From Marinobacter sp. C7 (GTDB lineage: Bacteria > Pseudomonadota > Gammaproteobacteria > Pseudomonadales > Oleiphilaceae), in NCBI RefSeq assembly GCF_022343555.1, contig NZ_JAKQZH010000001.1, forward strand, positions 1,532,108 through 1,596,107: a stretch of 64,000 bases of DNA, written 5' to 3'. Position numbers and translations under genes: made by a program. Of the stretch, positions 1-64,000 are shown in pieces. Position 1 is the first letter of the stretch. Every line of letters begins with the position of its first letter. The notes beneath the pieces were generated by a model. The model saw nothing but the letters and a program-made list of their open reading frames with translations, searched no databases and was not told the DNA's origin.

Positions 1-1080
1 GCTGCCCGCTGCTGCTGTTCCTGAATCTGTCGAGGTCCCATCGGAGCTGGTGGCCGGATAATCCGACTCGTTGTCCATGTCCGTTCCGGCAAGGTACTCT
101 TCAAGATTGGTGGCGCCATCATTGTCGCGATCTTGGGAGGCATCGCTGCTGTTCAGGGGATCCAGCTGGAACGCAAACTCTCCTCCATCCGGAATTCCGT
201 CACCATCAGTGTCTGCCCGGACGGGTGAGGTTCCTATGTCGAATTCATCAATTGCGGTTAATAGATCATTGTCAACGTCACTTGTGGCGTCACCAGGATC
301 GTTAGGATTCAGCTCCATGACAACTTCCCAGTTGTCGTATAGCCCATCCCCGTCTTTGTCAAGGGGAGGGTAGGATGGATTGAATGCAACCCCTTGTTTC
401 CCGTCAAAATAGCCAACCTTGTAACCGAGGCTGTAATCGGTTCCATCGCTAGTCGAGTCAGAACCTGGGAGGGTTTGGGCATAAGTCATGAGAGCGGAGG
501 ATGGGACAATTTGTCTGGATATCCCTGGTCCCTCCCATGCAACGCTGAAATTATCGCTGCCCCCGCTTTCTTTAAGTCGCACTTCAAAATAGTAGGTCTG
601 GCTCGCAGAGAGGTACAGGATCGGTGAGATCTGAGAGCTATATTTTGTGTATTCTTGGTGATATGTCCAATCTGGAACGTAAGCAATCCTTTTTATGTCG
701 TCTGTGCTAGTTGTTCTGCTTAACCAAAACTCTGTTTCGTTATTGCCACTGAGATAAAATTTGTAGCCACCGTCCTCAGGAACGCTTAAGTAGCCCCGGA
801 CTAGTGCACCATAATTGGGACCACGGTTGCCGGGGAAATCAAGTGAGGTCAGTTCGTCAGTATCAGTGGGCTTATCCGGAAAAATACTTGCAGTGGTCAG
901 GTTTTCCAGTTTGGTGCCGGAAATGCCGTCGTAAAACCAGATCTCTACTTTTCCTGGTTCACTAACTTCGGGAATTGCTGCAGGAGAGGGAAGGTCGCTT
1001 ATTCTTTGATACTGCCATGCCTGGCATCCTGTTAGGATAAGGAATAGTGAGATTGCAATTAACCTAATGAATTTGTTCAT
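1..1080 (-). CDS. PA14-domain / thrombospondin-3-repeat lipoprotein (3' end outside window)
   Basis: Open frame of 360 codons starting at ATG 1080 and running off the left edge without a stop. The N-terminus MNKFIRLIAISLFLILTGC is a lipoprotein signal peptide with lipobox LTGC (Cys19). Residues about 45-215 look like a PA14 carbohydrate-binding beta-barrel (EIWFYDG, PEDGGYKFYLSG, YYFEVRLKESGG). Residues about 240-330 carry Asp-rich calcium-binding repeats of thrombospondin type 3 (DKDGDGLYDNWE, ADTDGDGIPDGGE, DRDNDGATNLEEY), followed by a Ser/Thr/Ala-rich stretch at the edge. AGGGTG precedes the start. Inference: a surface- or periplasm-anchored polysaccharide-binding protein, perhaps serving the matrix system whose regulators lie at 4826-10926. 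Base composition is more AT-rich than in the core genes further right. The C-terminal anchor, if any, is not visible. Confidence 0.85.
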   Translation of the reverse strand, partial: MNKFIRLIAISLFLILTGCQAWQYQRISDLPSPAAIPEVSEPGKVEIWFYDGISGTKLENLTTASIFPDKPTDTDELTSLDFPGNRGPNYGALVRGYLSVPEDGGYKFYLSGNNETEFWLSRTTSTDDIKRIAYVPDWTYHQEYTKYSSQISPILYLSASQTYYFEVRLKESGGSDNFSVAWEGPGISRQIVPSSALMTYAQTLPGSDSTSDGTDYSLGYKVGYFDGKQGVAFNPSYPPLDKDGDGLYDNWEVVMELNPNDPGDATSDVDNDLLTAIDEFDIGTSPVRADTDGDGIPDGGEFAFQLDPLNSSDASQDRDNDGATNLEEYLAGTDMDNESDYPATSSDGTSTDSGTAAAGS

Positions 1081-1271
1081 ATTTCACCCTGTCGGTTGAA
1101 ATAGGTAACACACATAAGATTCAGTATCGTCTGTGTGCTGACGACGTTCCACTGGATGTATGGAATATTTCGTTATTTAAATTGATGAGTTATTTCAGTG
1201 GAAGAGGGGTTAAGTGGGGCTTGATTGATTGAAGGTGTAGGAGTTCTGAGTCCAAATACTTGGCGAGTATG

Positions 1272-2135
1272 TCATTCGTATTGTTTAAGAAATATGGTCC
1301 CATACCTGTATAGTTTGTTCATCCGGAAAAACAAATACGGCTCCGACCCATAATAAAAATTCCACCAATCATCCGGAACATGCTTGCGGGCATCCTGATG
1401 AATCTTTTTAACCTGGTAGTTTAAAGGCTCCAGGTTCGCCGCCCGGGTCAGCTCCACTCGCATTTCAAGGGGCATCCCATCCAGGAAAAACGCACTCCTT
1501 GGTTTTGCGATAGCAAGGCAGTTGGAAAAAGCCGATCGGGCGTCCGTGTCTTCCAGGTGAAACAGCACATTCTGCATGAAAACGAGGTCGCCGGGAGGAT
1601 AGAGCTTGGGGAGCGGGTCGGAGACAATATTAGCCTGGAAGAACGTAATCCTGTCCAGAATGTCGGGTCTCACCCGCAGGTGTTGACCGGTTTTCTGAAA
1701 CGTTCGTTCTATAAAGTCCTCCGGCACTCCCGTGTTGTCGACCTCAGAGAGTTCGTATATCCCGGACCTGGCCTGGGCCACCGTGCTTTCATGCAGATCT
1801 GAACAGTGAACCCGGAAGTTGAGGCCGGGGCATTCCTTCAGCAGTACCGATGTAATAGTTACGGCTTCGGCGCCATTGGAACCGGCCATGATGTTTATCT
1901 GTACAGGCTCGTTTCCGGCACCATCGAGGCCGCTTTGTATGAAGGGGATGACCTGCTCCGTGAGGGCCCTTAGCTGCCCTTCAGATCTGTAGAAACGGGT
2001 ATAGGTATGAGATTGACTCCGTCGGGCCTCCCTTTGGAGTGCTTGAAATCTGCGGTTGTAAAAAGGGAAGAGCAGAAGGTTGTTCCAAACCTCCTGCCGC
2101 AGGAAACGATAGGACACTCTGGCCGTTTCTTTCAT
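1272..2135 (-). CDS. CheR-like SAM-dependent methyltransferase
   Basis: 287 residues. The pattern follows the CheR fold: a SAM-binding loop (IMAGSNGAEAVTITS, about residue 81), an acidic strand (VHCSDLHESTVAQARSGIYE, about residue 108) and the late motif DLVFMQNVLFHLED (about 183) corresponding to the CheR 'FCRNVLIYF' segment. The chemoreceptor-specific N-terminal helices and neighbouring che genes are absent, so a chemotaxis role is unlikely. It lies 59 bp behind the second hot-dog dehydratase half on the same strand, suggesting one operon with it. Substrate unknown; a small molecule or acyl/polyketide-type product is only a guess from the neighbours. Confidence 0.7.
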   Translation of the reverse strand: MKETARVSYRFLRQEVWNNLLLFPFYNRRFQALQREARRSQSHTYTRFYRSEGQLRALTEQVIPFIQSGLDGAGNEPVQINIMAGSNGAEAVTITSVLLKECPGLNFRVHCSDLHESTVAQARSGIYELSEVDNTGVPEDFIERTFQKTGQHLRVRPDILDRITFFQANIVSDPLPKLYPPGDLVFMQNVLFHLEDTDARSAFSNCLAIAKPRSAFFLDGMPLEMRVELTRAANLEPLNYQVKKIHQDARKHVPDDWWNFYYGSEPYLFFRMNKLYRYGTIFLKQYE

Positions 2136-2194
2136 TAAAAACCGCTCTTGGTGAGCCTTGCTGTCCGCCTGGCATGAATCGCGGACAGCAGATA

Positions 2195-2671
2195 CTAGAA
2201 TGGTTTCCGGATGGGTTTGATTCTGTCAGTCTCTTTTATTGCCCGAACGCGAGCCTGACCGGATGTTACGAGCTCCCCGGATTGATTGACCAGTTCAAGA
2301 TCGATGATTGCTGCATCGGAATCTTCGCCCGGGACCACTTCAAGAGTTTTACCGCAACAGGTTAAGGTGTCTCCCGGACCTGCGCTTTTCAGAACTTTCC
2401 AGTCAACCTGTTCTATAAATGCCCCTGAAAATATACTGTTCAGATATTGGCAGAGAAAGTTTCCCAATAAGCCCCTTTGAGCGACGATTCCCTTATGGCC
2501 CTCCCGAACGGCCTGCTCGTGATCGTAATGGATACGATGACGATTCCAGGTTACTGCGCTGAACATAAATATATTCACCGAATCAATTGGAAAGTCCTGC
2601 GAGGGTAAATCATATCCGGAGTAAATTTCTTCAATTGCCCCAATGTTCAGGTTCAGATTATTTTTTGACAT
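2195..2671 (-). CDS. MaoC-like hot-dog dehydratase, C-terminal-half type
   Basis: 158 residues from ATG 2671, chosen because GGAGGT stands nine bases upstream and because the start overlaps the end of the preceding gene by 14 bp. The body resembles the second hot-dog domain of HTD2/MaoC hydratases: FSAVTWNRHRIHYDHEQAVREGH supplies the Asp/His hydratase region at about residue 35, and the C-terminus (LELVNQSGELVTSGQARVRA) is typical of the fold. Family role: reversible hydration of enoyl-thioesters to 3-hydroxyacyl-thioesters. With the upstream gene it probably forms a heterodimeric two-domain enzyme like the mycobacterial HadAB type. Pathway unknown. Confidence 0.72.
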   Translation of the reverse strand: MSKNNLNLNIGAIEEIYSGYDLPSQDFPIDSVNIFMFSAVTWNRHRIHYDHEQAVREGHKGIVAQRGLLGNFLCQYLNSIFSGAFIEQVDWKVLKSAGPGDTLTCCGKTLEVVPGEDSDAAIIDLELVNQSGELVTSGQARVRAIKETDRIKPIRKPF

Positions 2672-3107
2672 AAGTAGCAACCTCCTTTGCAACCCTCTCA
2701 CCGAACTGGTTTGTAAATCGGGTTTCAACCTGAACCAGATAAAGTGGCCCGCTTTTACCTTCCTTCGGGGTAACAGAATCGATGCAGGACGAGACGGTAA
2801 TTTCATCCCCCGGGCGGATAAACTGGTAGAACTCATAGTGGCTGGAGCCACCAACTGTACGCTGCGCCGGGACATCGACATCCAGTTCCGAGGGAGAAAG
2901 GTCCTCCGGCAGTTCGGCAAGAGGCACATCCTCGAACGTCATGGACTGGCAGAAGAGGGGAGGTGCGACGATGGCGCCAAATGGCGATCGTTTGGCGAAT
3001 TCCTCGTCATGATAGAGCGGATTGTTATCACCGATCGCCTGTGCGAATCGTTTGATATCCCGTGCAGTAACCGTATAAGTAAACGTTTTGGATGGCTTGT
3101 GGGTCAT
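2658..3107 (-). CDS. MaoC-N-like (FAS1-type) dehydratase half
   Basis: 149 residues from ATG 3107, preceded by GGGAG at eight bases; an in-frame ATG at 3143 has no ribosome site. Sequence features (TVTARDIKRFAQAIGDNNPLY, FGAIVAPPLF, QRTVGGSSHYEFYQFIRPGD, LVQVETRFTNQFGE) match the N-terminal MaoC/FAS1-like dehydratase domain, which is usually the non-catalytic or substrate-binding half of HTD2-type hydratases. Translational overlap with the gene at 2195-2671 supports a heterodimer. An AT-rich divergent promoter region (3108-3263) separates it from the alpha/beta hydrolase. Confidence 0.72.
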   Translation of the reverse strand: MTHKPSKTFTYTVTARDIKRFAQAIGDNNPLYHDEEFAKRSPFGAIVAPPLFCQSMTFEDVPLAELPEDLSPSELDVDVPAQRTVGGSSHYEFYQFIRPGDEITVSSCIDSVTPKEGKSGPLYLVQVETRFTNQFGERVAKEVATYVKK

Positions 3108-3263
3108 TTGTTGTAACTCCCTATTCCTTCGGGACTTATCCATTTTTATGTATCAAAGTATAGGAAAGGCTATCCCGCATTCCCAGCTCCATGGATAAAA
3201 TTTTTGATTCATTTATACTCAAAAAAAATCAATAAAAGATATAAAGCCCAGGGAATGGTATGA

Positions 3264-4160
3264 GTGATGCTTAAGATGCTTGGTGTTTTTATATCAGTTT
3301 TGGCAAGCGTCGGTATTTTGTTTGGCGGCATACTTATTTGGGGTATGGGAAAATATGGCCCCTATGAGTACACCGTTCCCCCCGTTCCGGGCGAACAGAC
3401 CGTCGAGTTGGAGGTGAGCGAGGGCCATGCCCGTTTGAGGCTGGAAGCAAGAGGGAGCGGTGAACCGGCAGTACTGTTGCTGCACGGCTTCAATGGTTCG
3501 TTGAATAACTGGGACCGGGTGTGGCCCGGTCTGGTTGATTGCGGGCAGCATATCAGAGTGGATCTACCGGGGTTCGGAGAATCGGTCGGGCCTTGGCGGG
3601 ATTACACGGTGCCGGCACAGTCAGAACGAATGATTGCGCTTCTTGATGAGCTTGCGGTGGGTAGGGCCATCGTCGTCGGGACGTCGATGGGAGGAAGTAT
3701 CGCAGCCTGGATGTCAGCTGCGTATCCGGATCGTGTAGTGGGGGCAGTGTTGATGGCTCCTTCCGGGATGCGGGGCGGACTGAAAATGTCCTCTGTAGCC
3801 GAGATGTTCTTCCACAGGGGGGGGCTCAATTCTATCGCCGCGGCGCTCGCGAGAAGCCCCATATACAAAAAACTCTACCCGGACAGCCGTGTTTTGCAGG
3901 CTCTCACTGTCACGGCGTCGTACGGTGAGCGCTGGGAAGCGATGGTATCGAAGATTCGGCAGCCCGTGACTATTCTATGGTCTGAGAGCGATGCAACCGT
4001 GCCGTTTGAGAACATGGAAAAGCTTGGCAAAGCGATCTCAGGCGCAAGGACGATTGCGGCTTCACCTGAAGCCGGCCATAACATACCGGGCAATGACCCC
4101 GATCTGGTCGTTCAAGAGATCTGCGGCCTTTACGAGCAGACAAGGGAGAGTGTGCGATGA
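3264..4160 (+). CDS. Alpha/beta hydrolase, membrane-anchored
   Basis: 298 residues. A hydrophobic N-terminal segment (residues 2-26) looks like an uncleaved inner-membrane anchor or signal. The oxyanion region HGFNG (about residue 74), nucleophile elbow GTSMGG (about 138), acid in SESDATVPF (about 245) and catalytic His in EAGHNIPG (about 274) give a complete triad. It resembles the lipase/esterase branch of the superfamily; substrate cannot be told. The start is GTG 3264 or ATG 3267, behind GGGA. The stop overlaps the next gene by 4 bp (ATGA type), so the acetyltransferase is translationally coupled. Confidence 0.8.
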   Translation: MMLKMLGVFISVLASVGILFGGILIWGMGKYGPYEYTVPPVPGEQTVELEVSEGHARLRLEARGSGEPAVLLLHGFNGSLNNWDRVWPGLVDCGQHIRVDLPGFGESVGPWRDYTVPAQSERMIALLDELAVGRAIVVGTSMGGSIAAWMSAAYPDRVVGAVLMAPSGMRGGLKMSSVAEMFFHRGGLNSIAAALARSPIYKKLYPDSRVLQALTVTASYGERWEAMVSKIRQPVTILWSESDATVPFENMEKLGKAISGARTIAASPEAGHNIPGNDPDLVVQEICGLYEQTRESVR

Positions 4161-4816
4161 AGCTGGCGAAACGGCTGAGCTTTCTGGTTGAGGTATACAG
4201 GCTTCACGGATTTGCCGAGATGTGTTCGGTCGCCTGGAGTGGCTTCCTCCACAAGGGTACAAAGCGGCTCATTCTCGTTGCGCTGAGCAGGCCAAGGCCG
4301 ATTCCGAAAGCGCTTGAAGCCTCCGAGGGGCACGATTTTCATTTTGCCACGCCCGAGGAACTGAGGAGCCTGATGAAGCAGCCTTCCTTCGAAATTGCGC
4401 CCGTGGACATCGAACGGGTGGAGAAGGATGTTGCACGATGTCTCGTTCAGATGGATGGCGATAAACTGACCGGCTATGCATGGGTTTGGGTCAGCAAGGT
4501 TGCCTATATTGATGATGGGGTTTATCTGAATTTACCCAGAGACGCGATATACAACTACAAGGCTTATACCGACCCCGAGTACAGGGGGCTAGGCTTTCAG
4601 GGGCTGAGACACCTGCATCTGCTGCGGTTGCTGGAAGGGGAAGGCATTAAAAGGCTGTTTGGATTTGTCGATCATTTGAACACCAAGTCGCTGCACGGTG
4701 TCAGAAAGAGCGGATATGAAAAGGTCGGAGAGCTGAAGATTCGCCATAAAGACGGCGAGGTTAGCAGTCACCTCGTTATGGCCAAAGATTTCTGGCCGGG
4801 AAGACCGGCCGACTAG
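4157..4816 (+). CDS. GNAT family N-acetyltransferase
   Basis: 219 residues. The acetyl-CoA loop motif is PEYRGLGFQG (about residue 138), followed by a helix and the C-terminal segment VDHLNTKSLHGVRKSGYEKVG usual in GNAT proteins. The N-terminal 55 residues are a basic/hydrophobic extension outside the GNAT fold. Translationally coupled to the hydrolase upstream and convergent with prsT, whose stop is only 9 bp away; no clear terminator separates them. A modification role in surface polysaccharide or lipid synthesis is suggested only by the neighbouring PEP-CTERM regulators. Confidence 0.72.
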   Translation: MKLAKRLSFLVEVYRLHGFAEMCSVAWSGFLHKGTKRLILVALSRPRPIPKALEASEGHDFHFATPEELRSLMKQPSFEIAPVDIERVEKDVARCLVQMDGDKLTGYAWVWVSKVAYIDDGVYLNLPRDAIYNYKAYTDPEYRGLGFQGLRHLHLLRLLEGEGIKRLFGFVDHLNTKSLHGVRKSGYEKVGELKIRHKDGEVSSHLVMAKDFWPGRPAD

Positions 4817-4825
4817 CAGGTGAGG

Positions 4826-7228
4826 TCAGCGGGTGACCGTCTCTTCAAGAAGATCTGATGCTTTTGCCTCCTGTCCCGAGGCTTTGTAGGCCTCGATAAG
4901 GTGACCCCGGATTTCCCCGTTACGGGGCTCCAGGTGCCATGCTTTCTCCAGGATGGGGAGGCCGTCTTTAACATGACCGTTCTGGTAAAGAATCCAGCCA
5001 TAGGTATCCGCAACCGAACCGGATTCCGGCGCTAACCTGTAGGCCCGTTCAGCAATCGGAAGAGCCTCCGGCCGTTTGCCCTCCTGGTAGAGTAACGCCA
5101 GATTGTTCAGAGCGATCAGATTGTTTTCATTTCGGTCCAAAACCTGTTCATAGGCGGTGATGGCGGTTTCGGGTTGGTTGGCTCGTTGCGCAAGCAAAGC
5201 CCGCGTGAGAGGGATCCGGTCCTCGTTCATAAATCTTGCGGATGCCTCCCCCAGAGCCCCGAGAGCTCCATCCCGGTCGCCAGCTTTGAAAAGCTCCAGG
5301 GCGTAAGAAAGCTCTACTTCGACTGTGCGGACCTGTGTGAGTGCGAGTCTGTAAAGCCGGGCCGCACCGGTATGGTCGCCTTTGCTCGAGAGATAACGAG
5401 CCTCAGCCAGCAGAGGTTTGGGAGAATCCGGATGGTTTTCCTTTGCTTGCCTGAGTACGTTTAGTCCTTCGCTTTCCAGGCCCTGATTGAAAGCCATGGA
5501 GGATACGCGCAGAGCAAGGTCCAGATTGTCTGCTGCGAGCGAAGCCAGTCGCTGGTATATGGCACGGACAGAGTCGGTGTCGCCCCGTTGCACCGCTAGC
5601 CCCGCTGAGGCAAGTAACGCAGGAACGCTGCCAGGTGAATTCTCTTCGGCCCGCTGGAAGTAGCTTGCAGCTTCGGTGAGTCTGCCTTCACGTTGTGCCA
5701 GTTCCCCGCGGGCCAGCAGGGCGGCGCTGTCATCGGGATGGGCTTTGATCCACTCATCCGCGGTTTGTCTTGCAGCGCTGACGTTGTTATCCGCCAGGTA
5801 GGCCTGGACGAGAACCGTCCAGGCATCTGTGGATGTTTCCGGGATGCCGGTTAGCTGGCGCGCATGACCGATCGCTTCGTCAATCTTTCCCTGTTGCATC
5901 AGATATCGCGCATAGCGCATGCGCAGGCTGTGATTGTCCGGCCTCCGGGATAGGGAGCTTTCAATCAGTGCCTCGCCGGCATCAAAGTCGCCGCTGGCCA
6001 GGGACGCAATGCCGGTCAGGGCCTCGATCTCGGGATCCTGCTGTTTTCCTTCCAAGCTGTCGAGCAGCTTTCGGGCCCCATCGGGATCATTCATCTGTAT
6101 ACGAACGGCTGCCAGAAGCTTCCGGGCTTCCTCAATATTGCGGGACTCCACAATGGGTTCCAGCAGACGTGCGGCTTCCTCGGCCCGACCCTGTCGGAAG
6201 TAGATCAGTCCCAGCATCATCGAACCCTGCGGGTGCTCCGGAACTTCTGCGAGAACCTCCTCCAGATAACGGGTGGCGGTGTCGAGATCATTGTCCTTCA
6301 TGGCCTGGCTGGCGGCTGTCAGATTTGCACTAAGCGCGCCGGGAGCCGATTTGGCCAGGATGTCGTGGTAGACAAAGGCTTCGGCTGCTTTTCCTTGCTT
6401 CCGAAGAACCTCAATAAGGGCTGACATGGTTTGGTATTTGCGTTGGGTCATCACATCATACTGGCCAATATCTTCGAGCGCTCTGAAATAGGCGCTCTCA
6501 GCGTCCTTCCAGTTTTCCTCCGCCTGCGCAACCTCGGCTTTCCACAACCACAACTCGGCATCATCATTGGCAAGTTCGCTGGCCTCTGTAATCAAGGAGC
6601 GTGCGAGTGCGGGCTTGTCAGTCGCCCAGGCAACCCTGGAAAGCCCGATAATCGCGTCGACTGAGTCGGCATCGAGTTCCCGCGCATGGCCATAGGCCTC
6701 CCGGGCATCGTCTGGCTGTCCTGCTGCAAGAAGGATGCGTCCCCGGAGCAGTGCGGCGTCGAGTTGCAGCGAAGGTGACGAGGGTTTCAATGCATCCAGC
6801 TCGGCAAGTGCTTCCTCAAATCGTTTCTCCAGCAGGAATCCCTCTGCCCGAAGCAACTTCAGTTGGCTTTGGTTATCGTCGGTCAGGGCATCAGATGGAA
6901 CGACCTCAAGCATATGCTCCAGATGACGGAGTGCGCTAAAACCATCACCGACCAGTATAGAATTGGCGGCTACGATCAAATAGGGGGTCGGGTTATCCGG
7001 GCGCAGCTCCATCGCATTTCGCGCTTCGAGCGTGCTGGCTTTCAGCTCTCCCTGACGCTGGAAGAAAACCGCCTGGTCGACATGGCTCAGGTATTTGAGT
7101 TCCTGCTGGCTCAAGCTTTCCCCATCACTGCAACCGCCAAGCCAAAGTAGTGTGCAGGCCAGGATTGCCAGTCGGACGAGCTTCATTGTCGGAACCGTCG
7201 GAAGTGAGAGACCATTCCTTGCTGTCAT
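4826..7228 (-). CDS. prsT: PEP-CTERM/XrtA system TPR lipoprotein PrsT
   Basis: About 800 residues of almost continuous TPR repeats (for example LDAALLRGRILLAAGQPDDA, NNLIALNNLALLYQEGKRPE) after a lipoprotein signal ending LLWLGGC. The start is set at ATG 7228 because GAGGAG lies ten bases upstream; ATG 7186 (MKLVRLAILAC) is an alternative giving a shorter signal peptide. Length, lipobox, TPR content and position directly behind PrsR/PrsK match the PrsT family found beside XrtA-type exosortases. The known role is only as a genomic partner of PEP-CTERM protein sorting and exopolysaccharide export. No PEP-CTERM substrate or exosortase gene is inside this window. Confidence 0.83.
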   Translation of the reverse strand: MTARNGLSLPTVPTMKLVRLAILACTLLWLGGCSDGESLSQQELKYLSHVDQAVFFQRQGELKASTLEARNAMELRPDNPTPYLIVAANSILVGDGFSALRHLEHMLEVVPSDALTDDNQSQLKLLRAEGFLLEKRFEEALAELDALKPSSPSLQLDAALLRGRILLAAGQPDDAREAYGHARELDADSVDAIIGLSRVAWATDKPALARSLITEASELANDDAELWLWKAEVAQAEENWKDAESAYFRALEDIGQYDVMTQRKYQTMSALIEVLRKQGKAAEAFVYHDILAKSAPGALSANLTAASQAMKDNDLDTATRYLEEVLAEVPEHPQGSMMLGLIYFRQGRAEEAARLLEPIVESRNIEEARKLLAAVRIQMNDPDGARKLLDSLEGKQQDPEIEALTGIASLASGDFDAGEALIESSLSRRPDNHSLRMRYARYLMQQGKIDEAIGHARQLTGIPETSTDAWTVLVQAYLADNNVSAARQTADEWIKAHPDDSAALLARGELAQREGRLTEAASYFQRAEENSPGSVPALLASAGLAVQRGDTDSVRAIYQRLASLAADNLDLALRVSSMAFNQGLESEGLNVLRQAKENHPDSPKPLLAEARYLSSKGDHTGAARLYRLALTQVRTVEVELSYALELFKAGDRDGALGALGEASARFMNEDRIPLTRALLAQRANQPETAITAYEQVLDRNENNLIALNNLALLYQEGKRPEALPIAERAYRLAPESGSVADTYGWILYQNGHVKDGLPILEKAWHLEPRNGEIRGHLIEAYKASGQEAKASDLLEETVTR

Positions 7229-7277
7229 TTTTGTCATACTCCTCGCCGGCCCATCCGTGCACCGGTACTTCGTAACA

Positions 7278-8654
7278 TCACATGCCTTCGGCTCTTGCCG
7301 AAGTTTCAATGCTGTATTTGTCTGTAAGGTTATAGAGCGTGGGGCGAGTCACGCCCAGAAGCCGTGATGCCTGGGCCATGTTGAAATTGCTCGAATGCAG
7401 AGCCTGCAAAATGGCCTGCTTTTCGGCGCTCTCACGCACTTGTCTGAGATTGAGCCGACCATTCAGTGGTTTTTCGGCTGCGCATTCCAGTTCAAGGTCC
7501 CTTGCCGTCACGAGCTTTCCCTCTGCCATGATGATGGCCCGCTTAACCTTGTTGATCATCTCTCTGACATTGCCGGGCCAGGAGTACTCGGAGATGGACT
7601 GGGCTGCATCATCTGCAAACGATAACGTGGAACGGTCCATTTCCCTGGTGAGGGATTTAAGCAGTGACTGGGCAATCAGGAGTGCGTCTCCCTCCCTCTC
7701 GCGCAGCGGTGGAACGTGAAGGGTAATCTCGCTGATTCGGTAGTAAAGGTCTTCCCTGAAGGCGCCCGACTCGATGAGTTTGCGAACATCCCGATGGGTC
7801 GCGCAAACAACCCTGATATCGACAGGAACCGGGGTCATGCCACCGACATGATCTACCGTCCGCTCCTGGAGAAATCTGAGCAGCTTGGCTTGCAGCGGCA
7901 TTGGCATGTCTCCAATCTCGTCCAGAAACAATGTGCCACCGTCAGCGTTCTCAATTTTACCTTTCTTGCTGTGGGTCGCCCCGGTGAAGGCCCCCTTCTC
8001 AAAACCGAATAATTCACTTTCCAGGAGGTTCTCGGGGATAGCCGCACAATTTATAGCTACGAAGGGGCTGGCGGCCCTGTGGCTCAGATCATGAAGGGCC
8101 CGGGCCAAGAGCTCTTTGCCGGTGCCGGTTTCGCCGGTGATGAGGGTCGTAATGTCGGTGGGGGCGACTTTTTCGAGGGTTCGGCAGACGGAAAGCATTT
8201 GTGGACTCGCTGCGACGATGCCCTTGACGGATGTTCCGTTGCGACCCCTGGAAAGATCCCGGTTTTCCCGCTCCAGTTCGGCGAGCCGGAATGCGCGATT
8301 GACAACGAAGGCGAGGATATCGGCATCCAGCGGCTTCTGGTAAAAATCGGAAGCGCCCATGCCAATCGCACGCACCGCATTTTCCTTGTCCTCCCGTCCG
8401 GTCACCACGATAACCTTGGTCGTCGGAGCCAGCTGCACTATGTCTTTGAGCAGGCGAAAACCTTCGGTGGCTCCGCCCGGGTCAGGGGGAAGCCCAAGAT
8501 CCAGAGTAACCACGCCAGGCTCGTCTCTTCTCAGGACTGTCAGCGCCGATTGCCTGTCCGCGGCGACCGATATCTCCAGATCATCACTGAAGCACCATCG
8601 CATCTGGCTCTGGAGACCCGGGTCATCCTCTACTATCAAAAGTCGTCTGCTCAC
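7278..8654 (-). CDS. prsR: Sigma-54-dependent response regulator PrsR
   Basis: About 458 residues. The receiver domain starts RRLLIVEDDPGL, with the phospho-acceptor Asp in VVTLDLGLPP. The AAA+ sigma-54-interaction domain has Walker A GETGTGKE and the sigma-54 contact loop GAFTGA. The Fis-type helix-turn-helix at the C-terminus is MAQASRLLGVTRPTLYNL. This layout plus the adjacent PrsK identify the PEP-CTERM-box regulator PrsR. The start is uncertain: GTG 8654 gives the family-like beginning; GTG 8660, or ATG 8690, are possible, with AAGGGA upstream of the GTGs. It should activate RpoN promoters of PEP-CTERM and polysaccharide genes after phosphorylation by PrsK. Confidence 0.88.
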   Translation of the reverse strand: MSRRLLIVEDDPGLQSQMRWCFSDDLEISVAADRQSALTVLRRDEPGVVTLDLGLPPDPGGATEGFRLLKDIVQLAPTTKVIVVTGREDKENAVRAIGMGASDFYQKPLDADILAFVVNRAFRLAELERENRDLSRGRNGTSVKGIVAASPQMLSVCRTLEKVAPTDITTLITGETGTGKELLARALHDLSHRAASPFVAINCAAIPENLLESELFGFEKGAFTGATHSKKGKIENADGGTLFLDEIGDMPMPLQAKLLRFLQERTVDHVGGMTPVPVDIRVVCATHRDVRKLIESGAFREDLYYRISEITLHVPPLREREGDALLIAQSLLKSLTREMDRSTLSFADDAAQSISEYSWPGNVREMINKVKRAIIMAEGKLVTARDLELECAAEKPLNGRLNLRQVRESAEKQAILQALHSSNFNMAQASRLLGVTRPTLYNLTDKYSIETSARAEGM

Positions 8655-8790
8655 AACCACAACACATCCCTTGTCAATGCAGGCTGCCATCCAGTCGAAA
8701 CAATCCGTTTCGCAATATTCCCTTAGCTAATTTTTAACCGAAGATTGACGCTTTGCAATGTGCATTTTTCAGAGGTAATAAAACTGCCAA

Positions 8791-10926
8791 TTATTTGACG
8801 TTTTGTTCCGGGGTGATCGTGTCGGTATCCCGCGGATTATCGTCGGTGTCTATGGTTTCTGCCCCCTGATTGACCAAAGGAATCCTGACGGAGAAGCAGG
8901 AACCGATTCCCGCCTCGCTTGTAACACTGATGTTACCCCCGATCTGGCGCACATATTCCCGCGCCTGGTAGGCCCCAATGCCCATTCCTGCGAGCCCTTT
9001 GGTGCTTTCGAAGGGTTTGAAGAGGGAAGTCTGGATAAATTCTTCGCTCATACCGCTACCGGTGTCCTGGATGAAGAGCACTGCATTGCCCCTTGAGGTT
9101 TTGATGTTCAGCGTTATTTCGCCGTCCGGAGGCGTGGCGTCCTGAGCATTCTGAATCAGGTGTCCAAGCACGTTACGCAGTTCCTCATAATCCGCCCGAA
9201 CCCGGACATCCGGCAGATTTCCTTCCAGTCTGGGCGCCGGCAGACGATTACTGTGGTGTGCGACGAGGCTTCGGACCAGCTCTGCCAGATCAATTTCCTG
9301 CTGGCGGACATTGCCGCCCTGATCCGGTTTGCGAATGTGATCCACCAGATTGGACATCTTCCGCACCGCATGTTCCGTGGTGTTGATCATGTCCTCGATA
9401 AACGCAGGGTTATGCTTGTGCTTTGGCGCATTCTTGACGAGCAGCGAAAGCTGGGCGATCACGGTTTTCAGATCGTGGACCATGAAAGATGAAGCCTTGC
9501 TTACCGCCTCGAATTGCATGGCTCGGGACAGCCGGTTTTGGGCGTCAGCCTGTGCCAGCAGGTTGCAGGATTGCCGTGCTACCACCTTGATCAGGTCAAA
9601 ATTTTCCCAGTTCAGCTCCAGACGGGCGTAGGGGTTGCCGACCATGGCGATGCCGTAGAGGTCGTTGTCCAGATACAGGGGGATGACGAGCCATGCGTCG
9701 GGGGTCTGGGCGATGGGATCGGGAATCTCCAGCAGATCGTAGCTCACCGGGTCATCGCGGTATTCATGAAGGTCCACGATCCATTCCCGTTCCCGGAACA
9801 GGCGAATCAGGTCCGAGTTCGAATCAATCACTGTGTACCTGGGAAGGGCCATATTCACCGATCCCTTGAGCGTATAGTCGCCCTGCTCGTCACGAAGCCA
9901 GATGGCCCCCGCATTGCTCTCGACCAGGCCTGACAGTATATGGATAACCCGGATCGGAAGGGGAGGGTCGTCCCCGAGGTTGGCCATTTCCCGGGTCATT
10001 TTCAGCCATTCTTCACGATAGTCGTATTTGTAGTCGAAGAAGTTCTGGCTGATCAGCACCATGAGTCGGGCCCGGATCCGGCGGGAAAGAAGCAGGGTGA
10101 CAAGAAAGGTAAGGGAAATGGTCAGGAAAAGGACCCTTAGGGCATCGCCCCATTCGCCCCCGAGGATCTTGACGTAATAACCGCCCAGGGCCAGGAAAAG
10201 CAGGTAGCCTCCGGCCAGGACCAGGGTTCCGGCATGGAAAACGGCGGAGCGGGACAACTGAAAGTCCACCGGTTGTTTGCGGGTATTCAGTACATTGATG
10301 GCAAACAGGGGGACCAGGAGCGCATTGACCATGCCGCGGGCGTTCCAGAAGGATTCGGAAATCTGGCCGAACAAAAGGGCATCGGCATACATGAAGAAAT
10401 CGAACGCAAAGATGGTGGCTATACCGATGCAGATGTATTTGATGCTGGAACGGCCGAAATTCGGGGAATTGCGCCAAATCTGTTCCACCAGGGAGAGCCC
10501 CATGAGTGAAAGTGCGATTTGCCCGAGCACCCGGGTTTTGCCGTTCAGGACCTCCCAGCCGAACATGAACTCCAGAATTCCGAATGCCAGCAGGGCAAAG
10601 ATCAGGGTAAAAATGGCGGCGCCCAGTATTCGCTTCATTCGGCCATGAAGGGTGCCCTGGCGGGAGGCGTTCCGGAGCAGGGCGAATAACAGGGCAACCC
10701 AGGCTCCATCGCGGAGCAGTTCGATGATGTATCGGGGAATAAAGCCGGGAACACCCCAGAGTGACTGGGTGACCAGTGCTCCGGCCCAGATCGTTGTTAT
10801 CAGGGCGGCAGCGAACAGGGCGCGATCCACATCCCGCCGGAGATAGCGGGTCGCGACAAGAGTGGTCAAGAACCCGAAGGCAATAGCCGCCGAGCTATGG
10901 CTGATCAGGCTGAGATCACTAAGCAT
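8791..10926 (-). CDS. prsK: PEP-CTERM/XrtA system membrane histidine kinase PrsK
   Basis: 711 residues. About eight predicted membrane helices fill residues 1-300, followed by a GAF-like domain (about 320-455), a dimerisation/phosphoacceptor segment SFMVHDLKTVIAQLS (His about 480), and a HATPase domain with N-box LGHLIQNAQDATPP, G1 DTGSGMSEEF and G2 GMGIGAYQAREYV. This multi-helix N-terminus plus GAF plus HATPase order is characteristic of PrsK, the cognate sensor of PrsR. The gap of about 130 bp before prsR contains no gene. The signal sensed is unknown. Confidence 0.88.
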   Translation of the reverse strand: MLSDLSLISHSSAAIAFGFLTTLVATRYLRRDVDRALFAAALITTIWAGALVTQSLWGVPGFIPRYIIELLRDGAWVALLFALLRNASRQGTLHGRMKRILGAAIFTLIFALLAFGILEFMFGWEVLNGKTRVLGQIALSLMGLSLVEQIWRNSPNFGRSSIKYICIGIATIFAFDFFMYADALLFGQISESFWNARGMVNALLVPLFAINVLNTRKQPVDFQLSRSAVFHAGTLVLAGGYLLFLALGGYYVKILGGEWGDALRVLFLTISLTFLVTLLLSRRIRARLMVLISQNFFDYKYDYREEWLKMTREMANLGDDPPLPIRVIHILSGLVESNAGAIWLRDEQGDYTLKGSVNMALPRYTVIDSNSDLIRLFREREWIVDLHEYRDDPVSYDLLEIPDPIAQTPDAWLVIPLYLDNDLYGIAMVGNPYARLELNWENFDLIKVVARQSCNLLAQADAQNRLSRAMQFEAVSKASSFMVHDLKTVIAQLSLLVKNAPKHKHNPAFIEDMINTTEHAVRKMSNLVDHIRKPDQGGNVRQQEIDLAELVRSLVAHHSNRLPAPRLEGNLPDVRVRADYEELRNVLGHLIQNAQDATPPDGEITLNIKTSRGNAVLFIQDTGSGMSEEFIQTSLFKPFESTKGLAGMGIGAYQAREYVRQIGGNISVTSEAGIGSCFSVRIPLVNQGAETIDTDDNPRDTDTITPEQNVK

Positions 10927-10974
10927 CCCTCGCTTCCTGCGTTGCTGCCACGTTCCCTGACAGCGGGCCGGTCG

Positions 10975-11922
10975 CTACACCGGCCGCTTGTTCTCCCGGT
11001 AAAACCGGAATATTTCCTTCAGGGGCCGATTCGGCTTGAACTCGAACTCCCGGGCAAAGGCTCTGCCGTCAATAACCACAGGATACTTGAAAAACGCCGT
11101 CAGATACGATGGGAAGCTCTTGAGCTTCAGGGTTTTCAGTATCAGGTTCGGAACCACCGGTGGAATGGAAGGAATGGGAATGCGCCGGCAGCCACAGAGC
11201 TTCAGTGCGTGCTGGTAGGCAACCCAGTCCTCCGGGGCAACGTTGTAGACTCCGCGAACCGGTTTCTTGTAGGTCTTGACGATGGCATCGGCCATGTCGT
11301 CGATGTGAATGAATTGCATCATCGGGGAGAAACCCGCAAGAACCGGCGCATTCTCGCTACCCAGCAGGGAGCTCATGGTATTGCGAACCCCGGGGCCGAC
11401 AATGTTGCAGGGGCGCAGGATCGTAATGTTCAGTTCCGGATAGCGCCACAGGTAGATGTTTGCCAGGTTTTCGAGTTCCACAGAGTCTACGAGGTCCGCG
11501 CTGAGGCCGGCTGCTTTCAGCGGGGCGGATTCGTCGATCAGCGCGGGATTGTAGGCCACGGCGCCATACACATGGTACGTCGAGAGCACTACGACCCGTT
11601 TGATGCCGTATTTGTGGCTCAGGTCCAGGAGCTTCTGGGTGCCCAGTACATTGGCGTTGTAACGGCGCATCCGGGTTAACTGGCTGGACTGGATTCTGCC
11701 GAGGTGGATCACTCCGTCAAATTCGTAGCGGCGAAAAAGGTCCTCGAATACCCGCTTGGTGAAATCGATGCAGTAGCTGGGGATATCGTCTCCAAGGTAA
11801 ACCTGTTCCCGGAAATCCACCGCGACCAGGTCGCAGTGGTCGCGCAGCTGGCTGATTACCCGCTGGGCGAGGGCGCCGGCAGCACCGGTGACGAGAATAT
11901 GGGGTCTGCGTTGCTTGGCCAT
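10975..11922 (-). CDS. NAD-dependent epimerase-like short-chain dehydrogenase
   Basis: 315 residues. The N-terminal dinucleotide fold has ILVTGAAGALAQRVI (GxxGxxG, about residues 10-24), an acidic end of strand 2 (VAVDF) and the late motif ITILRPCNIVGPG typical of extended SDRs acting on nucleotide sugars. Where the family has YxxxK, this protein reads DLVDSVELEN, so the canonical Tyr/Lys pair appears to be missing at the aligned place. It may be a non-catalytic NAD(P)-sensing protein, or use other residues. It overlaps the acyltransferase gene by 1 bp and lies 48 bp before prsK, so it may be co-transcribed with both. Confidence 0.75.
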   Translation of the reverse strand: MAKQRRPHILVTGAAGALAQRVISQLRDHCDLVAVDFREQVYLGDDIPSYCIDFTKRVFEDLFRRYEFDGVIHLGRIQSSQLTRMRRYNANVLGTQKLLDLSHKYGIKRVVVLSTYHVYGAVAYNPALIDESAPLKAAGLSADLVDSVELENLANIYLWRYPELNITILRPCNIVGPGVRNTMSSLLGSENAPVLAGFSPMMQFIHIDDMADAIVKTYKKPVRGVYNVAPEDWVAYQHALKLCGCRRIPIPSIPPVVPNLILKTLKLKSFPSYLTAFFKYPVVIDGRAFAREFEFKPNRPLKEIFRFYRENKRPV

Positions 11923-12737
11923 CAGAACAGCTTTTTCCTTTCACTCAATCCCTTGTCGATGAGGCGGCTGATTTCCGCTTTTACCTGCTCGACTCTCTCG
12001 GTTACCAGTTCCTCCGGAATCTCCAGGTCGTCAAAATACATCGGCGGACCAAAATTCAGGTGAACCTTGGCAGGAAGCACCACGGGCAGGGCGACCGGCG
12101 CGTAGGGGATTCCCAAAGCTTTTGCCAGGGGCTTGATGTTGGCGATAGCGGGGATGGTCTCTTCGCAGCCAACCACCCCCACCGGGACAATCGGGGCCTT
12201 GTATTTCATCGCAAGGTGCATGAAGCCGTTGCCGAAGCGCTTGAGCTGGTAGCGATCCTGGTAAAGCTTGCCGGAGCCGCGGACGCCTTCCGGGAACACG
12301 ATGACAGCTTCGCCGTTGGCAAGCATTTTGGCGCAATTCACCGGGTCGCCGAGCACAGCTCCGAATTCGTTCAGCAGGTTGCCGAGCCAGGGAACGGTCG
12401 GGAAGAAACGTTCGATCATCGCTCTTGGAATTCGGGGCTGCTGTTTGCGGGAGGCCAGGGCATAGCCGATCAGGAGCCCATCGAGAGGGAGTTGCCCGCT
12501 GTGATTGGCAATGATCAGCACGGGACCTTCGGCCGGAACATTCTCCACACCGTGCGCCTCAACGCGAAAATATTTCTCGTAGATTTGCCGGGTGAGAGTG
12601 AAGCCGTACTTGATAGCTTCATTGTTATAGCCCCAGGGGTCATAGCCCAGCGAACCGATGGGCTTACGGATGCGGTTTATATGCTCGTCAATGTCTGCGG
12701 GAATCAGCTTTGATTTCAGGTAACTCGCCAGGCTCAT
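11922..12737 (-). CDS. Lysophospholipid/MGAT-like acyltransferase
   Basis: 271 residues. The acyltransferase block I reads NHSGQLPLDG (His-x6-Asp, as in the MGAT-like branch rather than His-x4-Asp of PlsC), block III is VFPEGVRGSGK and block IV is APIVPVGVVG. It is expected to transfer an acyl group to a lysolipid or other alcohol at the inner membrane. Stop and start overlap with the epimerase-like gene, and the mutarotase ends 13 bp upstream, so the three form one operon. The lipid substrate cannot be deduced. Confidence 0.8.
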   Translation of the reverse strand: MSLASYLKSKLIPADIDEHINRIRKPIGSLGYDPWGYNNEAIKYGFTLTRQIYEKYFRVEAHGVENVPAEGPVLIIANHSGQLPLDGLLIGYALASRKQQPRIPRAMIERFFPTVPWLGNLLNEFGAVLGDPVNCAKMLANGEAVIVFPEGVRGSGKLYQDRYQLKRFGNGFMHLAMKYKAPIVPVGVVGCEETIPAIANIKPLAKALGIPYAPVALPVVLPAKVHLNFGPPMYFDDLEIPEELVTERVEQVKAEISRLIDKGLSERKKLF

Positions 12738-12750
12738 CCGTTCTCCCCGG

Positions 12751-13671
12751 TTATTTGCGTCCGATCAGTACACCCAAAGTGTGGCTCTGGCCGGTATTAA
12801 GCACCCTGTAGTCGCTGCCCGCATTGGCGGTTTCGACACACAACATCGTCTTCCAGGCCTCATCAGGAAAGTCCGACAGGCGGGCCGCCTTTTCCGGGCC
12901 GGGATTCCAGACCACTGTCGAGTCGCTGCCCACCGAGGTCAGTTTTCGGCTTCCCGCCGGAGTCACGATGGTCAAAGGTTCTCCGCTCTCGTATATGCGG
13001 TCGGTCTCCCCCTCGAAATACACCGGGCCTTCCTGGTTCTTGTATTCCCAGTTGTCCAGGGTATCGATGTATTGGCTGTAGCCCAGGCCCAGCACCCGGG
13101 AGCGGGCGATATCCGAGGTAGGCAGGTAGGTGTGCAGCGCCTGGCTGAAGGCGAGGGGCTCGTCACCAAGGTTTGTGGTGGTCAGGGCAAGCTGGCAGCC
13201 CCGAACCGAAAAGTGGAAGGTGAGCAGTGCAAGTGCATGGCCATTCCAGGCCTCCGCGAAATCCTCGTTGGCATCCAGTGACAAGCTGATCTCCACTTCG
13301 TGTGCGCTTTCCCGAACGTCTTCGAGTTTCCATAAGGCTGTGCGGGCAAAGCCGTGGGCGCTGTTGGTGTGGATGCGTTTGCGAACAGCCGGCGGATTTC
13401 TCAGGGGATCGCCGAACCAGGGCCAGCATACCGGTATGCCGCCCCGGATCGCCTTGCCGGGCTCAAAGCGGGCACTTTCGCTCAGCCAGAGCCAGTCCGG
13501 TTCGTCGCTCGGCATGAACTGTGTCAGGTGTGCCCCCTGGAGGAACAGGGTTGCACGAAACAGCGGGTGATGGACTTCCAGGGCTTCAAGGTGGCCGATA
13601 GTTTTCCAGCGCGTGAAGGACCACTGGCCCGGAGAGAGAGATTGGGAGGGTCTTTGACTGCTTTCTGACAT
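12751..13671 (-). CDS. yeaD: D-hexose-6-phosphate mutarotase (YeaD-like aldose 1-epimerase)
   Basis: 306 residues. Recognisable YeaD/galactose-mutarotase features: LFLQGAHLTQFMPS, the block KAIRGGIPVCWPWFG, SAHGFARTALW with the active-site His, and a C-terminal catalytic region VVWNPGPEKAARLSDFPDEA. Family role: interconversion of the alpha and beta anomers of hexose 6-phosphates in the cytosol. It leads the minus-strand group towards the acyltransferase and prsK. The start ATG 13671 gives the usual length. Confidence 0.85.
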   Translation of the reverse strand: MSESSQRPSQSLSPGQWSFTRWKTIGHLEALEVHHPLFRATLFLQGAHLTQFMPSDEPDWLWLSESARFEPGKAIRGGIPVCWPWFGDPLRNPPAVRKRIHTNSAHGFARTALWKLEDVRESAHEVEISLSLDANEDFAEAWNGHALALLTFHFSVRGCQLALTTTNLGDEPLAFSQALHTYLPTSDIARSRVLGLGYSQYIDTLDNWEYKNQEGPVYFEGETDRIYESGEPLTIVTPAGSRKLTSVGSDSTVVWNPGPEKAARLSDFPDEAWKTMLCVETANAGSDYRVLNTGQSHTLGVLIGRK

Positions 13672-13788
13672 AAATGTATCGAATAGCTTGGCCGTTAAGT
13701 GTATCTGCTTATCTCCAGAGTAAATTAAAACTCACCGGCCGGCGAGATTTGTGCCTAAAATAACGGCGATTTCATAGAGAGGCCCGCA

Positions 13789-14538
13789 ATGGACAATCCG
13801 GCTGTTATCCCGATCAGAGACCCCCTTTCCCAGGTTGTGAGCCGCGAGCTTGATGCAGTTGCGGGGAGTGACATCGAGCCGGCCCATAGTGGTGATGCGA
13901 ATGTTCCCGGTATCTCCGAGGCCTGGCTTGACCAGGTTGCGGAGAGTCTGAGTGAGCACGGTTGGATGTCCTTGGACACCCGGGATCGGTTGGGCGCCGG
14001 ACTTCTGGCGGCGCTCCGGGAGGAGGTTGTTATCCTCGACCGGACCGATGCCATGAAGAGCGCAGGCATCGGGCGTGGCTCGGATCTGGTCCGGGATCGG
14101 GCGGTGCGCCGTGACCGCATTGCATGGCTGCAGGGAATTACCCCGCCCCAGGCTGAACTCTTCCGTTTTCTGGAAAGCATCCGGTCCGGTCTGAATCAGC
14201 GTCTTTTTCTGGGCCTGAAACGGTTCGAGACCCATTACGCCACTTATCATCCGGGAGATTTCTATAAGAGGCACCTCGACAGCTTCCGTGGGCGCGCTTC
14301 CCGGGTGGTGAGCCTGGTGCTGTACCTGAATGACGATTGGGCTCCCGGGGATGGTGGTGCGCTGCAGGTGTTCAACCGGGATAACGAGAACGAGGTATGC
14401 GGAATTGTGGTTCCCGAAGCCGGCCGGATGGCCTTGTTCCTGAGTGAAGAAATTCCCCACGAGGTCCTGCCGGCGAACCGCACCCGGTACAGCCTGGCTT
14501 GCTGGTTCCGTCAGGATGAAGTGCCTTTGCCCCTTTGA
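13789..14538 (+). CDS. 2-oxoglutarate/Fe(II) oxygenase (prolyl 4-hydroxylase-like)
   Basis: 249 residues. The double-stranded beta-helix core carries the iron triad His-x-Asp in GDFYKRHLDSF (about residue 162) and His in EEIPHEVLP (about 224), with the 2-oxoglutarate Arg in NRTRYSLACWFR (about 233). VSLVLYLNDDWAPGDGGALQVF is the usual strand before the distal His. It resembles the bacterial P4Hc proteins that hydroxylate protein side chains; the target is unknown. AGAGAGG precedes ATG 13789. Monocistronic; ffs follows. Confidence 0.82.
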   Translation: MDNPAVIPIRDPLSQVVSRELDAVAGSDIEPAHSGDANVPGISEAWLDQVAESLSEHGWMSLDTRDRLGAGLLAALREEVVILDRTDAMKSAGIGRGSDLVRDRAVRRDRIAWLQGITPPQAELFRFLESIRSGLNQRLFLGLKRFETHYATYHPGDFYKRHLDSFRGRASRVVSLVLYLNDDWAPGDGGALQVFNRDNENEVCGIVVPEAGRMALFLSEEIPHEVLPANRTRYSLACWFRQDEVPLPL

Positions 14539-14562
14539 ATTTCAAGGGCAGGCGATTTCCCG

Positions 14563-14591
14563 TTGTAGTCTTCAGACCCATTTGCTAATAT
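14563..14591 (+). promoter_or_regulatory. Sigma-70 promoter of ffs
   Basis: The -35 box TTGTAG (14563-14568) and -10 box TAATAT (14586-14591) are separated by exactly 17 bp, giving a predicted start near 14598, about 30 nt ahead of the mature 4.5S RNA. A short 5' leader removed by RNase P is normal for this RNA in gammaproteobacteria. Confidence 0.7.
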
Positions 14592-14629
14592 GCGCGCCGC
14601 TTTCGGGGGAAACCCCGGAACGCCGTTAT

Positions 14630-14739
14630 GGTGGCCCCATTGGTGCCTCCGCAACATGAAACCGTGAACCCGGTCAGGCCCGGAAGGGAGCAGCCGAAGC
14701 GGTGGATTTGTGTGCCGGAGATCTGCTGGTGGGGTCACC
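14630..14739 (+). ncRNA. ffs: Signal recognition particle 4.5S RNA
   Basis: The conserved SRP domain-IV core is present: GGTCAGGCCCGGAAGGGAGC followed by AGCCGAAGCGG, the symmetric and asymmetric loops bound by Ffh. The ends pair: GGTGGCCCC (14630-14638) with GGGGTCACC (14731-14739), nine pairs including one G-U. Length of about 110 nt fits the short proteobacterial 4.5S RNA, which targets nascent membrane proteins to the translocon. Ends are set by the terminal helix and may be off by a few bases. dnaX follows downstream, a common gammaproteobacterial arrangement. Confidence 0.95.
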
Positions 14740-14883
14740 CCCAACTTTCCCTCCCTATGTGTTAATTCCCTGATTCTTCGCCCGTAATTGTGATTCGGTC
14801 CCGGCGACAGACTGCCAACTTTGCTTCTTATCAAAGCGGGTCCATGCTATGGTTAATCGCATTTTCACAGCAGTTGACGGAAC

Positions 14884-16734
14884 ATGAGCTACCAGGTACT
14901 TGCCCGTAAATGGCGCCCCCGCACCTTCGAGGACATGGTGGGCCAGGAACACGTGCTTCAGGCATTGATCCATGCCCTGGAAAACCAGCGTCTGCACCAT
15001 GCGTACCTGTTTACCGGTACCCGCGGTGTGGGCAAGACCACCATCGGCCGTCTGCTGGCCCGCTGCCTCAACTGCGAAACCGGCGTAACCCCGAATCCTT
15101 GCGGCCAGTGCACCAGTTGTCAGGAGATCCAGGAAGGCCGGTTTGTTGACCTGATCGAGATTGATGCCGCGTCACGCACCGGTGTCGATGACATGCGGGA
15201 ACTGACCGATAATGTCCAGTATGCGCCGACCCGCGGCCGATACAAGGTGTACCTCATTGACGAGGTGCACATGCTCACCAACCAGTCGTTTAACGCGTTC
15301 CTGAAGACCCTGGAAGAGCCGCCGGAACACGTAAAATTCCTGCTGGCCACCACCGACCCCCAGAAACTGCCGGTTACAGTCCTGTCCCGGTGTCTGCAGT
15401 TCAACCTCAAGCGCATGACTCCGGAGCACATTGCAGGCCATCTCAAGCATGTATTGACCGAGGAGGGCATTCCCTTCGAGGAGCCGGCACTCTGGCTACT
15501 GGCGCGTGCGGCAGACGGCAGTATGCGGGATGCCCTGAGCCTGACCGACCAGGCCATCGCCTTCGGTAATCAGAAACTGGCCGCCAGTGATGTCAGCAAC
15601 ATGCTGGGTACCATTGATCAGCGGGACATTGAGCGTATCGTGAACGCGCTGGTTGAACGCGATGGGCCGGGCCTGCTTTCTGAAATTGCCCGGATATCGG
15701 ATTTTGCCCCGGACTACAGTGTGATCCTGGCGGATTTGCTGTCCCTCTTCCATCGGGTAACCATGGAGCAGGTAGTGCCCGGCAGTGCCGATAATGCCCT
15801 GGGTGATGCCAGCCAGGTCCAGTCACTGGCCAAAAAGCTCAGTGCCGAGGATGCCCAGTTGTTCTACCAGGCGGCACTGATGGGGCGAAAGGATCTCGAT
15901 ATCACGCCGGATGCCCGTATGGGCTTCGAGATGACTCTGCTACGGATGCTCGCATTCCGCCCCGGTACCGACAGGCGGGAACCGCCCACGATGGGTTCCG
16001 GTGGTGATTCCGCAACCGGGGAAGCCCGGGATGAGCCCGCGCCCGCCGCGGTCGCGCAAGTGTCCGAGCCCGGGCCCGAGGCATCAGTAGAGCCGGCGGC
16101 GGTGGCCGAAGTCAAACCGGTACCTGAGCCAGTCCCGGAGAAGATTCGGGAACCCGAGCCAGAACCGGCGCCGGTCTACGAAGAGCCGCCGCTGCCTGAG
16201 GAACCACCCGAGGTAGAACCGGAATTCGGGTATGAACCGGGTCTGCCGGAAGCAGGGCCCGACCCGGTTGCGGAAGCAGATTCTGAGCCGGCGCCTGCCC
16301 CGTCAACCGAGCCGGCTCCGGAACCTGTTGTCGAGGAGCGAACCGGCGATTTTGTCTGGGAGCGCGACTTCCGGAATCTCGGCATTGTCGGCATGCCTGG
16401 CAACCTGGCCAGTCACAGCGCCATGACGCAGGACGGCAATACCATCGTCCTCACGATTGACGAGGGCCACGCCCGCCTGCTTAATGCCCGGCATGAAGAA
16501 AAAATCACCAGTGCCTTGAGAAACCGCTTCGGCGACTCCATCGAGGTACGTCTGGAGCAGGGCGATCCGGGCCCCCATACGCCGGCTGCCTATGAAGAGC
16601 GGCAACGTCGGGCGCGTCAGCAGGCGGCCGAGGACGCCATTCGCAAGGATCCGGTCGTTCAGTCGATTGTTGAACGATTTGAGGCGCGGATAGTCGAAGA
16701 CAGTATCCGGCCCATCGAGACCAGCAGGAGATAA
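14884..16734 (+). CDS. dnaX: DNA polymerase III subunit tau
   Basis: 616 residues. AAA+ clamp-loader ATPase with Walker A GTRGVGKTT (about residue 45), zinc-binding Cys cluster CLNCETGVTPNPCGQCTSC (about 60-80), the DEVH Walker B box and sensor 1 (LLATTDPQKLP). A collar domain runs to about residue 365. Residues about 370-485 are a Pro/Glu/Ala-rich low-complexity linker (repeated EPxP, PEP, EPAP), then a tau-specific C-terminal domain (DFVWERDFRNLG onward) that binds the polymerase core. No A-AAA-AAG-type slippery site was found where gamma is made in E. coli. It is followed by ybaB after 3 bp. Confidence 0.95.
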   Translation: MSYQVLARKWRPRTFEDMVGQEHVLQALIHALENQRLHHAYLFTGTRGVGKTTIGRLLARCLNCETGVTPNPCGQCTSCQEIQEGRFVDLIEIDAASRTGVDDMRELTDNVQYAPTRGRYKVYLIDEVHMLTNQSFNAFLKTLEEPPEHVKFLLATTDPQKLPVTVLSRCLQFNLKRMTPEHIAGHLKHVLTEEGIPFEEPALWLLARAADGSMRDALSLTDQAIAFGNQKLAASDVSNMLGTIDQRDIERIVNALVERDGPGLLSEIARISDFAPDYSVILADLLSLFHRVTMEQVVPGSADNALGDASQVQSLAKKLSAEDAQLFYQAALMGRKDLDITPDARMGFEMTLLRMLAFRPGTDRREPPTMGSGGDSATGEARDEPAPAAVAQVSEPGPEASVEPAAVAEVKPVPEPVPEKIREPEPEPAPVYEEPPLPEEPPEVEPEFGYEPGLPEAGPDPVAEADSEPAPAPSTEPAPEPVVEERTGDFVWERDFRNLGIVGMPGNLASHSAMTQDGNTIVLTIDEGHARLLNARHEEKITSALRNRFGDSIEVRLEQGDPGPHTPAAYEERQRRARQQAAEDAIRKDPVVQSIVERFEARIVEDSIRPIETSRR

Positions 16735-16737
16735 AGC

Positions 16738-17061
16738 ATGTTTAACGACATGGGCGATTTGATGAAAAAAGCCCAGCAAATGCAGGAAGAAATGAAGAAG
16801 GCTCAGGAAGAGATCGCCAAGGCGGAGGTGACCGGCGAGGCCGGAGCAGGCCTGGTAAAAGTCACCATGAATGGCCGCCATGATGTGAGCAGGGTGGAGA
16901 TAGATCCGTCCCTCATGTCGGAAGAAAAGGAGATTCTTGAGGACCTTCTTGCCGCCGCGGTGAACGATGCCGTTCGCCGGGTTGAGGCCAACCAGAAAGA
17001 AAAAATGTCCGGAATGATGTCGGGCATGGGTATGCCCCCGGGCTTCAAGATGCCGTTCTGA
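16738..17061 (+). CDS. ybaB: YbaB/EbfC family nucleoid-associated protein
   Basis: 107 residues, usual family length. It starts [25 protein letters not shown] with the amphipathic helix of the YbaB dimer, contains the G-rich segment [13 protein letters not shown], and has a Met-rich C-terminal tail ([18 protein letters not shown]). It binds DNA as a dimer. The dnaX-ybaB-recR order is the conserved gammaproteobacterial arrangement. Confidence 0.95.
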
Positions 17062-17093
17062 TCAGTTCGTCTGTTGTATTCCGAGGATAGTCG

Positions 17094-17696
17094 ATGGCTT
17101 TCAGTCCACTGGTTGATGAGCTGGTAGAGTCTCTGCGGTGCCTTCCGGGCGTTGGCCAGAAAACCGCACAGCGAATGGCCTTCCACCTCCTGGAGCGGGG
17201 CCGCTCCGGCGGTACCCGTTTGTCCGAGGCCCTGCGTACGGCAATGGATGGTGTGCGCCGCTGTGATTCGTGCCAGAACTTTGCCGATACCGAGATCTGC
17301 GGTATCTGTGAGAACCCGGCCCGCAAGAACGGCACTCTGTGCGTGGTGGAGAGCCCATCCGACCTCTTGGCCATTGAGCAGGCCGGAGATTACAGGGGCG
17401 GATATTTTGTCCTGATGGGGCATCTCTCCCCGATTGACGGCGTCGGTCCGGAAGAAATCGGCATTGAGCGCCTTCTGCATCGTGTTCGGGAGGAGGGGGT
17501 CACAGAGTTGATTCTTGCAACCAATCCCACCGTCGAAGGCGAGGCGACTGCCCATTACATTGCCGATCGTCTCGATGGCAGGAACATACTCATCACCCGT
17601 CTGGCTCATGGCATCCCGGTAGGCGGTGAGCTCGGCTACGTTGATGGCTTCACACTGACCCACGCCTTCCGCGGTCGAAAACCACTCTCCGAATAG
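17094..17696 (+). CDS. recR: Recombination mediator protein RecR
   Basis: 200 residues, full family length. N-terminal helix-hairpin-helix ([20 protein letters not shown]), C4 zinc motif [16 protein letters not shown] (about residues 57-72), a Toprim domain ([14 protein letters not shown]), and the C-terminal Walker-B-like [19 protein letters not shown] segment. It acts with RecO/RecF in loading RecA onto gapped DNA. Third gene of the dnaX operon. Confidence 0.96.
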
Positions 17697-17711
17697 GCTG
17701 ACCAGGCTTTT

Positions 17712-18863
17712 ATGACACCTTCTTCACCGGCCGTGACCGTACCTCCGGCTCCCGAGATCATTCACTGGATCGAGACTCCCCAGGAACTGGATAAATGGCT
17801 GGCAGCGGCAACGCCGGGTCAGGCACTTGCGCTCGACACCGAGTTCGAGCGGGTCAACACCTTCTATCCCATCCCCGGGCTGGTACAGCTGGGCCTGGGA
17901 GATCAGTACTGCCTGGTCGATCCGGATGTGGCCGAAGCCTCGCCGGTGTTCCGGGAGGTGCTGGCGAACCCGGAGATCCCCAAGCTGCTGTATGCCATGA
18001 GTGAAGATCTTGAACTGTTCCGGCATTGGCTCGGGATCGAGTTGGCAGGGGTAGTGGATCTTCAGATCGGCGCAGCGTTGGCCGGTGCCGGGTTTTCCCT
18101 GGGTTATGCCCGACTGGTCGAAACCCTGTTCGGGGAAACCCTGGACAAGTCGGCTACCCGTTCAGACTGGCTGGCCCGCCCCCTGAGCGACGCTCAGCAG
18201 CGCTATGCACTGGACGACATCCGCTTTCTCGAGCCCATGTATGACTGGGTGCTCGAATCCCTCCGGCCCCGTGGTCTGGTGGAGGCGCTTTACGACGAGT
18301 CGCAGCGATTTGCCTCCGAGCTTGCTGCCCAGGACGATCCGGAACAACACTACCTCAAGTTGCGGGGCGGCTGGGCACTGAACCCGGAACAGCAAGCGGT
18401 TCTGAAAGAGCTTGTGCGCTGGCGGGAGCTGGAATGTCAGCGCCGGGACATGCCCCGTAACCGGGTGTTTGCCGATGCCCTGCTAATTCTGGTTGCCGAA
18501 AGATTGCCGGCATCCATGCGAGCGCTGGGCGACATTCAGGGAATACCGTCGGGCGCGGTCCGTCGCTACGGCGAAACCATTCTCGAACTTGTCCGGAGTG
18601 CCCGCGCTGCCGATAATGCCGGGCTTGAGCGGATTGCGCCTCCCCTGAGTCGTGACCAGCAGGCCAGCTTCAAACAGTTAAAGCGAACCATCAGGAAGGT
18701 TGCGGAAGCATCTGATATTCCAATGGAACTGGTTGCTCCGAGGAAACGTCTTGAGAAACTCATGCAGGACGGAGAGTTGGATGGGAATCCGTTTTTCCGG
18801 GGCTGGCGTGAGGAACTGCTTGCCCCGGTTCGAAGCCAGATTGAGGACATATTGAAACAATGA
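17712..18863 (+). CDS. rnd: Ribonuclease D
   Basis: 383 residues. DEDD exonuclease domain: LALDTEFERVNTFYP (Exo I, about residue 40), LYAMSEDLELFRHW (Exo II) and the DDIRFLEPMYDW segment (Exo III), followed by HRDC helical domains (residues about 215 onward). It trims 3' ends of tRNA and other stable RNAs. It lies 16 bp behind recR and overlaps ycgL by 4 bp. Confidence 0.93.
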   Translation: MTPSSPAVTVPPAPEIIHWIETPQELDKWLAAATPGQALALDTEFERVNTFYPIPGLVQLGLGDQYCLVDPDVAEASPVFREVLANPEIPKLLYAMSEDLELFRHWLGIELAGVVDLQIGAALAGAGFSLGYARLVETLFGETLDKSATRSDWLARPLSDAQQRYALDDIRFLEPMYDWVLESLRPRGLVEALYDESQRFASELAAQDDPEQHYLKLRGGWALNPEQQAVLKELVRWRELECQRRDMPRNRVFADALLILVAERLPASMRALGDIQGIPSGAVRRYGETILELVRSARAADNAGLERIAPPLSRDQQASFKQLKRTIRKVAEASDIPMELVAPRKRLEKLMQDGELDGNPFFRGWREELLAPVRSQIEDILKQ

Positions 18864-19153
18864 AAGAACGGGAATTCATCTCCGTATTCAAGAGTAGCCG
18901 GAAGGCGGACACCTATGTATTTGTCCGCCGGGGCCAGAACTGGGACGACCTTCCCGAGGGTCTCCGGGGCATTTTCGGGGCACCGCTCCATTCCATGGAC
19001 CTGCTCCTCACCCCGGATCGCAAGCTGGCCCGGACCACCGGCAAGCAGGTTCTCGAAGCGATCAGCGAGAAAGACTTCTACCTGCAGATGCCGGAAGAGC
19101 AGGAGAGCTACGTGGTCGAGTTCAAACGCAAGCTGGAGCGAAACGATAAATGA
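18860..19153 (+). CDS. ycgL: YcgL domain-containing protein
   Basis: 97 residues. It has the YcgL pattern VFKSSRKADTYVFV, LPEGLRGIFG, RKLARTTGKQVLEAI and FYLQMPEE. Small conserved gammaproteobacterial protein of unknown biochemical role. The rnd-ycgL-ycgN order with 4-bp overlaps on both sides is a conserved unit. Confidence 0.93.
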   Translation: MKEREFISVFKSSRKADTYVFVRRGQNWDDLPEGLRGIFGAPLHSMDLLLTPDRKLARTTGKQVLEAISEKDFYLQMPEEQESYVVEFKRKLERNDK

Positions 19154-19596
19154 TCGCCCAGATCCCGTTCTGGCAACGTAAACGCCTGGACGAGATGACC
19201 GCGCAGGAGTGGGAATCCCTGTGCGATGGCTGTGGCAAATGTTGCCTGGCGAAACTTGAGGACGAAGATACCGGCGAGGTCTATCACACCGAACTGGTGT
19301 GCCGTTATATGGATCAGGACACCTGCCGCTGCACAGTGTACCCCGAGCGGCTTCAGAAAGTGCCCGGCTGCACGGTTATCACACCGGATGCTGTCGGCGA
19401 GTACTACTGGTTGCCCTATACATGCGCCTATCGCTCGTTGGCCGAGGGGCGGGGACTGGCTGCGTGGCACCCGCTGAGGAGTGGGGATCCGGAGTCGGTA
19501 CATGAGGCCGGAATTTCGGTGCGGCACAAGGTTATTTCAGAAGAACAGGTGCCTGAAGAAGACTGGGAAGAACACATCATTCACTGGGTATTGTAA
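19150..19596 (+). CDS. ycgN: YcgN family (UPF0260) cysteine-cluster protein
   Basis: 148 residues. The conserved Cys cluster LCDGCGKCCLAKLEDEDTGE, CRYMDQDTCRCTVYPER and the second CTVITPDAV region are typical of the UPF0260/YkgJ-related proteins thought to bind a metal or Fe-S cluster. Coupled to ycgL upstream and overlapping the next gene by 1 bp. Confidence 0.93.
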   Translation: MIAQIPFWQRKRLDEMTAQEWESLCDGCGKCCLAKLEDEDTGEVYHTELVCRYMDQDTCRCTVYPERLQKVPGCTVITPDAVGEYYWLPYTCAYRSLAEGRGLAAWHPLRSGDPESVHEAGISVRHKVISEEQVPEEDWEEHIIHWVL

Positions 19597-19940
19597 TGTT
19601 AGACGCGGATACACAAATGGCCTATGGGATTTTTTGGGCCGCTTATGCCATTGCCTTCGTAATATTCTTCTACATGATGAAGCGGTTGTTCCGCCTCATT
19701 CCTTTGTATGGCGTTCGCACCTTGCTGTTGTCGGCGTTGATGGTGCTGCTCCTGACGCCGGTTGAGTCACCGGATGTCGCAGGCTGGTGGATGCCCGCCT
19801 GGCTGTATGGAGGGTACGAGTTGATCCTGGGCCACATGGAAACCGCCAGCATAGCGTGGTTCAACTTCGGCCTGGCAGGCCTGGTAATGTTGCTGGTTTG
19901 GATCCTGGACCTGGTTCGCTATCGTCTCGTTAAACGTTGA
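19596..19940 (+). CDS. Small inner-membrane protein of unknown function
   Basis: 114 residues. Three predicted membrane helices: about residues 10-29 (GIFWAAYAIAFVIFFYMM), 40-54 (RTLLLSALMVLLLTP) and 86-106 (FNFGLAGLVMLLVWILDLV). The sequence between helices 2 and 3 is aromatic- and acidic-rich (PDVAGWWMPAWLYGGYELILG). It overlaps ycgN by one base (TAATG), so it is coupled to it. I do not recognise a named family; it seems to travel with ycgN and the MoxR gene downstream. Confidence 0.75.
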   Translation: MLDADTQMAYGIFWAAYAIAFVIFFYMMKRLFRLIPLYGVRTLLLSALMVLLLTPVESPDVAGWWMPAWLYGGYELILGHMETASIAWFNFGLAGLVMLLVWILDLVRYRLVKR

Positions 19941-19999
19941 GAGTGGCCCGGCCTGGTATTGATCAGAAATCTGAAAAAGTAATCGACAGGAAACAGAGC

Positions 20000-20842
<843 letters not shown>

Positions 20843-20864
20843 TTTCCGGCAAGAGTCCCGCTTT

Positions 20865-22043
20865 ATGTTGATTGATTTCTTTCTCGAAGTGCGGCGGGCC
20901 AAGGTTCCCGCCAGCCTGCGTGAATTCCTTGACCTGCTGGAGGCCCTGCAGAACCGGCTGGCCTTCGCCGACATGGAGGAGTTCTATTACCTGGCGCGGC
21001 TGTGCCTGGTGAAGGACGAACGCCACTTCGACAAGTTCGATCGAGCCTTCCAGGCGTATTTCGAGGGCATTCAGAACCTGGACGATCTGCTGGAAGCGCT
21101 GATCCCCGATGACTGGCTCCGGGCTGAATTCGAAAAGCACCTCAGTGACGAGGAGAAGGCGCAGATTGACTCACTCGGCGGCCTGGAAGAGCTGATTGAG
21201 ACCTTCAAGAAGCGCATGGAAGAGCAGCAGGAGCGCCACGCCGGTGGTAACAAGTGGATCGGCACCGGTGGCACCTCGCCGTTTGGCGCCAATGGCTATA
21301 ATCCCGAAGGTTTTCGAATCGGCCAGAAGAACGGCCGCCAGGGCAGGGCAGTCAAGGTCTGGGAGAAGCGGGAGTTCAAGGATCTGGACGACAGCATTAC
21401 CCTGGGTATCCGGAACATCAAGGTGGCCCTGCGCCGGTTGCGTAAATTTGCCCGCCAGGGTGCGGCCGACCAGCTGGATATGGATGACACCATTCGCTCC
21501 ACCGCCCGCAATGCCGGCTACCTGGATCTGAAAATGGTCCCGGAACGCCACAATGCGGTGAAAGTGCTGATCTTCTTCGATGTGGGTGGTTCCATGGACC
21601 CGCACATCCGGGTGTGTGAGGAGCTTTTCTCCGCTGCACGGCTCGAGTTCAAGCACATGGAATATTTCTACTTCCACAACTTCATCTACGAGAACGTGTG
21701 GAAGAACAATGTTCGGCGCATGAATGAGACCACCAGTACCTGGGACATCCTGCACAAGTATACGCCCGACTACAAAGTGATCTTTGTCGGCGATGCCACC
21801 ATGGCGCCTTATGAAATCTCCCACCCCGGTGGTTCCATCGAACACTGGAACGAAGAGGCGGGCGCTACCTGGTTTCAGCGTGTCACTGACCACTTCCGTA
21901 AAGTGGTCTGGCTCAACCCGCTCCCGGAAAGTTATTGGGGTACGGGCGGTTCCCTGGGCATGACCCGGCAGTTGGTGAACGATCACATGTATCCGCTGAC
22001 CATCGACGGCCTTGAGTCGGCGATGAGGCAGCTGAGTAAGTGA
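20865..22043 (+). CDS. VWA-domain protein, CoxE-like partner of MoxR
   Basis: 392 residues from ATG 20865, a start supported by the family-like beginning MLIDFFLEVRRAKVPASLREFL. The C-terminal VWA domain has a modified MIDAS motif DVGGSMDPHIRV (DxGxS, about residue 237) and the distal Asp in VIFVGDATMAPYE. A Gly/Gln-rich hinge lies at about 118-165. The stop codon TGA is itself part of a repeat element that starts at 22040, so the last codon of this gene may have been set by insertion of the repeat. Confidence 0.88.
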   Translation: MLIDFFLEVRRAKVPASLREFLDLLEALQNRLAFADMEEFYYLARLCLVKDERHFDKFDRAFQAYFEGIQNLDDLLEALIPDDWLRAEFEKHLSDEEKAQIDSLGGLEELIETFKKRMEEQQERHAGGNKWIGTGGTSPFGANGYNPEGFRIGQKNGRQGRAVKVWEKREFKDLDDSITLGIRNIKVALRRLRKFARQGAADQLDMDDTIRSTARNAGYLDLKMVPERHNAVKVLIFFDVGGSMDPHIRVCEELFSAARLEFKHMEYFYFHNFIYENVWKNNVRRMNETTSTWDILHKYTPDYKVIFVGDATMAPYEISHPGGSIEHWNEEAGATWFQRVTDHFRKVVWLNPLPESYWGTGGSLGMTRQLVNDHMYPLTIDGLESAMRQLSK

Positions 22044-22077
22044 AAATGGGGTCAGATGAAAGCGTTCATCTGACCCC
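22040..22077 (+). repeat. 30-nt palindromic repeat with GTGAAAAT flank, copy 1
   Basis: Flank GTGAAAAT (22040-22047), then arms GGGGTCAGATGAA (22048-22060) and TTCATCTGACCCC (22065-22077) around a 4-nt loop AGCG; 13 perfect pairs. The TGA of the flank (22041-22043) is the stop codon of the VWA gene. Same element as at 29685, 29748, 29799, 51420 and 51484. A degenerate arm on the other strand (GGGGTCAGGTGG) lies at about 22091-22102. Confidence 0.9.
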
Positions 22078-22110
22078 GGTTTAAAAAACCTCCACCTGAC
22101 CCCCACCTGA

Positions 22111-22142
22111 ACAAAAAAGCCGATGCGGTTGAGCGCATCGGC
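22111..22142 (-). terminator. Intrinsic terminator pointing leftwards
   Basis: Read on the minus strand: hairpin GCCGATGCG-CTCAAC-CGCATCGGC (22142 to 22119), nine perfect pairs, followed by six T (22118-22113). On the plus strand no T-run follows, so it serves a minus-strand transcript. No minus-strand protein gene lies to its right, which suggests an RNA gene there. Confidence 0.75.
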
Positions 22143-22271
22143 AAAAGCTCGGCATATTTGAGCGGGTCTGCCCGGAAGGCACCCCCGCCGCAATAGCTTC
22201 TGCAATTGCCAGGCCATCTCAAGAAAGCATCGCAAAAACAGTCTGGTATGGTGCTCCAGCTTTCTCCGCTG
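22113..22271 (-). ncRNA. Candidate small RNA opposite the TPR operon leader
   Basis: The terminator at 22111-22142 needs an upstream minus-strand transcript. A perfect -35 hexamer TTGACA (22307-22302, minus strand) stands upstream, with a weak -10 (GTAGGA or TAGGAA near 22284-22278). This would give an RNA of about 160 nt. Its 5' part contains several GGA triplets, which could be incidental or CsrA/Rsm-like contacts. No open frame with a ribosome site was seen. Inference only. Confidence 0.3.
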
Positions 22272-22298
22272 ATTCTTTTCCTACCCCCGAACTATCGT

Positions 22299-22321
22299 AA
22301 CTGTCAAAAAAACCGACAGTT
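22299..22321. promoter_or_regulatory. Inverted repeat upstream of the TPR/TolQR operon
   Basis: AACTGTC (22299-22305), nine-base AT-rich spacer, GACAGTT (22315-22321): seven perfect pairs with a spacing fitting one helical turn per half-site. It lies about 110 bp before the operon's first start codon and overlaps the minus-strand -35 of the candidate small RNA. It could be an operator for a dimeric regulator; which one is unknown. The rest of 22143-22430 shows no gene. Confidence 0.4.
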
Positions 22322-22430
22322 CCTGTTTCTCATTTGGTGATCTGGATACCGTTCTTGCTCGTTACCAGGTGTTACGCTTCCTGTCACTTTGTAACGGAAC
22401 GTTGCCGGAATAACTCAGGGCAGGAGACGT

Positions 22431-24125
22431 ATGTTCGGCTCACAAAAAACACAAGGACGCCGACAGGTTCGCCGGTTCACTGGGGCCTTCATCGGACTGA
22501 TGGTTTGCCTCGCTTTCTATTCAGGAGCCTCAGCGACGGCTCTGGACGATGGTGTTGCTGAACTCGCTGACAAGGCTGACCGACACTCAGAAAGCATAAA
22601 GAGCCTTGAATACAGCCGGCTTGCCACCCTTGGTACACGGGTGACAGTTTTCCTGACACTCGATGCCGCCGACGGTCTTGAGCTGGATTCCCTGGAATTG
22701 TTGGTCGATAACCGCCCAGTGGCCTTCAGGCTGTTCTCTCCACGGGAACAATCTGCGCAGAAGGTGAGTGGGATGCGCCCGTTTTATGCTGGCCATCTCG
22801 GCAAAGGTCAGCACGAACTCAAGGCAGTCGTTACCGCACGTTCGGCAAACAGGGATTTTGTCAGGCGGGAAGCCGTCCACCCGTTTTCAAAACAGCGGGG
22901 AGAGCTTGCCATTCAGCTGAGCCTCACAGCCGGGGCGCCGGCGTTCGAGCCGCGGTTTTCGTTTGCAGAAGTAGACCTCGCACGGGAGACCCGGGATCCT
23001 CACTTTCACGAGGTCGGGAGTGCCGATGATCAGCACGCTCCGGACGCGAAACGTGAGGACCGGCACAGGGCCGGATATGAGCTTGCGGAAAAGCATCGTC
23101 GGGCCGGCGCGTTCCGGAAGGCCGGAGAAGTCCTTGCTGCCATGCCCGAGGGGTATTGGGCGGCTGCCGGCTACCTGAACCTGGCCAGTGATTTTTCCCG
23201 GGAAGACATTGATCCTTCGCGAGCTCTTGTTGCCCTGAGGGTGGCGATGGCCATGGCGGGGGCCGAGGACGACAACGAGCGTGGCCGGCATCTGCGTGAC
23301 CAGGCACTTCTGCGAGCCGGGTACCTGGCATATCGCAATGGTGAACTCGACAAAGCGATCGGGTTTCTTGAGTCGGTTTCCCTTGATAGCCCGAGTACCC
23401 CTCGTGCGCTCTACTTTCACGGTCTCGCACTCGCCGAGAAGGGCAATCACCGCGCCGCCATGCAGAGCTGGCACCGTGCGCGGAAGTTTCCATTGGCCTA
23501 TCCCGGAGTTGCTGAAGCGTGGATTGGCATGGGCAGGGGCTATGATCTCGCAGGTTTTCTCGGTCAGGCCGGTGAAGCGTTTCTCGCCGCCAATGCCGCG
23601 TACGAGAGCGAGCGGGTTGTTTTACAGGCCCTCATGGATCAGGTCCGGGATGAGGGAGCCTATCAGGCCCTGGTTACCAGTGTGAAAGCTTCCGACCTGG
23701 AATGGTTTCTGGCAGACAGCGGTTCCCTGCAACAGCCGCGGCTTGCCTATTTACTGGAATTCCTGAGACAGCCCACGGAACAGCGGGCCGTTGGCCGGGT
23801 TGCAACACTGGCGGCTATCGAGCAGCGGCTGAACACCCATGCCCACGATCTTGAGGTGTTTACCGGCGCGCTAAGCTCCTCTCCTGGTTCGGTGACTGAG
23901 GCGACTGCAAGCGAGGTCACTCAGCTTCTTCAGGCGAATGGCCGTCATTTGGCACAACTGGCTGATTTGCTGAGCGCAGCCGAGGATGAATTGGACAAGC
24001 AGGTTTTGGCCTATCTGGAACGTCAGGACCAGCGAATGGTTTCCGCTCTGGACAGGACCGAGCAGCAGATTGCGCACCTGTATGAATACCTGGCGCTGGA
24101 GAGTCTGGGAGGGTCAGGTTCGTGA
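22431..24125 (+). CDS. Exported TPR-containing protein, first gene of a TolQR-powered envelope operon
   Basis: 564 residues behind AGGAGACGT. Basic N-terminus and hydrophobic segment (about residues 20-35, ending GASATA) form a signal peptide. Residues about 40-180 form a beta-rich domain (VTVFLTLDAADGLELDSLELLVDN, GKGQHELKAVVTARS); residues about 205-400 carry TPR-like helices (LLRAGYLAYRNGELDKAIGFL, YFHGLALAEKGNHRAAMQSW). The C-terminus is a predicted coiled coil (LLSAAEDELDKQVLAYLERQ). Periplasmic scaffold role inferred from TPRs and from partners downstream; no named family recognised with certainty. The next gene starts inside its stop (GTGA overlap). Confidence 0.75.
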   Translation: MFGSQKTQGRRQVRRFTGAFIGLMVCLAFYSGASATALDDGVAELADKADRHSESIKSLEYSRLATLGTRVTVFLTLDAADGLELDSLELLVDNRPVAFRLFSPREQSAQKVSGMRPFYAGHLGKGQHELKAVVTARSANRDFVRREAVHPFSKQRGELAIQLSLTAGAPAFEPRFSFAEVDLARETRDPHFHEVGSADDQHAPDAKREDRHRAGYELAEKHRRAGAFRKAGEVLAAMPEGYWAAAGYLNLASDFSREDIDPSRALVALRVAMAMAGAEDDNERGRHLRDQALLRAGYLAYRNGELDKAIGFLESVSLDSPSTPRALYFHGLALAEKGNHRAAMQSWHRARKFPLAYPGVAEAWIGMGRGYDLAGFLGQAGEAFLAANAAYESERVVLQALMDQVRDEGAYQALVTSVKASDLEWFLADSGSLQQPRLAYLLEFLRQPTEQRAVGRVATLAAIEQRLNTHAHDLEVFTGALSSSPGSVTEATASEVTQLLQANGRHLAQLADLLSAAEDELDKQVLAYLERQDQRMVSALDRTEQQIAHLYEYLALESLGGSGS

Positions 24126-26929
24126 ACTCGTCTGTCCGTCTGGTTTTGCTGGCCGCTGTTTTGGCGACGCCAGTGGCTGCCCAGGAAAGTTTTCGTGTAG
24201 AGCTGGGGCGCGACGGCGAAACCATCGGAGATATGCGACCGGTATTCCTGAAGTACGAAAGCCGGCCTCTGCCTGCCATATCGCCTGCGGAAGTGGCCCG
24301 ACGTTACCAGCGACTGTTTGAAACGTCCGACGAACCGGAGGTGCGGGTCGATGCCCTGAACCGGCTGGTCAACATCCGGGATCGGTCGGGGAAGGAGTTG
24401 GGCTATTCGCCAGAAGAAGAGCCCGCGATTTACCGGGAGGTCCTTGGCAGCTATGAGTCCATACTCGCCCGCGGTTCCTTTCCCGGCCGCCTGGATGAAT
24501 TGCTCTACCAGATGGCCAAGGCGCATGCGCTTACAGGCCAGGCGGAGCAATCGCTTGAGCGCCTGAACCAGCTGGTTGGCCTCTATCCGCAATCGCCATT
24601 GGTGCCAGAGGCACGCTTCCGTATCGCCGAGGCGGCCTTCGCCAATGGGCAGTATTCAGAGGCTGAAGCCGGTTATCGAGCCTTATTGGCAGGCGACGGC
24701 AGCGAGGCGGTAAAAACCAAGGCCCGATACATGCTTGGCTGGAGCCAGTTCAAGCAGGGAACCCGTGCCTGGGATCGGGCGGCGGGCACTTTTATCTCGG
24801 TGCTGAACGGATTTTTGCCAACTGTCGAGAGTATCCGGCAAGTGCCTGAGTCATCGGCGGAGACCATTGATGACACTTTGCGGGTACTCGCGTTGATGGC
24901 GTCCCGTACAGAGGGGCTGGCGGCCCTCGACCGGTGGCTCAGTAAGAGCAGCGTGCAGTCCTGGGCACCTTTGGCTTTCGACCGGTTGGCGGACCTGTAT
25001 GCGATCACGGGTCAATACGAAGCCAGTGCGGAGGTGAACAGGGCCTTCGCCCATCGATACCCTCACCATGCGAGCAGCCCCCATTTTCTGGCCCAGGTAG
25101 TGGACGTCTGGCAGATGGCGGGTGATGCCGACAAGGTGCGGGAGGCCAGGTCCGGGTATGTGTCTGCCTTCGTCGGGAAAAGAGCTTTCTCAGGCCTGAA
25201 ACCTGCGGAGCAGTTACGCTGGCGTGATTACGTGCGCTGGCTGGCAGATATCAGCTATGAGGGTGCAACCGATCTGGCTCGCGGGGGCAATGAAGAAGCT
25301 TCATTGTCGCTGTTCGAGCAAGCCGCGAGCTATTACGAGATGCTCGCGCCCAGGGCAACGAATGCCGGCCCCGTGTGGCGCCTGGCCGGAGACGCGCGCC
25401 TCCAGGCGCGGCAATGGGGCGAGGCTCTGGAGAATTTCAGGACCGCCGCCTATGAAACCGATCACTATGAGGAAGCAGCGGACTCAGGCTGGGCTGCCGT
25501 TGTTCTGCTTCGAGACAAGGCGGAGCGCCAGGTGGAACCGGAGTGGCAGGCACTGGCGGACGAGATCGATCGTTTTGCCCGTGTTTTCGGAAGCGATGTC
25601 AGGGTACCCGGTGCCCGGCTTGATGTGGCTTCACGCTGGCTGGAGGCCGATCAATACGATAAAGCGGCAATCCATGCCGCAGCCGTTCTCAAACGCAGCG
25701 ATGCCACCGGTGCGCAGCAGTATGCTGCCTGGCTGATCACGGCGAGGGTGCGCCAGGCCCGGAGTGAGTTCGGCCTGGCGGAACGGGCCTGGCGGCAAAC
25801 TTTGAAACTGATCGACGCAGATAATTCTGATGCGGTGCCTCGGCATGATCGAAGGCTGCTCCTCGACCAGCTTGCAACCGCCATCTACCGCCAGGGGGAG
25901 CGGGCACAGGGAATGGGCAAGGTAGCCGAAGCGGTGGCTCATTTTCGGAGGGTAGGCAACGTTCTGCCGAATTCGGAGATTGCCATCCGGGGCCGATTCG
26001 ATGCCGCCAATACACTCTTGAAAGCGTCGGAGTGGCAATCAGCGGTGAACGAGTTGCAGTGGTTCCGGCGAAACTATCCGGGCCATGAACTGGCCCGGAA
26101 CATCGGTGAAAAGCTGGTTCATGCTTACACCCAATCCGGTCAGCCGGGCCGGGCGGCCGATGAGTTACTCGAACTCGCTTCGGACCAGGTTAACCCCTGG
26201 CCAACCATGCTCCGAGCGGCTGCACTGTATCATCAGGCCGGGGATTTCGGGCGCCGGGACCGGCTCTACCGCGATTTCCTTGCCACCGAACCGGTGCCAT
26301 TGAATGCCGAGGAGCACATCCGGCTTCAGACCATGCGCCACCGACTGGTGGCATCCGCCAGCGATCCGGACCAGATACGGGCTGCCATGGTGGATGCGGA
26401 ACTGGCCAGTCGATGGCATTCATCACAGACACTCGCGTGGAGTGCCGAAAGCGCAATAGTTTTGGGTAGCCGTGCGGCTGCGGCGTTCGCCGACATCCCG
26501 CTAGACCATCCTCTGGCGCAATCTCTTGACCGGAAACAGGCAGCGCTTGAGGCGGCAAGGGTGCGGTTTGCCCAGGCCGGGCAATTGGGCGGTGATTCGG
26601 TGCGCTCGGAACTCCTTTACCGCAGGGCGGAGTTGTACCGGGAGCTGGCACAGGACCTGATGGCTTCGGCGGTGCCGGCGGAGCTCAGCGAGATGGAAGC
26701 GATGCAGTACCAGATGCTCCTTGAAGAAGAAGCCTATCCCTTTGAGGAGAAGGCCCTGGAGCTGCACGCAAGGAACCATGAGCGCATCGCCCAGGCCGGC
26801 TATGACGACTGGATCGGAAAAAGCCTCGATGCATTAGCTCGTCTGCATCCCGGGCGTTATCGGCGCTCGATGCGCTGGATGAGCGGAAATGCTGAGGACG
26901 GACGAGCAGAGGAGGGCGATGATGCCTGA
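24122..26929 (+). CDS. Large periplasmic TPR protein
   Basis: 935 residues from GTG 24122, overlapping the previous stop by 4 bp. Signal peptide LVLLAAVLATPVAAQ ends at about residue 21. Most of the protein is TPR/SEL-like helical repeats (LLYQMAKAHALTGQAEQSLE, ARFRIAEAAFANGQYSEAEA, EIAIRGRFDAANTLLKASEW). It resembles the large TPR proteins (AgmK/GltI-like) of the Myxococcus motility machine in type and operon position, which is an inference from architecture, not from alignment. Likely a periplasmic scaffold that contacts the TolQR/TonB-like parts encoded downstream. Confidence 0.78.
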   Translation: MNSSVRLVLLAAVLATPVAAQESFRVELGRDGETIGDMRPVFLKYESRPLPAISPAEVARRYQRLFETSDEPEVRVDALNRLVNIRDRSGKELGYSPEEEPAIYREVLGSYESILARGSFPGRLDELLYQMAKAHALTGQAEQSLERLNQLVGLYPQSPLVPEARFRIAEAAFANGQYSEAEAGYRALLAGDGSEAVKTKARYMLGWSQFKQGTRAWDRAAGTFISVLNGFLPTVESIRQVPESSAETIDDTLRVLALMASRTEGLAALDRWLSKSSVQSWAPLAFDRLADLYAITGQYEASAEVNRAFAHRYPHHASSPHFLAQVVDVWQMAGDADKVREARSGYVSAFVGKRAFSGLKPAEQLRWRDYVRWLADISYEGATDLARGGNEEASLSLFEQAASYYEMLAPRATNAGPVWRLAGDARLQARQWGEALENFRTAAYETDHYEEAADSGWAAVVLLRDKAERQVEPEWQALADEIDRFARVFGSDVRVPGARLDVASRWLEADQYDKAAIHAAAVLKRSDATGAQQYAAWLITARVRQARSEFGLAERAWRQTLKLIDADNSDAVPRHDRRLLLDQLATAIYRQGERAQGMGKVAEAVAHFRRVGNVLPNSEIAIRGRFDAANTLLKASEWQSAVNELQWFRRNYPGHELARNIGEKLVHAYTQSGQPGRAADELLELASDQVNPWPTMLRAAALYHQAGDFGRRDRLYRDFLATEPVPLNAEEHIRLQTMRHRLVASASDPDQIRAAMVDAELASRWHSSQTLAWSAESAIVLGSRAAAAFADIPLDHPLAQSLDRKQAALEAARVRFAQAGQLGGDSVRSELLYRRAELYRELAQDLMASAVPAELSEMEAMQYQMLLEEEAYPFEEKALELHARNHERIAQAGYDDWIGKSLDALARLHPGRYRRSMRWMSGNAEDGRAEEGDDA

Positions 26930-27395
26930 CGTCGGAACCATCCGGATGCTGGTTCTATTCGGGCTTCTCTGGATTTCGGGCTGTGCGGGCCCGGGCACAC
27001 AGGGGGGAGCCGGGTCAGAGGTCGACACCGGTTTGGCCGCCGATCATGCCAGGCGTGCCATGGCTGCGTGGGATCAGGGCGACCGGGAGACCGCCGTCGA
27101 AGCCTGGCGGCAGGCGGTCACCCTGAATCCGGAAGATCCGGCAGCGGTGAACAATCTGGCTCTGGCGTTGAAAGAACAGCACAGGTTCCTGGAGGCAGCT
27201 GACCTCCTTGAACGCGCCGTGGCGAGGTCGCCCAAGGTGGCCGAGCTGCATTACAACCTGGCGGTGATTGCAGAAATCTACCTGCTGGATCTCGACAAGG
27301 CCCTGACCCACTACCGGGTATACCGGGACCTCACCATGGATCAGGACACGGAAGTGGCCGGATGGATCGCGGATCTTGAACGGAGGTTGGAGTGA
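26922..27395 (+). CDS. TPR lipoprotein
   Basis: 157 residues from ATG 26922 with AGAGGAGG six bases upstream, overlapping the previous gene by 8 bp. The signal peptide ends in lipobox ISGC, so it is a lipoprotein (Cys about residue 19). The body has two to three TPRs: HARRAMAAWDQGDRETAVEA, AVNNLALALKEQHRFLEAAD and LHYNLAVIAEIYLLDLDKAL. Small outer-membrane TPR lipoproteins of this kind act as assembly or pilotin-like factors. Coupled to the next gene by a 4-bp overlap. Confidence 0.8.
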   Translation: MPDVGTIRMLVLFGLLWISGCAGPGTQGGAGSEVDTGLAADHARRAMAAWDQGDRETAVEAWRQAVTLNPEDPAAVNNLALALKEQHRFLEAADLLERAVARSPKVAELHYNLAVIAEIYLLDLDKALTHYRVYRDLTMDQDTEVAGWIADLERRLE

Positions 27396-27730
27396 AGAAT
27401 CTGGGAGCCGTTCTTTCCGGAACCCTAATGACTCTGGCGGTGTTCACTGCCGGGGCCGGTGCCGATGCAGGGGAGGCGCTGCCGGCGGGCGACGGGTCCG
27501 TAACCCTGGACATTGCCGGCATCTCCGCGACCACCGGCGAGGATGAGCCGCGAATCCTTTACGTTCTGCCCTGGCAACCGCCGAGCCTGCCCCGCAGACC
27601 GCGGGTGGAGTTGGAAGACCGGGCGCCCGAACTTGAGCAACCCCTCGATCCACTGGTGGTGGAGCGTCATCGGAGGTTTCGGGAGACGCTTGACCCCATG
27701 ACCCTGGACCCAGAAGGCATTCAACCTTAA
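27392..27730 (+). CDS. Small exported protein with LYVLPW motif
   Basis: 112 residues from GTG 27392. Signal peptide about residues 1-24 (LSGTLMTLAVFTAGAGADA). The mature part is short, proline- and acid-rich, with DEPRILYVLPWQPPSLPRRP in the middle and a charged tail. No known domain. Its place between the TPR lipoprotein and the TolQ-like channel, with start/stop overlap, says it belongs to the machine. The extended Pro-rich chain suggests a peptide that docks on another component. Confidence 0.7.
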   Translation: MKNLGAVLSGTLMTLAVFTAGAGADAGEALPAGDGSVTLDIAGISATTGEDEPRILYVLPWQPPSLPRRPRVELEDRAPELEQPLDPLVVERHRRFRETLDPMTLDPEGIQP

Positions 27731-27757
27731 CTGAGCAGTAAAGACGGGAGAACAACA

Positions 27758-28414
27758 ATGCTGGAAACCATCGTTCGTTTTTTTCAGGAAGGCGGCCCCT
27801 TCATGTACCCGATTGCAGTGGTGCTTGCACTCGGGCTGGCGATTACCCTGGAACGCTTCATCTTCCTGGCATCGGTCGGGCGCAAGAACCGAGTCACCTT
27901 TGAAAGAGCCATCCTGCCACTATTGCAGAAAAGGGATTACCAGAGAGCGATGAAAGCCGCCAGCCATTCCAATAGTGCGATCGGCTCAATCATGGGAGCA
28001 GGCCTGGGTCGCCTGGTCAGCAACAGCCGCCGTGAGGATATCGAATACGCTATGGAAGAGGGACTGATGGAAGTCCTGCCGAGGCTGGAAAAACGTACTC
28101 AATACCTCGCCACCCTGGCCAATATTGCGACCCTCCTGGGACTTCTGGGAACGATTATCGGTCTGATCTCCGCATTCACTGCAGTTGCCGCAGCGGACCC
28201 TGCACAGAAGGCGAGTCTGCTCTCCGAGAGTATCTCCGTTGCGATGAATACCACGGCATTCGGGCTGATGTCGGCCATTCCACTGCTGATGTTTCACGCG
28301 CTGTTACAGACCCGCACCAACGAAATTGTAGACAGCTTTGAGATGGCGGGCGTCAAGCTGCTTAACCTCGTTTCCGAGCCGACACCTTCACGTGCGAGCG
28401 GCGCTGTGGCATGA
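27758..28414 (+). CDS. MotA/TolQ/ExbB family proton-channel protein
   Basis: 218 residues. Three membrane helices typical of TolQ/ExbB: residues about 14-33 (MYPIAVVLALGLAITLERFI), about 120-145 (IATLLGLLGTIIGLISAFTAV) and about 160-185. The conserved signature LATLANIATLLGLLGTIIGL and the small-residue-rich third helix (TTAFGLMSAIPLLMFHALL) are present. It forms the pentameric stator ring that uses the proton gradient with ExbD/TolR partners, two of which follow directly. Equivalent in type to AglR of Myxococcus. Confidence 0.92.
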   Translation: MLETIVRFFQEGGPFMYPIAVVLALGLAITLERFIFLASVGRKNRVTFERAILPLLQKRDYQRAMKAASHSNSAIGSIMGAGLGRLVSNSRREDIEYAMEEGLMEVLPRLEKRTQYLATLANIATLLGLLGTIIGLISAFTAVAAADPAQKASLLSESISVAMNTTAFGLMSAIPLLMFHALLQTRTNEIVDSFEMAGVKLLNLVSEPTPSRASGAVA

Positions 28415-28457
28415 CGCCGGAAGCCCGGCCAAAACGGTATTGCGGAGAGAACCGACC

Positions 28458-28988
28458 ATGAGACGCCGACATCGCCGAATTATGAATTCTCCGGAACTCG
28501 ACATTACCGCATTCCTGAACCTGATGATTGTGCTTGTCCCGGTACTTCTGCTCGGGATGGTGTTCAGTCAGGTGCGAATGATCGAGCTGAACTTTCCGGG
28601 TGTGCAAGAGGGCGAGATCCTCGAACCTGACCAGTTCAACCTGGTGGTAACCCTGATTCCCGATGGCATTGAAGTGTCCGATTCCGGACGTGGCATGCTC
28701 CGGGTCCTGCCCGCAACCGATGGCAAGCAGGATTTCGAAAACCTGAGGAGCCTGCTCCGGGGGATAAAATCCCGGGTGCCGGACAAGACCGATGTCGTTC
28801 TGGAAGTGGGCCCCGAGATTGATTACCAGACTCTGGTCACCACCATGGACACGGTCCGTTCCTATCCGGCGGTGGTCGCCGCCAGCCTCGTGGACGGTGA
28901 ACTGTTTCCGGACATTTCCCTGATGGATGCGCCCGAGGACCGTGTGCTGGCTGATCGGGCGGAACCGACCGCGGGGGAGGGCGCATGA
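28458..28988 (+). CDS. ExbD/TolR-family biopolymer transport protein 1
   Basis: 176 residues from ATG 28458 (MRRRHRRIMNSPELDITAFL). A single N-terminal membrane helix (LDITAFLNLMIVLVPVLLLGM) carries the essential proton-binding Asp at about residue 15. The periplasmic part (residues about 40-176) has the ExbD/TolR fold with a VLEVGPEIDYQTLVTTMD segment like the usual 'aD...y..vv.vmd'. It pairs with the TolQ-like protein upstream. Overlaps the second ExbD gene by 4 bp. Confidence 0.9.
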   Translation: MRRRHRRIMNSPELDITAFLNLMIVLVPVLLLGMVFSQVRMIELNFPGVQEGEILEPDQFNLVVTLIPDGIEVSDSGRGMLRVLPATDGKQDFENLRSLLRGIKSRVPDKTDVVLEVGPEIDYQTLVTTMDTVRSYPAVVAASLVDGELFPDISLMDAPEDRVLADRAEPTAGEGA

Positions 28989-29473
28989 AAAGCTCCCACC
29001 GTTCCCGTCGCCTCCGCCGTCATTATGGCCGCATGCACAAAACCGGAGGCCTCAACCTGGTATCGCTCATGGATATCTTCACCATCCTGGTTTTCTTCCT
29101 GATGGTGAACTCCTCCGATGTAAAAGTGATGCAGAATTCCACTGATGTACCGCTTCCGGTCTCCACCGCCGAGCAACAGGCGGTGGAGAACCTGACGGTG
29201 CAGGTCAGCGGTCGGTCCATCCTGTTGCAGGGTCGGGAAGTGGCGAGACTGGATGGCATCGAGACGGGGGACATTCACATCTCCGGTTTGTCAGAAGAGC
29301 TGGCCTATCGACGTGAACGTTTGCAGGAAATTCCGGAACAGGGCCTGCCGATCACCATTATGGCTGCCCGGGATACCGACTATCGCCTGCTGCGTCGGAT
29401 CATGCAGACCTGTGTTGACCAGCAGTTCCGCCAGGTCAGGCTGGCAGTAGAACCGGAGGTTCGCAATGGCTGA
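28985..29473 (+). CDS. ExbD/TolR-family biopolymer transport protein 2
   Basis: 162 residues. Basic N-terminus, then the membrane helix LNLVSLMDIFTILVFFLMVN with the proton-path Asp at about residue 30, then a periplasmic domain ending in MAARDTDYRLLRRIMQTCVD. Two non-identical ExbD proteins with one TolQ is the arrangement of AglR-AglQ-AglS in Myxococcus and differs from the simple Tol and Exb systems. Overlaps the TonB-like gene by 8 bp. Confidence 0.9.
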   Translation: MKSSHRSRRLRRHYGRMHKTGGLNLVSLMDIFTILVFFLMVNSSDVKVMQNSTDVPLPVSTAEQQAVENLTVQVSGRSILLQGREVARLDGIETGDIHISGLSEELAYRRERLQEIPEQGLPITIMAARDTDYRLLRRIMQTCVDQQFRQVRLAVEPEVRNG

Positions 29474-30479
29474 TACCGCATTGCTTCAGGATTGGCATAC
29501 TCCGCGCCTGCCTTGGTCGAGGGTGCCCGGTGAGCGGGGACGGTTTGCGGGCATTCTGGCGCTGACGTTGCTGGTGTTTCTGCCGCCGGCGGTGCTGATT
29601 CCGTCCGTGGTTCTTCCGGAGTGGGACAGGGCGGAGGTGGAGGAAGTGCCTGCGCATCTTGCCAGGTTGGTTGAGGCGCCGGAGGTGAAGCAGGGGTCAG
29701 AAGAAGGCATTCTTCTGACCCCGGGGGCATCCCCTGAGGCTGCCGATGTGAAAAAGGCGCCAGATGAACAAGTTCATCAGACCCCGAGTGCGTTGCCCAA
29801 GAAAAAGGGGGCAGATGAAAGTCTTCATCCGACCCCGACTTCACCGTCCCCCTCTGGTTCCCCGGCAGGGCAAACCGTCGAACAGGCCCGCGAGACGGCG
29901 TCCCGCTCGGGCCTGCTGGCCATGAAGGACCGGCTGGCGTCACTCCGGGAGTCCCCGTCGGAGCAGGTTTCGTCTATCGCGGCGAACGTCAGAACTGAAT
30001 CCGGATCAAAGCCGGCTGAGCCCGACCGCACGGAAGTTCTCAAGGGCAGTGGGGGCGTCAGCAATGCTCAGGATCCGGTGGCCGAGGTGGCAATGGCGGG
30101 TCATGAGGTCAAAAAGGTCGAACGCAAACCCGAGCCGGCGGCACAAACCTTGGCAAGGGGGGAGCCACCCTCTCCGAAGTCGTCCGCGGGCGAGCGGGCC
30201 ATGAGCAATATCCGCAAGGTGTTTGATGTCCAGAAGACTGCGCTTTATTCCCTCTACAAGCGCGAGTTGCGACAGGACCCTACGCTGGCCGGCAAGATCT
30301 TGCTGGAGTTGGTCATCGAGCCGGACGGAACGGTGTCGGCCTGCGAGGTGGTGAGTTCGGAGCTGAAGAACCCGGCCCTCGAGCAGCGTATTGCCATGCG
30401 CGTACGCATGTTCAACTTTGGCGCTGACAGTGTCGAAAGGCGAAAGGTGCGGTTTCCGGTGGATTTCCTGCCGGGCTGA
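29466..30479 (+). CDS. TonB-like protein with AgmX/PglI-type C-terminal domain
   Basis: 337 residues. One membrane helix (about residues 27-49, FAGILALTLLVFLPPAVLIP) after a short cytosolic tail, a long disordered periplasmic linker (about 50-235), and a TonB-like C-terminal domain: VQKTALYSLYKRELRQDP, LAGKILLELVIEPDGTVSAC, NPALEQRIAMRVRMFNFG. This last pattern is that of AgmX/PglI proteins. Linker residues 74-86, 95-107 and 112-124 are encoded by three in-frame copies of the palindromic repeat and read VKQGSEEGILLTP, VKKAPDEQVHQTP and KKKGADESLHPTP. It should transmit TolQR motion to the outer membrane. Last gene of the operon. Confidence 0.83.
   Translation: MADTALLQDWHTPRLPWSRVPGERGRFAGILALTLLVFLPPAVLIPSVVLPEWDRAEVEEVPAHLARLVEAPEVKQGSEEGILLTPGASPEAADVKKAPDEQVHQTPSALPKKKGADESLHPTPTSPSPSGSPAGQTVEQARETASRSGLLAMKDRLASLRESPSEQVSSIAANVRTESGSKPAEPDRTEVLKGSGGVSNAQDPVAEVAMAGHEVKKVERKPEPAAQTLARGEPPSPKSSAGERAMSNIRKVFDVQKTALYSLYKRELRQDPTLAGKILLELVIEPDGTVSACEVVSSELKNPALEQRIAMRVRMFNFGADSVERRKVRFPVDFLPG
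29685..29722 (+). repeat. Palindromic repeat inside coding sequence, copy 2
   Basis: Flank GTGAAGCA (29685-29692), arms GGGGTCAGAAGAA and TTCTTCTGACCCC (29693-29722) with loop GGCA; 13 perfect pairs. Lies in frame within the TonB-like gene. Confidence 0.9.
29748..29785 (+). repeat. Palindromic repeat inside coding sequence, copy 3 (degenerate)
   Basis: Flank GTGAAAAA (29748-29755), arms GGCGCCAGATGAA and TTCATCAGACCCC (29756-29785). Three substitutions from the consensus arms break some pairs. It starts 63 bp after copy 2, so it keeps the same reading frame. Confidence 0.85.
29799..29836 (+). repeat. Palindromic repeat inside coding sequence, copy 4 (degenerate)
   Basis: Flank AAGAAAAA (29799-29806), arms GGGGGCAGATGAA and TTCATCCGACCCC (29807-29836), one substitution per arm. 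It starts 51 bp after copy 3, again a multiple of three. Confidence 0.85.
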
Positions 30480-30521
30480 ATCCCGACAGGAAGGGGGGCG
30501 GGGTAAAGGCAGGAAGCCGGC

Positions 30522-31007
30522 TTAGCGGTCGATGGTGATCTCTGGCAGGTTCGGCTTGTTCAGCTTCACCTTTTCCTTGGGCGCAATCACCTTGGCCTCT
30601 CCAGCGACCACTTGCTGGTCGTTCTGGTTGCGAACATCGCATTCGACAACAACCCGGTTCTTCGGCTCCTTGCGCAGCACTTTCAGCTTGACCGTGATGG
30701 TGTCATCCAGCTTCACGGGCCGCTTGAATGCAAGGCTCTGCTCGAGGTAGATGGTTCCGGGGCCGGGCATCACCGTGGCCAATGCCGCGGAAACCAGGGA
30801 GCCGCTCCACATGCCGTGGGCAATCCTCTCCTTGAACATGGTATTGGCCGCAAATTCGGCGTCCAGGTGTACCGGATTTACATCACCGGAAACCGCTGCA
30901 AACAGGTAAAGATCATCTTCGGTGAGTGTCCGTGTGAATGTGGCGGTATCGCCTTCGTTGAGTTCGTCATAGGTGACGTTTTCCAGGGTATCCAGGGTGT
31001 CGTTCAT
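30522..31007 (-). CDS. MaoC-family (R)-specific enoyl-CoA hydratase, PhaJ-like
   Basis: 161 residues. The hydratase motif SGDVNPVHLDAEFA (about residue 40) with catalytic Asp and His, then RIAHGMWSGSLVSAAL, matches single-domain PhaJ/MaoC enzymes. It converts enoyl-CoA to (R)-3-hydroxyacyl-CoA, feeding storage polymer or lipid synthesis. The C-terminus (KEKVKLNKPNLPEI) is a basic extension. GGAG precedes ATG 31007. Convergent with the TonB-like gene (42-bp gap) and divergent from the acyl-CoA synthetase. Confidence 0.85.
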   Translation of the reverse strand: MNDTLDTLENVTYDELNEGDTATFTRTLTEDDLYLFAAVSGDVNPVHLDAEFAANTMFKERIAHGMWSGSLVSAALATVMPGPGTIYLEQSLAFKRPVKLDDTITVKLKVLRKEPKNRVVVECDVRNQNDQQVVAGEAKVIAPKEKVKLNKPNLPEITIDR

Positions 31008-31194
31008 GATGTGCTCCGCACGTTATTGAAAGCAAAACAGTTGTTCGGTGTGATGCGTGAAACCTACCTCATCGATTACAAAACTGCTATTCTCTGTCCA
31101 CTTTTTTTCGGCTGATACTTTTGTCGGGTTGATTTTTTGATCACTCCGGCATTTGTCGACCATTACAATCAGAAGCGCCAAACAGGAGATGGTG

Positions 31195-32868
31195 ATGGAT
31201 TTTGAGCAGTTTTATCAGGACAAGTACCCCGCCGGCGTGCCCCGCGAGGTAGACCTGGATAAATACCGGAGCATGGTGGATGTGTTCGATCAGGCCGTAA
31301 AAAAATACGCGGACCGGCCCGCATTCAGTGCTGTTGGCGCAACTCTCACTTACCGTGACCTCGACACCCAAAGCCGCAATTTCGCAGCCTGGCTGCAGAA
31401 CAAGACTGATCTGAAACCGGGCGACCGCATCGCTGTCCAGATGCCGAACGTTTCCCAGTATCCTGTGGTTGTTTTCGGCGCGATGCGTGCCGGTCTGATT
31501 GTCGTCAACACCAACCCTCTGTATACCCAGCGTGAAATGGAGCACCAGTTCAACGATTCCGGGGCCAAGGCTCTGGTGGTGCTCGCCAACATGGCCGAGA
31601 ACGCCGAAAAGGTGGTTCCACAGACCGGCATCGAGCATGTGATCGTTACTGAAATCGCCGACATGCATTCGCCGATCAAACGCACGCTGATGAACGCAGT
31701 GGTCAAGCACGTCAAGAAGATGGTGCCGTCCTTCAACATCCCCGGTGCCCACAAACTCCCGGCGGTTCTGAGTGCCGGTGCCCGTGAAAAATTCACTCCG
31801 GTAGAAACCAAAAAGGACGATATCGCGGTTCTCCAGTACACCGGCGGTACGACCGGTGTGGCCAAAGGCGCCATGTTGACCCACAGCAACCTGGTGGCAA
31901 ACCTGCTTCAGGTCCGGCCAATGATGGAAGACACCGTTGAAGAGGGTAAGGAAGTGGTCATCGCGCCGCTGCCGCTTTACCACATTTACTCCTTCACACT
32001 GAACTGCGGCATCATGCTCGAGGCCGGTGCGCACAACGTGCTTATCCCGAATCCACGGGATATCCCGGGTTTTGTGAAAGAGCTGAAGAACCACAGGTTC
32101 ACCGCTTTTCTGGGCCTGAACACCCTGTTTGTTGCTCTGTGCAACAACGAGGAGTTCCAGGACCTGGATTTCAGCTCCCTGAAGCTCACATCCTCCGGCG
32201 GCATGGCTCTGACCAGCGACACCGCCAAGATGTGGCAACGGGTGACCGGCTGTGAAATCTCCGAGGGCTACGGGATGACTGAAACCTCCCCGGTGGTGAC
32301 CTTCAATCCCAACAGTGCGATCCAGATTGGTACCATCGGTTTGCCGATTCCTTCCACCATCGTGAAGACCCTCGACGATGAGGGGAACGAGACCCCGCTG
32401 GGCGAACCCGGTGAGCTGTGCGTCAAGGGGCCACAGGTGATGCGTGGCTACTGGCAGCGGCCGGAAGATACCCAGAAGTCTTTCACCGAGGACGGATTCC
32501 TCAAGACCGGTGATATTGCGCTGATTCAGGAAGACGGCTACATCCGGATTGTGGACCGCAAGAAGGATATGATTATCGTGTCCGGTTTCAATGTGTTCCC
32601 GAACGAAGTGGAAGATGTGGTAAGCGCGCACCCGAAGGTGGTTGAATGTGCCGCCGTTGGTATTCCCGATGCCAAGAGTGGCGAAGCGGTCAAGGTTTAC
32701 CTGGTTCCCACCGCGGAAGGCGTAACCGAGAACGAATTGAAGGAATTCTGCCGCGAGCGGCTGACGGCGTACAAAGTGCCCAAGCATTTCGAATTCCGCG
32801 AGGAGTTGCCCAAAACCAATGTGGGCAAGATATTGCGCCGTGAACTGCGGGACGAAGCCAGCAAGTAA
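31195..32868 (+). CDS. fadD: Long-chain fatty acid CoA ligase
   Basis: 557 residues from ATG 31195 (AGGAG six bases upstream; ATG 31189 is too close to it). ANL adenylating-enzyme motifs: P-loop YTGGTTGVAKGAMLTHSN (about residue 215), EGYGMTETSP (about 360), DRKKDMIIVSGFNVFPNEVE (about 455) and the C-terminal catalytic Lys in KTNVGKILRREL. Activates fatty acids to acyl-CoA at the inner membrane. An intrinsic terminator follows. Confidence 0.92.
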   Translation: MDFEQFYQDKYPAGVPREVDLDKYRSMVDVFDQAVKKYADRPAFSAVGATLTYRDLDTQSRNFAAWLQNKTDLKPGDRIAVQMPNVSQYPVVVFGAMRAGLIVVNTNPLYTQREMEHQFNDSGAKALVVLANMAENAEKVVPQTGIEHVIVTEIADMHSPIKRTLMNAVVKHVKKMVPSFNIPGAHKLPAVLSAGAREKFTPVETKKDDIAVLQYTGGTTGVAKGAMLTHSNLVANLLQVRPMMEDTVEEGKEVVIAPLPLYHIYSFTLNCGIMLEAGAHNVLIPNPRDIPGFVKELKNHRFTAFLGLNTLFVALCNNEEFQDLDFSSLKLTSSGGMALTSDTAKMWQRVTGCEISEGYGMTETSPVVTFNPNSAIQIGTIGLPIPSTIVKTLDDEGNETPLGEPGELCVKGPQVMRGYWQRPEDTQKSFTEDGFLKTGDIALIQEDGYIRIVDRKKDMIIVSGFNVFPNEVEDVVSAHPKVVECAAVGIPDAKSGEAVKVYLVPTAEGVTENELKEFCRERLTAYKVPKHFEFREELPKTNVGKILRRELRDEASK

Positions 32869-32888
32869 TCCGCGTGATACTCTGAAGA

Positions 32889-32909
32889 CCCCGCTCCGGC
32901 GGGGTTTTT
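32889..32909 (+). terminator. Intrinsic terminator of fadD
   Basis: CCCCGC-TCCG-GCGGGG (32889-32904), six G-C pairs with a stable tetraloop, directly followed by five T. It lies 20 bp after the fadD stop. Confidence 0.85.
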
Positions 32910-32989
32910 CATTTTTAAGGCAGTGAGTTTCCGATAGACTGTGCTGCTCGAATCAATCCGACTGAGTGTTACACCGGTTCCTCATTTCA

Positions 32990-35900
32990 ATGCCAAAAAC
33001 CACATCCGATAGCCCCGTATCCCCATCCCCACGCCCTGATTCCCTGGCGGCAGTCAAAGCCATGATGGAGCAGCTCGATGCCTGCAATCAGCAGGAAGCC
33101 GCCCGCATCGTGAAGACGGTAGGCCGCACCAAAGGCAAGCCGGGTCAGAAAGATCTGGAAAAAATGGCCGGCTGGCTGGAGCGGGGGCTGGAAAAAGTCC
33201 GGCAACGCCAGGCCCTGCACAAGCCGGCAGCTTTTCCCGAGTCGTTGCCGGTGTCCGATCGGGTCGATGACATCCGCGAGGCGATTGAACAGAACCAGGT
33301 GGTGATCATTGCCGGTGAAACCGGCTCCGGAAAGACCACTCAGATTCCGAAAATCTGCATGAACAGTGGGCGCGGGATTCGGGGGCTCATTGGGCACACC
33401 CAGCCCCGCCGGATCGCTGCCCGAAGCGTCGCTGCCCGGATTGCCGAAGAGCTTGGGGAGCAGGTGGGAGAACAGATCGGCTACCAGGTCCGCTTTACGG
33501 ACCAGACGTCGGAGCAGTCCCGGGTCAAGGTCATGACCGACGGTATCCTGTTGGCGGAGATCCAGCACGACCGGTTCCTCGATCGCTACGATACCCTGAT
33601 CATTGATGAAGCCCACGAACGCAGCCTCAATATCGATTTCCTGCTGGGTTACCTGAAGCAGTTACTGCCCAAGCGGCCGGACCTGAAGGTCATCATCACT
33701 TCCGCCACCATCGAGGTGGATCGCTTCAGTGAGTTTTTCGATCAGGCTCCGGTCATCGAGGTGAGCGGTCGCACCTATCCGGTCGATATCCGCTACCGGC
33801 CGTTGACCGGGGACGAGGATGACCGGGACCAGGGCTGGACCGATGGCGTGCTGAATGCACTCAGTGAAATCGAGGATCACGAACGCAGCGAAAAGCAGCC
33901 GCCCGGAGACGTCCTGGTATTCCTGCCGGGGGAACGGGAGATACGCAGCCTGAGTAAGGTTCTGCGCCATGTGGACCTCAGGCACACCGAGGTGCTGCCG
34001 CTCTACTCGCGGCTGAGTAATCAGGAGCAGAACCGGGTGTTCCAGTCTCACCGCGGGCGTCGCATTGTACTGTCCACCAACGTGGCGGAAACCTCTCTGA
34101 CCGTGCCGGGGATCCGCTATGTGATCGATACCGGCGTGGCCCGAATCAGCCGGTACAGTGTGCGTTCGAAGATCCAGCGCCTGCCTATCGAACCGGTGTC
34201 CCAGGCCAGCGCCAACCAGCGCGCCGGACGCTGCGGCCGGGTGGCTCCGGGTATCTGCTTCCGGCTGTACGATGAGACCGATTTCATCAACCGGCCGGAG
34301 TACACCGATCCGGAAATTCTGCGCACCAATCTGGCCTCCGTCATCCTGCAGATGGCCACATCCGGGCTGGGTGAGATCCGGAACTTCCCGTTCCTGGAAG
34401 CACCCGACAAGAGGCAGGTGAACGATGGCTACAAGTTGCTGGAAGAGCTGGGTGCGGTTGACGACAAACGCCGGCTGACCAGAATGGGGCGGACGATGGC
34501 GAAGCTGCCGTTGGATCCGCGCCTGGCCCGGATGCTCGTGACCGCGGCAGAGCAGGGCAGCCTGGCGGAGACGCTGGTGGTGATCGCCGGCCTGAGTGTC
34601 CAGGATCCCCGTGAACGACCCCAGGACAAGCAACAGGCGGCCGACCAGGCCCACGCGCCGTTCAATGACAAGGAATCCGATTTTGCCACCCTGCTCAACA
34701 TCTGGAAATGGTACGAAGAGCAGCGGCAGGAAATGTCACAGAACCAGCTCAAGAAACTGTGCCAGAAGACGTTCCTGAGCTGGATGCGCATGCGGGAGTG
34801 GCGGGATATCCATCGTCAGCTTACTCTGATCTGCCGGGAACAGAAGCTGGCCTTCAATAAGGAACCGGCCAGTTACGATCCGATTCACAAGGCTATCCTC
34901 GCTGGCTTGTTGGGCCAGGTCGCAGTCAAGCTTGAAAAGAAAGAGTACCTGGCCACCCGCAATCGCAAGGTCTGGATCTTTCCGGGGTCGAAAGTCGCCA
35001 AATCTGCACCCAAGTGGATCGTTGCGGCGGAGATCGTCGAAACCAGCAGGGTATTTGCCCGCATGGTGGCCGCTATCCAGCCGGAATGGATTGAGCCGCT
35101 TGCGGGTCACGTGGTCAGGCACAATTACTTTGAGCCGCACTGGGAGCAGAAGCGCGCCCAGGTGATGGGCTATGAAAAGGTGACCCTGTACGGGCTGGAC
35201 GTGGTGCCCCGGCGCCGTATTCCGTATGCCAAGGTCGACCCGGTCGAAAGCCGCAACCTGTTTATTCGCCGCGCGCTGGTAGAAGGGGATTACCGCTCGA
35301 AGGCTCCGTTCATTGCCCGTAACCGGGAAATGCTCGATACCGTCGAGAACCTGGAGAAGAAAACCAGGCGCCGGGACCTGTTGGTGGACGACGAGGTGCT
35401 TTTCGCCTTCTATGACGAAAGACTCCCTGCGGACATTGTCAGCGGCCGGCACTTCGAATCCTGGTGGAAGAATCTCTCCGCGGATGAGCTGAGGAACCTC
35501 GAACTGACCGAGGCAGACGTGTTGCAGCGCCCGGTGGATGCCGGGGCGGCAGAACTGTACCCGGATTATCTGGAGTGGGAAGGCGTCAGGTATCCGCTCA
35601 GCTACGAATTCGAGCCGACCAGCGAGCGGGACGGTGTCACCATGCAGGTGCCGCTGATGGCACTCAAGCAGATCCCGTCCCGCCGGCTGGAGTGGCTGGT
35701 GCCGGGCCTGCTTCGGGAAAAGTGCATTGCGCTGGTGAAGGGGCTGCCCAAGGCCCTGCGCCGTAATTTTGTGCCGGTGCCGGATTTTGTTGATGCCGCC
35801 CTGGCCAACATGCAACCCTCCAACGCCCCGCTTACCCAACAGCTGGGGGATGAGTTGCGCCGTATGACCGGTGTCCGTATTGACCCGGAAGCGTGGTCCG

Positions 35901-36925
35901 AGGCTGAATTGCCGCGGCATCTGCGGATGAATCTTCGGGTCATGGGCGACAAGGGCAAGGTGCTGGCGGAAAGCCGCGAAACCGGCGAGATTCAGTCCCA
36001 GCTGGAGGGCAAGGCGGAAGAGGCGCTGGCCTCGGTTAGCCGCAACAGTAAGCAGGATCAGTCTTCGGGCGAACACACCGATTGGCAGTTCGGTGAACTG
36101 CCTCGTCAGGTCCAGACCGAAAAAGGCGGTATGGAGGTGACGGTTTATCCAGCCCTCGAGGATCTGGGCAAGACGGTCCGACAAATCCGTTGCCTGGACC
36201 GCCTGACCGCGGAAGATACCACGAAAAAGGGTGTGGCCCGACTCATCGTTAACCGTTTTGGCAGCACGTTGAATGAGCTGGATCGGAAATTGCCCCGGTT
36301 CAAGCAGTCCGCGCTGATGTTTGCCCCGGTCGGACAAGCCCGTGTGCTGCTTGATGACCTGCTGCTTGCGACGGTGATCCAGCATTTCCTGGACAAGGAG
36401 ATACCCCGATCACAGGCGGATTTTGACCGCCTGTTCGATGACGGAAGGGGTGATTTCATTCCGGCGCTTGAAGAGGCGGACGAGAGGCTGTTTGAAGCCA
36501 TGAGTGGTTACCAGAAGGTGGCCAAACAGCTCAAGGGCAAGATCAACCTGGCTTTGGCCAACAGCATGGCAGACCTCAAGTTCCAGCTGGAAAACCTGGT
36601 GTATCCGGGCTTCCTGGTGGCAACCCCGCCGGAATGGCTGGCCCGGTTCGGCGTGTACTTCGAGGCATGCCTGCTGCGGCTCGAGAAGATGCCCCGGGAG
36701 ATGGGCAGGGAACGGGAGTTCCTGCATGCCATTGAACCGCTGTGGGCACGGTACGCTGCCAAGCGTGATGAACAGCAGCGCCAGGGTGTCCGCGATCCGG
36801 AGCTGGTCCTGTACCGGTGGATGCTGGAGGAGTTCCGCGTGTCGTTCTTTGCCCAGCAGCTGGGTACCGCGATGACGGTTTCGGTAAAGCGCCTGGACAA
36901 GCAATGGGAGAAAACCCGCGTCTGA
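32990..36925 (+). CDS. hrpA: ATP-dependent RNA helicase HrpA
   Basis: 1311 residues, the usual HrpA length. DEAH-box helicase: motif I GETGSGKTTQIPK (about residue 108), motif II DEAHERS (about 206), motif III TSATI, motif VI QRAGRCGRV (about 405), then the HA2/OB domains and the long HrpA-specific C-terminal region (DUF3418). Start ATG 32990 (MPKTTSDSP) is preferred over the in-frame GTG 32966, neither having a strong ribosome site. HrpA acts in mRNA processing and rescue of stalled ribosomes. The following 104 bp hold small inverted repeats (CCGTTA...TAACGG, CGGGAAAATCCCG) without a T-run. Confidence 0.95.
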   Translation: MPKTTSDSPVSPSPRPDSLAAVKAMMEQLDACNQQEAARIVKTVGRTKGKPGQKDLEKMAGWLERGLEKVRQRQALHKPAAFPESLPVSDRVDDIREAIEQNQVVIIAGETGSGKTTQIPKICMNSGRGIRGLIGHTQPRRIAARSVAARIAEELGEQVGEQIGYQVRFTDQTSEQSRVKVMTDGILLAEIQHDRFLDRYDTLIIDEAHERSLNIDFLLGYLKQLLPKRPDLKVIITSATIEVDRFSEFFDQAPVIEVSGRTYPVDIRYRPLTGDEDDRDQGWTDGVLNALSEIEDHERSEKQPPGDVLVFLPGEREIRSLSKVLRHVDLRHTEVLPLYSRLSNQEQNRVFQSHRGRRIVLSTNVAETSLTVPGIRYVIDTGVARISRYSVRSKIQRLPIEPVSQASANQRAGRCGRVAPGICFRLYDETDFINRPEYTDPEILRTNLASVILQMATSGLGEIRNFPFLEAPDKRQVNDGYKLLEELGAVDDKRRLTRMGRTMAKLPLDPRLARMLVTAAEQGSLAETLVVIAGLSVQDPRERPQDKQQAADQAHAPFNDKESDFATLLNIWKWYEEQRQEMSQNQLKKLCQKTFLSWMRMREWRDIHRQLTLICREQKLAFNKEPASYDPIHKAILAGLLGQVAVKLEKKEYLATRNRKVWIFPGSKVAKSAPKWIVAAEIVETSRVFARMVAAIQPEWIEPLAGHVVRHNYFEPHWEQKRAQVMGYEKVTLYGLDVVPRRRIPYAKVDPVESRNLFIRRALVEGDYRSKAPFIARNREMLDTVENLEKKTRRRDLLVDDEVLFAFYDERLPADIVSGRHFESWWKNLSADELRNLELTEADVLQRPVDAGAAELYPDYLEWEGVRYPLSYEFEPTSERDGVTMQVPLMALKQIPSRRLEWLVPGLLREKCIALVKGLPKALRRNFVPVPDFVDAALANMQPSNAPLTQQLGDELRRMTGVRIDPEAWSEAELPRHLRMNLRVMGDKGKVLAESRETGEIQSQLEGKAEEALASVSRNSKQDQSSGEHTDWQFGELPRQVQTEKGGMEVTVYPALEDLGKTVRQIRCLDRLTAEDTTKKGVARLIVNRFGSTLNELDRKLPRFKQSALMFAPVGQARVLLDDLLLATVIQHFLDKEIPRSQADFDRLFDDGRGDFIPALEEADERLFEAMSGYQKVAKQLKGKINLALANSMADLKFQLENLVYPGFLVATPPEWLARFGVYFEACLLRLEKMPREMGREREFLHAIEPLWARYAAKRDEQQRQGVRDPELVLYRWMLEEFRVSFFAQQLGTAMTVSVKRLDKQWEKTRV

Positions 36926-37029
36926 CGCCGTTAACGAAGGCTAACGGGAAAATCCCGATGACTGTGATAGTATTCCGGACAGTGCATTATTTTTTCATCC
37001 AGTTTTCACTGTCCTGACGTGGGGTTAGC

Positions 37030-38151
37030 GTGATTAAAGCCGTCATTAGCGGAACCGGTCTGTACACACCGCCTGCAACAATTGATAACGATGAGCTGGT
37101 CGAAGCGTTCAACCAGTTCGTTGATCTGTACAACGACGAACATGCAGAGGAAATCGAGCGGGGCGACGTTGCCCCACTGCAGCACTCCTCGTCCGCCTTC
37201 ATTGAGAAGGCGTCCGGTATCAAGCGCCGGCATGTTATCGACAAGGAAGGCATCCTCGACCCGCGTCGGATGACGCCCTACATCCCCGAGCGCGGCAACG
37301 ACCAGAATTCGGTTCAGTGTGATATGGCGGTCGCCGCCTGCAACGAGGCACTGGAGCAGGCGGGTAAGACCGCGGCAGATGTGGATGCGGTTATTGTCGC
37401 CTGTTCGAACATGCAGCGCGCTTATCCTGCTATCTCCATTGAAGTGCAGGAAGCCCTCGGCATTGACGGATTTGCGTACGACATGAACGTGGCCTGCAGT
37501 TCGGCCACCTTTGGCCTTCAGGCTGCGGTCAATTCGGTGGAAAACGGCGCAGCCCGCTCTGTGCTGGTGGTCAGCCCTGAAATCTGCTCCGGTCACCTGA
37601 ATTTCCGCGATCGGGACAGCCATTTCATCTTCGGCGACGCCTGCACTGCCATCCTGGTGGAGCGCGAGGAGAATACCCGGGCCGGGCAGGGCTTCGAGAT
37701 ACTGGGCACCAGTCTGAAGACCAAGTTCTCCAACAATATCCGTAACAACTTCGGTTTCCTGAATCGGGCAGATGAATCCGGCATTGGCAAACCGGACAAG
37801 CTTTTCGTCCAGGAAGGGCGCAAGGTTTTCAAGGAAGTCTCGCCTATGGTGGCCCAGACGATCCAGAACCACCTGCAGGCCCTCGATCTGTCACCGGAGA
37901 ACCTGAGCCGGATGTGGTTGCACCAGGCTAACCTGAACATGAATCAGCTGATCGCCAGAAAGGTACTTGGACGGGACGCGAACGAGGACGAGGCCCCGGT
38001 GATTCTCGATGAATACGCCAACACGAGTTCTGCCGGTTCGATCATCGCTTTCCACAAGCACAAGGACGATCTGCAGTCCGGCGACCTCGGGGTGATCTGC
38101 TCCTTTGGCGCCGGTTACTCCATCGGCAGCGTTGTCGTTCGCCGCCGCTGA
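37030..38151 (+). CDS. Beta-ketoacyl-ACP synthase III-like enzyme
   Basis: 373 residues from GTG 37030. Thiolase fold with catalytic Cys in NVACSSATFG (about residue 156), His in WLHQANLNMN (about 298) and Asn in YANTSSAGS (about 330), the C-H-N triad of FabH enzymes. Residues about 25-95 contain an insert not in housekeeping FabH, as in the larger Pseudomonas PA3286-type synthases that condense medium-chain acyl-CoA with malonyl-ACP. That specific function is inferred. Convergent with the thioesterase gene (9-bp gap). Confidence 0.85.
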   Translation: MIKAVISGTGLYTPPATIDNDELVEAFNQFVDLYNDEHAEEIERGDVAPLQHSSSAFIEKASGIKRRHVIDKEGILDPRRMTPYIPERGNDQNSVQCDMAVAACNEALEQAGKTAADVDAVIVACSNMQRAYPAISIEVQEALGIDGFAYDMNVACSSATFGLQAAVNSVENGAARSVLVVSPEICSGHLNFRDRDSHFIFGDACTAILVEREENTRAGQGFEILGTSLKTKFSNNIRNNFGFLNRADESGIGKPDKLFVQEGRKVFKEVSPMVAQTIQNHLQALDLSPENLSRMWLHQANLNMNQLIARKVLGRDANEDEAPVILDEYANTSSAGSIIAFHKHKDDLQSGDLGVICSFGAGYSIGSVVVRRR

Positions 38152-38160
38152 TCCGAGACT

Positions 38161-38568
38161 CTAGCAGGCTGCCAGATTCCTCAGGGTATCCGGCAGTCTC
38201 GCCGAGGTTCGGGCGGTGCGGTCAAACCACACGACCTTTGCGTAGCCCTCCGAATAGACCTCCCCGGTCGTCGCATCTTTTAATAAATAGTAAGTATCAA
38301 GGCTGGTGTTTCCGGCCTTGTCGGCGTAGGTTTCCACTACGACCGATGCAGGATGGGTCAGTTCTTTCAGAAAGGTGGCACTGGTCTTTATAATGACCGG
38401 CCCGGTGGGCTCTTCCGGGCCTCCGACATTCAGGGATGAGAACCAGGTAATCCGGGCCTCCTCGAAAAAGCGAAAGTAAACTGTATTGTTGGCGTGGCCG
38501 TACGCATCCATGTCGCCCCAGCGCAGGGGCGTTTCCAGGGTGCTGACAAGATTACCCGGTACTGACAT
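38161..38568 (-). CDS. Hot-dog acyl-CoA thioesterase (4HBT family)
   Basis: 135 residues from ATG 38568, with GGAGGAG just upstream; longer in-frame starts have no such site. The active-site segment RWGDMDAYGHANNTVYFRFFEEAR (Asp, His-Ala-Asn-Asn) is the 4-hydroxybenzoyl-CoA thioesterase signature. It hydrolyses acyl-CoA thioesters. Divergent from mlaA across an 88-bp spacer. Confidence 0.88.
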   Translation of the reverse strand: MSVPGNLVSTLETPLRWGDMDAYGHANNTVYFRFFEEARITWFSSLNVGGPEEPTGPVIIKTSATFLKELTHPASVVVETYADKAGNTSLDTYYLLKDATTGEVYSEGYAKVVWFDRTARTSARLPDTLRNLAAC

Positions 38569-38656
38569 CGGACTCCTCCGGAAGAAAAATATAATGACAA
38601 GCGAATAGCGCCGGTATTTTCGACGAAGCGAAACATGATTCACAACCCGAGAGTGT

Positions 38657-39436
38657 ATGATGAAACAATTATTTTCCGGGCGCTGTTCCCTGGTCATGCT
38701 GGTTCTGGCCGTGCTATTGACGGGGCAAGTACAGGCTCAGGCCATGCAGGAGCCTGCGCCGGAGGGCTCTACGCCGGTTGATCCGAAGGATCCGTACGAG
38801 TCCTGGAACCGAAGCGTTTTCACCTTCAACGAGACCATTGATCGGTGGGTCCTGAAGCCGGTCGCCCAAACCTATCGGACGCTTACGCCGGGCGTGGTGG
38901 ACCGGGGTGTCACCAACTTCTTCAATAACCTTACGGAAGTGCGGAACTTCATCAACAGCCTTTTGCAGCTGAAGGGGGAATCGGCAGTCGTTGCCGCCGG
39001 ACGCTTTACCTACAACACAGTCTTCGGCCTGGGCGGTCTTTTCGATGTAGCAACCGCGTTTGAACTGCCGGAGCGGCCGGAAGATTTCGGTCAGACCCTG
39101 GGTTATTGGGGAGTCGGCTCCGGACCCTACCTGATGTTGCCGTTCCTTGGTCCGTCCACGCCCCGGCATTTTGGCGGTCTGGCTACTGATGGCTTTGTCT
39201 TCCCGTCACTGTGGGATGCTGCTGAAAGCCCGGAGGTGTATTACGCGCGGGCCCTGCAGATTGTGGACAAGCGTGCTGACCTCATCCCCGCCGAGGGCTT
39301 TATTTCCGGTGACAGTTACATCTTTGTGCGCAATGCCTTCCTGCAACGCCGCGAATTCCTGATCAATGATGGTAAGGTGACTGAAGATCCGTTCGCCAAT
39401 GGCGACGATGAAGACCTGATGCTCGAGGATTTCTGA
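38657..39436 (+). CDS. mlaA: MlaA/VacJ outer-membrane lipid-asymmetry protein
   Basis: 259 residues. VacJ family blocks: DPYESWNRSVFTFNETIDRWVLKPVA, GVTNFFNNLTEVRNFINSLLQ, FGQTLGYWGVGSGPYLMLPFLGPSTPR. Removes phospholipids from the outer leaflet and passes them to the Mla pathway. The signal peptide (residues about 5-28) ends LTGQVQAQA and has no lipobox Cys, unlike E. coli MlaA, so this copy should be cleaved by signal peptidase I. The C-terminus is strongly acidic (NGDDEDLMLEDF). It precedes the patatin gene by 25 bp. Confidence 0.92.
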   Translation: MMKQLFSGRCSLVMLVLAVLLTGQVQAQAMQEPAPEGSTPVDPKDPYESWNRSVFTFNETIDRWVLKPVAQTYRTLTPGVVDRGVTNFFNNLTEVRNFINSLLQLKGESAVVAAGRFTYNTVFGLGGLFDVATAFELPERPEDFGQTLGYWGVGSGPYLMLPFLGPSTPRHFGGLATDGFVFPSLWDAAESPEVYYARALQIVDKRADLIPAEGFISGDSYIFVRNAFLQRREFLINDGKVTEDPFANGDDEDLMLEDF

Positions 39437-39461
39437 GCCAAAGAGGCGTAGAGGAGGCAAG

Positions 39462-40949
39462 GTGATCAAGGACGCGAGGATTTCGAAGTACCGGAAGATG
39501 CTGGCCGAGGCTCCGAATTACGAAGTCTGGAAAGCCGCCGCCCTGGAGCTGGACTTCCTCGAGGGGAACGCCGAGTGGAAGGAGGAGTTTTACTCTGACC
39601 TTTACCACTATGAGCTGATCTACGATCGTCTGAGCAACCTCAAACAGTACCGCCAGCAGAATGACTTTGAACGGCTCAAAAGGGCTTTACGTGAGGGGCT
39701 GCACCACGATCTCGGTAATATGGGTAACCCCGCTCTTTACACCCGGTCGCGGGTAGGCACCAAACACCTGATCGAGGAGTACATTACCCAGGTCTGTGAG
39801 TCCCTGGATTACCTTTGCGACAACCCGGTGCCCGGTTTTCCGGTGGCGGACAAGCTCCAGTTCTTTCGCGATACGTTGACCAGCTATGGTCGGCCGACCC
39901 TTCTGCTCAGCGGTGGTGCCACCCTGGGCATGTTTCATTTCGGGGTAATCAAGGCTCTGTGGGAGAAGGGCTTGTTGCCGCAGGTGGTCGCCGGTTCCAG
40001 CAGTGGTGCCATCATAGCGGGCATTCTGGGTGTTCATACCGACGCCGAGATTCCGGAGATGCTGGTCCCGGAAAATCACAACCTCAAGGCCTGGAAATGG
40101 CGGGGCCTGCTCAGTGCCATGCGCGGCGACGGTCTGATGGATCAGGATCAGCTCCGGTCCTGCCTGCGTGCCAATATTGGCGAATACACGTTCGAGGAGG
40201 CTTACCAGCGTACCGGTCGGTCGATCAACGTCAGCGTATCGCCCGTCCAGGCGCATCAGAAAGCCCGGCTCCTGTGTGGTTACACGTCACCTTACCTGAT
40301 GGTCTGGAGCGCGGCGCTGGCCAGTGCCGCGGTGCCCGGCATCTTCCCGCCGGTCACGCTGATGAAGAAGGATCTCCAAGGTAATGCCCTGCCTTACATG
40401 CCCAAAGTGCAGTTTGTCGATGGCTCCGTGGTCAGTGATTTGCCGATTGAGCGGCTGATGCATCTGTACGACGTGAATTTTACCATCGTCAGCCAGACCA
40501 ACCCGCACGTGGTTCCGTTCCTCAGCGGCCGGGGCGAGGATGAAAAACTGTCTCTCGCCAGTTTGCCGATGCACCTCCTCAAGTCCGAGATCCAGTTCCA
40601 CGGTCAGGGGGTGTTTGACTATCTGCGCAAACGGTTGCGTCCCGAGCTGCTCCGACAGGTATCGGGGCAGCTGTACACCATCATGGCCCAGCGCTATTCC
40701 GGCGATGTCACCATTGCACCGTCCTACTCGGTGCGGGATTTCAGCCGGATGCTGGCGAACCCCGAGCCGGACTATGTCCGTGAGATGATTCTGGCGGGGG
40801 AGCGGGCCACGTGGCCAAAGATTTCGATGATCCGCTCCCATGCCAGGATCTCAAAAACCCTGGAACGGTGTGTGAGGCGCCTCAAGAAGCAGAACCGGCG
40901 AACCGCGGAACTCCGGCTGATAAGCAATGCCGATTCCAATGCATCCTGA
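39462..40949 (+). CDS. Patatin-like phospholipase with DUF3336 N-terminal domain
   Basis: 495 residues. N-terminal DUF3336-like region (residues about 10-140, YKMLAEAPNYE-type helices, HYELIYDRLSNLKQYRQ), then a patatin domain: oxyanion loop SGGATLGMFHFG (about 150), nucleophile GSSSGAIIAG (about 178) and catalytic Asp in VDGSVVSDLP (about 320). The architecture is that of yeast TGL3/4/5-type lipases and their bacterial relatives. Lipid hydrolase, probably on phospholipid or stored acylglycerol. It follows mlaA, hinting at shared lipid turnover. Confidence 0.88.
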   Translation: MIKDARISKYRKMLAEAPNYEVWKAAALELDFLEGNAEWKEEFYSDLYHYELIYDRLSNLKQYRQQNDFERLKRALREGLHHDLGNMGNPALYTRSRVGTKHLIEEYITQVCESLDYLCDNPVPGFPVADKLQFFRDTLTSYGRPTLLLSGGATLGMFHFGVIKALWEKGLLPQVVAGSSSGAIIAGILGVHTDAEIPEMLVPENHNLKAWKWRGLLSAMRGDGLMDQDQLRSCLRANIGEYTFEEAYQRTGRSINVSVSPVQAHQKARLLCGYTSPYLMVWSAALASAAVPGIFPPVTLMKKDLQGNALPYMPKVQFVDGSVVSDLPIERLMHLYDVNFTIVSQTNPHVVPFLSGRGEDEKLSLASLPMHLLKSEIQFHGQGVFDYLRKRLRPELLRQVSGQLYTIMAQRYSGDVTIAPSYSVRDFSRMLANPEPDYVREMILAGERATWPKISMIRSHARISKTLERCVRRLKKQNRRTAELRLISNADSNAS

Positions 40950-41044
40950 GATGACACGCCGCAGAAACGGGCGCTATCATACCGACATGACAAACCGGGT
41001 AGGTGAAACCGTTACCCGGTGCCTGAGCATCTGACTGGACATCC

Positions 41045-42754
41045 ATGTACTACGATTTCTTCGGGTTCCGGGAACCGCCGTTCTCGATCGCGCCAGATCC
41101 CCGCTATCTGTACCTGAGTGAGCGTCACAAGGAGGCGTTGGCTCACCTGATGTATGGGGTCCAGGGGCAGGGTGGCTTTATCGTGATCACCGGCGAGGTT
41201 GGCACCGGCAAGACCACCGTCAGCCGCTGTTTCATTGAGAATGCCCCGGCACATGTCGACATCGCCCTGATACTTAATCCTCGCTTGTCCGCCCAGGAGT
41301 TATTGTCGGCAATTTGCGACGAGCTTGAGATTCCCCACGAGCCGGGCGCTACCATCAAGCAGTTGGTTGACCTGATCAATCAGGACCTGCTCAGCGCCCA
41401 TGCCGCAGGTCGTCACAAGGTTCTGATGATTGACGAGGCGCAGAATCTTTCAGCCGAAGTGCTGGAACAGCTGCGGCTGCTGACCAACCTTGAGACCGCC
41501 GAGAAGAAACTGCTTCAGATCGTCCTGCTCGGGCAGCCCGAACTGCAGCAGATCCTGTCCCTGCCCGAGTTGCGTCAGCTCAACCAGAGGGTTACGGCGC
41601 GCTATCACCTCGATGCCATCAACCGTGCCGAGCTGCCTGCGTATCTGAAGTATCGCCTCGGGGTCGCCGGGATGCGCGGCGATATCTTCTCCATGGGCGC
41701 TATCAATCGGCTTTACAAAGAAAGCCAGGGCATTCCACGCCTGATCAACCTGATCAGCGACCGGGCCCTGCTGGGGGCCTACGCCGAAGGCGAGCACGAG
41801 ATCACCACGGGTCATATCAAACAGGCCGCAAAGGAGGTCCGGGGTGGCGGCTCCACTCCTGTTACCGCCCGCAAAGGTTCTGGCCGAGGGGCGCAGTACC
41901 TGATGTTGGTCGCTTCTGTTCTGGTTGCGATTATGGGCACGGTCTGGCTGGTGGACCGTTGGCCGCTGGCCAACACGCTCGAACTGGCGTTGGAACCCGA
42001 AAATGGGCTGGGGGGTGCAGTCGAGCGGGAGGCCGAGGCACAGGAGGCGACGGTCGAAGCCTCAGAGGATGCCTCCGACGCCGGACCGCCGGACACCGGG
42101 CCCGCGAGGGAAGCCCTCGCCGCTTTTCAGTTCCATGAGGACCGGGTTGACGCTCCGGGCGCCTTCCGGTTGCTCTTTGGTCTGTGGGGCAAGAGTTACC
42201 GGGCCGCGGATAATCCCATTGCCTGCGACTACGCCCGGACTGTAGGTCTTGGATGCCTTGAACGACAGGGGACGCGCCGCAGCCTCGAGTTCCTGAACCG
42301 CCCTGCCATGCTCCAGCTTCGGAACCAGGCGGGGGAGGTTGGCTATGCGGTGCTGAAATCCCTCAACGGAGACCTCGCGGAGGTCGTGGTCCCCGGTGGC
42401 GAAGCGCGGGAAATGTCCTTTGCCAGCCTGGAAAACTTCTGGTTTGGCGAGTACCGGGTACTGTGGCGTCTGCCGGAGTATATGACCGGTGACAACTTCT
42501 ACGCCTCCGGCAATGGCGAGCAGTTGTGGATTGGCGCCAGAATGATGGAGCTGGCCGACCAGTATACAACCTCCACCTCTGAAAACGGTCGGGTAAAGCG
42601 GATGTCGGCAGAACAACAGGTTCGCTGGTACCAGGAAATCCGGGGGCTGACGGTGGATGGCATTGCCGGTGCCATGACCGTTATCCAGATCAACAACGAT
42701 CTGGGTGCCCCGGGGCCGCGACTGGTTCCCCGCATTTCGAGCAGTAAGGGGTAA
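41045..42754 (+). CDS. gspA: ExeA/GspA-like AAA ATPase with peptidoglycan-binding domain
   Basis: 569 residues. Cytosolic AAA domain beginning MYYDFFGFREPPFSIAPDP, Walker A GEVGTGKTT (about residue 52), Walker B VLMIDEAQNL; a membrane helix (about 281-303, YLMLVASVLVAIMGTVWLVDRW); an acidic Ala/Glu-rich linker; a C39-like fold region (DYARTVGLGCLERQG); and a C-terminal peptidoglycan-binding module (VRWYQEIRGLTVDGIAGAMT). ExeA helps place the type II secretin through peptidoglycan. Here only the GspB-like partner follows and no other gsp gene is near. Confidence 0.9.
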   Translation: MYYDFFGFREPPFSIAPDPRYLYLSERHKEALAHLMYGVQGQGGFIVITGEVGTGKTTVSRCFIENAPAHVDIALILNPRLSAQELLSAICDELEIPHEPGATIKQLVDLINQDLLSAHAAGRHKVLMIDEAQNLSAEVLEQLRLLTNLETAEKKLLQIVLLGQPELQQILSLPELRQLNQRVTARYHLDAINRAELPAYLKYRLGVAGMRGDIFSMGAINRLYKESQGIPRLINLISDRALLGAYAEGEHEITTGHIKQAAKEVRGGGSTPVTARKGSGRGAQYLMLVASVLVAIMGTVWLVDRWPLANTLELALEPENGLGGAVEREAEAQEATVEASEDASDAGPPDTGPAREALAAFQFHEDRVDAPGAFRLLFGLWGKSYRAADNPIACDYARTVGLGCLERQGTRRSLEFLNRPAMLQLRNQAGEVGYAVLKSLNGDLAEVVVPGGEAREMSFASLENFWFGEYRVLWRLPEYMTGDNFYASGNGEQLWIGARMMELADQYTTSTSENGRVKRMSAEQQVRWYQEIRGLTVDGIAGAMTVIQINNDLGAPGPRLVPRISSSKG

Positions 42755-42757
42755 GCA

Positions 42758-43468
42758 GTGTCCTATATCCTCGATGCACTCCGGAAATCCGAAACCGAGC
42801 GCCGTCAGGGCAAAGTTCCCGATCTTGGCCAGCAGGTCCAGCTGATTCATCGGCCCAAGAAAAAGGGGGGGCTTTCTGCGACGGTGTGGGTTGCCCTGGC
42901 GTTACTGGTAAATGCGGCGGTTATTGGGGTGGTGTTCTGGCCGGAACGGGGCCTGGTTGCGGTCCAGACCGGACAGCAGATCCCGTCTCCTGCCAGCAGC
43001 GAAACCCGGGAGGAATCGGATCCCGTCGCGTCTGATATGGCTCCGGAACCGGCGATGGAGGCAACTCCGGATGACCCGGTGGCCGAGACCGGCGACGTCG
43101 AGGACCCGGAACCTCTGTCTGTCCCGACGCCTCAGGTTGTGGAAAAGCCGACCATCATTGTGCCCTCAGTCAGTGCAAGGGATGACGATCCGGTCTTGCC
43201 TGAAACCGAAAGCTCAGGCAGGGTACCGCATCTTGTCGAGTTACCCCTGTCATTCCAGAAGAGCATTCCCGATTTGACCTTTAACAGTCACCTCTATTCG
43301 TCCGACCCGTCGTCAAGCCGGGTAATGATCAATGACAACTATCTTCGTGCCGGAGACCGTTTTGGCGGTCTGACGGTGGAGCGCATCACTGAAGACGGCG
43401 TGGTCCTGAGCAAGCAGGGTCAATCGTTCAGGGTAGGCACCGTCCGTGACTGGGTGAGCCCCCGCTGA
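42758..43468 (+). CDS. gspB: GspB-like general secretion pathway protein
   Basis: 236 residues. N-terminal signature SYILDALRKSETERRQGKVPDL, one membrane helix (about residues 43-62, ATVWVALALLVNAAVIGVVF), a Pro/Glu-rich linker and a C-terminal GspB domain (VPHLVELPLSFQKSIPDLTFNSH, RAGDRFGGLTVERITEDGVVL). It partners ExeA in secretin assembly. 3 bp after gspA; its stop overlaps the start of dinG by one base. Confidence 0.9.
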   Translation: MSYILDALRKSETERRQGKVPDLGQQVQLIHRPKKKGGLSATVWVALALLVNAAVIGVVFWPERGLVAVQTGQQIPSPASSETREESDPVASDMAPEPAMEATPDDPVAETGDVEDPEPLSVPTPQVVEKPTIIVPSVSARDDDPVLPETESSGRVPHLVELPLSFQKSIPDLTFNSHLYSSDPSSSRVMINDNYLRAGDRFGGLTVERITEDGVVLSKQGQSFRVGTVRDWVSPR

Positions 43469-45657
43469 TGGCACTGACGGAAGAGATCAAGCAGCAGATC
43501 CAGCAAGGTTACCGGGATGTCCTGGCTGGCAAGGACATCCGGGCCCGCTATGGCCAACGACTGATGATCGCCGAGATCGCCCGTTACATGGGTGAGATCA
43601 CCGATAACGATGGCCAGCGGACCTCGCCTCCCGCCACCTGCGTGGTCGAAGCGGGAACCGGTACCGGCAAGACCCTGGCTTACCTGATCGCTGCAATTCC
43701 GGTCGCAAAGGCACTGGGGAAGACTCTGGTCATTTCCACGGCGACCGTGGCATTACAGGACCAGATTGTGCTGAAGGACCTTCCGGACCTGAAAAAACAC
43801 AGCAAGCTGGACTTCTCCTGGACCCTTGCCAAAGGACGGGGGCGTTACCTGTGCATGTCCCGCCTGGAGGCCCGGCTCCACGACGAGGGCAATGGAGACA
43901 GCGATACCATGCCTTTGTTTCTGCTGGATACCCCGTCTGGCGACGAACCCGGCTCAAGGGCCTTCTTCGAGGAAATGCTCGCCAGTTATGGTTCCAGAAA
44001 ATGGGATGGGGATCGTGACCACTGGCCGGAACAGATTCCCGACGACGTCTGGCGTCAGGTCACCACGGACCACCGGCAGTGCACGAACCGTCATTGCAGC
44101 TATTTCGACAGCTGCGCCTTCTTCGATGCCAGGAAAGATCTGGATGACGCCGATGTCGTGGTGGCCAACCACGACCTGGTGTTGGCGGATCTGGCACTGG
44201 GAGGCGGCGCCATCCTGCCCGAGCCGGAAAATGCACTGTTCATCTTTGACGAAGCCCATCACCTGCCTGAAAAGGCCCTCAACCATTTTGCGGCCTCGGT
44301 TCCCCTGAATGCCACGCGCCAGTGGCTCAAGCAATTGTCCCAGGCATTGGTGAAGATGCAGCCATTCCTGGCACCGGGCTCCCAGGCAGTCAAGACCCTG
44401 GACAAAATCAGTACAGCTTCCCGGGACGTGGACCAGGCCCTTGCGAGGGTTTATGAGGACGCGGAGCATAACACCGGCTGGGAATTCAACGAGGAGCGTC
44501 GGAGTGCGCAGTGGCGCTATCCGGAGGGTGAATTGCCGGAGAAACTGGCGGAGCTGGCGGCGGATGCCCGAATCGCCACGGCCGGGCTGGTCCGCCATCT
44601 CGGGGCCCTTGCCGATGAACTCCAGGCTGCCTTTGATGATCGCAAGGAACACGAGATAGATCGTGATACTGCCGAGGCCTGGTACCCTGTGATCGGTTCT
44701 TTCCACAGCCGGTCCGAGGAGCAGCTTAGGCTATGGGCGGCGTGGTGTGACCAGGCCAGACCTTCCGGCCAGGAAAAACAGGCTGATGAAGAGCAGGACA
44801 CTCCTGCACGCAATCCCAAGAGCCCGCCTCCGGCCCGCTGGGCCGTGAGGCAGCGCTGGGACCACGCGGAGGACATTACCCTCTACAGCTCGCCTGTCCT
44901 CGCAGATAACCTGCTGTACGCCAGACTCTGGTCCCGGGCCTATGGCGCAGTGCTCACCAGTGCCACCCTGACGGCATTGGGCCGGTTTGACCGCCTGAAA
45001 TCCCGGGCCGGGCTGCCGGAGGCCAGCAAATTTCTGGTGGTTCCCAGTTCCTTCCGTTATGGCGAAATGGCGACCGTGGAAGTACCCGCCATGAGAGCCA
45101 TGCCCACTGACGATGCCTTTACCGATGCTCTGGTAGAGCGCTTGCCGGGGCTCTGGGCAGGAGAAAAAGCCACACTGGTGCTGTTCACCTCGCGCCGGCA
45201 GATGCAGCAGGTGCGCGATGTCCTCGCGCCGGAGTATCCGGAGTTGATCCTGACCCAGGACGATATGGCCAAAGGCGAGGTCCTGCGACAGCATTGCGCC
45301 CGGGTCGATGAGGGTCGGCCGAGTGTTCTTTTCGGGGTGGCCAGCTTTGCCGAGGGCATTGACCTGCCTGGCAAGTATCTGCACCACGTAGTCATCACGC
45401 GTTTGCCCTTTTCGGTTCCGGACGATCCCATTGAAGCCAGCCTCGCCGAATGGGTGACGCAGCGCGGTGGCAATCCGTTTATGGAAATCACCGTTCCTGA
45501 TGCCTCGGTCAAGTTGGTCCAGGCGGTCGGTCGATTGCTGCGCACCGAGAAGGACACTGGCCGAGTGACCATCCTGGACCGGCGTATCATTGCCCGCCGC
45601 TATGGCCAGCTGTTGCTGGACGCACTGCCACCGTTCCGCCGGATTATCGAGCACTGA
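43468..45657 (+). CDS. dinG: ATP-dependent DNA helicase DinG
   Basis: 729 residues. XPD/DinG-type superfamily 2 helicase: Walker A EAGTGTGKTLAYL (about residue 62), Fe-S cluster cysteines between about residues 129 and 216 (YLCMS, QCTNRHCSYFDSC), FDEAHHLP box (about 260), motif V/VI region VLFGVASFAEGIDLPG and QAVGRLLRTEKDTG. Unwinds R-loops and forked DNA. Coupled to gspB by a one-base overlap, which looks like an accident of gene packing rather than function. Confidence 0.93.
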   Translation: MALTEEIKQQIQQGYRDVLAGKDIRARYGQRLMIAEIARYMGEITDNDGQRTSPPATCVVEAGTGTGKTLAYLIAAIPVAKALGKTLVISTATVALQDQIVLKDLPDLKKHSKLDFSWTLAKGRGRYLCMSRLEARLHDEGNGDSDTMPLFLLDTPSGDEPGSRAFFEEMLASYGSRKWDGDRDHWPEQIPDDVWRQVTTDHRQCTNRHCSYFDSCAFFDARKDLDDADVVVANHDLVLADLALGGGAILPEPENALFIFDEAHHLPEKALNHFAASVPLNATRQWLKQLSQALVKMQPFLAPGSQAVKTLDKISTASRDVDQALARVYEDAEHNTGWEFNEERRSAQWRYPEGELPEKLAELAADARIATAGLVRHLGALADELQAAFDDRKEHEIDRDTAEAWYPVIGSFHSRSEEQLRLWAAWCDQARPSGQEKQADEEQDTPARNPKSPPPARWAVRQRWDHAEDITLYSSPVLADNLLYARLWSRAYGAVLTSATLTALGRFDRLKSRAGLPEASKFLVVPSSFRYGEMATVEVPAMRAMPTDDAFTDALVERLPGLWAGEKATLVLFTSRRQMQQVRDVLAPEYPELILTQDDMAKGEVLRQHCARVDEGRPSVLFGVASFAEGIDLPGKYLHHVVITRLPFSVPDDPIEASLAEWVTQRGGNPFMEITVPDASVKLVQAVGRLLRTEKDTGRVTILDRRIIARRYGQLLLDALPPFRRIIEH

Positions 45658-45690
45658 TAAAAAAAGAGCCGCCCAAATGGACGGCTCCTG
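45658..45690 (-). terminator. Leftward intrinsic terminator for the LuxR-type gene
   Basis: Minus strand: GAGCCGTCC-ATTT-GGGCGGCTC hairpin (45690 to 45669, one mismatch), followed by seven T (45668-45662). It points left and ends transcription from the gene at 45908-48646, leaving a 3' untranslated region of about 220 nt. The 45691-45907 stretch has no gene; it includes CTAGGTGGGGC-TTT-GCCTCACC-like pairing that could fold. Confidence 0.7.
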
Positions 45691-45907
45691 GCGAAGGGGT
45701 TCTTTTCGAACCCGGGCGTCGAAACAACGCGGTACAAGAGAAATCTGAAGGCCTGAAGTTCCAGAATTCCTAGGTGGGGCTTTGCCTCACCGTTGATGGA
45801 ATAATAAGGGAGCAGGGGGCGTAGACGGATCGTCCAAAGGGCGTAGTGAATCGGGAAAATCGTGATTAAATGAGATGTTCGTCACACTTTGGGGTCGTGC
45901 TAACCCC

Positions 45908-48646
45908 TCAGGATTCCAGCAGTCCGAGCTCCCGCGCTTTGGCCAGGGCTTCGGTCCGGCGTCCCACTGAGAGTTTGCCATAGAGGTTTCGAATGTGTGC
46001 CTTGACCGTCGCGGGGGCGACGGCCATCTTCCTGGCAATGTCCTTGTTGGCCAGGCCCTGGTTGATCAGTGCCAGTACTTCCATTTCCCGTTGACTGAGT
46101 GGCTCCATGAGCCCCCGGTCTGCTGCCGGCATCGATGCCTGGCTGCAAGCTGAGGGGCTGGCCGGTTCCTGTTCTTTCCGGTCCCGCAGGTCCTCCAGTT
46201 CACGCAGCATGAGCAGTACGCGGCTGTTCCAGCTGCCCGGTGTCCGCAGGGTCGGCTGGTCAAGCAACATTTGCCGGACCCGGAGGCTCTCCTCACCATA
46301 CAGCCTGACAAACCCGGAGCCGGCGCCAAGCTCGAGAGCATCATTCAGCAAGGATCTGGCATCTTCGTGCCTTTCCTGAAGTGCCTGTGCTTCGGCAGAT
46401 ACCAGCAGAATTTCCACCAGATGCCGGTTGTGAGCGTGGCGTACCGCGGATTCTCTCAGTCCCTGCAGACACTCGAGCGCTTCTTCGGGCTTGCCCAGGG
46501 CGTTCAACACCCTGGACTGGCTGATGCGCAACTGCTCCTGGTTCAGGGGGTTGCAGGCCTCATCGCTCTCCGCGGCCCTCATGATGCTTGCCGCCTTTTC
46601 AGGCAGGTCCTCAGCGAGGAAACAGCGAGCGAGCAGGGCAGCACTGGCGGGAGGCTCGAATACAATGTGGTCCCTGCGTTTTCTGCTGATTTGCCAGGCG
46701 TCCTCCAGCGCTTCGATGGCGTCCCGGAACCTGCCTTCACTGAAGGCCAGGTGCCCGTTTACGTACTGGATCACCACGTGTTGGCCGGGTTCGGTGCCGT
46801 TGCTGACGTGTTCAAGGAGGGGCGCCAGGTGGCTGTGGGCGAGTTCGGGCTCGTTCCGTTCCCGGTGGATCTCGCTCAGCGCACTGTTCTGCCAGCAGGA
46901 AATCAGTCGGGGTTGGCTCGGGTCGGAGTAATGCTTGTCGACCCATTGCCGCACCTCGTTACAGGATTCCAGGGCCAGGTCGATTTCGCCCCGGTTGTAC
47001 TGGATCCAGGCCAGCAAGCCCCCGCTGGAGAGGACGGTACTGGGCTTTCGCTCAACCTGACCATAGTGGACGGCAGACCGAAGGGCATCCTCTGCCTCGG
47101 GTAATTCGCCGCGTCCGAAACAGTCCAGACCAATTCCGTAGTAGGTAACGGATTTCAATGGGATCCGGGTGTGGTCGATCTCCTGCAGCACGCGACGGGT
47201 GAGGTCGCTGGCTGCCTTGTCGTCACTCCGGGAGCGGGCAAGGTAGGAGCGAATCAGGGAAATCTCGCTGTGCAGCCCGAGCGCTCCCTCGGCATCCGGG
47301 TGGGAGTCCGCGACACGCCGGTCCAGAAGATCCTCAAGGGCAGCCAGCAGGGGCTCCAGGCTGTCGACGCGGTTTGCAAAAAACAGTCCCCAGATCTTCA
47401 GCATCTGCAATTGTGGGCTGTCGCCCAACAGGTGCTCCGGTAGCGAGCCCAACCAATCCAGTACGGGAAGGTGAAAACCGCCGTGGATAAGGTTGTTGCC
47501 ATGCTCGGACAGTACCCGGGCCAGCCACGGCCAGTCCTGGTGGCGCACGATCTGGGCAATCGCTTCCTGTACGTGGCCATGGGCCAGAAGCCAGTCTACC
47601 GTGTTTCGCCAAAGCCCTTCGGCCAGTTCCGGCCGGGTGTGCTGCAGACGGTTTGCCAGGGCGTCCCGGAACAGGTCGTGGTAACGGAACCATTCATTGT
47701 GAGTATCCAGCGGAATCAGGAACAGGTTCTGGCGCAGGAGTTCTTCCAGTATCTCCTGGCTGTCGTCACGTCCCCGGATGCTGTTACACAGAGAGGCATT
47801 CAGCCGGGGGCAGCAAGCGGTTTCCAGAAGAAAGTCGGCCAGGTGGGCCGGTTGCTTTTCCAGCACCTCGCTCAATACATAATCGCTGATGTGGCGTTCG
47901 TCTACCGCAAGGCCTCCGGTCGGTTTTGCCAGCCCATCCCGGGTAATGCTGCTGTTACCGGAGAGTGCAGATAACTGCATCGCCGCAACCCAGCCTTCGG
48001 TTTTGCGGCAGATTTTACGAGCTTCGTCTTCGTTGATGTCGAGCCCCATGGTGTCCCGGAAAAATTGCTGGCACTCCTGGTCGGAGAATGCGAGCAAGCC
48101 CGGGTGGATGTCTTCCACCCAGCGCCGGACCCGCCACCGGGCAAGGGGGAGGGGCGGTTCAGTGCGGGAAGCCAGGCAAACAAGAACGCCGGGTGGAAGG
48201 TAATCGAGAAACCAGGCCAGTTGGCGATGGATGGAGTCATCCTGAATGAAATGGTAGTCATCCAGCACCAGCGCCCAGGCACCGGCGTCCCGGGCAAGCT
48301 CATTGATCAGCATGGTAATGACTGCGGTCGAATCGTGGTCCTCTTCCTGTGCGAGCTGCTTCTGACATTGGGCCATGCCCGGCAGGCCGGCATATTCGAA
48401 CGCACCGATCACATACTGCCAGAATCGTCGGGGCTGGTTGTCGTGCTCGTCGAGTGCGAGCCAGGCCGTGGGACAGGTGGCGCGGGCGCACCACTGACTG
48501 ACCAGCGTCGTCTTGCCAAACCCGGCGGGGGCAATCACGAGGTCCAGACGTTTCGCTCCCGCGTGATCCAGCAGGGTGTGCAGCCGATCACGGGGAACCG
48601 CTCTCGGATCGCAGCTGGGCCGGAGGAATTTAGTGGTAAGCAGCAT
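45908..48646 (-). CDS. MalT-type LuxR transcriptional activator
   Basis: 912 residues from ATG 48646 (AGGGA upstream, family-like start MLLTTKFLRPSCDPRAVPRDRL). STAND ATPase: Walker A APAGFGKTTLVSQW (about residue 40), Walker B ALVLDDYHFI, then a winged-helix and a long TPR-like helical sensor region, then the LuxR helix-turn-helix (LSQREMEVLALINQGLANKDIA, about residues 845-905). MalT-family proteins activate target operons when bound to an inducer and ATP. The inducer is unknown and no sugar-transport genes are adjacent. Divergent from cysB. Confidence 0.88.
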   Translation of the reverse strand: MLLTTKFLRPSCDPRAVPRDRLHTLLDHAGAKRLDLVIAPAGFGKTTLVSQWCARATCPTAWLALDEHDNQPRRFWQYVIGAFEYAGLPGMAQCQKQLAQEEDHDSTAVITMLINELARDAGAWALVLDDYHFIQDDSIHRQLAWFLDYLPPGVLVCLASRTEPPLPLARWRVRRWVEDIHPGLLAFSDQECQQFFRDTMGLDINEDEARKICRKTEGWVAAMQLSALSGNSSITRDGLAKPTGGLAVDERHISDYVLSEVLEKQPAHLADFLLETACCPRLNASLCNSIRGRDDSQEILEELLRQNLFLIPLDTHNEWFRYHDLFRDALANRLQHTRPELAEGLWRNTVDWLLAHGHVQEAIAQIVRHQDWPWLARVLSEHGNNLIHGGFHLPVLDWLGSLPEHLLGDSPQLQMLKIWGLFFANRVDSLEPLLAALEDLLDRRVADSHPDAEGALGLHSEISLIRSYLARSRSDDKAASDLTRRVLQEIDHTRIPLKSVTYYGIGLDCFGRGELPEAEDALRSAVHYGQVERKPSTVLSSGGLLAWIQYNRGEIDLALESCNEVRQWVDKHYSDPSQPRLISCWQNSALSEIHRERNEPELAHSHLAPLLEHVSNGTEPGQHVVIQYVNGHLAFSEGRFRDAIEALEDAWQISRKRRDHIVFEPPASAALLARCFLAEDLPEKAASIMRAAESDEACNPLNQEQLRISQSRVLNALGKPEEALECLQGLRESAVRHAHNRHLVEILLVSAEAQALQERHEDARSLLNDALELGAGSGFVRLYGEESLRVRQMLLDQPTLRTPGSWNSRVLLMLRELEDLRDRKEQEPASPSACSQASMPAADRGLMEPLSQREMEVLALINQGLANKDIARKMAVAPATVKAHIRNLYGKLSVGRRTEALAKARELGLLES

Positions 48647-48807
48647 TGGTTCCCTGAATGCCGGAAAATGTGATCGTTTAGCGGATTGTGTGCTTTGCGT
48701 CAGACAAGTCAAGCGTTCTAATGACTCAGATGGTGGTCAAATGATGCGTAAATGCAATTTTGGTCTAAACTTTGAAAAAGGTTTTATCTATAATAAAAAA
48801 GAATTAA

Positions 48808-49828
<1,021 letters not shown>

Positions 49829-49841
49829 ATCTGGTCTCGGG

Positions 49842-49869
49842 AACCTGATCAGTCTTTCGCGATCAGGTT
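49842..49869. repeat. Hairpin over the cysH stop codon
   Basis: AACCTGATC (49842-49850) and GATCAGGTT (49861-49869), nine pairs around a 10-nt loop, overlapping the cysH stop (49849-49851). With the preceding hairpin it fills the junction of the convergent genes. Confidence 0.6.
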
Positions 49870-50571
49870 TCCGGCATGGAGGCCGCATTCCTTCTTGGTG
49901 GCTTCTTCCCACCACCAGCGGCCTTCGCGCTCATGCTGGCCCGGCAGTACCGGCCGGGTGCACGGCTGGCATCCGATGCTTACAAAACCTTTCTCGTGCA
50001 GCGCGTTGTAGGGTGCTTCCGACATACGGATGTAATCCCACACTTCCTGTGACGTCCAGTTAGCCAGCGGATTGAATTTCACCAGGGGCTTGTCACCCGT
50101 GGAGAACGCCGTATCTTCCTGAACAACCGGCACATCGTTACGGGTACCGGGACTCTGGTCCTTGCGCTGGCCGGTAATCCAGGCGTCGACGGTGGCCAAC
50201 TTGCGTTTCAGGGGATTGACCTTGCGGATGCCGCAGCACTCGGAGTGCCCATCCTCGTAGAAACTGAACAGCCCCTTGCGATTGACCAGATCCTGCACTT
50301 CCGCCGCGTCGGGAAAAAGCACCTCGATTTCGATGCCGTAATGGTTGCGGACCTTCTCCACAAACTCATAGGTTTCCCGATGCAGCCGACCGGTATCCAG
50401 GGTGAAGACCTGCAGCTTGTCGGTCAGCTTGTGCGCCATTTCAATCAGCACCACATCCTCGGCACCACTGAACGAGATGGCGATGTTGTCATAACGATTC
50501 AGCGCGGCCTTGAGAATGGCTCTGGGGCTTTGACCTTCAAGTTCCGCGCGTAGGGAGTCGATATCCGTCAT
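49849..50571 (-). CDS. cysH: Adenylylsulfate (APS/PAPS) reductase CysH
   Basis: 240 residues. PP-loop fold ([17 protein letters not shown]), [13 protein letters not shown], Cys-Cys pair in [11 protein letters not shown] and C-x-x-C in [10 protein letters not shown]: these four cysteines bind a 4Fe-4S cluster and mark the APS-using (thioredoxin-dependent) form rather than enterobacterial PAPS reductase. The catalytic Cys is in the C-terminal KKECGLH. Makes sulfite for cysteine synthesis. Convergent with cysB. Confidence 0.93.
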
Positions 50572-50781
50572 TGCGTAAGCGTACCTTTATCCAATGTTCA
50601 GGCAGGCTAACATTAAATCCCTCATAGCCTGAAGGAATGACAATCTATATGTTTATGCCATGCTGCCTGGACGGGACAGCACACAATCACGATGCATTCC
50701 GCCACGGATTTCCTTATCATACGCCCCTGATCAAACACGAGCGGCAGCTCAGCCACCGACCGACGTAATCAGGAGACCATT

Positions 50782-51396
50782 GTGGAACTGGCATGTCTTG
50801 ACCTTGAGGGAGTACTGATCCCGGAAATCTGGATCGCATTCGCCGAGAAAACCGGCATTGAAGAACTCAAGGCCACCACCCGTGATATTCCCGATTACGA
50901 CGTGCTGATGAAGCAGCGCCTGCGCATTCTCGACCAGCACGGCTACGGTTTGCCGCAAATCCAGGAAGTGATCGGTGAGCTGGACCCGCTGCCTGGTGCC
51001 AGGGATTTTCTGGACTGGCTGCGCGAGCGCTTCCAGGTGGTGATCCTGTCAGACACCTTCTATGAGTTTGCCATGCCCCTGATGAAAAAGCTGGGCTACC
51101 CGACGCTCCTGTGCCACAAACTCGAAGTCGCCGAAGACGGCCAGATCACAAACTACCTGCTGCGTCAGCGCGATCCCAAGCGTCAGTCCGTACGCGCCTT
51201 CCAGTTGCTGAACTACCGCGTCATCGCCGCCGGCGACTCCTACAACGATACCACCATGCTGGGCCAGGCTGAGCAGGGCATCCTCTTCCACGCCCCGCAA
51301 AACGTCATCGACGAATTCCCCCATTTCCCGGCCGTCCACAACTTCGACGACCTCAAGCAGGAATTCCTTAAAGCCAGCGCCGTTCACGACTGCTGA
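50782..51396 (+). CDS. thrH: ThrH, phosphoserine phosphatase / homoserine phosphotransferase
   Basis: 204 residues from GTG 50782 with AGGAG six bases upstream. HAD-superfamily phosphatase: motif I CLDLEGVLIPEIWIAF (nucleophile Asp about residue 7), motif II VVILSDTFYEF, motif IV AAGDSYNDTTMLGQA. This sequence pattern is that of Pseudomonas ThrH, which dephosphorylates phosphoserine and can transfer the phosphate to homoserine. Two palindromic repeats follow between it and pabB. Confidence 0.92.
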   Translation: MELACLDLEGVLIPEIWIAFAEKTGIEELKATTRDIPDYDVLMKQRLRILDQHGYGLPQIQEVIGELDPLPGARDFLDWLRERFQVVILSDTFYEFAMPLMKKLGYPTLLCHKLEVAEDGQITNYLLRQRDPKRQSVRAFQLLNYRVIAAGDSYNDTTMLGQAEQGILFHAPQNVIDEFPHFPAVHNFDDLKQEFLKASAVHDC

Positions 51397-51419
51397 TCGG
51401 TGCCCTGACGTCCGGTTCG

Positions 51420-51457
51420 GGGGTCAGAAGAACGCTTTCTTCTGACCCCATCTTCAC
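51420..51457 (-). repeat. Palindromic repeat, copy 5
   Basis: Minus-strand reading: flank GTGAAGAT (51457-51450), then arms GGGGTCAGAAGAA and TTCTTCTGACCCC (51449-51420) around AGCG; 13 perfect pairs. It lies 23 bp after the thrH stop and could act as a shared 3' element of thrH and pabB. Confidence 0.9.
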
Positions 51458-51483
51458 CTCCCGAGGCCAGGGCTCCCGACCCC

Positions 51484-51521
51484 GGGGTCAGATGAAAGCT
51501 TTCATCTGACCCCAATTTCAC
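51484..51521 (-). repeat. Palindromic repeat, copy 6
   Basis: Minus-strand reading: flank GTGAAATT (51521-51514), arms GGGGTCAGATGAA and TTCATCTGACCCC (51513-51484) around AGCT, so the whole 30 nt is a perfect palindrome. TGA of the flank is the pabB stop codon. Head-to-tail with copy 5, 64 bp apart. Confidence 0.9.
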
Positions 51522-52876
51522 TCCTCGCCAACCTCCAACTCTTCGAGGAACCCCATCAAAGACCCCACCTTGGCCAACGTCTCCTGGTACTCCGCCTCCG
51601 GATCCGAATCCGCCACAATGCCGCCGCCACCCCAACACCGGATGGTCCCCTCGCCATCACACAGCAACGTCCGGATCGCTATGTTGCTGTCCAGCCGGCC
51701 ATCGAGCCCGTAATAAAACACCGAGCCACAGTAGGGCCCACGCCAGTGCGGTTCCAGCTCCCGTATGATCTCCATCGCCCGGATCTTCGGTGCGCCGGTG
51801 ATCGAACCTCCGGGAAACGCATCAAACAGTGCTTTCAACGGTGAAACGCCATCAGCCAGTTCCGCGCGAATATGGCTGACCAGGTGGTGTACATTTCGGT
51901 AGGACTCCAGGGCAAACAACTCGTCCACTGATACGGAGCCGGTGGCCGCATTCAGGCTCAGGTCATTGCGAAGCAGGTCCACAATCATCAGGTTCTCAGC
52001 CCGGTCCTTCTCGGAGGCCTGAAGCTCATCTGCAAGCGCTGCGTCCTCCGCTGTCGTCCTGCCCCGGGGACGTGTTCCCTTGATTGGACTGGTTTTTACC
52101 GTCCGGCCCTCTATCTCAAGGAAGCGTTCCGGCGAGATGGAAAGAACTGAATATTCTCCGGCGCGGATAAAGGCGCCATAAGGCGTGGGGTTTTCCGCCG
52201 CCAGAGCCTGAAATGCACACCAGGGGTTGCCGCGAAACTTCGCCACAAACTCCTGGGACAGATTGGTCTGATAGCAGTCTCCGGCCTGGATGTAATCCCG
52301 AATGGCCTGGACACTGGCCTTGAAGGATTCCGGTGATTGCCTGGCTTTGAACGGCTCGGTAATTTTCCAGCTACACAGCTCCTGGCAATCAGCCTCAGAA
52401 AGCCAGCCGGTGATCTGCTCAATCAGGCTCTGCGGGCACTCAGGATGAATCCACAGATAATAATCATCGGTCTGCCGGTTATGGCTGGCCATCCAGAGAT
52501 AAAGGCCTGCGGAAAACAGCGGCACCGGAACCGTGGGGCAGATGGGTGCGAGACGCGGCTCGCGTATATAACCGAGCTCATAGCTCAGAAAGCCAATCCA
52601 GCCACCGACGAGGCATTCAGGATTGTCTGCGCGTTCGGTGTATCTGGCGGTTTGCGATTCCATTTCCCCGGCCAACTGCACCAGCGTTTGGCTGTCCGCC
52701 TTACCCGGTTGCAAAACGTGAGTTTCCGCAGCCCCGCATGAAAACCCGCGCCAGGTCCCACGTCCCGCACCTTCTCCAACAGTACCTACGTGAACAAAAT
52801 CAACCTGTTGTGAGGCATGTTGCAGCAAACGTGTGAACTCTTCCCGGGAAATCTGGCGAGTTGTAGCCGGGCTCAA
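51518..52876 (-). CDS. pabB: Aminodeoxychorismate synthase component I
   Basis: 452 residues from TTG 52876, chosen because a strong GGAGGT site lies four bases upstream and because upstream codons in this frame look non-coding. Chorismate-binding enzyme: IQAGDCYQTNLSQEF, SPERFLEIEGRTVKTSPIKGTRPRG, DLLRNDL, FPGGSITGAPKIRAMEII, and the C-terminal YYGLDGRLDSNIAIRT with GGGIVADSDPEAEYQE. Makes aminodeoxychorismate for folate together with a glutamine amidotransferase encoded elsewhere. Its stop codon lies within repeat copy 6. Confidence 0.92.
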   Translation of the reverse strand: MSPATTRQISREEFTRLLQHASQQVDFVHVGTVGEGAGRGTWRGFSCGAAETHVLQPGKADSQTLVQLAGEMESQTARYTERADNPECLVGGWIGFLSYELGYIREPRLAPICPTVPVPLFSAGLYLWMASHNRQTDDYYLWIHPECPQSLIEQITGWLSEADCQELCSWKITEPFKARQSPESFKASVQAIRDYIQAGDCYQTNLSQEFVAKFRGNPWCAFQALAAENPTPYGAFIRAGEYSVLSISPERFLEIEGRTVKTSPIKGTRPRGRTTAEDAALADELQASEKDRAENLMIVDLLRNDLSLNAATGSVSVDELFALESYRNVHHLVSHIRAELADGVSPLKALFDAFPGGSITGAPKIRAMEIIRELEPHWRGPYCGSVFYYGLDGRLDSNIAIRTLLCDGEGTIRCWGGGGIVADSDPEAEYQETLAKVGSLMGFLEELEVGEE

Positions 52877-53055
52877 GGTACCTCCGAAGAATTTTGGAAG
52901 AATGATAAACAGGGCACAAAACGGGCGTTGTCGGGTTTGTCGCGCCGCTGATCTAATGAAAAAGACGAAGAAGCAAGGGCGACTGAATGCTCGATATTTT
53001 ACAGCACTAACGCCCGGCCTTCTCCAAAAGACGAAAGAATATAAGGACAAAAATT

Positions 53056-53670
53056 ATGATGGCCAAGATGAAACTACTTTTTTTATCGGTGCTGATCGTG
53101 CTGACTTCTGCATCGCAAACGGTACTGGCGCAAGACGAAGGTGACGCCGAAATTCCGGATCGCAACGCACTCTCTGACGGAAAGCTGACCTCGGATGAAA
53201 TAAAGCGATATGCGAGCCTGGCTGCCAGGCATATGCAGACTTTAACGGCCGTTGCTCGTGAAGAGGTAGGTGCAGAGCTGGAGCAAAGCGGGGTCGTCAT
53301 TCCTGCCGCCTGGATGATGATGAACGATGGTGAAGTCAAGCGTGTCCGGCTGGGCGAAAGTGGCGAAAAAGCCGCCGCAACCATGAAGGTGCTGATGTTC
53401 AGGGCAGCTCTCAAGTCGCTCGCCCGACACGGTAAGATCCTCGCAACCGCAATAGTCTATGCAGGCAAAGTCGAGGAGGATGGAAACACCCGAGTGCTTG
53501 CGATTGAACATGAGCATCGTCTTGGGCTTTCAGGTCTACAGGTGGTTCCGTACCGCTTTGAGCAAGGAGACCTGAGCTTTGGCAAGCCCAACACCCAGAA
53601 AAAGCCATATGAACTCTTCTACGACGGCCGGAAAGCGGAGAGTGAGGGGCAGGAAAAGAGCAAAACGTGA
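53056..53670 (+). CDS. Exported protein of unknown function
   Basis: 204 residues. Signal peptide (residues about 1-25, KLLFLSVLIVLTSASQTVLAQ). The mature part is mixed alpha/beta (AAWMMMNDGEVKRVRLGESGEKAAATMKV, ILATAIVYAGKVEEDGNTRVLAIEHEHR, LQVVPYRFE) with a charged tail. No domain recognised. The KLGHG-type enzyme motifs are absent. Upstream 52877-53055 shows no other gene. It lies before the FilA-like gene on the same strand, but the 166-bp gap with its own regulatory site suggests separate transcription. Confidence 0.72.
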   Translation: MMAKMKLLFLSVLIVLTSASQTVLAQDEGDAEIPDRNALSDGKLTSDEIKRYASLAARHMQTLTAVAREEVGAELEQSGVVIPAAWMMMNDGEVKRVRLGESGEKAAATMKVLMFRAALKSLARHGKILATAIVYAGKVEEDGNTRVLAIEHEHRLGLSGLQVVPYRFEQGDLSFGKPNTQKKPYELFYDGRKAESEGQEKSKT

Positions 53671-53712
53671 CGCAAATCCGTTTTGTAACCGTTCGTTTCA
53701 GTGTGGTTGAGA

Positions 53713-53732
53713 ATTGTGAGTGCAATCACGGA
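53713..53732 (+). promoter_or_regulatory. CRP/Vfr-type binding site
   Basis: TGTGA (53715-53719), six bases, TCACG (53726-53730): nine of ten bases fit the CRP half-sites TGTGA-N6-TCACA. Centre about 114 bp before the start of the FilA-like gene. The core promoter is not certain. Confidence 0.5.
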
Positions 53733-53836
53733 TTAGGACTGTAAAACAATCTTAAATGGATTTGTGGGATCACAGATCCTGCTTCGAAAAATACAGACTC
53801 ACATAAAAATAATGATGAGTTCATAAGGAGATAAGA

Positions 53837-54778
53837 ATGAAAGGCCTGAAGAAAATTGCACTTGCTACAGCCGTAGCTGCTGCCCCGTTCGCCGCACAGG
53901 CAGAACTGACGGCACTGAACGATTCCGCGATGGGTAATGTCACCGGTCAGGCCGGTGTGACCATTGAACTGGAAACCCAGGTCAGTATCGGTCAGTTCAA
54001 GTACACCGATGAAGGCTCCTTCAATGTTAACGACATTGAGCTGGGTGGTGCTGGTTTGATCACAGGCGCGAACCCGTTTTTCGACACCGACGGTGACGGC
54101 ACTCCTGATCTCGCCGCTTCCCAGTTGCTGGATGATCTGGCGATCGATATTGACATCGCTGCTGACGGCGATGCGGTAGTTTCGGTTCACACCATTAGTG
54201 GGCTTCCCATCGACTGGGGCTTCACCGCTTCGTCCATGACTCTGGAAGGTACAGCTGGTGAAAGCACCACGCTGATCTCCGGCTTGAGTGCCTACGGTAT
54301 GCTGGCCAAGCTCGATATCCGCGTCGACACCGAAGATGCCGCGACGACTCTGGGTGGCACCGGCGATGGTTCTCTGAACATTGATACTGCCTTTACGGTC
54401 AACAACATGAACTTTGATGTCCCGTTCCTGGCAGTTGGTATCCAAGGAATGTCCATTACTGGCGCTGGCGATAACTTTGACTACAACGGTGATGGAACTG
54501 TAGAGGCTCCCGAAACAGAACTTGGTTTGGATCTGACAGACCCTGCTCAACAGAAACAGCTGAAAATTGCTACTGGCTTCGCGAACGTCAATATGGACGT
54601 TTACAAAGGCAATGGTCTCGGTGCATCCACCGCAACCGACGTGCTGCGTGTTGACGTCAATAACGTAGTGATGGATATGAACATTGCTGGCGTTGCTATC
54701 GGCGGAACCAGCATCGGTTCTGTCGCTCTGGACAACCTGCATGTGCAGAACACCAGGCTGGCTGTTTACGGTCACTAA
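53837..54778 (+). CDS. FilA-like / DUF6160 exported protein
   Basis: 313 residues behind AAGGAGA. Signal peptide MKGLKKIALATAVAAAPFA...AQA, then the family opening ELTALNDSAMGNVTGQAGVTIELE, which marks DUF6160/FilA-like surface proteins of Acinetobacter and marine gammaproteobacteria. Two calcium-loop-like segments are FDTDGDGTPDL (about residue 82) and FDYNGDGTVEAPE (about 215). Largely beta-rich, repetitive, low in Cys and aromatic residues. Suggested role: extracellular fibre or adhesion system component; function unproven. A strong terminator follows. Codon use is slightly more AT-rich than its neighbours. Confidence 0.75.
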   Translation: MKGLKKIALATAVAAAPFAAQAELTALNDSAMGNVTGQAGVTIELETQVSIGQFKYTDEGSFNVNDIELGGAGLITGANPFFDTDGDGTPDLAASQLLDDLAIDIDIAADGDAVVSVHTISGLPIDWGFTASSMTLEGTAGESTTLISGLSAYGMLAKLDIRVDTEDAATTLGGTGDGSLNIDTAFTVNNMNFDVPFLAVGIQGMSITGAGDNFDYNGDGTVEAPETELGLDLTDPAQQKQLKIATGFANVNMDVYKGNGLGASTATDVLRVDVNNVVMDMNIAGVAIGGTSIGSVALDNLHVQNTRLAVYGH

Positions 54779-54804
54779 TCTGACCTGATACCAGTGTTGG
54801 TAAA

Positions 54805-54831
54805 ACGCCCCGCGACGCGGGGCGTTTTTTT
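54805..54831 (+). terminator. Intrinsic terminator of the FilA-like gene
   Basis: ACGCCCCGC-GAC-GCGGGGCGT (54805-54825), nine pairs, followed by a run of seven T. Confidence 0.92.
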
Positions 54832-54853
54832 GCCCCAAAATCTTGGCGGGGCA

Positions 54854-54888
54854 TAAAAAAAGGCAGCTGTACCGCTGCCTTTTTTTGT
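54854..54888. terminator. Bidirectional intrinsic terminator
   Basis: Stem AGGCAGC / GCTGCCT (54861-54880) flanked by a run of A on the left and a run of T on the right, so it works on both strands. On the minus strand it serves the gene at 54908-55525, 20 bp upstream. Confidence 0.88.
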
Positions 54889-54907
54889 TGTAGCGCGAAA
54901 CTGCCAG

Positions 54908-55525
54908 CTACTGCTCCGGCACCGCAATAGAAAGATCAAACCCACCTCCGGCCCGCGGCGTCAAACTGATCGGCCCTTCATTGATCGCCTCCGGAATACG
55001 GATCTGATCAATCCCCGGCGGATTGCCAATCGAGAAATTCACATTCTGACCGTCGAACCCGATTCCCAACTGATCGTTCAGGAACGTCTGGGTAAACGGC
55101 TCATCCGGAATTTCCATTTGCTGGCCGAAAATCAGTGGTGGAATGGTAGGGGTGAACTCGGCGATCGGCTGCGCGGCAGCCAGCTGGTCGGTGGGGAGTA
55201 ACAGGGCACGACGGATAAACTCCTCTTCCGCTGCGGCCAGTGCGTCTTCCCGGTCTTCTTCCATATACTTCTGCAGCAGATCCCGGTAGGCCTGTTCCTC
55301 GGATTCGGTGAGCACGGGTTCGCCCGGGGAAATGGTCAGGGAGCGGATGATGCGTCGCCGGTCAGCTTCGGATTTTCGTTTTTCCCTGGGTACGATGATA
55401 ACCGCCGAGTCCTTGACGTAGGTTTCCACCATTTCGTCGGAGGTCAGGGCTTCCACCCCGGCGTTTGCCGCAAGGCTGGCGGTCAGGCCTGCAATGGCGC
55501 CTGCAAGCAGATGTGTGCCTTTCAT
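54908..55525 (-). CDS. Exported protein of unknown function
   Basis: 205 residues. Signal peptide (MKGTHLLAGAIAGLTASLAANA). Residues about 45-115 are a charged helical segment (REKRKSEADRRRIIRSL, ESEEQAYRDLLQKYMEEDRED, AAAEEEFIRRALLLPTDQL), and the C-terminal third is Pro/Gly/Asn-rich (IPPLIFGQQMEIPDEPFTQTF, IGNPPGIDQIRIPEAINEG). I recognise no family. Shares a terminator zone with the FilA-like gene (convergent), and both are exported, so a shared surface system is possible. Confidence 0.72.
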   Translation of the reverse strand: MKGTHLLAGAIAGLTASLAANAGVEALTSDEMVETYVKDSAVIIVPREKRKSEADRRRIIRSLTISPGEPVLTESEEQAYRDLLQKYMEEDREDALAAAEEEFIRRALLLPTDQLAAAQPIAEFTPTIPPLIFGQQMEIPDEPFTQTFLNDQLGIGFDGQNVNFSIGNPPGIDQIRIPEAINEGPISLTPRAGGGFDLSIAVPEQ

Positions 55526-55702
55526 GATGTGGCCTCGTCCTTTGATCTGCTTCTCAGTATTCGGTTTGTTGGACAGTTTTTCAACCGAGTGCGGGCGGGA
55601 TTGTGATCAGTCTCTTTGAATTGTCAGTATCTTTATAAAAAGCCGCAGTTTCATTGGTATAGTCGTGGAACTTTTCCGTTCGTAAATGGCCAGAAGGGCA
55701 GG

Positions 55703-56725
55703 ATGATCAAAGTATTTCGCGAACGCTGGCAGCGCTGGGTGAATCGGCGGGTCCCCCGATCAGACAGTCAGTCTTTCAATCAGAAAAACATTTTTATTCT
55801 CCCGACCGGGGCCGGTGTGGTCTTCGGTATCTTGCTGTTGGTGATGCTGATCACGGGCATCAATTACCAGAACAGCCTCATTTATCTCACCACGTTTCTT
55901 CTGGGAGCACTGTTTGTCGGCGCCATGCATCAAACCCACCGTAACCTCTCAGGTCTGCAGTTAACAGTCATGCAACCAGGTGAGGGATTTGCCGGTGACG
56001 AAGTGCCCTACAGGTTTCGCGCGTCCGCGGGTCAAGGTCCGGCCATTTCAATACGCCTTTCCTGTGAGGATTCCAGGGTTGCCCCATTCCATATCGCGGC
56101 AGGGCAGGCAATGGATGTGACCTTGCTGGTTACTTCAGCCCATCGCGGGTATCTCAGGCCGGAAATGATTCGGGTCGAAACCCGCTTTCCTTTCGGATTG
56201 CTCAAAGCCTGGTCGTGGATCAGGCCGGTATCGCCGGCGATCATCTTTCCCCGGCCCGTGGTTGCGCCAGATTCCGGCAGCACGGTTGAAGACGGAGACG
56301 AGGACAGTGCCCAGCGTGCAACCATCGGAAATGATAACGCGGACCTTCGCCCCTGGCGCGAGGGTGACTTGAGTCAGCGCGTCATGTGGAAACGCTACGC
56401 CCGTACGGGACAGATGGTGGTGGCGGACTGGGAAGGCGAGCAGGGCAACCCGCAGTGGCTGGACTTCTATGCGTTTGCGGGTGCGGACAACGAGCTGAGA
56501 CTGAGTTACCTCGCCTGGCAGGTGCTGGAGCGGGCCAGGGGCAATACTCCGTTCGGTCTGAATCTGCCGGGGCAGGTGATTGAGCCCGATCACGGGCCTG
56601 CTCACGTTAACCGCTGTTTGCGTGCCCTGGGAGTGTGGGGAGAGGTTCCCCCGAGAGATTCCGTTGCAGCTGCGCATGGCACGCGATGGCATGAAACTGT
56701 GCGGGAGAAGGAAGCTCCGGTATGA
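55703..56725 (+). CDS. DUF58 domain protein
   Basis: 340 residues from ATG 55703 (MIKVFRERWQRWVNRR, AAGG upstream). Two membrane helices (about residues 36-75, GAGVVFGILLLVMLITGINY, LIYLTTFLLGALFVGAM), then the DUF58 region with PLRPWREGDLSQ-like segment NADLRPWREGDLSQRVMWKRYART (positions about 215-235). DUF58 proteins usually work with MoxR and transglutaminase-like membrane proteins; here the transglutaminase follows with a 4-bp overlap while the MoxR gene is 35 kb away. Confidence 0.88.
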   Translation: MIKVFRERWQRWVNRRVPRSDSQSFNQKNIFILPTGAGVVFGILLLVMLITGINYQNSLIYLTTFLLGALFVGAMHQTHRNLSGLQLTVMQPGEGFAGDEVPYRFRASAGQGPAISIRLSCEDSRVAPFHIAAGQAMDVTLLVTSAHRGYLRPEMIRVETRFPFGLLKAWSWIRPVSPAIIFPRPVVAPDSGSTVEDGDEDSAQRATIGNDNADLRPWREGDLSQRVMWKRYARTGQMVVADWEGEQGNPQWLDFYAFAGADNELRLSYLAWQVLERARGNTPFGLNLPGQVIEPDHGPAHVNRCLRALGVWGEVPPRDSVAAAHGTRWHETVREKEAPV

Positions 56726-58815
56726 AACTGCCCCCGGCTTTCGCTTCTGGGCGGGAGGCAGTAAAGCCTGAAAATGCCTTGCCCTCGAATGCCCTGCTGT
56801 GGCTGATCGGCAGTTTTGCGATCCTGTTGGCGCCCCAGTGGGACCGGCTTCCGGTATGGCTCGTCGTCGCCTGCGGGATACTCGCGCTATGGCGCTGGCT
56901 TGCGCAGGAAGGCAGGGTCCGGCTGCCCGGGCGCTGGTTGCGCAGTGGTATCATGCTGGTGCTGATCGCTGTTTATGTTGCCACAGTGCAAGGCCGGTTC
57001 ACCGTGGATACTGCGGCGTCGTTCTTTGTGCTGGCGGTGGGGCTGAAGTGGCTGGAAACCCGTTCGGCGCGGGATTTCTACGTGCTGTTTTTCATTCTTG
57101 TGTACCTGGCCGGGGTCAACTTCCTGTTCCAGCAGAACATCCTCTGGGCACTGGTAAACTTCCTGGCAGTGGCGCTGCTGTTGGTTGGGTTGCAGGTGCT
57201 CAATGCTCCGGACCTGCCCAGCGATATGCCCTCCGGCTGGCGCCGCCTGGGCGGACTGCTGCTGAAAACCTTGCCGGTTGTGGTGCTGCTGTTTGTTTTC
57301 TTCCCCCGCATGGCACCGCTCTGGAGTGTGCCTCTGGTGTCGGGAGAGGCCCGCTCGGGGATAACCGACACCATGCGACCGGGCGACATTTCAAATCTGG
57401 CGCAGAGCAGCGAGCGGGCCTTCCGGGCAACGTTCGGAGGCGAAATGCCCGCCTATCGCGATCGTTACTGGCGTGGTCTGGTGCTGGATTACCTCGATGG
57501 TGAAACCTGGCGCCAGGGCAGAGGCGAGCGTTTCCGCCGCCCGGGTCGCATTGCCATGGACGGAGGTGTTGGGGCGCTGGGCGACCGCGAATATGACGTG
57601 TTGATGGAGCCGACCGATCAGCGCTGGGCGTTTGCCCTTGAGGGCTCCTCGGCGATCTCTGACAACGTGGTGGAAGAGGGCGATGATCTGTTCCGCTTCC
57701 GCCGCCCCGCGGACAGCCCGATGCGTTACCGCCTGAGCCTCGATGAGTCCCCGGTGGGTGGTGATGGGAATGAGCTGGGCGTGGCAGAGCGGCGCCGGTT
57801 TTTGCAGCTTCCGGCCTCCGGAAACCCGAGGGCCCGGGAGCTGGCTCGTGAGTTGGAGCAGCGCTTTTCTGATGAAGGCATTGTGGATTCGTTGCTTGGT
57901 CGTTTCCGGGAGCAGCAGTACTTCTACACCCTGCGGCCGCCGGCCATGCCCGATGACGGGGTTGATGCCCTCCTGTTCGATGTCAAGCGGGGCTTTTGCG
58001 CCCACTATGCGGGTGCGACCACGTTCGTGCTGAGAGCAGCAGGTATTCCGGCCCGAGTGGTTGTCGGTTATCAGGGGGGGGAGCCCGGAGCGGGTGGCGA
58101 ATACCTGATCGTGCGGCAATACGACGCCCATGCCTGGGTTGAAGCATGGCTGGATGGCCGGGGGTGGGTGAGGATTGATCCAACCGCAGCGATTTCCCCG
58201 GAACGGATTGAGTCCGGCCTCAGGGACGCAGTGGCTGGGGAGGGTTCCTTCCTCGAAGACGAGGTTCTGTCGGCCCAGAAGTACGGTGACATGGCGCTGG
58301 TGCAATGGGCCAGCCTCCAGCTCGATCGCATTAACTACCAATGGCAGCGGTGGGTGGTCGGTTACCAGGGGCAAAGCCAGATGGACCTGATGTCACGCTT
58401 GCCGGGAGGTATCGGGATGCGAGAGCTTGGCTATCTGACTGCCGGCGTTGTCGGTGCTGGATTGCTGGTTGCCGGCATTTTTTCAGCCTTGCAGCTGCGT
58501 CGGGGTGAACGCCGGGACGACTTCCAGAAAGTGCTGCTATCCTGGCATCGGACCTGCGAGAGTGTCGGCGTTCCGGTCCGGCAGGGTGAAACGCCCAGTA
58601 CCCTTGCAGACCGGCTGGCGCAAGCCCGGCCCTCGGTTACCGAAACAGCCCGACGTTTTGCCCGGATGGTGAACAGCCATTACTATAAGGCGGCATCTGA
58701 ATCCGACGATCAGGAACTGCGGCGCATGCGGCGGTTACTTGGCACCATGAAACGCCAGTTGCGGGAAACCTCGCCGCGGCGCCAGTCAAACAGAGAATCC
58801 GGACCAGCAAAGTGA
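56722..58815 (+). CDS. tgpA: TgpA-like transmembrane transglutaminase
   Basis: 697 residues. About six N-terminal membrane helices (residues 20-205), a periplasmic DUF3488-type region, then the transglutaminase core with triad Cys in GFCAHYAGATTF (about 425), His in DAHAWVEAWL (about 469) and Asp in VRIDPTAA (about 485). A further helix (about 573-590) and a C-terminal DUF4129-like segment follow. Similar to Pseudomonas TgpA, essential there. Overlaps DUF58 upstream and holB downstream by 4 bp each. Confidence 0.9.
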   Translation: MKLPPAFASGREAVKPENALPSNALLWLIGSFAILLAPQWDRLPVWLVVACGILALWRWLAQEGRVRLPGRWLRSGIMLVLIAVYVATVQGRFTVDTAASFFVLAVGLKWLETRSARDFYVLFFILVYLAGVNFLFQQNILWALVNFLAVALLLVGLQVLNAPDLPSDMPSGWRRLGGLLLKTLPVVVLLFVFFPRMAPLWSVPLVSGEARSGITDTMRPGDISNLAQSSERAFRATFGGEMPAYRDRYWRGLVLDYLDGETWRQGRGERFRRPGRIAMDGGVGALGDREYDVLMEPTDQRWAFALEGSSAISDNVVEEGDDLFRFRRPADSPMRYRLSLDESPVGGDGNELGVAERRRFLQLPASGNPRARELARELEQRFSDEGIVDSLLGRFREQQYFYTLRPPAMPDDGVDALLFDVKRGFCAHYAGATTFVLRAAGIPARVVVGYQGGEPGAGGEYLIVRQYDAHAWVEAWLDGRGWVRIDPTAAISPERIESGLRDAVAGEGSFLEDEVLSAQKYGDMALVQWASLQLDRINYQWQRWVVGYQGQSQMDLMSRLPGGIGMRELGYLTAGVVGAGLLVAGIFSALQLRRGERRDDFQKVLLSWHRTCESVGVPVRQGETPSTLADRLAQARPSVTETARRFARMVNSHYYKAASESDDQELRRMRRLLGTMKRQLRETSPRRQSNRESGPAK

Positions 58816-59843
58816 CCGATATTGCCCGAGACATGCCCTGGCTCGAACGGGCCTGGCAACAGATCCAGGCTCGCGTAGCCGACGACCGCCTGCCCCATGC
58901 CTTGATTATCAACGGTGAGCGGGGTGTCGGTAAGCGTGCCTGGGCGGAAGCGGTGGCGGGATTGCTGCTTTGCGACCGGCCGGTCAAGAATGAAGCGGGT
59001 CTCCCTGTGGCCTGTGGCCAGTGTAAGCAGTGTGGGCTTGTTGCCGCCGGCAGTCATCCGGATGTACGGATCTACGCGCCGGAAAAATCCCGAATGGTGA
59101 AGGTAGATCAGATCCGTGCTTTGTCTTCCTTTGCGGTGGGTTCTCCCCAGGTCGCCCATCACAAGGTGGCGATCATTGACCGGGCCGACCAGCTCAACGT
59201 CAATGCAGCAAATGCCTTGTTGAAAACGCTGGAGGAACCGCTGCCGGACGTGACGCTGCTGCTCTTGCAGGAAAGTGGGCGTCCGGTACTGCCGACCATT
59301 CATTCCCGTTGCCAGACCCTGAATATCCCGGTTCCGGCCCGTGAGCAGGCGGAGCGGTGGCTGGTCGCGCGCGTAACGGAGCTGGACGAAGACCAGCGTC
59401 CCTCCGCAGAGGCGCTGGCCAAGGCCCTGATGCTGGCGGGTAACGCACCCCGATTGGCTCTCGAGTATGTCAATGGTGATTTTCTCAAGCTCAGGGATGA
59501 CGCATTCGACAGCTTCCGTCAGTTCATGAAGGGGCAGCTGCCGTTGGCTGAGGCCGCCAAGGCGTTCAAGACCATGGGGCTGGAAGATTCACTGTTTCTG
59601 TTTGAGGGCTGGGCCGCCGACCTGGCTCGTATGGCCGCCGGTGGCCAGCCAGCAGATTCCGAAGCGGCAGATATGCTCGGATTTCTCGCCAGGCGGAACC
59701 CGGCCTGGCGGGCCCACGAGTTGTTGGACATGATTCGTGAGTCCAGAGCTGCCGGCGTTTATAACGCCAATCCCGAACTCGAGGCCAGTCGCCTGCTACT
59801 TGCCTGGCAGGCCCTGATGCCCAGGCGGCGAAGAGCAGGTTGA
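58812..59843 (+). CDS. holB: DNA polymerase III subunit delta prime
   Basis: 343 residues from GTG 58812. Clamp-loader fold: LPHALIINGERGVGKRAWAEA (degenerate Walker A), zinc-binding CGQCKQCGLVAAGSHPD, NAANALLKTLEEP and SRCQTLNIPVP (SRC motif). It is the ATPase-inactive delta' subunit. GTG start overlaps tgpA by 4 bp. Followed by pilZ as in Pseudomonas. Confidence 0.93.
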   Translation: MTDIARDMPWLERAWQQIQARVADDRLPHALIINGERGVGKRAWAEAVAGLLLCDRPVKNEAGLPVACGQCKQCGLVAAGSHPDVRIYAPEKSRMVKVDQIRALSSFAVGSPQVAHHKVAIIDRADQLNVNAANALLKTLEEPLPDVTLLLLQESGRPVLPTIHSRCQTLNIPVPAREQAERWLVARVTELDEDQRPSAEALAKALMLAGNAPRLALEYVNGDFLKLRDDAFDSFRQFMKGQLPLAEAAKAFKTMGLEDSLFLFEGWAADLARMAAGGQPADSEAADMLGFLARRNPAWRAHELLDMIRESRAAGVYNANPELEASRLLLAWQALMPRRRRAG

Positions 59844-59964
59844 TGGCATTCCTGCCCGGGGCTACGCCTATGGGGGTGCTACCTGCTATGATTTCGAAAC
59901 GACAGGGATTTTCGTATCCCGGTATGAACGATTTACCGTGACAACACAATAAAAGGTGTCAGAT

Positions 59965-60315
59965 ATGGGCCCAGGTTTTGGCGCGCGCAGTGGCATTCTC
60001 ACCCTGACCATCAAGGATAAGGCAGTGCTGTATGCCGCCTACATGCCGTATATCCGTCAGGGCGGTCTGTTTATCCCGACCCAGAAGCAGTATCAGCTTG
60101 GTGATGAGGTTTTCCTCCTGCTTAACCTGATGGACGAGCCCGAGAAGATCCCCGTGGCCGGAAAGGTTATCTGGATAACGCCTAAGGGTGCCCAGGGAAA
60201 CCGGGCCGCAGGTATCGGTGTTCAGTTCAACGGTGATGATGAAACTGCTCGGACGAAGATTGAATCCTACCTGGCCGGCTCCCTGAGCTCTGATCGCCCC
60301 ACGCACACCATGTGA
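59965..60315 (+). CDS. pilZ: Type IV pilus PilZ-domain protein
   Basis: 116 residues from ATG 59965, with AAAAGG eight bases upstream (a GTG at 59956 is also in frame). Matches the original PilZ: SGILTLTIKDKAVLYAAYMPYI, GGLFIPTQKQYQLGDEVFLLL, GNRAAGIGVQF. The RxxxR and D/NxSxxG residues that bind cyclic di-GMP in other PilZ proteins are absent, as in Pseudomonas and Xanthomonas PilZ, which instead bind PilB/FimX in type IV pilus biogenesis. The holB-pilZ order supports the name. Confidence 0.92.
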   Translation: MGPGFGARSGILTLTIKDKAVLYAAYMPYIRQGGLFIPTQKQYQLGDEVFLLLNLMDEPEKIPVAGKVIWITPKGAQGNRAAGIGVQFNGDDETARTKIESYLAGSLSSDRPTHTM

Positions 60316-60328
60316 GGCGGCACGCTTC

Positions 60329-61246
60329 ATGAATGATATGTCTGAAACCATCAGGTCAGCCGGCAGATTGTGTTGCTCGGAAACCGTCTGGCAACTCGAG
60401 AATATAAGCCTGGCGGGTCTTTCATGGTCCGCCAACCCCGGAATCGCAGGACAACCACCAGTCCTGATGCTTCATGGTTGGCTGGATAACAGTCTTACCT
60501 TTACCAGGCTGGCACCCGAAATCGCAAAAATTACCGATGTTCATGCCATTGATATGGCTGGCCATGGAAAATCCGGCCACCGGTCTCCGGGACAATCCTA
60601 TCTGCTGATGGATTATGTGGCCGATCTTGCGGAGGTGATTGAGCGCCATTTCAGTGAGGCGGGCGAAAGCCGAGTCGATCTGGTGGGGCATTCGCTCGGC
60701 GGCATCGTCAGCGCCCTCTATGCGGCTGCATTCCCGGAAAGGGTCCGGCACCTGGTGATGATTGACAGTCTCGGTGCCATCAGCCGCCCGGTAAAAGAAA
60801 CCATTCCCCAGTTGCGAAGAGCCATCAGAAAGCGCCTGAACGGATCCGGCAAGTCGGTGGTTTACCCGGATCTGAAAACAGCGGCCAAGGCCCGGGAAGG
60901 AGGTGTCAGCCCGCTTAGCCATGAGGCCGCACTCACCCTCGTTCCCCGAAACATGAAACCGTTTCGAGACGGTTACGTATGGTGTACTGATCCGCGTTTG
61001 CGACACCCGTCGCCTCTCATGATGACGGAAGAGCAGGTATTGGCGTCACTGGAGGCCATCGAAACTCCAACGTTGTTTGTCCGCGCCGAAGAAGGCCTCC
61101 TTGCGCAGCGCAAGGGCCTGAATGACCGGGCAGAGCGGATCAGGAATCTCACAGTGGCGGATGTTCCGGGCGGACACCATTGCCATCTCGATGGTGATAC
61201 CGGGCCGGTCGCAGAGGCGGTAAAGGCATTTCTGACCCATGGTTAA
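60329..61246 (+). CDS. Alpha/beta hydrolase
   Basis: 305 residues, starting 13 bp after pilZ. Oxyanion segment LMLHGWLDNSLTF, AIDMAGHGKSGHR, nucleophile VGHSLGGIVSALY (Ser about residue 125), and catalytic His in PGGHHCHLDG. Close in pattern to the MhpC-like esterases that follow pilZ or holB in related genomes. Substrate unknown. Overlaps the next gene by 8 bp. Confidence 0.85.
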   Translation: MNDMSETIRSAGRLCCSETVWQLENISLAGLSWSANPGIAGQPPVLMLHGWLDNSLTFTRLAPEIAKITDVHAIDMAGHGKSGHRSPGQSYLLMDYVADLAEVIERHFSEAGESRVDLVGHSLGGIVSALYAAAFPERVRHLVMIDSLGAISRPVKETIPQLRRAIRKRLNGSGKSVVYPDLKTAAKAREGGVSPLSHEAALTLVPRNMKPFRDGYVWCTDPRLRHPSPLMMTEEQVLASLEAIETPTLFVRAEEGLLAQRKGLNDRAERIRNLTVADVPGGHHCHLDGDTGPVAEAVKAFLTHG

Positions 61247-62150
61247 ACAATTGAGCACAAAGCGGTTGGTCAAATCCCTTGGCGGGGTGTTGGTCCTGTT
61301 GGCTACACTTTCTATGGAAGCGGTTGCATCCGGCTTTCCGGAACCGTTTCCGCAGTCCGAGCTCGAGACGAGTACGGGGATTCAGTCTGGCGGGCACCTG
61401 GTGCTGTTTAGTCCGGTGCGCGAAGTGAATGATGAAATCCGTTCCGAGACCATGGCCCGGTTGCCGGTGTCAGGGGAAGGGCGGATGTACCTGCTGAACC
61501 GGGATGCAAGTCGGGAAGAAGCGCGGGATTACTACCAGCGATTGTTGCAGGCGCGAAACGCCAGCGTTCTCTTCGAATGTTCCGGTGTCAGCTGTGGCCG
61601 GAGCGTAATCTGGGCCAACCGCATTTTCGGTCAGGCGGTCCTCAACGGCAGGGATTCGCAGCAGGATTACCTGGTTGCCGGTTCGCTGGCTGAGGATGGA
61701 ACCCGCTGGTTGACGCTTGTTTACACCGTAACTCGCGGGAATCTGCGGGAATATGTATGGGTAGAACACTTTAGTCTTGGCGACGGGGCCGTTGTGCCTG
61801 GATTTGACACCGTCTCCGACAGGATTTTCGGGCCACTGATTGTCCCTTACGAGGGCGGCTTTACCTATAAGTTCGAATGGGAGGCGACCGACCGCCGCAA
61901 CCTGCGGGAGCGCGCCGCGGAAGAGGGTGCTGTGGTTGTGTTGGTCGGTTTTTCATCTCTTGGCGCGGAGGAATCGCTGGATGATTCCCTTGAGCGCGCC
62001 AGGGGTGCGACGGAATCCCTTTCCGAGGTATTGGCGAGAATCGGGATACCCGGTGAGCAGCAGAAGATACTGGTGGTTGGCCCCTTCATACCCATGGAGA
62101 ACCCGGATCGCCAGGGAGATCGGGTGGAAGTAACCGTCATTTCGAGGTGA
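61239..62150 (+). CDS. DUF4892-domain exported protein
   Basis: 303 residues. Signal peptide (residues about 10-31, SLGGVLVLLATLSMEAVASG). The conserved DUF4892 region begins FPEPFPQSELE and includes LLNRDASREEARDYYQRLLQ, LFECSGVSCGRSVIWANRIF (two Cys) and YTVTRGNLREYVWVEHFS. The C-terminal part (about 225-300, VVVLVGFSSLGAEESLDDSLERARG, GEQQKILVVGPFIPM) resembles an OmpA-like fold. Periplasmic; function unknown. Confidence 0.82.
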   Translation: MVKQLSTKRLVKSLGGVLVLLATLSMEAVASGFPEPFPQSELETSTGIQSGGHLVLFSPVREVNDEIRSETMARLPVSGEGRMYLLNRDASREEARDYYQRLLQARNASVLFECSGVSCGRSVIWANRIFGQAVLNGRDSQQDYLVAGSLAEDGTRWLTLVYTVTRGNLREYVWVEHFSLGDGAVVPGFDTVSDRIFGPLIVPYEGGFTYKFEWEATDRRNLRERAAEEGAVVVLVGFSSLGAEESLDDSLERARGATESLSEVLARIGIPGEQQKILVVGPFIPMENPDRQGDRVEVTVISR

Positions 62151-62154
62151 GATC

Positions 62155-63366
62155 ATGGCCAAGGAACCGGATACCAATGGCGACGCCCCGGATAAGCCGG
62201 ATTCGGAGAGTCCCCAGGATAATATTTCCAAGGTTCTCCAGAGTTCCGACGTCTCTGCGGCGGAGGCTCCTGCAGATACCCGGAAACACCCGGCCGGCAC
62301 CAAACGCAAGCAGACCGTTGCGCTGACCCTCGGAAGCGGAGGGGCACGGGGCTATGCCCACATTGGCGCCATAGAAATCCTGGCGGAGCGCGGTTACGAA
62401 ATCGTGGCGATTTCGGGTTGCTCCATGGGGGCATTGATCGGCGGCATGTACGCGGCCGGAAAGATGAAAGACTACAAGGACTGGGTGACCGGGCTGGGCC
62501 AGTTTGACGTGCTCAAGCTTCTGGATGTCACGTTCAGCTCCGTGGGTGCCATTCGGGGAGAGAAGATTTTTTCGGTGGTGCGGGACATGCTGGGCGATAC
62601 CCGCATCGAGGATCTTCCATTGGCGTATACGGCGGTCGCAACCGACCTGCTTGCCCACAAGGAGGTCTGGTTCCAGGAGGGCCCGCTGGACCAGGCTATC
62701 CGCGCGTCGGTGGCCATCCCCAGCGTTGTCACTCCGCTGGTGCTGAATGGTCGTGTGCTGGTGGATGGTGCGTTGCTGAACCCCTTGCCCATCATTCCTA
62801 CCATTTCTGCCCACGCGGACCTCATTGTTGCGGTCAATCTCAGCGGCGAGGATGACCGGCGCCAACGGATTCCGGATGCGGCTTTTGTCCATGATCAGGA
62901 TGCCTCGGACATGGAGGAGTGGGTTGATGCTATCCGCGACAAGGCGTCACGCTGGTTTGACTGGGATACCATCAAGTCGCTGGGCTCCCGGAAGGCTGAC
63001 AATGGCGAGAGTGCCGAGGAGAAACTGAGCAAGGAATTGCACAAGAAAGAGAATCACAAGCACCATGGAAAGAAGCCAGCGGAGAAAAAAAATCAGGAAG
63101 ATCACGAAACCATAGACTGGGACAAGCTGGGCATCGGCAAATTCGACGTGATGAACCTGACCATTGAAACCATGCAGAGTGCATTGGTTCAGTACAAGAT
63201 CGCTGGTTATCCCCCGGATCTCCTCGTCAACGTACCCAAGAACGCCTGCCGAACCTATGACTACCATAAGGCTCCGGAGCTTATTCAGCTTGGGCGGGAG
63301 CGGATGACGGCGGCGCTTGACCGGTTCGAGGCAAACAGGAGCAGTTCCGGCCCGTTGGCTATCTGA
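62155..63366 (+). CDS. Patatin-like phospholipase (RssA/RpoS-regulator-like)
   Basis: 403 residues. Patatin domain: GSGGARGYAHIGA (about 60), GCSMGALIGGMYAAG (about 88) and Asp in LVDGALLNPLP (about 203). Residues about 283-325 are a lysine/histidine/glutamate-rich insert (KLSKELHKKENHKHHGKKP), unusual for the RssA group. The N-terminal 50 residues are polar and probably disordered. No signal peptide, so cytosolic. Confidence 0.85.
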   Translation: MAKEPDTNGDAPDKPDSESPQDNISKVLQSSDVSAAEAPADTRKHPAGTKRKQTVALTLGSGGARGYAHIGAIEILAERGYEIVAISGCSMGALIGGMYAAGKMKDYKDWVTGLGQFDVLKLLDVTFSSVGAIRGEKIFSVVRDMLGDTRIEDLPLAYTAVATDLLAHKEVWFQEGPLDQAIRASVAIPSVVTPLVLNGRVLVDGALLNPLPIIPTISAHADLIVAVNLSGEDDRRQRIPDAAFVHDQDASDMEEWVDAIRDKASRWFDWDTIKSLGSRKADNGESAEEKLSKELHKKENHKHHGKKPAEKKNQEDHETIDWDKLGIGKFDVMNLTIETMQSALVQYKIAGYPPDLLVNVPKNACRTYDYHKAPELIQLGRERMTAALDRFEANRSSSGPLAI

Positions 63367-63412
63367 GTCGTGTCTGGATGGGTTTAGGCTGCAGGAGCGG
63401 GGCTAAACAGCG

Positions 63413-63418
63413 TATAAT
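63413..63418 (+). promoter_or_regulatory. -10 box before prmB
   Basis: Perfect TATAAT hexamer 38 bp before the prmB GTG. The -35 region is weak, so this is a likely but unproven promoter. Confidence 0.45.
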
Positions 63419-63455
63419 CCCGCGCTGACATGCGCCAGAACAGGAAAAGATCCTT

Positions 63456-64000
63456 GTGACCAGCCCCATCGATGACCTCCAGACCGTTCGCGATTACCTT
63501 CGCTTTGCCTCGACGCAGTTTGCCGCGTCTCCACTGTTCTTTGGCCACGGCACTGATAATGTCTGGGATGAGGCTGTTCAACTGGTGATGCGCAGCCTGA
63601 ACCTGCCGCTGGAAAACAACACCCTGTTTCTCGATGCCCGACTTACCCGGGACGAACGGGCCACGATACTCGACCGGATCGAACGTCGGGTGAATGAGCG
63701 TGTCCCGCTCGCGTACCTCCTCGGTGAGGCATGGTTCATGGGCATGCCGTTCCATGTTGACGAGCGTGTGCTGGTTCCCCGGTCGCCGATCGGTGAGCTT
63801 CTGGAAAACGGCCTCCAGCCCTGGTTGGGTGATACCGAAATCAGCCGGGTTCTGGATCTTTGTACCGGTAGTGGTTGTATCGGCATTGGGGCGGCCATGG
63901 TGTTCGAAGAGGCGGAAGTGGACTTGTCCGATATTTCCGGGGATGCGCTGGCGGTAGCGGAGTCGAATATTGATCTTCATGACGTCCGCAACCGGGTCCA
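63456..64000 (+). CDS. prmB: Ribosomal protein L3 glutamine methyltransferase PrmB (3' end outside window)
   Basis: 181 codons from GTG 63456 (AGGAAAAG upstream) running off the right edge. N-terminal PrmB/HemK-type helical region ([25 protein letters not shown], split by family convention), [31 protein letters not shown], and SAM motif [17 protein letters not shown] (about residue 128). The FFGHGTDN and [13 protein letters not shown] features distinguish PrmB from PrmC. The NPPY motif lies beyond the edge. Methylates the L3 glutamine side chain. Confidence 0.92.

Follow-up and report, generated by a model that had tools for sequence, protein, structure and literature searches.

The window, a 64-kb stretch of the genome of Marinobacter sp. 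C7 (G000; other G numbers denote relatives in the genus), carries an operon that runs from an ExbB-like proton channel gene through two ExbD-like genes to a gene for a TonB-like protein (Table 1). This last protein has one membrane helix, a disordered linker and a TonB/AgmX-PglI-type C-terminal domain; the domain and the ExbB/ExbD partners mark it as a TonB-like energy transducer (NF033768, PF01618, PF02472). The model for the AgmX/PglI-type tail, NF033768, scored above its cut-off, TIGR01352 fell below its own, and there was no Pfam match at 0.001. An AlphaFold model built on 29 sequences has a membrane-type helix at residues 23-47, pLDDT below 50 at 73-110 and 112-131, and confident structure over most of 241-337; its top PDB matches were the C-terminal domains of TonB, HasB and TolA (E 4e-3 and weaker), with none at 0.001.

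Three in-frame copies of a 30-bp palindrome lie inside the 337-codon ORF, all within the low-confidence stretch of the model, that is, in the linker. Against the consensus GGGGTCAGANGAA-N4-TTCNTCTGACCCC they have 0, 3 and 2 mismatches in order; they start 63 and 51 bp apart and encode VKQGSEEGILLTP, VKKAPDEQVHQTP and KKKGADESLHPTP. A first reading of this DNA, made from the sequence alone (the sequence-only reading), had described three palindromic repeats in frame in a TonB-like linker, and their positions, spacing and peptides are all confirmed. At up to three mismatches the 64-kb window contains six matches to the palindrome, and 100 dinucleotide shuffles contain none. Chance similarity in a low-complexity linker is rejected by these shuffles and by reversed-pattern controls (0 matches); since one in-gene copy has all 13 pairs intact and the same family occurs elsewhere, we regard it as vanishingly improbable.

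The sequence-only reading had placed the array at 29685-29836; its start, at a GTGAA head, stands, and its end moves outward to a TTCAC head (Table 1). It had also given the in-gene copies the flank-plus-palindrome layout of intergenic copies. Those copies are real, with palindromes from 22048, 51420 and 51484, but the in-gene array is laid out as a mosaic, each end carrying an outward head, and not as a series in one orientation; copies of both orientations occur. Its description of a first copy that keeps all 13 arm pairs and two decayed ones agrees with our counts of 13, 10 and 11 of 13, but its use of decay to time successive insertions, and with it the order of insertion, is not supported: 14 of the 18 in-gene copies found across six species are exact, and decay is thus seen chiefly in the second and third copies of G000.

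In an RNA fold of 29676-29850 both heads and the outer arms pair (z -4.7; 0 of 200 shuffles as stable). A REPIN consists of two REPs in opposite orientation that form one hairpin, whereas this array has three copies. The array is a mosaic, BIME- or REPIN-like, that was probably inherited and reshuffled.

Table 1. Genes of the TonB-like operon and repeat copies, in window coordinates
Feature	Position	Strand	Details
ExbB/TolQ-like proton channel gene, upstream in operon	27758..28414	+	Pfam PF01618 MotA_ExbB, E 3.2e-30
ExbD/TolR-like gene 1	28437..28988	+	Pfam PF02472, E 8.9e-11; mechanical ORF start listed at 28338
ExbD/TolR-like gene 2	28985..29473	+	Pfam PF02472, E 8.6e-16
TonB-like protein gene	29466..30479	+	337 aa; last of ExbB-ExbD-ExbD-TonB-like operon; NCBIfam NF033768, E 2.5e-16
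Whole in-gene REP array	29685..29844	+	outward heads GTGAA (29685-29689) and TTCAC (29840-29844)
REP copy 1, symmetric type	29693..29722	+	codes GSEEGILLTP; 0 mismatches; 13/13 arm pairs
REP copy 2, nearest F type	29756..29785	+	codes APDEQVHQTP; 10/13 pairs; two amino-acid-changing departures
REP copy 3, TTCAC head after	29807..29836	+	codes GADESLHPTP; 11/13 pairs; two amino-acid-changing departures; type unsure because base 24 is changed
Intergenic REP with GTGAAAAT head	22040..22077 (palindrome from 22048)	+	same family
Intergenic REP, first of pair	51420..51449		same family
Intergenic REP, second of pair	51484..51513		same family; followed by TTTCAC

The repeat family and a RAYT-type transposase

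With 217 exact symmetric and 101 exact asymmetric copies in G000, the palindrome has the size and copy number of a REP (20-60 bp, more than 100 copies per genome). The asymmetric forms have a direction: F is GGGGTCAGAWGAA-N4-TTCWTCAGACCCC and R is its reverse complement. Among sampled G000 copies, TGAA stands to the left of F in 8 of 33 cases and of R in 0 of 31, and TTCA to the right of R in 9 of 31 and of F in 2 of 33, a weak version of the conserved head that gives REPs their direction, most F and R copies having no head. The head is GTGAA, and the terminal tag of the GTAG/CGTC super-family is absent. Sampled copies stand in arrays of one to five; two variable (W) positions pair with each other in 247 of 249 copies, and 212 of 249 have no mismatch, in a sample that leans to exact copies and includes the three in-gene ones.

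Symmetric copies are about twice as numerous as asymmetric ones in G000, and five relatives show the reverse (asymmetric/symmetric exact copies: G002 229/99, G039 248/114, G078 161/63, G079 221/135, G103 104/56), as if the G000 family had been homogenised toward perfect palindromes.

The sample comprised 95 G000 arrays on contig C25, up to about 1.99 Mb, taken around exact symmetric copies, the RAYT gene and the window; neighbours within the sampled stretches were counted too, and arrays of F and R copies only, like the other G000 contigs, fall largely outside it. By a test that asks for one open frame over 50 codons on each side and for a codon score, 94 of the 95 arrays are not mid-gene (seven pass the open-frame part and one passes the codon score on both sides). 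The family is in this sample mostly extragenic, and the many unrelated target genes of an RPE-like element are not seen, with 1 of 95 arrays mid-gene. Some arrays yield short 5' or 3' extensions or antisense frames, and 16 picked stretches with repeats in open frames (5 from G000 and 11 from G002, G039, G078 and G079, of which one, L121, also belongs to the 95) gave no second clear mid-gene case.

A Y1_Tnp domain (PF01797) scored above cut-off in five of the six genomes of the REP-rich clade described below and in none of six others, a test set that left out the genomes with 58-72 REPs. In G000, G039, G078 and G079 a RAYT-type gene sits among REPs at one conserved locus, with the same neighbours in translation, which we take to be dehydrogenase-like and H-NS-like genes. 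As expected of RAYT-associated REPs, copies flank the Y1 gene on both sides (L061, L092, L093, L094). The two flanking REPs of such systems are in inverted orientation; here several copies of differing orientation surround the gene. The RAYT translations contain an H-V-H stretch. REPs are densest near this gene, with 100 of the 249 sampled C25 copies in 1.0-1.2 Mb and the gene at 1.160 Mb, a crowding like that in the three marine gammaproteobacteria treated in the consulted parts of PMC2817692.

The only Y1_Tnp/RAYT gene found in G000 (L061, C25:1160480-1160809, minus strand) contains one internal stop codon; G039, G078 and G079 hold open copies at the same locus. No Y1_Tnp was detected in G103 (88% complete), and because of this and of the stop in G000, present RAYT activity can at most be presumed. 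Nor was a Y1_Tnp found in G109 (16 REPs) or in G019 and G001 (4 REPs each), a minor argument against close coupling of REPs and RAYT. G002 carries a second, different Y1_Tnp gene (L095, G002:C7:16253-16582), with no REP of the window's family at up to four mismatches within 3.3 kb around it.

Distribution across the genus

At least one REP copy, at one mismatch or fewer, is present in 25 of 120 genus genomes, and the reversed-pattern control gave 0 in every genome. At this threshold counts are 348 in G000, 341 in G002, 375 in G039, 233 in G078, 372 in G079 and 172 in G103; the next are 72 and 58. Orthologues of the TonB-like protein were sought in the same 120 genomes: 20 gave no protein match, and of the 100 matched, 90 were read, the other ten being nine with weak or partial best matches and G050.

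All six orthologues from the REP-rich clade have REP-coded linker motifs (2, 2, 3, 3, 4 and 4), and none of the 84 outside it does, either in the protein or in a six-frame translation of those loci. Among these 84 are the orthologues of six REP-bearing genomes (G065, G067, G085, G076, G090 and G109, with 16-72 REPs). In-frame insertion beside orthologues without it, as in RPE-like elements, is thereby found in 6 of 6 against 0 of 84. The sequence-only reading had proposed aligning orthologues from related genomes and had named the same peptides in genomes that lack the repeat as a refuting result; the 84 others do not contain them, and on this point the reading is not refuted. A linker-plus-flank query of 124 genus genomes returned repeats in the TonB-like gene of the same six only (E up to 1e-6). 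A tree was built on the post-linker part of the 72 proteins, out of 90, whose boundary was recognised; in it the six REP-carrying proteins form one clade with support 100/98.

We considered whether the REP family was born from a repeat in the TonB-like linker and then spread outward, a direction that would fit with 14 of 18 coding copies being complete, exact elements. Genomes outside the clade, however, hold up to 72 REPs with none in the TonB-like gene where it was read, and sampled REPs in G000 crowd near RAYT, making an origin in the linker very improbable.

In G078 the TonB-like gene is split between contigs at the repeats (L036, C159; further repeat pieces on C49), probably an assembly break; since the contig ends within the gene, its motif count of 2 is a minimum.

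Within the clade the linkers are 64-101 residues long (five of six measured) against 56-78, median 67.5, outside it (62 of 84 measured), and Glu and Pro make up 25-30% of them against 33-62%. F and R copies adjoin in the TonB-like genes of G039, G103, G002, G079 and G078. Half-elements, EVEQTP in G002 and G103 and EVHLTP in G103, look like deletion products. Five of the six species share both the junction sequence (A/V)PE ahead of the array and a spacer resembling (S/P/T)PE(V/A/I)(A/V)D. This junction and the shared spacer suit one reshuffled array (G078 being cut by its contig end) and speak against repeated independent insertions into the same linker, species by species, in place of one ancestral insertion. 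Loops and copy numbers do differ between species, as repeated insertion would have it, and the exactness of in-gene copies (14 of 18) is nearly that of the sampled G000 copies (212 of 249, in a sample that leans to exact ones); we hold independent insertion to be doubtful. The loop CAAG/CTTG occurs in 11 of 18 in-gene copies. A shared rare loop as proof of internal duplication is weakened by its being a regular sub-family in the clade, with 10, 28, 28, 19, 16 and 9 exact copies, in-gene ones included, in G000, G002, G039, G078, G079 and G103.

Reading frame, silent sites and the origin of the array

All 18 in-gene copies across the six species are read in one phase, and all 12 spacings between them (42, 51, 63, 69 and 81) are multiples of three, against 30 of 152 spacings in other sampled G000 arrays, indicating that frame has been kept by selection on the gene; the corresponding probability, (30/152)^12 = 3.5e-9, is overstated since the in-gene copies are related. 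Read in codons from base 2 (GGG TCN GAN GAA ... NTT CNT CNG ACC CC), the element has no stop in any of its six forms, and this is the only phase of which that is true, each of the others being stopped in some form. R copies and symmetric copies with W=T have stops in both other phases and F copies have fewer (none in F with W=A); in every one of the six gene arrays the forms present jointly stop both. R being the reverse complement of F, the phase is stop-free in either orientation as long as the loop adds no stop. The TGA of the GTGAA flank falls outside the frame used, as the sequence-only reading had noted along with the absence of stops from that frame; the TGAs within the element do so too. 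Frame choice as a sign of selection on the peptide is rejected, stop avoidance being sufficient.

Copies in both orientations read GS(D/E)E..(H/L)(L/Q)TP, where Q marks F and L marks R. All 18 in-gene copies combine D with H or E with L, the trace in the protein of base pairing at the two W positions.

Outside the loop and the W positions, the exact in-gene copies (14 of 18) match the REP consensus letter for letter. The six departures from it are all nonsynonymous; with an opportunity of nonsynonymous to synonymous change of 45:14 (F) or 45:17 (R), six against none is not significant alone. Six third positions, a mixture of twofold and fourfold sites, are identical in all 18 copies (108/108). 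At two plain fourfold sites, GGG and ACC, cross-species identity within the copies is 266/266, against 978/1437 at fourfold sites elsewhere in the gene (55-82% between pairs of the same species), a contrast to which we attach no probability because pairs of copies are not independent. Ascertainment at the DNA level is not a likely cause, since the copies counted (18) equal the number of protein motifs. Codon usage here makes GGG (19%), TCA (10%) and TCT (9%) minor codons and ACC (57%) a major one.

This invariance leaves two readings: copies that are young or have been renewed from the pool, or a hairpin under selection. No other observation here speaks as strongly against a simple frozen ancestral insertion. 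For the linker peptide there is no sign of selection on residues, only on frame, the departures being too few for significance. The proposal in the sequence-only reading, that an extragenic palindrome was recruited as protein linker, accordingly survives in part: the palindrome belongs to a genome-wide REP family and is absent from the 84 other orthologues, but recruitment of the peptide is not borne out, with six nonsynonymous and no synonymous departures.

Were the peptide GSDExxHLTP, left by an old insertion, to act in the periplasm through binding or stiffness, with its residues selected, presence in frame in all six clade orthologues would be expected and is found. Each of the six consensus departures, however, changes a residue and none is silent, which, though not significant, points away from residue selection, and minor codons such as GGG stay fixed; exaptation of the peptide is in our judgement quite unlikely. 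Selection on a hairpin in mRNA or DNA (for translation pausing, mRNA stability or protein binding), with the peptide as by-product, would agree with third positions kept in 108 of 108 cases, W pairs in 18 of 18, and the stable array fold (z -4.7). Yet two of the three G000 copies have three and two broken arm pairs, and REPs fold anywhere, so a stable fold says nothing about a role at this site; this explanation, too, we think unlikely.

Taken with the distribution, these observations lead us to propose that the REP family very probably put a mosaic into the disordered periplasmic linker in the clade ancestor, followed by frame-keeping reshuffling and renewal from REPs. The proposal builds directly on the REP family, its RAYT neighbourhood, the restriction of coding copies to one clade and their common frame. 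A RAYT-type Y1 transposase would have mobilised the family, and a REP mosaic would have entered the disordered linker of the TonB-like protein in the ancestor of one genus clade. The insertion was presumably tolerated, given one phase that is stop-free in every form and a linker that accepts changes of length; since the element is palindromic, its two orientations would encode polar peptides that are almost alike. The array may then have grown, shrunk and been shuffled in steps that keep the frame (two to four copies are seen), and it seems to replace much of the Glu/Pro-rich linker of other orthologues. Copies would stay near-perfect through renewal from the genomic REP pool, or through exchange with it or among themselves, and not through conservation of the peptide. 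The evidence for renewal is the silent-site invariance, and hairpin selection would look alike. Neither an insertion event nor an empty site was seen within the six-member clade, and linkers outside it are too divergent to mark the exact junction of the array. Tentatively, the linker codons might even remain members of the genomic REP pool through gene conversion or re-insertion, so that the DNA element and not the peptide would be the conserved unit and the linker would evolve in concert with non-coding repeats.

Relation to known coding repeats

Intragenic REPs of the GTAG/CGTC type have been studied before, reportedly by Di Nocera and colleagues. The accessible portions of PMC3733652 describe REP units that are single, paired or clustered inside ORFs, with clusters that code for 43-82 residues (Thauera, R. 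conorii), and name flexible linkers and loops as sites where insertions may be neutral. The kind of insertion reported here is in that sense already known, because REPs in ORFs, clusters up to 82 residues and linkers as neutral sites are all found in that source. The Marinobacter array shares with those REPs the coding units and clusters inside ORFs, and differs in its GTGAA head, its presence in one gene of six species and its invariant silent sites; neither TonB nor Marinobacter appears in the main text of PMC3733652. What marks the present case among insertions of a known kind is that the repeats have kept nearly every letter as the rest of the gene drifts.

The comparison with Rickettsia palindromic elements drawn in the sequence-only reading is supported, alongside the other intragenic REPs of PMC3733652, where, in the portions consulted, some Rickettsia RPEs are equated with REPs. 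RPEs too are palindromic repeats in frame in coding genes, as far as the excerpts of PMC3733652 and PMC2635572 go, but they occur in many different genes, whereas the Marinobacter REPs are mid-gene in one gene of the sample (1 of 95 arrays) and have a RAYT among the copies. REPIN/RAYT systems, in the sections consulted of PMC3116915 and PMC2817692, likewise consist of short palindromes in hundreds of copies, with opposite doublets and a Y1 transposase gene among them; most of their elements lie outside genes (in SBW25, 14 16-mers overlap genes, PMC3116915), and those sections describe no coding array common to orthologues. PARCELs are similarly protein repeats coded by dyad-symmetric DNA, many of them in membrane-targeted proteins, but their unit, according to the part of PMC2996958 seen, is amphipathic, 25 residues long and sporadic across distant clades, whereas the Marinobacter unit has 10-13 residues and is found in one clade and one gene. 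GGGGTCAGA was not found in the literature searched, titles and abstract openings on Marinobacter and RAYT gave nothing on a coding REP array, and either may have been published elsewhere; an orthologue series with a coding REP array that turns over between species, or a silent-site comparison, was likewise not met in the portions of the literature searched.

The genus offers a comparative series for a mobile palindrome turned coding, with six species that have it and 84 without, and a simple reason why it can code, namely a phase that none of its forms stops, whichever way the element lies. The series makes it possible to ask whether coding and non-coding REPs convert one another, and how much sequence freedom a spanning linker has in an ExbBD-TonB-like machine. 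If the linker codons do belong to the REP pool, a mobile repeat family would have supplied a structural part of a protein and would keep rewriting it.

A REP also meets a reading frame elsewhere in the window: the GTGAA head (22040-22047) of the first intergenic REP provides the TGA stop (22041-22043) of the preceding 416-codon ORF, which fits the passages of PMC3733652 in which GTAG termini are said to supply stops.
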